From: a virus
DNA length: 22,838 bases
IMG/VR virus record: IMGVR_UViG_3300000230_000355
Location: 1-22,838 of that record
Strand: one strand, 5' to 3'
Shown here: positions 1 to 22,838 of the stretch, piece after piece
Numbering within the stretch: the first letter of the stretch is position 1
Layout of the letters: every line of letters begins with the position of its first letter
The notes under the pieces: generated by a model
Told to the model about the DNA's origin: nothing
The model's database searches: none
Seen by the model: the letters and a program-made list of their open reading frames with translations, nothing else
Position numbers and translations under genes: made by a program

Positions 1-572
1 GTTATACAAAAATCTTTTATTCCTAAATCTAAACCAACCGTTGTTTGATCCATAATAGGTTTCTTTTCAGGTTTTAATTCACCTGTATCAACCAAAATAG
101 ATACATAGTATTTCTTAGTTATTGATTTACTGATCGTTACGGTTTTGATTAAACCTTTAAATTTTCTATGTAAATCAATATCAACCAATTTTAATTTAGG
201 TATGAAAATCTGTTTTTCATTTTCTAAATATACTCCTTGTGGTAATTGAAAAGATTGTTTTCCAAATTTTCTTTTAAACTTAGGAAAACCACCACCTCTA
301 AAAAAGTTTGTATAGGCATTATCCAGATTTCTTAAACTCATTTGTAATGCCTGTGATGGACTTTCTTTTAACCAAGGGGCGTCTGTATCTTTCAATTCTT
401 TAACTTGGTTTGCTAAATCAATACAGGTATAGTTCTTTTTGTTTCCTATGTAGGCACTAATTTTTGTTTCTAAACCGAGGTTATAGACAAATCTAACCTG
501 ACCGAAGATATGGGACATCGTATCTTTTTGTTCCTGATTGGGGTATATCCTGTATTTAAATGATTTTAACAT
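1..572 (-). CDS. tnpB: TnpB RNA-guided nuclease (IS200/IS605 OrfB family), 5' part, cut by window edge
   Basis: Reading the minus strand from the ATG at 572 gives 190 codons with no stop, continuing past base 1. The N-terminus MLKSFKYRIYPNQEQ is the classic TnpB/OrfB opening. It is followed by a helical region, the segment GGGFPKFKRK near residue 103, and the RuvC-I motif VGLDLGIKDF near residue 181, whose first Asp is the expected first catalytic residue. RuvC-II, RuvC-III and the zinc finger would lie beyond the edge. TnpB proteins are RNA-guided DNA endonucleases whose guide (omega RNA) overlaps the 3' end of the gene, which cannot be seen here. No tnpA is visible on this side. Base composition is less AT-rich than most neighbours, consistent with acquisition. 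The gene sits directly behind a phage-type promoter (597-636), so it seems to be expressed as a phage gene. The family call is firm; activity cannot be judged from half a gene. Confidence 0.93.
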   Translation of the reverse strand, partial: MLKSFKYRIYPNQEQKDTMSHIFGQVRFVYNLGLETKISAYIGNKKNYTCIDLANQVKELKDTDAPWLKESPSQALQMSLRNLDNAYTNFFRGGGFPKFKRKFGKQSFQLPQGVYLENEKQIFIPKLKLVDIDLHRKFKGLIKTVTISKSITKKYYVSILVDTGELKPEKKPIMDQTTVGLDLGIKDFCI

Positions 573-596
573 TTTTTACAAAAAACTTTTTTGATT

Positions 597-636
597 TGTA
601 AATATATATAATTAAAAATATATCACTTTTTTCCAT
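597..636 (-). promoter_or_regulatory. Phage-type promoter for tnpB
   Basis: On the minus strand the box TGGAAAAAAGTGAT (622-635) is followed by exactly 12 bases and then ATATATAT (602-609). This matches the promoters of the capsid and protease genes in box sequence and spacing. The upstream edge of the box lies in a perfect 16-base palindrome (CCATTTTTAAAAATGG, 633-648), which could be an operator or chance in AT-rich DNA. The predicted transcript starts some 25 bases before the tnpB ATG. Confidence 0.7.
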
Positions 637-670
637 TTTTAAAAATGGGTTAAAATGATTAAAGGATTTA

Positions 671-1846
671 GTGTTAAATTCATCAAACTACACTAAAGAT
701 GTAGTTGTTTTCCTTGACGGGTTCTATAAAAAAAAATTAAATATGAATAAATTTGAAACATTTAAACCTGATATGCATTATAAAAATTATAAATTCATAG
801 AAAAATTTTTAACACCAGATGATATATTAATAGAATACGGTTCTGGTAATAATTCAATATATTTTTCAGGATTAATTGAAAAAGTAATATCAATAGAATG
901 TGATGTAGATAAATATAATTTTATTCAAAAAATAATTAAATATTATAAAATAACGAATATAATTTCAAATTATATACAATGTAATCATGTGAAAAATAAA
1001 AAATTATATGAACAAGATGATTATAATTCAAGCGAAAATTATATTAAATTTCCAAAAAATAATAATTTAAAATTTACTAAAGTTTTATTAAATAATGATT
1101 TAAAAATTATTTGCGCTGAATATTTATCATCTATAATTGATGAAAATGTGATAATATTTATAAATGATTTTAATTTTGATAAAATTCACAACAAAATCAA
1201 TGAAAACAATCTTGATCTATTAATGAAACATTTTGATATAGTTGATTTTGAAACAACATATAGAAATATCATAGCATTAAGAAAAAAATCTATTCCTATT
1301 TTTAATATTTTTAATAATAGATATGATATGTTTAAATCGTTCAATAAAAATAAAATTATAGCCGAAATTGGTGTATTTAGAGGAGATTTTTCTAAATTTA
1401 TTTATGATGAATTATCGCCATTTGAATTACATTTAATTGATATTTTTGAAGGAATTGGGCACAGCGGTATCGATGACGGTGAAAATATAATAACCATGGA
1501 TTTAAATGAATCTTATAATAATTTAATTAAATATTTTAAAAATAAAAATGTATTTATTCACAAAGGTTTATCTTTTAACAAATTAAAAGAATTTGAAAAT
1601 GATTACTTCGATATTGTTTTCATAGACGCTGACCATTTTTACGAATCCGTTAAAAAAGATTTAGATAATTCGTATTTAAAAGTCAAACCAGGTGGAATAA
1701 TATGCGGACATGATTATTTAGCTAACGGGCATTCTGATGTATATTTAGCTGTTAATAAATTTTGTTTGGAAAAAAATCTTAAAATAAATTACATCACAAA
1801 AGAAAAATATGCTTCTTTTGGAATAATTAAAACCAATATGACGTGA
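671..1846 (+). CDS. Two-domain class I SAM-dependent methyltransferase-like protein
   Basis: The product is 391 aa with two Rossmann methyltransferase-like halves. The first has a motif-I-like loop IEYGSGNNSIYFSG near residue 54 and an acidic strand end near VISIECD. Its later half (IIFINDFNFDKIH, about residue 157) is compatible with a degenerate fold. The second half (from about residue 225) is the better domain: IIAEIGVFRGDFSKFIYDE (SAM loop), LHLIDIFEG, DIVFIDADHFYESVKKDLD and VKPGGIICGHDY, matching the Methyltransf_24 type. Enzymes of this type often modify sugars or small molecules, but no acceptor can be inferred. The start is uncertain: the long form uses GTG at 671, while an ATG at 743 preceded by an A-rich stretch would remove 24 residues and begin MNKFETFKPDMHYKNYKFIE, also plausible. 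It is divergent from tnpB and convergent with the next gene. Confidence 0.75.
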   Translation: MLNSSNYTKDVVVFLDGFYKKKLNMNKFETFKPDMHYKNYKFIEKFLTPDDILIEYGSGNNSIYFSGLIEKVISIECDVDKYNFIQKIIKYYKITNIISNYIQCNHVKNKKLYEQDDYNSSENYIKFPKNNNLKFTKVLLNNDLKIICAEYLSSIIDENVIIFINDFNFDKIHNKINENNLDLLMKHFDIVDFETTYRNIIALRKKSIPIFNIFNNRYDMFKSFNKNKIIAEIGVFRGDFSKFIYDELSPFELHLIDIFEGIGHSGIDDGENIITMDLNESYNNLIKYFKNKNVFIHKGLSFNKLKEFENDYFDIVFIDADHFYESVKKDLDNSYLKVKPGGIICGHDYLANGHSDVYLAVNKFCLEKNLKINYITKEKYASFGIIKTNMT

Positions 1847-1908
1847 AACTACTACTACTAAAAAATGAAATAATTTCTCTACATTTAAATCTAATTAAAA
1901 AATTATAA

Positions 1909-4155
1909 TTATTCAGTTGAATTTAAAGTAGAAGAATCTCTAACATTTTCATTAGCTTTTTTATCAACTAATGTTGGTATAATATTAGTACTATTACCAT
2001 AATTACTAATATTTATAATTTTATCTGTACTTTTTTTCCAACCGAAATCCAATTTCATATCTTTAACATTTATTATATTAGGAATTTTCTTAATATTTTG
2101 AACTTTAGATATTTCAACCCTTTCTAAAATCATAACAAGGGGGCCTGTATTAGTTGGGGTTTGATATACATAATTTATATTTATACCTAAATTTGATATA
2201 GACTTAGTCACATCATTAATTTGGGCTGTAGTAATGCCAGCTTTTACCCATACTATAAGATTCCTATACGAATCTAATTCTCCTCTAGCGCCTTCTTTAA
2301 CTTGCGGTATGCCATTTTTATCAAATTGTGGGGGTAATATATCATTAATACCTTCGCTGCTCTCAGCCGATGTTATAGCGTTATTTTTAACATCACTTTG
2401 AGTGATCCCACCTGTTATATTAGCAGAATCTTTTAAAGCTATATCAACATCTGTTAAATTATTAGAATTTGATGTTGTAGAAGAATTAGTTGTTTGTTGT
2501 AAAAATTTAAGATTTTCAAAAATTTTAAATTTACCTGAATATAATAAAGTTTTTGTGTTATTAGAATTTAAAATAATATAAAAATTATCAAATTTTTCTT
2601 TATTCATTTGTTTTAAAATTGATATGTCTTCTTGATTAATTTTAAAAACTACAACACCAATATTAAATTTATTTTCATCAGTTTGATAATAAACATCTTT
2701 TTCTATAACTTTATTATCCGATTTAAACACTAAATTTAATTTAGAATTTAACAACAATTCACTTAAATTATAAGGCGTTATAGGGTCTGATAAACTATCT
2801 TGTTTAGCAATTTGAAATTTAACAATATTATCAAATGGATTTAAAATCATATTTAACAAGCCCATACTTTTATAATCTTCATTGCTATTCGGATTATAAT
2901 TATTTGCTAATATTTTATAGTTATTAATTAAAATCGGAAAGGGAACTTTAACTAAACTAATGTCAGTGACATTTGAAGATGTTTTCAAATTATAAACTTT
3001 ATCATATTTATAATTATAAATTTTAGGTTTAGATAAATTGTCTACTGATAATCTCGCTAAAGTTTTACCATATTTTAATAAATTCCTAGTTAATCCAATA
3101 CTAGCAAATCTGCTAAAAAAGCTATTATCAACGAGATCTATTATTTTCATTTCAACATCAATGGCTGCTGTCGTATTTGAATATTTAATAATCGGTCTAT
3201 ATTCAATTTTTTGTGAAAAATTTTCAGTCACTAAAAATGTCAATGGAAACCCGCTTATTAAATTTTCTTCATATAATGTCACTATATATTCAATATTAAT
3301 AACTCTACCTTTTGATAAAAGTTCATTTACAAAATTGTCAAGATTTTCATTTGAATTATTATATACACCATAAATTTCAAAAAAATCACCTTGTGTTGAT
3401 TCCTCTACCATAACGCCCAAAGTTTGATATTCAGGTTGCATAGTTAAAGAAGTTTTATAAGTGTCCCCTAAATAATAATACGGTGCATCAAAAACCGTTT
3501 GTTTAGATGTTATGAAAGAAAATTCTAAATATATTGGGGTGTTTAAATTTAATCCGACGCCATTAGTTAAATTGGCATTTATACTATTGGGTTCAACGAT
3601 ATTTGTCCCAGTACTTATTAATCTTTGATTAGATAGAGAATAAACACTAGGTATATAGAATTCAATATATTTGCCCCATTCCTTTTGATTATAAATAAAA
3701 GGAGTTCCTAAATTCATTAATTTATCAGAATATTCAAGAGTATTATCACTTGACACCAATACTTGACTTTTATCAAAATAAAAATTAGATATAGGATATG
3801 AAGCTCGGTTAATATAATCTAACGCTAATATTTTTAAATAAAATCCATAATAAACATCAAAATTATAATTCGATGGAAAATAAATCATAATTTTATCATA
3901 AGATACTGGTGGTGATGAATAATTTTGTATTTTTAAAAAATTAAATTTACTTGAATCTATTTTTGAATATTTTTTTAAAACAGGATCAACGACAAATAAA
4001 TTGTGATTAATATCATTTTTATTAGTAGTCGATAAAAAATTTCTTGTACCTTTTGTTAAATCTGACCATACAACATAATTTTCAGCTATGTTTTCACTGT
4101 TATATTCCCATTCTAATAATATATTTTGATCGATATTTAAATATTTTTTAGCCAT
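1909..4155 (-). CDS. Large uncharacterised protein, probably virion structural
   Basis: This 748-aa protein is not recognised. It has no signal peptide or obvious membrane span. It is rich in Asn, Ser, Tyr and Ile and appears beta-rich, with an N-terminal region starting MAKKYLNIDQNILLEWEYNS. A Ser/Thr/Asn-rich low-complexity linker (TTNSSTTSNSNNLTD) at about residues 555-570 separates a large N-terminal part from a C-terminal part. The latter contains a compact segment (about 625-705) with LDSYRNLIVWVKAGITTAQI and a VMILERVEISKVQN strand pattern, perhaps an alpha/beta sandwich. Length, composition and position in a T4-type structural neighbourhood favour a baseplate, neck or tail-associated protein, but that is inference from context only. 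It has its own weak promoter-like sequence (4175-4210) and lies downstream of a terminator, so it is likely an independent transcript. Confidence 0.7.
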   Translation of the reverse strand: MAKKYLNIDQNILLEWEYNSENIAENYVVWSDLTKGTRNFLSTTNKNDINHNLFVVDPVLKKYSKIDSSKFNFLKIQNYSSPPVSYDKIMIYFPSNYNFDVYYGFYLKILALDYINRASYPISNFYFDKSQVLVSSDNTLEYSDKLMNLGTPFIYNQKEWGKYIEFYIPSVYSLSNQRLISTGTNIVEPNSINANLTNGVGLNLNTPIYLEFSFITSKQTVFDAPYYYLGDTYKTSLTMQPEYQTLGVMVEESTQGDFFEIYGVYNNSNENLDNFVNELLSKGRVINIEYIVTLYEENLISGFPLTFLVTENFSQKIEYRPIIKYSNTTAAIDVEMKIIDLVDNSFFSRFASIGLTRNLLKYGKTLARLSVDNLSKPKIYNYKYDKVYNLKTSSNVTDISLVKVPFPILINNYKILANNYNPNSNEDYKSMGLLNMILNPFDNIVKFQIAKQDSLSDPITPYNLSELLLNSKLNLVFKSDNKVIEKDVYYQTDENKFNIGVVVFKINQEDISILKQMNKEKFDNFYIILNSNNTKTLLYSGKFKIFENLKFLQQTTNSSTTSNSNNLTDVDIALKDSANITGGITQSDVKNNAITSAESSEGINDILPPQFDKNGIPQVKEGARGELDSYRNLIVWVKAGITTAQINDVTKSISNLGININYVYQTPTNTGPLVMILERVEISKVQNIKKIPNIINVKDMKLDFGWKKSTDKIINISNYGNSTNIIPTLVDKKANENVRDSSTLNSTE

Positions 4156-4174
4156 ATTTTGCGCATTTTATTTA

Positions 4175-4210
4175 TCTTTATATATAAAAATAAAGACACA
4201 CTAAAATTAA
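4175..4210 (-). promoter_or_regulatory. Weak candidate promoter for the 748-aa protein gene
   Basis: On the minus strand TTTTAGTGTG is followed by 11 bases and ATATATAAAG. The -10-like part is good, but the upstream box lacks the A-tract seen in the better promoters and the spacing is one base short. It is placed correctly, 20-50 bases before the ATG at 4155. Confidence 0.35.
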
Positions 4211-4240
4211 AAAAACCAGATAAATTATCTGGTTTTTTTA
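4211..4240 (-). terminator. Rho-independent terminator after the lipoprotein gene
   Basis: Perfect stem CCAGATAA / TTATCTGG with a single-base loop, flanked by an A-run on one side and a T-run on the other, so it can work on both strands. On the minus strand it lies 10 bases after the lipoprotein stop codon and separates it from the next minus-strand gene. Confidence 0.85.
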
Positions 4241-4249
4241 ATTTTAAAT

Positions 4250-5143
4250 TTATCTTTTCCCGTCTGTCTGTCTAACTTTACTTTGATTATTTTGTTTCAT
4301 TCTTTGATTTCCGTCATTTATTTTCCTCGGTTGATTTTGAATCGGTTGATTATAAGTCTTTCTATTACTATTTTCTTGTATATTATTTCTATTTATTCTT
4401 TGTTGTTGATTTTGATTTGGATTGCTATAAGTCTTTCTATTGCTATTTTCTTGTATATTATTTCTATTTATTTTTCTTGGTTGATTTTGAATAGATTCTT
4501 TTGAAGTTGGTATTTTTCTTTCGTGGTTATAATGTATATATTCATCGCCTGATGTTCTTCTTCTATAATTATTATAATTTGTATAATAACGAGTTTTTCT
4601 TTTATTTTCTATGTTATTATTTCTATTGTGAATATTTTTAGGAATTGGTTGTATATGATTAGCCCCATTATAATTATAATCAATTCTACGCTTACCACGC
4701 ACATATAAATTATCAGAACGTTGATGATTATAAAAATGCCTTCTATGGTTGTTTAATAAATGTCTATGATAATTGTATTCCCAATAATTATAATAATAAT
4801 GACGATGCCAATATCTATAATGGGTATTCCACATATTATAATGTATAAAAAAGGTAGTTGGATAATAATAATCAAAATATGCAAAATCAGTGAAATATAA
4901 ATTAGGGTCATTCCATGTATTAACCCAATTTCTATTATAGTTATAATAATTATTATTAACTATATTAACATCTTCTGATTTTTGAATAAAATTTATACTA
5001 TCAAAATTTTGTTCTAAATTAGTATCTATTTCACTTGGTTCGTGGTAAACATCATAGTATTCAGTTTGTTGTGCACTATTTTTAATAGGCGAACATCCTA
5101 AAAAAATAATTAATAAAAATCCCAACACAAATATATTTTTCAT
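4250..5143 (-). CDS. Phage-encoded lipoprotein rich in Asn, His, Tyr and Arg
   Basis: Starting at the ATG at 5143 the product is 297 aa and begins MKNIFVLGFLLIIFLGCSP: a basic N-terminus, a hydrophobic segment and a lipobox ending in Cys17, i.e. a type II (lipoprotein) signal peptide. A longer frame from 5203 would bury this signal and overlap the upstream gene by 20 bases, so the downstream start is preferred. The mature part has an acidic N-terminal stretch, an aromatic/His/Arg-rich middle (many YY, HYR and HRH clusters, about residues 75-160) and a basic, Asn/Gln-rich C-terminal half with two 25-residue repeats containing RINRNNIQENSNRKTY. No enzyme motif is visible. Phage lipoproteins known in other systems act in superinfection exclusion or modify the host envelope; that role is only a suggestion here. 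The 40-base gap to the upstream endonuclease gene suggests cotranscription. Confidence 0.8.
   Translation of the reverse strand: MKNIFVLGFLLIIFLGCSPIKNSAQQTEYYDVYHEPSEIDTNLEQNFDSINFIQKSEDVNIVNNNYYNYNRNWVNTWNDPNLYFTDFAYFDYYYPTTFFIHYNMWNTHYRYWHRHYYYNYWEYNYHRHLLNNHRRHFYNHQRSDNLYVRGKRRIDYNYNGANHIQPIPKNIHNRNNNIENKRKTRYYTNYNNYRRRTSGDEYIHYNHERKIPTSKESIQNQPRKINRNNIQENSNRKTYSNPNQNQQQRINRNNIQENSNRKTYNQPIQNQPRKINDGNQRMKQNNQSKVRQTDGKR
4320..4495 (-). repeat. 75-bp in-frame tandem repeat in the lipoprotein gene
   Basis: Two near-identical units about 47 bases long recur at an offset of 75 bases (from about 4351 and 4426), encoding NNIQENSNRKTY twice. Partial flanking copies encode the QNQPRKIN segments. 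The DNA is more conserved than the coding need requires, which points to recent duplication. Confidence 0.7.
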
Positions 5144-5183
5144 AAATTTTAATTTTTTTATTACTATTGCAAATACTATGCCG

Positions 5184-6140
5184 TTAATTAATAAATATAT
5201 CATTAATTAAATATTTAATAATATCGTCATCTGATAAATTTTTTATATCATTTTCCCATATTACAAAAAACTTATATTTATTATCTTCTGCTATTATTTT
5301 TTTCATTAAATCTTTTTTCCATATAGTTTTAGCTTTAATTTTTTTAAAATAATAATCAATAACATCATTACTCTTATATATCACAGGATTAGCGTGCCAT
5401 AAGTCACTATTTACTTCAAGTATTATATTTTTAATTTTCAAATCATAAATTTTTCTACCTATCATAAATTTTTTAACATAAGTGATACTCAATTTATCAA
5501 GACAGTTTGTGATTCTAGTTTCTAAAAGACTGTGTGATTTATCTATTAATAAACTTTTTTGTTCATCTGATAATTCTTCCCAGTGTTTATAACTATTTTT
5601 ATATATCAAAAATATATCTTTTTTAACATTTTCATCTATTTTTTTAGAATCAAAAAAATTATCTTTAAAATTGAAAAAATTTTGAATATTTGTATAATTT
5701 TCCATTTTTTTATGTGGGTCTATTTTTAAATTTAATTTTTTTTCTTTAATTGACTGTAATTTAGATACATTATCTACACCATATTTATTTAAAACTGTTT
5801 TTTTATATTTTTTAGTTGAAATTAATTTAGAACTATTTTTAGATGTTCTTTTTTTTATATTATAATAGTCGAGTAAAAATATTATATTTTTATAATTTAT
5901 ATTATAGTCTTTTTTTATATCAGGTAAACTTTTCAATTTAATAACATATTCATCAAAAATGACATTTTTCGAACTTATAACAGGATAATTATAAGATATA
6001 AATTCAAATTTAATTTTTTCATTTGTCATTTTTTTTAAATTTTTCGTACATCTATAAATATGCATACCATCATAGCGACTTATTCTATTTTTACAAAAAG
6101 GACAATGTTTATTATTCATAACATTATATATTAAAAACAT
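5184..6140 (-). CDS. Vsr/PD-(D/E)XK-type homing endonuclease with N-terminal zinc-finger-like motif
   Basis: The product is 318 aa, or 311 aa if the second ATG (6119, MNNKHCPFCKNR) is used. Near the N-terminus CPFCKN, then H and C (HIYRC), resembles a zinc finger. The middle contains KYKKTVLNKYGVDNVSKLQS, a pattern common in phage endonucleases next to DNA-binding repeats. The C-terminal domain (from about residue 207) has an early Glu in SLLETRITNCLDKL, then RKIYDLKIKNIILEVNSDLW followed by HANP. This is the Asp...Glu-x-Asn core and trailing His seen in Vsr-like and EDxHD homing nucleases such as I-Bth0305I. Such genes are usually free-standing and selfish, cutting a related phage genome near their insertion site. 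The site here is immediately upstream of the tail sheath gene on the opposite strand. The exact target is unknown. Confidence 0.82.
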   Translation of the reverse strand: MFLIYNVMNNKHCPFCKNRISRYDGMHIYRCTKNLKKMTNEKIKFEFISYNYPVISSKNVIFDEYVIKLKSLPDIKKDYNINYKNIIFLLDYYNIKKRTSKNSSKLISTKKYKKTVLNKYGVDNVSKLQSIKEKKLNLKIDPHKKMENYTNIQNFFNFKDNFFDSKKIDENVKKDIFLIYKNSYKHWEELSDEQKSLLIDKSHSLLETRITNCLDKLSITYVKKFMIGRKIYDLKIKNIILEVNSDLWHANPVIYKSNDVIDYYFKKIKAKTIWKKDLMKKIIAEDNKYKFFVIWENDIKNLSDDDIIKYLINDIFIN

Positions 6141-6141
6141 C

Positions 6142-6176
6142 TACTGAAAAATTGGACACTATCATGTTTTTCAGTA
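6142..6176. repeat. Perfect inverted repeat at the endonuclease gene 5' end
   Basis: TACTGAAAAA (6142-6151) and TTTTTCAGTA (6167-6176) form a perfect 10-bp stem with a 15-base loop. The repeat ends one base from the first ATG of the endonuclease gene. On the plus strand it is not followed by a T-run, so it is not a conventional terminator. It could be an operator, a hairpin in the endonuclease mRNA leader, or related to the insertion point. Confidence 0.6.
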
Positions 6177-6187
6177 AAAAAAACTAT

Positions 6188-6232
6188 CAAAAAACGAAAA
6201 AAATTATAATATATATAGTATAAAGCATTAAA
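6188..6232 (+). promoter_or_regulatory. Candidate late promoter for the tail sheath gene
   Basis: CAAAAAACGA is followed by 11-12 bases and ATATATATAGTAT. The downstream part, ATATATATAGTATAAAG, closely resembles ATATATATGGTATGAAAG in the tail tube promoter (10446-10488), as expected for co-regulated tail genes. The A-tract box matches less well than in the capsid promoters. Confidence 0.5.
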
Positions 6233-6280
6233 TTATATGTGAGTTTTTGGACGAACATAATAAAAAATAATAAAAAAAAT

Positions 6281-9200
6281 ATGCCAATAAGTAATAAAGA
6301 TTTAGGAAAATACAAACGTCCTGGTATTTTCATAGAAGAAATTGATAAGTCCCTTATTGAAAGACCAATTCAAGAAGTTCTTATCAATTTGGTTCCAGGT
6401 TTTTCAAAAAAAGGACCTTTTAATAAACCTATAAAAGTTGATAATCCAGCAGATTTTCAAACAATTTTCGGCCTAGTCGATAAAAATTTAGAAAATAAAG
6501 GATCATTTTTTCATAGATTTGTTGAAGACATGTTAAAAAGTGGACCTGTTTGGGCGCTCAATTTATTAAAAACTGATCCTACAAGGGATCAATTAGAATG
6601 GGCATCGATGTCTGTTTCAGCGCAGTATGATAACGGTCCTAAAAATTCATCACCATATGAAAGATTTTTTAATAGACAAGATTTCTGGGAAAGAGATGTT
6701 GAATCATTTATGGATATTGTAGATCAAGAATACATAGATAGAAAACCAATACAACCAGATCCATCAAAAGCTTTATTAAGTGTCACAAATATGGGTGATA
6801 AAAAAATTACAATTTTCGTATTCAAATCATCTATAACGGGATTTGATGTTTCCGCTGAAAGTTGGTACGGTGGGTTAGATAAAGTGCCATTGTTCATAAA
6901 TCCGAAAGATTATATTTCAGATTATATGGTGTCTGTTTTATCAATCGTAGGTGACTTTGGCCCTGAACAATACTTAACATTAAGCGCTGATACATATTGG
7001 GGGGCTTATTTCAATGCCAAAGGGTTAATTAAAACTAAAATTCAAGATTTTGTCAATGATAGATTAGTTTCAGTTAATGCCTATTATGATGTGAGTTTAA
7101 TTCCAAATTTCAGAGATACTAATGGAAGAGATATGTATATAAAAAATGTAATTAATTCTGCAACAGAATCTACAGGCTTGTTCTGTTATTATAATGAAGA
7201 TTATCTTTTAAATTCAGATTTTTATAAAGGTAATATTGATACAATCGGGGCAACATTAATTGTAACTGAAGATATTATTAATGATGTTAATTCTAAATCA
7301 GCTATTAATTTTATGTCATATAAAACCAATTTGGGTGAAAATATAACTTATGCTGAAATGCCATTAGATAGTCCACAAAATACATTTGGTAATTATAACA
7401 CAAATTTGAGTAAAACCTATAGTGGTATTACTAGTAGAACCGCATTAAATACCAATTGGTATACTAATATCGCCCCAAATAACTCAGGTTCAACAACTGG
7501 CGTAACTAATATGTACGCTTCTAATGTATCGGGGATTACAACATCTGCAATAACTTTATCTAATTCTCCTTCAGAATTAGACGTTGATGATATAATCTAT
7601 TTTAACAAATCTTTTGGCGTAATAGATAAGAGTATTCCTTATTACATATTAACAATAACAGGTAATAATATCACAATATCTAAAACGAAAGGTGGTGTTA
7701 TATTACAAGGATTAGAAACATCAAATAATGTCTTTATTTATAGCTTAAAAATAAAGTTTGATGATTTTGATGATACTGCTGATGTTAACGACAAATTTAA
7801 ATATAACATCCATACGAGTTATACTTTAGCCGATTCTAATTTATACTTAGAACCACTTGTTATAAATAATAGCGCCCAAACATATTATAGAACAGATGTG
7901 GTGTATTTAAGTTCAGACAACTCTAAAATACACACAGTTAAAGGTAACCAATCAACTATGCCTGCAAGTAAGCCTAATTTTTTAATAAATAATGCCAATT
8001 CTATAATATTAGGTTATGTTGACATCACATACACGTTAGAAAATAGTATAACACCGACGTTAACAAAAGAATGGTTTGCCGTGACAGTAGATGAAAACAA
8101 AGGGTATAAATTATTAAACAACAATGTTGATTTGAAAGCTATAAGTGGGGCAACCTCATCTGGAACTAAATATTTAGATTTATATTTCTTGGGAACATCA
8201 GGATCAACAGATTATACCAACTATCAAAAGTTAAGAAAAAGTAAAATATTCACTGAAATGTATACTCATTTCTTAACTGGAAAATCTGTTATAATAAATC
8301 GCTTAACAGGTTATAAATATCCAGTGAATGCAACTATATTTGACTCTACAACAACAAGTGATGCGCATATTACCATTTGGTTTGATGGCGCATCTGAACC
8401 TAACTATTTTTACTCAGACGGTGCTATATTATTTTATTATATCGACCACGAATTAAATTTTCAAAATGCTCAAAATTCAATATTAGCAGATAATGGTATA
8501 ATAACAACAAATGCCCCAATTTCAGCTATGGATAAAACAGGAATTGTTGCGAAATATTCTTCTTTATATCAAGATTATTATAACGGCATTATCAACAACG
8601 GTGATTATATTTATCAAAATAATGATAGTGGAACAACTGTTAAATATTATTTAAAGATGTTTTTAGATATAAATAAAAATTTAACAATAAAATTCTCAAC
8701 AACCCCAGAAGGGGAAGATTATATAGACATAGTAAATATTTCTACATCTTATAAAGATTCTTCTGGTAATGTAGCTTTTATAATCCATTCCAATAAATCT
8801 AATTATAAACAAACATTAGAATTAGAAAACACTAGCTATATCACTGACTTTAACAATGTAAATTATATTTACGTAGATAGAAGCAGATATGCTGAAGTTA
8901 CAAAAGGATGGTATCTTGAAGCTTATTATGATAAATCATATTATGATGAAGGTGGTGAAGGTTATGTTTTAGGGGCTGTTCCTAGAAAACTCGTAAGGGT
9001 TATAAAAACTGTAAATGATACAGTTAACACTGACTTAAAAATAATATACACAGATGGTCCAATAAAAATAATGAGTAACTTATCGGGTTCAACTTATTAT
9101 GATTATTATACAACTGCTTATATGACCATTGATAATTATATAACTGAATATAATGGAATCACTTTGAAACCATTTACTATTCATACTGATTCTATACCAA

Positions 9201-14665: not shown

Positions 14666-15580
14666 AATTAGAATCGTATCAACTAGAGTTAATTCTTTAA
14701 TTAAATTATTTCTCAATTTATAATGAAACAAAGAATGATCTTTATAGCTTGATTCTGTTAAGTCATTATAAAAACTTAAAATGCTTTTATATCCAAAAAA
14801 TTCTTTTATTTCACTTGTTTCATTTATTTTGATGATATATTTTTTAGCGTTACTATTTTTCATACCAACTTTATTATCTTTAAGCTTATCTTTAATTTTA
14901 GATAATGTTTCTTTACATGTTATGGATTGTTTTAATTTTGATTCTTCGCTTCTTATTTTACCTAAATTACATTCTCTAATTTTTTGTTTACATTCATCTG
15001 TTCTTTTTAATCCTTTATTTTTTTCACTTATATTTTTTTTAGATTTTTCGCTCAAATTCCATTTATACTCAACACCTTCTTCCCTTTTTTTATTCATAGT
15101 GTCTAATCTTTTTTGGACTCTTTCTTTTGAATATTCCATTTTAATTCCATTTAATTTATTAAATTCTATTGTTTTATTCCTAGTTTCTTTCCATTTTTTC
15201 GTTATCTGTTCTTTATTCGGATTATTTGTATATTGATCGCCACCAGAACCACCCTCATTTATGTTTGTTAAAGGACCATTTTCTATTTTCCTTCCTATTT
15301 TTTTTATTATTTCCTTTTCTATTTCAAACGCAGTTTTTTCTTCTAAATTTTCTACTAATTTAAAATGGATTATTTCTAAATTAGATTCCCTTATTTTTTC
15401 CAGTTTATTTATTTTATATTTTCCATGGCTTCTTAAATTAGTTAAACCTTGTATAATTCTATTTCCTTTACCTTTCCCCACATAAAATGGCTCGTGATCA
15501 AAATTCAAATCTTCATAAATATAATTACCTGGTTTTCTAGGATCTAAATAAACATAAACATAAAAATTATTTTGTTCCAT
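14645..15580 (-). CDS. GIY-YIG homing endonuclease with NUMOD3 DNA-binding repeats
   Basis: The 311-aa product starts with a GIY-YIG nuclease domain of the long variant: FYVYVYLDPRKPGNYIYEDL, then PFYVGKGKGNRIIQGL (residues 6-47), with the Tyr, Gly and Arg of the family and a Glu-containing later helix. A Lys/Glu-rich middle is followed by repeated NUMOD3-type segments (SKKNISEKNKGLKRTDECKQ, IRECNLGKIRSEESKLKQS, about residues 178-215), which bind the minor groove in phage and intron homing nucleases. The C-terminal part (KKYIIKINETSEIKEFFGYK) looks like a further DNA-binding module. It resembles the Seg enzymes of T4, which are free-standing and cut related genomes to spread themselves. The start overlaps the end of the RHH gene by 14 bases, suggesting coupling. 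Confidence 0.9.
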   Translation of the reverse strand: MEQNNFYVYVYLDPRKPGNYIYEDLNFDHEPFYVGKGKGNRIIQGLTNLRSHGKYKINKLEKIRESNLEIIHFKLVENLEEKTAFEIEKEIIKKIGRKIENGPLTNINEGGSGGDQYTNNPNKEQITKKWKETRNKTIEFNKLNGIKMEYSKERVQKRLDTMNKKREEGVEYKWNLSEKSKKNISEKNKGLKRTDECKQKIRECNLGKIRSEESKLKQSITCKETLSKIKDKLKDNKVGMKNSNAKKYIIKINETSEIKEFFGYKSILSFYNDLTESSYKDHSLFHYKLRNNLIKELTLVDTILINIKKLV

Positions 15581-15713
15581 TTTTTTCTTTATCTTTTTTT
15601 ATCAAATTTGTTATATACCCACTTATAGTAGTATAATCTTTTTTTGATATCATTTTTAAATAGTCATATAATTCTTTATGAATTCTAAAACTAAACATAA
15701 TTCTTTTTTCCAT
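15567..15713 (-). CDS. Ribbon-helix-helix DNA-binding protein, 48 aa
   Basis: ATG at 15713 to TAA at 15567 gives 48 residues: MEKRIMFSFRIHKELYDYLK, then MISKKDYTTISGYITNLIKKDKEK. This fits the ribbon-helix-helix (Arc/MetJ, CopG) pattern: a short strand (IMFSFRI), a first helix (HKELYDYLKMISKK), a turn with TT-x-S, and a second helix (GYITNLIKK). Such proteins are dimeric repressors that read the DNA major groove with the strand. It lies directly upstream of and overlaps the GIY-YIG gene by 14 bases, so it probably shares its message and may repress this promoter. The family call rests on pattern alone. Confidence 0.72.
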   Translation of the reverse strand: MEKRIMFSFRIHKELYDYLKMISKKDYTTISGYITNLIKKDKEKNGTK

Positions 15714-15743
15714 TTTATAATTTTATTTTATTTACTTTGTATA

Positions 15744-15782
15744 TACATATATATAAAAAATAAATAATCCTTTTTTTTAAAA
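15744..15782 (-). promoter_or_regulatory. Phage-type promoter for the RHH/GIY-YIG pair, with palindromic -10 region
   Basis: On the minus strand AAAAAAAAGGAT (to 15767) is followed by 12 bases and ATATATATGTATATAC. The spacing agrees with the phage promoter. The -10 region contains the palindrome GTATATAC, a possible operator for the RHH protein. The rest of the 15714-15868 gap contains AT-rich sequence with -10-like elements (ATATATAAATAA near 15811) facing the ATP-grasp gene, but no clear upstream box. Confidence 0.5.
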
Positions 15783-15868
15783 GTAATAATTTACCAATAT
15801 TATTTTTAATATATATAAATAAACTTATAACTTATATATATTATATAATAAAAAAAAATACTCTTTCA

Positions 15869-17404
15869 ATGACAATTTATAAATTTTTGCCTTTTTTTGA
15901 AAATAAAAAAAACAAAGCTATGTCAAAAGATTTAAAACCTATTGATGAAAATTCTATTTCATTAAATGAATCTATAAAAGATAATTCTGAACAAGAATTA
16001 CCAATAGACCCAAATGAAGATTCAAATATGGATCAAGATGGCGATAAAATGAAAAATTCAATTCAATTGAGGTTAAAAAGATTTATGGAACACGGGGCTA
16101 TGAAAAAACAACCTTTACCTAAAGTCATGATAAAAAAATCTGATTTAGAAAAACATCCATTTTTTCAATATATACCAATAGACGTTTTTAATAAAATGGT
16201 TAAAAACGATGAAAATTCTGAATTAGAAATTGATGAAAAAGAACTAAAGTACAATTACGAGGATTTGCCTATACAACAAGGTGATTATGTAAGATGTGTA
16301 GATTTTGAAAATTTAAACGACAGACAGATTGAATTTTTAAGAATGTTGCCCTATCATAAAGTAAGATTTGTTACAAACAGTAAAGGTAATCAATTTTATG
16401 AATATGGTGAACCCCACATAGATTTAGGATATAAAATTCCTTTTAAAATGCACAGGTTTGAAAAGGTCGAAAGAACTATAGATAATAAATATAAAATATT
16501 ATTTTTAGAATTCGATTTGCCCATTGACACACATGGTGAAAAAGATGTAAGAAATTTTTTCAAGGGTCATAGTAGAATGCCAGACTTGTTTCAATCTTTA
16601 TTTAAAGAAAAATTATCAGATGTTTTTGTTAACTTCATTTCATATAATGACATTTATAAATTAGGGAATGATTTTTATGCTGATGATATTTTACTTAAAA
16701 AATACGATTTTGTATTTTTTGGCTTTATGTCTAATTTTACTACTATAGTTAAAATGCTTATTTCACATTTAGACGAATATAAAATACCATATCTAAAATA
16801 TGGAACTTATAAAGATTATGATAATAAAGCTTATGAAATGGATTTATTACAAAGATTGGGCTATCCTTATATTCCAACTATAATGGCATCTAAAATCACT
16901 GGTCCTATTTTAAGAAATGTTAAAAGTTTCGGTTTCCCTGTTATAGTAAAAGATATAAATTTAAATAGGGGCGAAGGCGTTTGGAAAGTTGATGACGTTA
17001 ACGGGTTACTTAAGATTTTTTCTAATATGGGTAGGGTATTGTTGATTCAAAAATTCATACCTAACGACGGGGATTATCGTGTTATTACTATAAAAAATAA
17101 AGTTGAACTCGTTATTAAAAAAGAAAGAATTGAAGGCAGCGGTGAATTTAGAGCCAATGTCGCCCGTGGTGGTAAAGCTATTAAAGGAACATTACCAAAT
17201 TACATTATTAAGATGTGTGAAGATGTTTCAAGGCATCTTGTTTGTGATATCGTTGGATTTGATATTATACAAAATAAAGAAACAAGAGAATATTTTATCA
17301 TGGAAACTAATTCCGCCCCCCATTTCCCAACATTTTCTGTAATATCTGGTATTAATATACCTGGCATCATAACAGATTATATTTCAAATATTATTAGAAA
17401 ATGA
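15869..17404 (+). CDS. ATP-grasp ligase, RimK-like
   Basis: The product is 511 aa. The first 100 or so residues are charged and probably disordered (many Asp, Glu, Lys, Asn), followed by a region with a Rossmann-like pre-ATP-grasp domain (KYDFVFFGFMSNFTTIVKML, about 285-305). The C-terminal 190 residues are an ATP-grasp domain. The ATP-binding Lys is in FPVIVKDINLNRGEGVWKV (Lys361) with the flexible Gly-rich loop. The linker strand is VLLIQKFIPNDGDYRVITI, then come VARGGKAIKG, CDIVGFDII and the metal-binding end YFIMETNSAPHF (Glu479, Asn481). This is closest to RimK-type carboxylate-amine ligases, which join amino acids to a protein or peptide through an acyl phosphate. The substrate is unknown. 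M19 (MSKDLKPIDEN) is an alternative start. It ends at a bidirectional terminator shared with the hydrolase gene. Confidence 0.85.
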   Translation: MTIYKFLPFFENKKNKAMSKDLKPIDENSISLNESIKDNSEQELPIDPNEDSNMDQDGDKMKNSIQLRLKRFMEHGAMKKQPLPKVMIKKSDLEKHPFFQYIPIDVFNKMVKNDENSELEIDEKELKYNYEDLPIQQGDYVRCVDFENLNDRQIEFLRMLPYHKVRFVTNSKGNQFYEYGEPHIDLGYKIPFKMHRFEKVERTIDNKYKILFLEFDLPIDTHGEKDVRNFFKGHSRMPDLFQSLFKEKLSDVFVNFISYNDIYKLGNDFYADDILLKKYDFVFFGFMSNFTTIVKMLISHLDEYKIPYLKYGTYKDYDNKAYEMDLLQRLGYPYIPTIMASKITGPILRNVKSFGFPVIVKDINLNRGEGVWKVDDVNGLLKIFSNMGRVLLIQKFIPNDGDYRVITIKNKVELVIKKERIEGSGEFRANVARGGKAIKGTLPNYIIKMCEDVSRHLVCDIVGFDIIQNKETREYFIMETNSAPHFPTFSVISGINIPGIITDYISNIIRK

Positions 17405-17414
17405 AATTATTAAA

Positions 17415-17458
17415 TGAAAAAAAAAGGGTTTGCTAAAATTTTAGCAAACCCTTTTTTT
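17415..17458. terminator. Bidirectional terminator between ATP-grasp and hydrolase genes
   Basis: GGGTTTGCTAAAA / TTTTAGCAAACCC is a perfect 26-base palindrome (17426-17451), flanked by an A-run before and a T-run after. It lies between the two converging stop codons and can terminate both. Confidence 0.92.
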
Positions 17459-17459
17459 G

Positions 17460-18011
17460 TTATCGTTTAAACCACATTTTTCTATATTTTTTAAAAAACA
17501 ATGTGAAAATTTCACTTGGCACATCATGTTCTAAATTTGGAATAACATGAATATGACCGCCAAATTTAATATATTCTAAATATTGTAAAACTAAATCACC
17601 ATCAACACCACCTTTATATCTTCGGTCATTTTCCCCAATGATTATAGCTTGATTATTAAAAGCTGGAATGTTTTTATAATCATTAGGAAGAAGTTGTAAA
17701 GTAGGCGCTTCACTAGAAGATGCCATAGCCGGATTGAAATGAAGCCCTTTAATTTTATATTTATTACATAGATGATAACCAATATATCCACCAGCTGAAT
17801 AACCAATGATCATATCAATTTTTTCAGTTTCAACAATTTTTTCTAAATAAGGAAAAAGATAATCTCCTTCATACCAATATATTTCAGGATAAACTAATTC
17901 ATCCCTAAACATTGTAAAAATATTAATAAAACCGCTATCTTTTATAAACGGTTTCAAATTATTTAGTTCATCTCTCATCCACGATGACCCTGTTATAAAC
18001 ATTACTTTCAT
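17460..18011 (-). CDS. Small alpha/beta hydrolase (YqiA/RBBP9-like esterase)
   Basis: This 183-aa protein starts MKVMFITGSSWMRDELNNLK, the first strand and oxyanion loop of a small alpha/beta hydrolase. The nucleophile elbow is GYSAGG with Ser72. A late strand (QAIIIGENDRRYKGGVDGD) offers the acid (Asp129 or Asp137), and His162 in NLEHDVP completes the triad. No lid domain or signal peptide is visible, so it acts in the cytoplasm. Possible substrates are esters, thioesters or peptides; none can be chosen. It converges on the ATP-grasp gene. Upstream of the ATG are AT-rich sequences and TATATTTG, similar to Bacteroidota -7 elements, but no clear phage box. Confidence 0.83.
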   Translation of the reverse strand: MKVMFITGSSWMRDELNNLKPFIKDSGFINIFTMFRDELVYPEIYWYEGDYLFPYLEKIVETEKIDMIIGYSAGGYIGYHLCNKYKIKGLHFNPAMASSSEAPTLQLLPNDYKNIPAFNNQAIIIGENDRRYKGGVDGDLVLQYLEYIKFGGHIHVIPNLEHDVPSEIFTLFFKKYRKMWFKR

Positions 18012-18084
18012 ATTATGTATATTTTAATTATTTAATACAAATATAAAACAAATTATTAGTTAAAAAAAAAAATAAACTTAATCT

Positions 18085-18237
18085 TTAACGAACTTTTGGA
18101 TATTTTAAATTTAAAATTTTAGGATTCATAGGTTGAATATCTATCACATCACCAGATTTAATATCTGGATTTATCTTTTGATAATGCCCAATATTTTTAT
18201 TAGATGTTTTTATTTGTATATTTTTTGTTAATAACAT
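18085..18237 (-). CDS. Small protein of 50 aa, possible truncated endonuclease-associated domain
   Basis: ATG at 18237 to TAA at 18085 encodes MLLTKNIQIKTSNKNIGHYQ, then KINPDIKSGDVIDIQPMNPK and a short tail. The pattern 'L-T-K-x-I-x-I-K...N-x-x-H/Y-Y...G-D-x-I-x-I' resembles the short N-terminal beta domain found in some phage HNH-type and zinc-ribbon proteins, where it is normally followed by Cys-rich catalytic sequence. Here the chain stops before any such part, so it may be a remnant or a free domain. Similarity is from memory of the pattern and is weak. It is preceded by tandem 36-bp repeats. Confidence 0.5.
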   Translation of the reverse strand: MLLTKNIQIKTSNKNIGHYQKINPDIKSGDVIDIQPMNPKILNLKYPKVR

Positions 18238-18249
18238 TTAATTTAATTT

Positions 18250-18321
18250 TTTTTAATAGCCCAAACTATTAATCTTATATATTAATTTTTAATAGCCCAA
18301 ACGATTACTTTGATATATTAA
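18250..18321. repeat. Tandem 36-bp direct repeat upstream of the 50-aa gene
   Basis: Two adjacent 36-base units (18250-18285 and 18286-18321), identical at 32 positions, both contain TTTTTAATAGCCCAAAC and end in ATATATTAA. On the minus strand each unit reads TTTGGGCTATTAAA preceded by an ATATAT element, so duplicated promoter or operator sequences are possible. The remainder of the 18012-18393 gap has only this repeat, the 50-aa gene and the capsid terminator. Confidence 0.75.
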
Positions 18322-18335
18322 ATTATAAATTAGTT

Positions 18336-18372
18336 TAAAAAAAAAGACCCAACACATTGTCGGGTCTTTTTG
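18336..18372 (-). terminator. Rho-independent terminator after the major capsid gene
   Basis: GACCC / GGGTC stem (18346-18350 with 18362-18366), extended by A-run/T-run pairing on both sides, with an 11-base loop. It lies 22-58 bases beyond the capsid stop codon on the minus strand. The flanks also permit termination on the plus strand. Confidence 0.88.
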
Positions 18373-18393
18373 TTTATTTATATAACTAATTAA

Positions 18394-20166
18394 TTATATA
18401 AGAACACCGTTTGAATCGGTTACGTTGATAGCCATAAATTGTTTTTCAGGGAAATATCCAATATCAGCTACTGCATATCTGCTTCTGATTAACATTCTTG
18501 GTGCCCATGTGGCTTCAGAAATAAGGGAGATTGACTGGGCCATTAAGTAAGGGATGAAAATAAGACCTGGTTGATCCACGCTATTTTTTCTACCTAAATA
18601 AATGTAGTTGTCGTCCCATCTCATATAAGGGTCAACATAAATTGAAATTTGACCGATATTACCCATAGGATAAAGTTGTCCGTTTGTATTCAATTTACCA
18701 GCGTTAACTGGGTTAATAGTATAACCTGCGATATCTTGAATAACAGAAGCTAAGTTACCGTTAGTTACTAAATATTGAGCAGGGCCTACCCTACCATCAG
18801 TAGCAATGAAGTTAGAAGCGTTATTGATTTTAGCAACCAATTTTCTTTGAATTGAATGCGTGGTTTCTCCTTGTGGCGCAGCTGAACTAGCTAAATAAGT
18901 ATCGATGTTTAAATCGAATTTAGATATAGAACTGTTTGGTAATTTAGGAGCGGTATGAGAAGCCCTGTTTTTCAAAGCAAGATTTCTGATTTTACCAACA
19001 ATTTCTTTAGAAATTACTTGGGTAAGTTCATTAACAAGAACTCCTTCTAATTTTTGAACAATATCCATACCTGTTGCAGCTTTGATATCTTCAATTTGGG
19101 TTCTTTTTAAAGTTGATGAAATTTCAACGTCCCCAACTTGAATAGCCTTAGTGAATACATCAGGTCCAATTACACTTGGATACGTTTTTTCATCTTGATA
19201 CCTATTCATAGGTCCTTCCCAACCGTTTTCCATATTTGAAGTCCAACCTGCACTAAATCCAGGAATATGATCTTCTAATAATGAAATCAATTCAATTGTA
19301 TAAGACGTTGAGGTTGTAGTAGCTGTTCCTGTTATTGCTGTGCCCCCAGTTATATGAGTTATGCCACTATCTGCTAAATGAGTAGTAATTGACTCAGTTT
19401 GTGGGAAAGTGTTAAGGGTTTGATCCCAAGCTGATGTCGAGTCTTGTGGAACCATAGAACCTACTGAAAAACCAGCTTGTCTATATATTCTGAACATAGG
19501 ATAACCATCGATTCTTGAAAAACCAAGAAATTCCATAAAATTAGCCATAGAAGTAGTTCCGGTTGGACCAATTGTTAAGTAAGCTGAAGTTGAAGTTGGG
19601 CCTGTTCCGATAGAAACCCAAGTCCTTTTTGATAAACCCCCAACTCTTTCTTGAATACCCAACAAACTAAGTTGTTTTTGAATCCCTTCTTTTAAAGCTA
19701 AATCGTTAGCTTCAGTTCTAGTTTTCAATTTAAAAACAAGAGGTCTTTGTCTTTTATCCTCATCACCTAAATAAGTGCCACCTTCATTATAAGCATTATC
19801 GTATTTAAAATCAACGAATAATAATTCAATTCTAGGTGAAGCTGTAGGCTTAACAGCTACTAAATTTAAACCGATAGCTTCAGCTGCTATTTTCATAGAA
19901 ACTGGAAGAAGATTTTGAGCGACGTCACCACTGCCTAAAATACCATCACCTTGCCAAGTAGCACCTGGAGTTGTTGATACTGTAGGAGCTTTTATATAAC
20001 CTGCTCCATTTTGATTTAATGTTGCGAACCCAACATTTTCATTCATTTGATGCATTTCTGCATACTCGGCCATCCATGATCTTTTATCATCATCAACTAC
20101 TTTAAGATGATCAAGAATAGGACCCCATTTTTTAACCGCTTTTGCGTTGTCTACTATGTAATTCAT
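18394..20166 (-). CDS. gp23: Major capsid protein, T4 gp23-like
   Basis: This 590-aa protein is slightly longer than T4 gp23 (521 aa). Family features are the N-terminal AVKKWGPILDHLKVVDDD, where T4 has LLNKWKPLLE. A G/A-rich segment ending NLLPVSMKIAAEAIGLNLVA follows, corresponding to the gp23 region after the propeptide (ship-in-bottle P and N domains). Near the C-terminus are QIEDIKAATGMDIVQKLEG and GQISIYVDPYMRWDDNYIYL, typical of gp23. The expected propeptide cleavage would fall in the first 65 residues; HQMNENVGF (about residues 39-47) contains the only (hydrophobic)-x-Glu site near a plausible position, so Glu42 is a candidate. Base composition is less AT-rich and codon use looks tuned for high expression. 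It lies directly downstream of the protease-scaffold gene with its own strong promoter. Confidence 0.96.
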   Translation of the reverse strand: MNYIVDNAKAVKKWGPILDHLKVVDDDKRSWMAEYAEMHQMNENVGFATLNQNGAGYIKAPTVSTTPGATWQGDGILGSGDVAQNLLPVSMKIAAEAIGLNLVAVKPTASPRIELLFVDFKYDNAYNEGGTYLGDEDKRQRPLVFKLKTRTEANDLALKEGIQKQLSLLGIQERVGGLSKRTWVSIGTGPTSTSAYLTIGPTGTTSMANFMEFLGFSRIDGYPMFRIYRQAGFSVGSMVPQDSTSAWDQTLNTFPQTESITTHLADSGITHITGGTAITGTATTTSTSYTIELISLLEDHIPGFSAGWTSNMENGWEGPMNRYQDEKTYPSVIGPDVFTKAIQVGDVEISSTLKRTQIEDIKAATGMDIVQKLEGVLVNELTQVISKEIVGKIRNLALKNRASHTAPKLPNSSISKFDLNIDTYLASSAAPQGETTHSIQRKLVAKINNASNFIATDGRVGPAQYLVTNGNLASVIQDIAGYTINPVNAGKLNTNGQLYPMGNIGQISIYVDPYMRWDDNYIYLGRKNSVDQPGLIFIPYLMAQSISLISEATWAPRMLIRSRYAVADIGYFPEKQFMAINVTDSNGVLI

Positions 20167-20180
20167 TTTTATAATTTTTT

Positions 20181-20221
20181 TTTATTTATATATTTGTTTT
20201 AAAAAGTCACTTTTTTCCAAA
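20181..20221 (-). promoter_or_regulatory. Strong phage-type promoter for the major capsid gene
   Basis: On the minus strand TTTGGAAAAAAGTGAC (GTGAC at 20206-20210) is followed by 12 bases and ATATATAAATAAA. It is one of the four best matches in the window. The transcript would start about 25 bases before the capsid ATG at 20166, which has an A-rich leader without Shine-Dalgarno. Confidence 0.78.
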
Positions 20222-20246
20222 ATGAATTTATAAATCAATTATATAA

Positions 20247-22715
20247 TTATTTTTGCAATTTTTTTAAATATGCATTTAATTGTTCATCGCTGAGTTTAGT
20301 ATTATCGAAACTATTTTTATTTTCTTTCAATAATGTAACTTTACCCATGTTACTTTTTGCATATTCGTGAAGGTTTCTACTGTTCCAGAAACTTTCCATT
20401 TTTTCCTCTGACAAGTTAGAATAGAATTGCGCACTACTCAAAACGCTGCCCTGCACCACTGGATTTAAACTTTCCCAAATAGGTCTTAATTCTGATGGGA
20501 TGTTGTCAATCAATTTGTCATTAAAGCTTCTTTCTTTTACGGATAATGATTTAGCCATAATTTTAAGAACTTCACTTTCTGTTGTATAATTGCCACTTTC
20601 GTTCATTGCAACAATCACTTTTTCTTTATCGCTTTTTGATAGGTTGTAATAAGCAGCCTTTTTCTTTTCCGACAAGAATAATAAAAAGTGTGGTTCATCG
20701 TTTTTTGAAGCCTCTCGTTTTTTGGATTCATTTATTTGCTTTAAGATCAATTTTTTTAATTTATTTTCAGATTCATAGATTTTGTCACCGATTGGTTTCA
20801 ACCTAGATTCTTGAATTTCTCTAACTTCACCGGTGTCTGATAATTTTATAACAGCTACACCATTGTCTGAATTTATTGCTAATATTTCACCTGTCTTATC
20901 ATCGTCTATTTTAACAACTTGACCTGGTGTTAATTGAATACCTTCCATATCATCATCAACTTCTGTTGAATTTACACCATCAATATCAATATCATCATCG
21001 TCATCAATATCATCTTCCATGTCATCATATTGGCCTTGAACAGGTTGTGCTTGACCTTGGACTGGTTGACGTTGTGCTTGACCTTGTACTGGTTGACGTT
21101 GTGCTTGACCTTGAATAGGTTGAGCTTGACCTTGGATAGGTTGTGCTTGTGTCATATCATCTTCTGAATCATCATCATCTTCATAATATTTAGAAATAGA
21201 ATTTGTTTTAAAATCGCCCATTTTAGCTTCAGGGGATTCGATAGATTCATTAATATAACCACCTTTTGAGTTTAATTTTTTAGCTACATATTTGCCATAT
21301 TCGATATTTTTATCAATAGCTTCAGCTAAATAATTACCATATGCAATATTATCGGTTAAATTTTCAGCTACATATTCAGTATATTTAATACTGTTATCTA
21401 ATTGTTCACCAACATATTCAGTGTATTTGATGCTATTATCAACTTGTTCGCCAACGTATTCAGTATATCTGATTCCGTTATCAACGTGTTCAGCGATATA
21501 TTCAGCATATTTAATATTATTATCAACTTGTTCAGCTACATATTCGCTATAAGATATATTTCTATCAAGATTTTCAGCGATGTATTTTGAATAATCGATG
21601 TTTTTATCAAGATTTTCAGCGATGTATTCAGAATATTGAATAGTGTGTTCTACATTTTCAGCAATATATTCTGAGAAATCAATAGTTTTATCTAAAGTTT
21701 CAGCAATATAATTAGAATAATTGATATTTTTATCAACATTTTCTGCTATATATTCTGTATAATTAATAGCTTTTTCAAGCTCGCCTGCCAAATAATCATT
21801 ATGTTCGATTATTTTTTCAGTTTTAGTGTTAGTTTTTTTAAAATTACTTTCTAACTTCATATTAGTTTTTTTAATCCTATTATTTTCCTGAACCAATACT
21901 TGCATAGATTCGGCTAAATAATCAAGATAAGAAGAAATCTTTTTAAATCCTTCTTCGAAGGAATCATATTTTTCATATAAATCACCCAATTTATCAGGAT
22001 CATAATCGCCCTTTTTAAGAGCTTCATTGATCGCTTTTTTTTGTTTTGATAATTGTTGTGATAAATAATTCGAATATTGTTCCATTTGTTTTTTTGTTAC
22101 AAATTCATTTTTATCCATGTTGAACAATTCGTTTATTTTTGACTCGTCGGATACATCATATATCCTAAAGTTAGCACTTTCGTTAAACCCCAAAGATTCA
22201 TTAATTGTGCGCAATTCCATTTTTGCAGAACTGAATCCGGGATCAGCAACTGCATCATATGTGAATAATTTTTTAATCGTTACTTCACCATTCGACTCGG
22301 TTACCCCAGCCGCACGTGATGAAATAAAAATAGGACAATCGTCGTCAATTAAAGATTGTGCTTCTTTTCCCCAATGCGTATTTAGCAATTTAATTTCGCC
22401 ATCTACCCTGTTTGAGGCTTTTACAAAAAAAGCATTTTCTACTGTATGCGACACTCGTCCTAAACTAGTATCAAGAACATCAGGATGGTCAAATTCACCA
22501 TATATTACACCCAATGTCTTTTTTCTTTCTAATAATTCATTTAAATGGGGTAAAAATTTATCAGCTTGATATATTCTTTCGTTTCTATTTTTCACATTAA
22601 ATTCTGTGAAAATACCACCTAAAATATATTGTCTCTTTCCGGTATGAGTAACTGATTCGTTAACTTTTTTTAACCCATTTGTTGAATTTTCAACAATAAG
22701 AATATTTTTTATCAT
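20247..22715 (-). CDS. gp21: Prohead protease (T4 gp21-like) fused to a repeat-rich scaffold-like protein
   Basis: From the ATG at 22715 the product is 822 aa. An upstream ATG at 22772 is rejected because it lies inside the promoter box. Residues 30-150 form a gp21-type serine protease. RQYILGGIFTEFNVKNRNER aligns with the gp21 start, GEFDHP supplies His77 and FISSRAAG supplies the nucleophile (Ser132 or Ser133). From about 200 the chain is helical. Residues 305-486 are thirteen 14-residue repeats of the form Y-(S/T)-E-Y-(I/V)-(A/G)-E-x-(L/V)-D-x-x-I. A Gln/Pro repeat (AQPIQGQ), an acidic run (DDDDDID) and a KOW/SH3-like segment (LTPGQVVKIDDDKTGEILAI) follow, then a helical C-terminus. T4 encodes protease gp21 and scaffold gp22 separately; here one polypeptide appears to hold both. 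It lies upstream of the capsid gene on the same strand. Confidence 0.88.
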   Translation of the reverse strand: MIKNILIVENSTNGLKKVNESVTHTGKRQYILGGIFTEFNVKNRNERIYQADKFLPHLNELLERKKTLGVIYGEFDHPDVLDTSLGRVSHTVENAFFVKASNRVDGEIKLLNTHWGKEAQSLIDDDCPIFISSRAAGVTESNGEVTIKKLFTYDAVADPGFSSAKMELRTINESLGFNESANFRIYDVSDESKINELFNMDKNEFVTKKQMEQYSNYLSQQLSKQKKAINEALKKGDYDPDKLGDLYEKYDSFEEGFKKISSYLDYLAESMQVLVQENNRIKKTNMKLESNFKKTNTKTEKIIEHNDYLAGELEKAINYTEYIAENVDKNINYSNYIAETLDKTIDFSEYIAENVEHTIQYSEYIAENLDKNIDYSKYIAENLDRNISYSEYVAEQVDNNIKYAEYIAEHVDNGIRYTEYVGEQVDNSIKYTEYVGEQLDNSIKYTEYVAENLTDNIAYGNYLAEAIDKNIEYGKYVAKKLNSKGGYINESIESPEAKMGDFKTNSISKYYEDDDDSEDDMTQAQPIQGQAQPIQGQAQRQPVQGQAQRQPVQGQAQPVQGQYDDMEDDIDDDDDIDIDGVNSTEVDDDMEGIQLTPGQVVKIDDDKTGEILAINSDNGVAVIKLSDTGEVREIQESRLKPIGDKIYESENKLKKLILKQINESKKREASKNDEPHFLLFLSEKKKAAYYNLSKSDKEKVIVAMNESGNYTTESEVLKIMAKSLSVKERSFNDKLIDNIPSELRPIWESLNPVVQGSVLSSAQFYSNLSEEKMESFWNSRNLHEYAKSNMGKVTLLKENKNSFDNTKLSDEQLNAYLKKLQK
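21032..21150 (-). repeat. Short tandem repeats encoding AQPxQGQ
   Basis: Five 21-24-base units encode QAQPIQGQ / QAQRQPVQGQ-type segments in the protease-scaffold gene. Near-identity of the DNA between units indicates recent slippage, and length variation between related phages is expected. Confidence 0.8.
21258..21803 (-). repeat. Thirteen 42-bp repeats encoding a 14-residue coiled-coil-like unit
   Basis: Thirteen consecutive units of exactly 42 bases with no insertions encode a regular 14-residue period (two heptads). Examples are YTEYIAENVDKNIN and YSEYIAENLDKNID. Tyr at positions 1 and 4, a branched residue at 5, Glu at 7, Leu/Val at 9 and Ile at 13 are conserved. The first (HNDYLAGELEKAIN) and last (YGKYVAKKL) units are diverged. 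Codons differ between units, so the repeat is maintained at protein level rather than being very recent. Confidence 0.92.
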
Positions 22716-22732
22716 TATCGATACATTTATTT

Positions 22733-22772
22733 TGTTATTATATATTTTAATAAAAATGTCATTTTTTTCCAT
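22733..22772 (-). promoter_or_regulatory. Strong phage-type promoter for the protease-scaffold gene
   Basis: On the minus strand ATGGAAAAAAATGAC (to 22758) is followed by 12 bases and ATATATAATAAC. It is nearly identical to the first of the tandem promoters at 11971. An in-frame ATG (22772) lies within the box, but transcription would start downstream of it, so translation must begin at 22715. Confidence 0.78.
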
Positions 22773-22799
22773 TTTGAGAAATAATAATAATATTATTAT

Positions 22800-22836
22800 C
22801 AGAAAACAAACCTTATATTTTAATATATAATAACAT
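22800..22836 (+). promoter_or_regulatory. Possible divergent promoter at the window end
   Basis: AGAAAACAAA is followed by 12 bases and ATATATAATAAC on the plus strand. The -10 equals that of the protease promoter, but the box lacks TGA. It would drive a plus-strand gene beyond the window. Confidence 0.3.
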
Positions 22837-22838
22837 AT

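Follow-up and report, generated by a model that had tools for sequence, protein, structure and literature searches.

A T4-type prohead protease fused to a putative Mahaphage head scaffold whose 14-residue units may mark it for removal

Why would a phage place a protease and a long run of short repeats on one chain, directly beside its capsid gene? The question is raised by a 22.8-kb virus fragment (IMGVR_UViG_3300000230_000355), all 22,838 nt of which form the window analysed here. One gene in the window (20247..22715) encodes an 822-aa fusion of a protease and a putative scaffold. Its start at 22715 is backed by the start points of homologues; the open reading frame spans 20247-22772, and an in-frame ATG further upstream, at 22772, would give 841 aa. 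The fusion gene lies directly upstream of a major capsid gene of the gp23 family (18394..20166; Pfam Gp23, 4.6e-26). The fusion with all its parts, the capsid gene and the predicted site in it are encoded on the minus strand. A separate scaffold gene between the protease and the capsid gene was not found in the window. T4 gp22 is characterized by its position between the protease gene and the major capsid gene, and in the window this position is taken by a part of the protease fusion.

Judged by its capsid and protease proteins, which are close to those of 634-735 kb genomes, the window is a member of the Mahaphage clade, among relatives of the largest phages known. The fusion and the capsid protein come closest to those of the 735-kb LR756501 and LR756503, with 81% and 77% identity; genomes of 635-642 kb and of 462 kb come next. 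Mahaphage is a clade name of Al-Shayeb et al., and the predicted hosts are Bacteroidetes (PMC7162821). Elsewhere in the window, a DNA polymerase B reading frame (12178-13686) holds the exonuclease and only the beginning of the polymerase domain; it ends at position 504 of the 856 of phrog_262, which suggests that the polymerase gene is split. A RimK-like ATP-grasp gene (15869-17404) lies close to the head genes.

By family, the N-terminal domain of the fusion (residues 21-173; 22197..22655) is a T4-type prohead protease (gp21, Peptidase S77). It matches phrog_207 at 1.2e-28, and its predicted fold matches T4 gp21 (5jbl) in Foldseek with an E-value of 1e-6 and a target TM-score of 0.67-0.69. 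The Pfam S77 model gives 16.8 bits for the window protein, under the cut-off, and 52.4 bits, above the cut-off, for a homologue (L152). The motifs GE-x-x-HP and SSR are invariant in the homologue alignment; they contain His77 and Ser132/133, which correspond by motif to His85 and Ser140 of T4. A sequence-only reading of this DNA had placed a protease on the same chain as the repeat, and these matches bear it out.

The repeat array comprises 13 ungapped units of 14 residues with the pattern x-Y-x-E-Y-[ILV]-A-E-x-[LV]-D-x-x-I (residues 304-485; 21261..21806). Thirteen units had already been counted in the sequence-only reading, which gave the same array shifted by one codon (21258-21803); its count of seven I/L-A-E and four V-A/G-E tripeptides at one unit position is exact in register. 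Six units carry I-A-E, one L-A-E, two V-A-E and two V-G-E, that is, 11 of 13, and the Glu is missing from unit 1 (YLAG) and unit 13 (YVAK). The array is neither chance nor low complexity. Identity at a lag of 14 residues is 0.565, whereas 10,000 shuffles average 0.083 and never exceed 0.179. The 11 [ILV]xE motifs share a single phase, where shuffles reach at most five. Tandem Repeats Finder independently recovers the 42-bp period. Recent homogenisation does not account for the conservation of the units: between genomes, orthologous units are more alike (identity 0.73) than non-orthologous ones (0.55), and they are also more alike than paralogous units within one protein.

The array is part of a longer region (residues 203-483; 21267..22109) predicted to form a helical rod with two interruptions. 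In the AlphaFold2 model, for which the input alignment left out the phage-record loci, most of this region is helix. The array itself is modelled with low confidence (pLDDT about 40-60), which is not surprising for an oligomeric helix taken on its own. The main harmonic of hydropathy lies at 3.5 residues, proline is absent from the homologue arrays, which together hold 8,106 residues, outlying units are mostly offset by 28, 42 or 49 residues (multiples of seven), and one array (L002) contains a 7-residue insertion. Hence, the predicted rod fits a coiled-coil-like structure with two heptads per unit. The repeat had been called rod-like from the letters alone, and structure prediction and periodicity agree in pointing to a helix with a heptad period.

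Protein families do not identify this rod. Neither the rod nor the C-terminus matched the T4_CASP or gp22 (phrog_237) scaffold families at E-values up to 1, and the PDB sequences that match the helical region belong to designed helical proteins. We found nothing relevant on a 14-residue phage scaffold repeat in the open-access literature. We infer a scaffold role from the protease fusion, from where the gene lies and from the helix prediction rather than from a family match.

Outside the array, the fusion contains conserved sites of the form hydrophobic-Asn-Glu/Ser: VNE20, INE173, INE490, INE663 and MNE706. The first three flank the protease and the array. VNE20/S (22656..22664; Glu 98% and P3 hydrophobic in 48 homologues) is the predicted cut that would free an N-terminal propeptide, INE173/S (22197..22205; Glu in 48/48, P3 L/I/M/V) is a predicted autocleavage site at the C-terminal border of the protease, and INE490/S (21246..21254; Glu 98% in 48 homologues) is a predicted cut site directly after the array. 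Seven hNE[SNA] motifs (h, hydrophobic) are observed outside the array, while 0.23 are expected. The chain continues with an acidic, Gln/Pro-rich linker predicted to be disordered (20925..21245; pLDDT about 25 at residues 510-590), in which a 27-bp tandem repeat encoding Gln, Pro and Gly occupies 21030-21149. It is followed by a small beta barrel, Tudor/KOW-like by a weak Foldseek match (20793..20924; E 0.02-0.1), and by a C-terminal domain that is conserved in the homologue alignment and helical in the AlphaFold2 model (20250..20786). This domain holds INE663, MNE706 and a further hydrophobic-x-Glu site, LKE798.

The capsid protein carries the same type of site. Near its N-terminus, 134 of 135 capsid homologues have a conserved [LIMV]-x-E with Asn or Ser as the next residue; in the window this is MNE43/N (20038..20046), a maturation site predicted by position and conservation. 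A capsid site that departs from hydrophobic-x-Glu had been named beforehand as grounds for abandoning the idea of a cleaved repeat, and the predicted site follows the rule.

In T4, gp21 cuts after L/I-x-E, and gp22 is broken into many pieces (PMC9026906; PMC9958956). A computed digest of the fusion at every hydrophobic-x-Glu yields ten 14-residue array peptides of 1571-1696 Da, for example NLDKNIDYSKYIAE with an average mass of 1685.8 Da. We propose, with a probability of about 0.7, that a T4-type protease is fused to the head scaffold of a Mahaphage and that this one protease cuts both the capsid protein and a rod of 14-residue units that thereby removes itself. The helical rod of two-heptad units would assemble the prohead core. 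The protease would then free itself at the conserved hydrophobic-Asn-Glu/Ser sites flanking its domain and cut the capsid protein at the same type of site. It would also cut the rod at hydrophobic-Ala-Glu in almost every unit, and the resulting peptides of about 14 residues (1.6-1.7 kDa) would leave the head before DNA packaging. In this way, a single unit probably serves both to build the core and to mark it for its later removal. All these phages are uncultured, and the evidence for cleavage is sequence conservation.

Conservation can be explained in another way. The unit could be a purely structural coiled-coil repeat in which the Glu and the hydrophobic residue serve helix packing, for example through Tyr/His-Glu hydrogen bonds from one helix to its neighbour, with the rod removed by cuts at the hydrophobic-Asn-Glu border sites alone. 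Conservation among close relatives alone cannot separate structure from cleavage. Across 579 units, the Glu is kept in 98%, Tyr5 in 99%, Ala7 in 95% and I, L or V before the Ala in 99%, and Tyr5 and Tyr2 change on the tree (3 and 4 times) as rarely as the Glu (4 times). Part of the pattern therefore appears to be structural, since these tyrosines are about as constrained as the Glu. Their strong retention, the heptad-scale period with its 7-residue insertion and the proline-free, predicted helical array are what a structural repeat would show. It is less able to explain that neither Asp nor Gln occurs at the Glu position in any of these 579 units, or that unit position 1 varies freely although, with a period of 3.5, it would lie at the same angle of the helix.

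The distant clade, which we reached via the 462-kb genome, is more informative (277 unique units). Here, the Glu is the best-conserved position (94%) and P3, the residue two before the Glu, is I, L, V or M in 274 of 277 units (99%), while Tyr5 falls to 72% and Ala7 to 73%; the L/V position is 36% Leu and 30% Val, and the last Ile is kept in 56%. On the tree of the protease domain, P3 does not change at all (ILVM merged) and the Glu changes 4 times, compared to 7 for Tyr5, 8 for Tyr2 and 18 for the Ala. Because Glu and P3 are kept while Tyr and Ala vary, the constraint on the unit has, as far as these alignments go, the form hydrophobic-x-Glu. Selection has kept this form in the unit as well as in the capsid protein. 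Nor is the Glu retained merely as a partner of Tyr/His or Ala: among distant units, 17 of the 20 that lack Tyr or His at position 5 still have it, as do 71 of the 75 that lack the Ala. Cutting within the units is well supported by this conservation and also agrees with a gene order like that of T4 genes 21-22-23; a unit with a packing role only is the weaker reading, unlikely but alive. Several observations speak against cutting. The array lies in a predicted helix, whereas proteases usually need an extended stretch, and the rod lacks a scaffold-family match. Val at P3 is rare in the capsid protein (3 of 135 sites) but occurs in 13% of close-relative and 28% of distant-clade units. LR756500 has lost the Glu from 5 of 11 units; a period kept without its Glu had been proposed as a refutation, and it is found, only in part, in this one genome (Glu in 6 of 11 units) but not otherwise. 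The unit, with the Glu mostly present, also occurs in a few small proteins.

These small Mahaphage proteins are otherwise unrelated and contain one to four similar 14-residue units, often but not always with the Glu (L236, 1123-1743; L237, 1453-1704; L242, 1243-1872; L280; L281; L282). Proteins of 207 and 80 aa in LR756501 and of 83 aa in LR745206 are among them, and their function is unassigned.

Two further roles can be considered. The rod could be an internal head protein, not a transient scaffold, that is kept in the virion or ejected, much as some core proteins of T4-like and giant phages stay in the head after processing (PMC9026906). We regard this as very unlikely: the protease fusion and the order of the genes are those of a scaffold, and between protease and capsid gene the window has no other scaffold gene. 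Alternatively, the array could be a ruler, with unit number setting core length and thereby head size, as the sequence-only reading had suggested for head length. The largest genome (735 kb) indeed has the most units among complete genomes. Yet across the complete genomes of 735, 642, 636, 635 and 462 kb the unit numbers are 13, 11, 10, 11 and 11, and a 541-kb Lak genome has none. Proteins of clade B mostly have 8-13 units, on contigs that are mostly fragments, so that genome sizes are not known. With no trend over six complete genomes, a small sample related by descent, we reject a ruler as highly improbable.

A fusion makes protease and scaffold in a one-to-one ratio. In T4 the two are unequal, with about 55-100 gp21 to about 580 gp22 (PMC9958956; PMC5694885). 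A conserved internal methionine, Met200 (22116..22118), is a candidate start from which the scaffold could be made alone. All 116 homologues examined have a Met 9-18 residues ahead of the helix or rod, inside a linker whose sequence and length vary. Like that before the true starts of these genes, the DNA preceding this Met is G-poor (0.08 versus 0.18-0.20 at other internal Mets) and without Shine-Dalgarno-like sites. Its A content equals that of true starts in the distant clade (0.60 versus 0.57) but not in the close clade (0.42 versus 0.60). These features suggest that initiation at Met200 may yield scaffold without protease, which in the window would be a protein of 623 aa. One could go further and imagine a scaffold that is made both with the protease and, by initiation at Met200, without it, whose rod-building unit has its own cleavage site and whose core takes up the small unit-bearing proteins, with their one to four copies of the unit, as they pack against the rod. 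As a whole this extension is speculative and rather unlikely; if true, it would be a new scaffold class with one unit for both building and cutting.

Among the closest known systems, T4 gp21 and gp22 share with the fusion the protease fold (5jbl), the order before a gp23-type capsid gene and the hydrophobic-x-Glu cleavage rule. Like the rod, gp22 is a helix-rich scaffold with several I/L-A-E sites. In contrast, T4 uses two separate genes, gp22 has no tandem array, and the rod does not match the T4_CASP/gp22 families. Protease and scaffold region are joined in one chain in the Bacteroidetes phages PTm1 and pT24 of Tenacibaculum and MA9V-2 of Chryseobacterium; in MA9V-2 we did not find a 14-residue array. 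The MA9V-2 fusion (L075, 4120-7740, about 1,207 aa) contains 13 hNE[SNA] motifs (0.5 expected), and a domain inserted in it matches DUF5856. Lak phages, members of the Mahaphage clade with genomes of about 540 kb, have a homologous protease (40% identity) and a related capsid protein, but their middle region is acidic and of low complexity, without 14-residue units. Phage records that match the array at an E-value of 1e-3 are all huge-phage records. Lambda C/Nu3 and herpesvirus UL26/UL26.5 are protease/scaffold genes with an internal start, and they would parallel the candidate start at Met200 in gene layout. In phiKZ and SPN3US, a Glu-directed prohead protease cuts head propeptides at several sites each (PMC5694885; PMC10052503); unlike in the array, the cuts are spread out instead of falling once in each structural repeat, and the motif is S/A-x-E.

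The system is a variant of the T4 strategy of protease plus scaffold, new in form. For Mahaphages, it names a scaffold candidate whose conservation extends over more than 100 of the clade's fusion proteins that we examined. Exact peptide masses are now available for the array of this putative scaffold. Its cut sites are predicted residue by residue, and the tandem unit could couple the building of the core to its removal.
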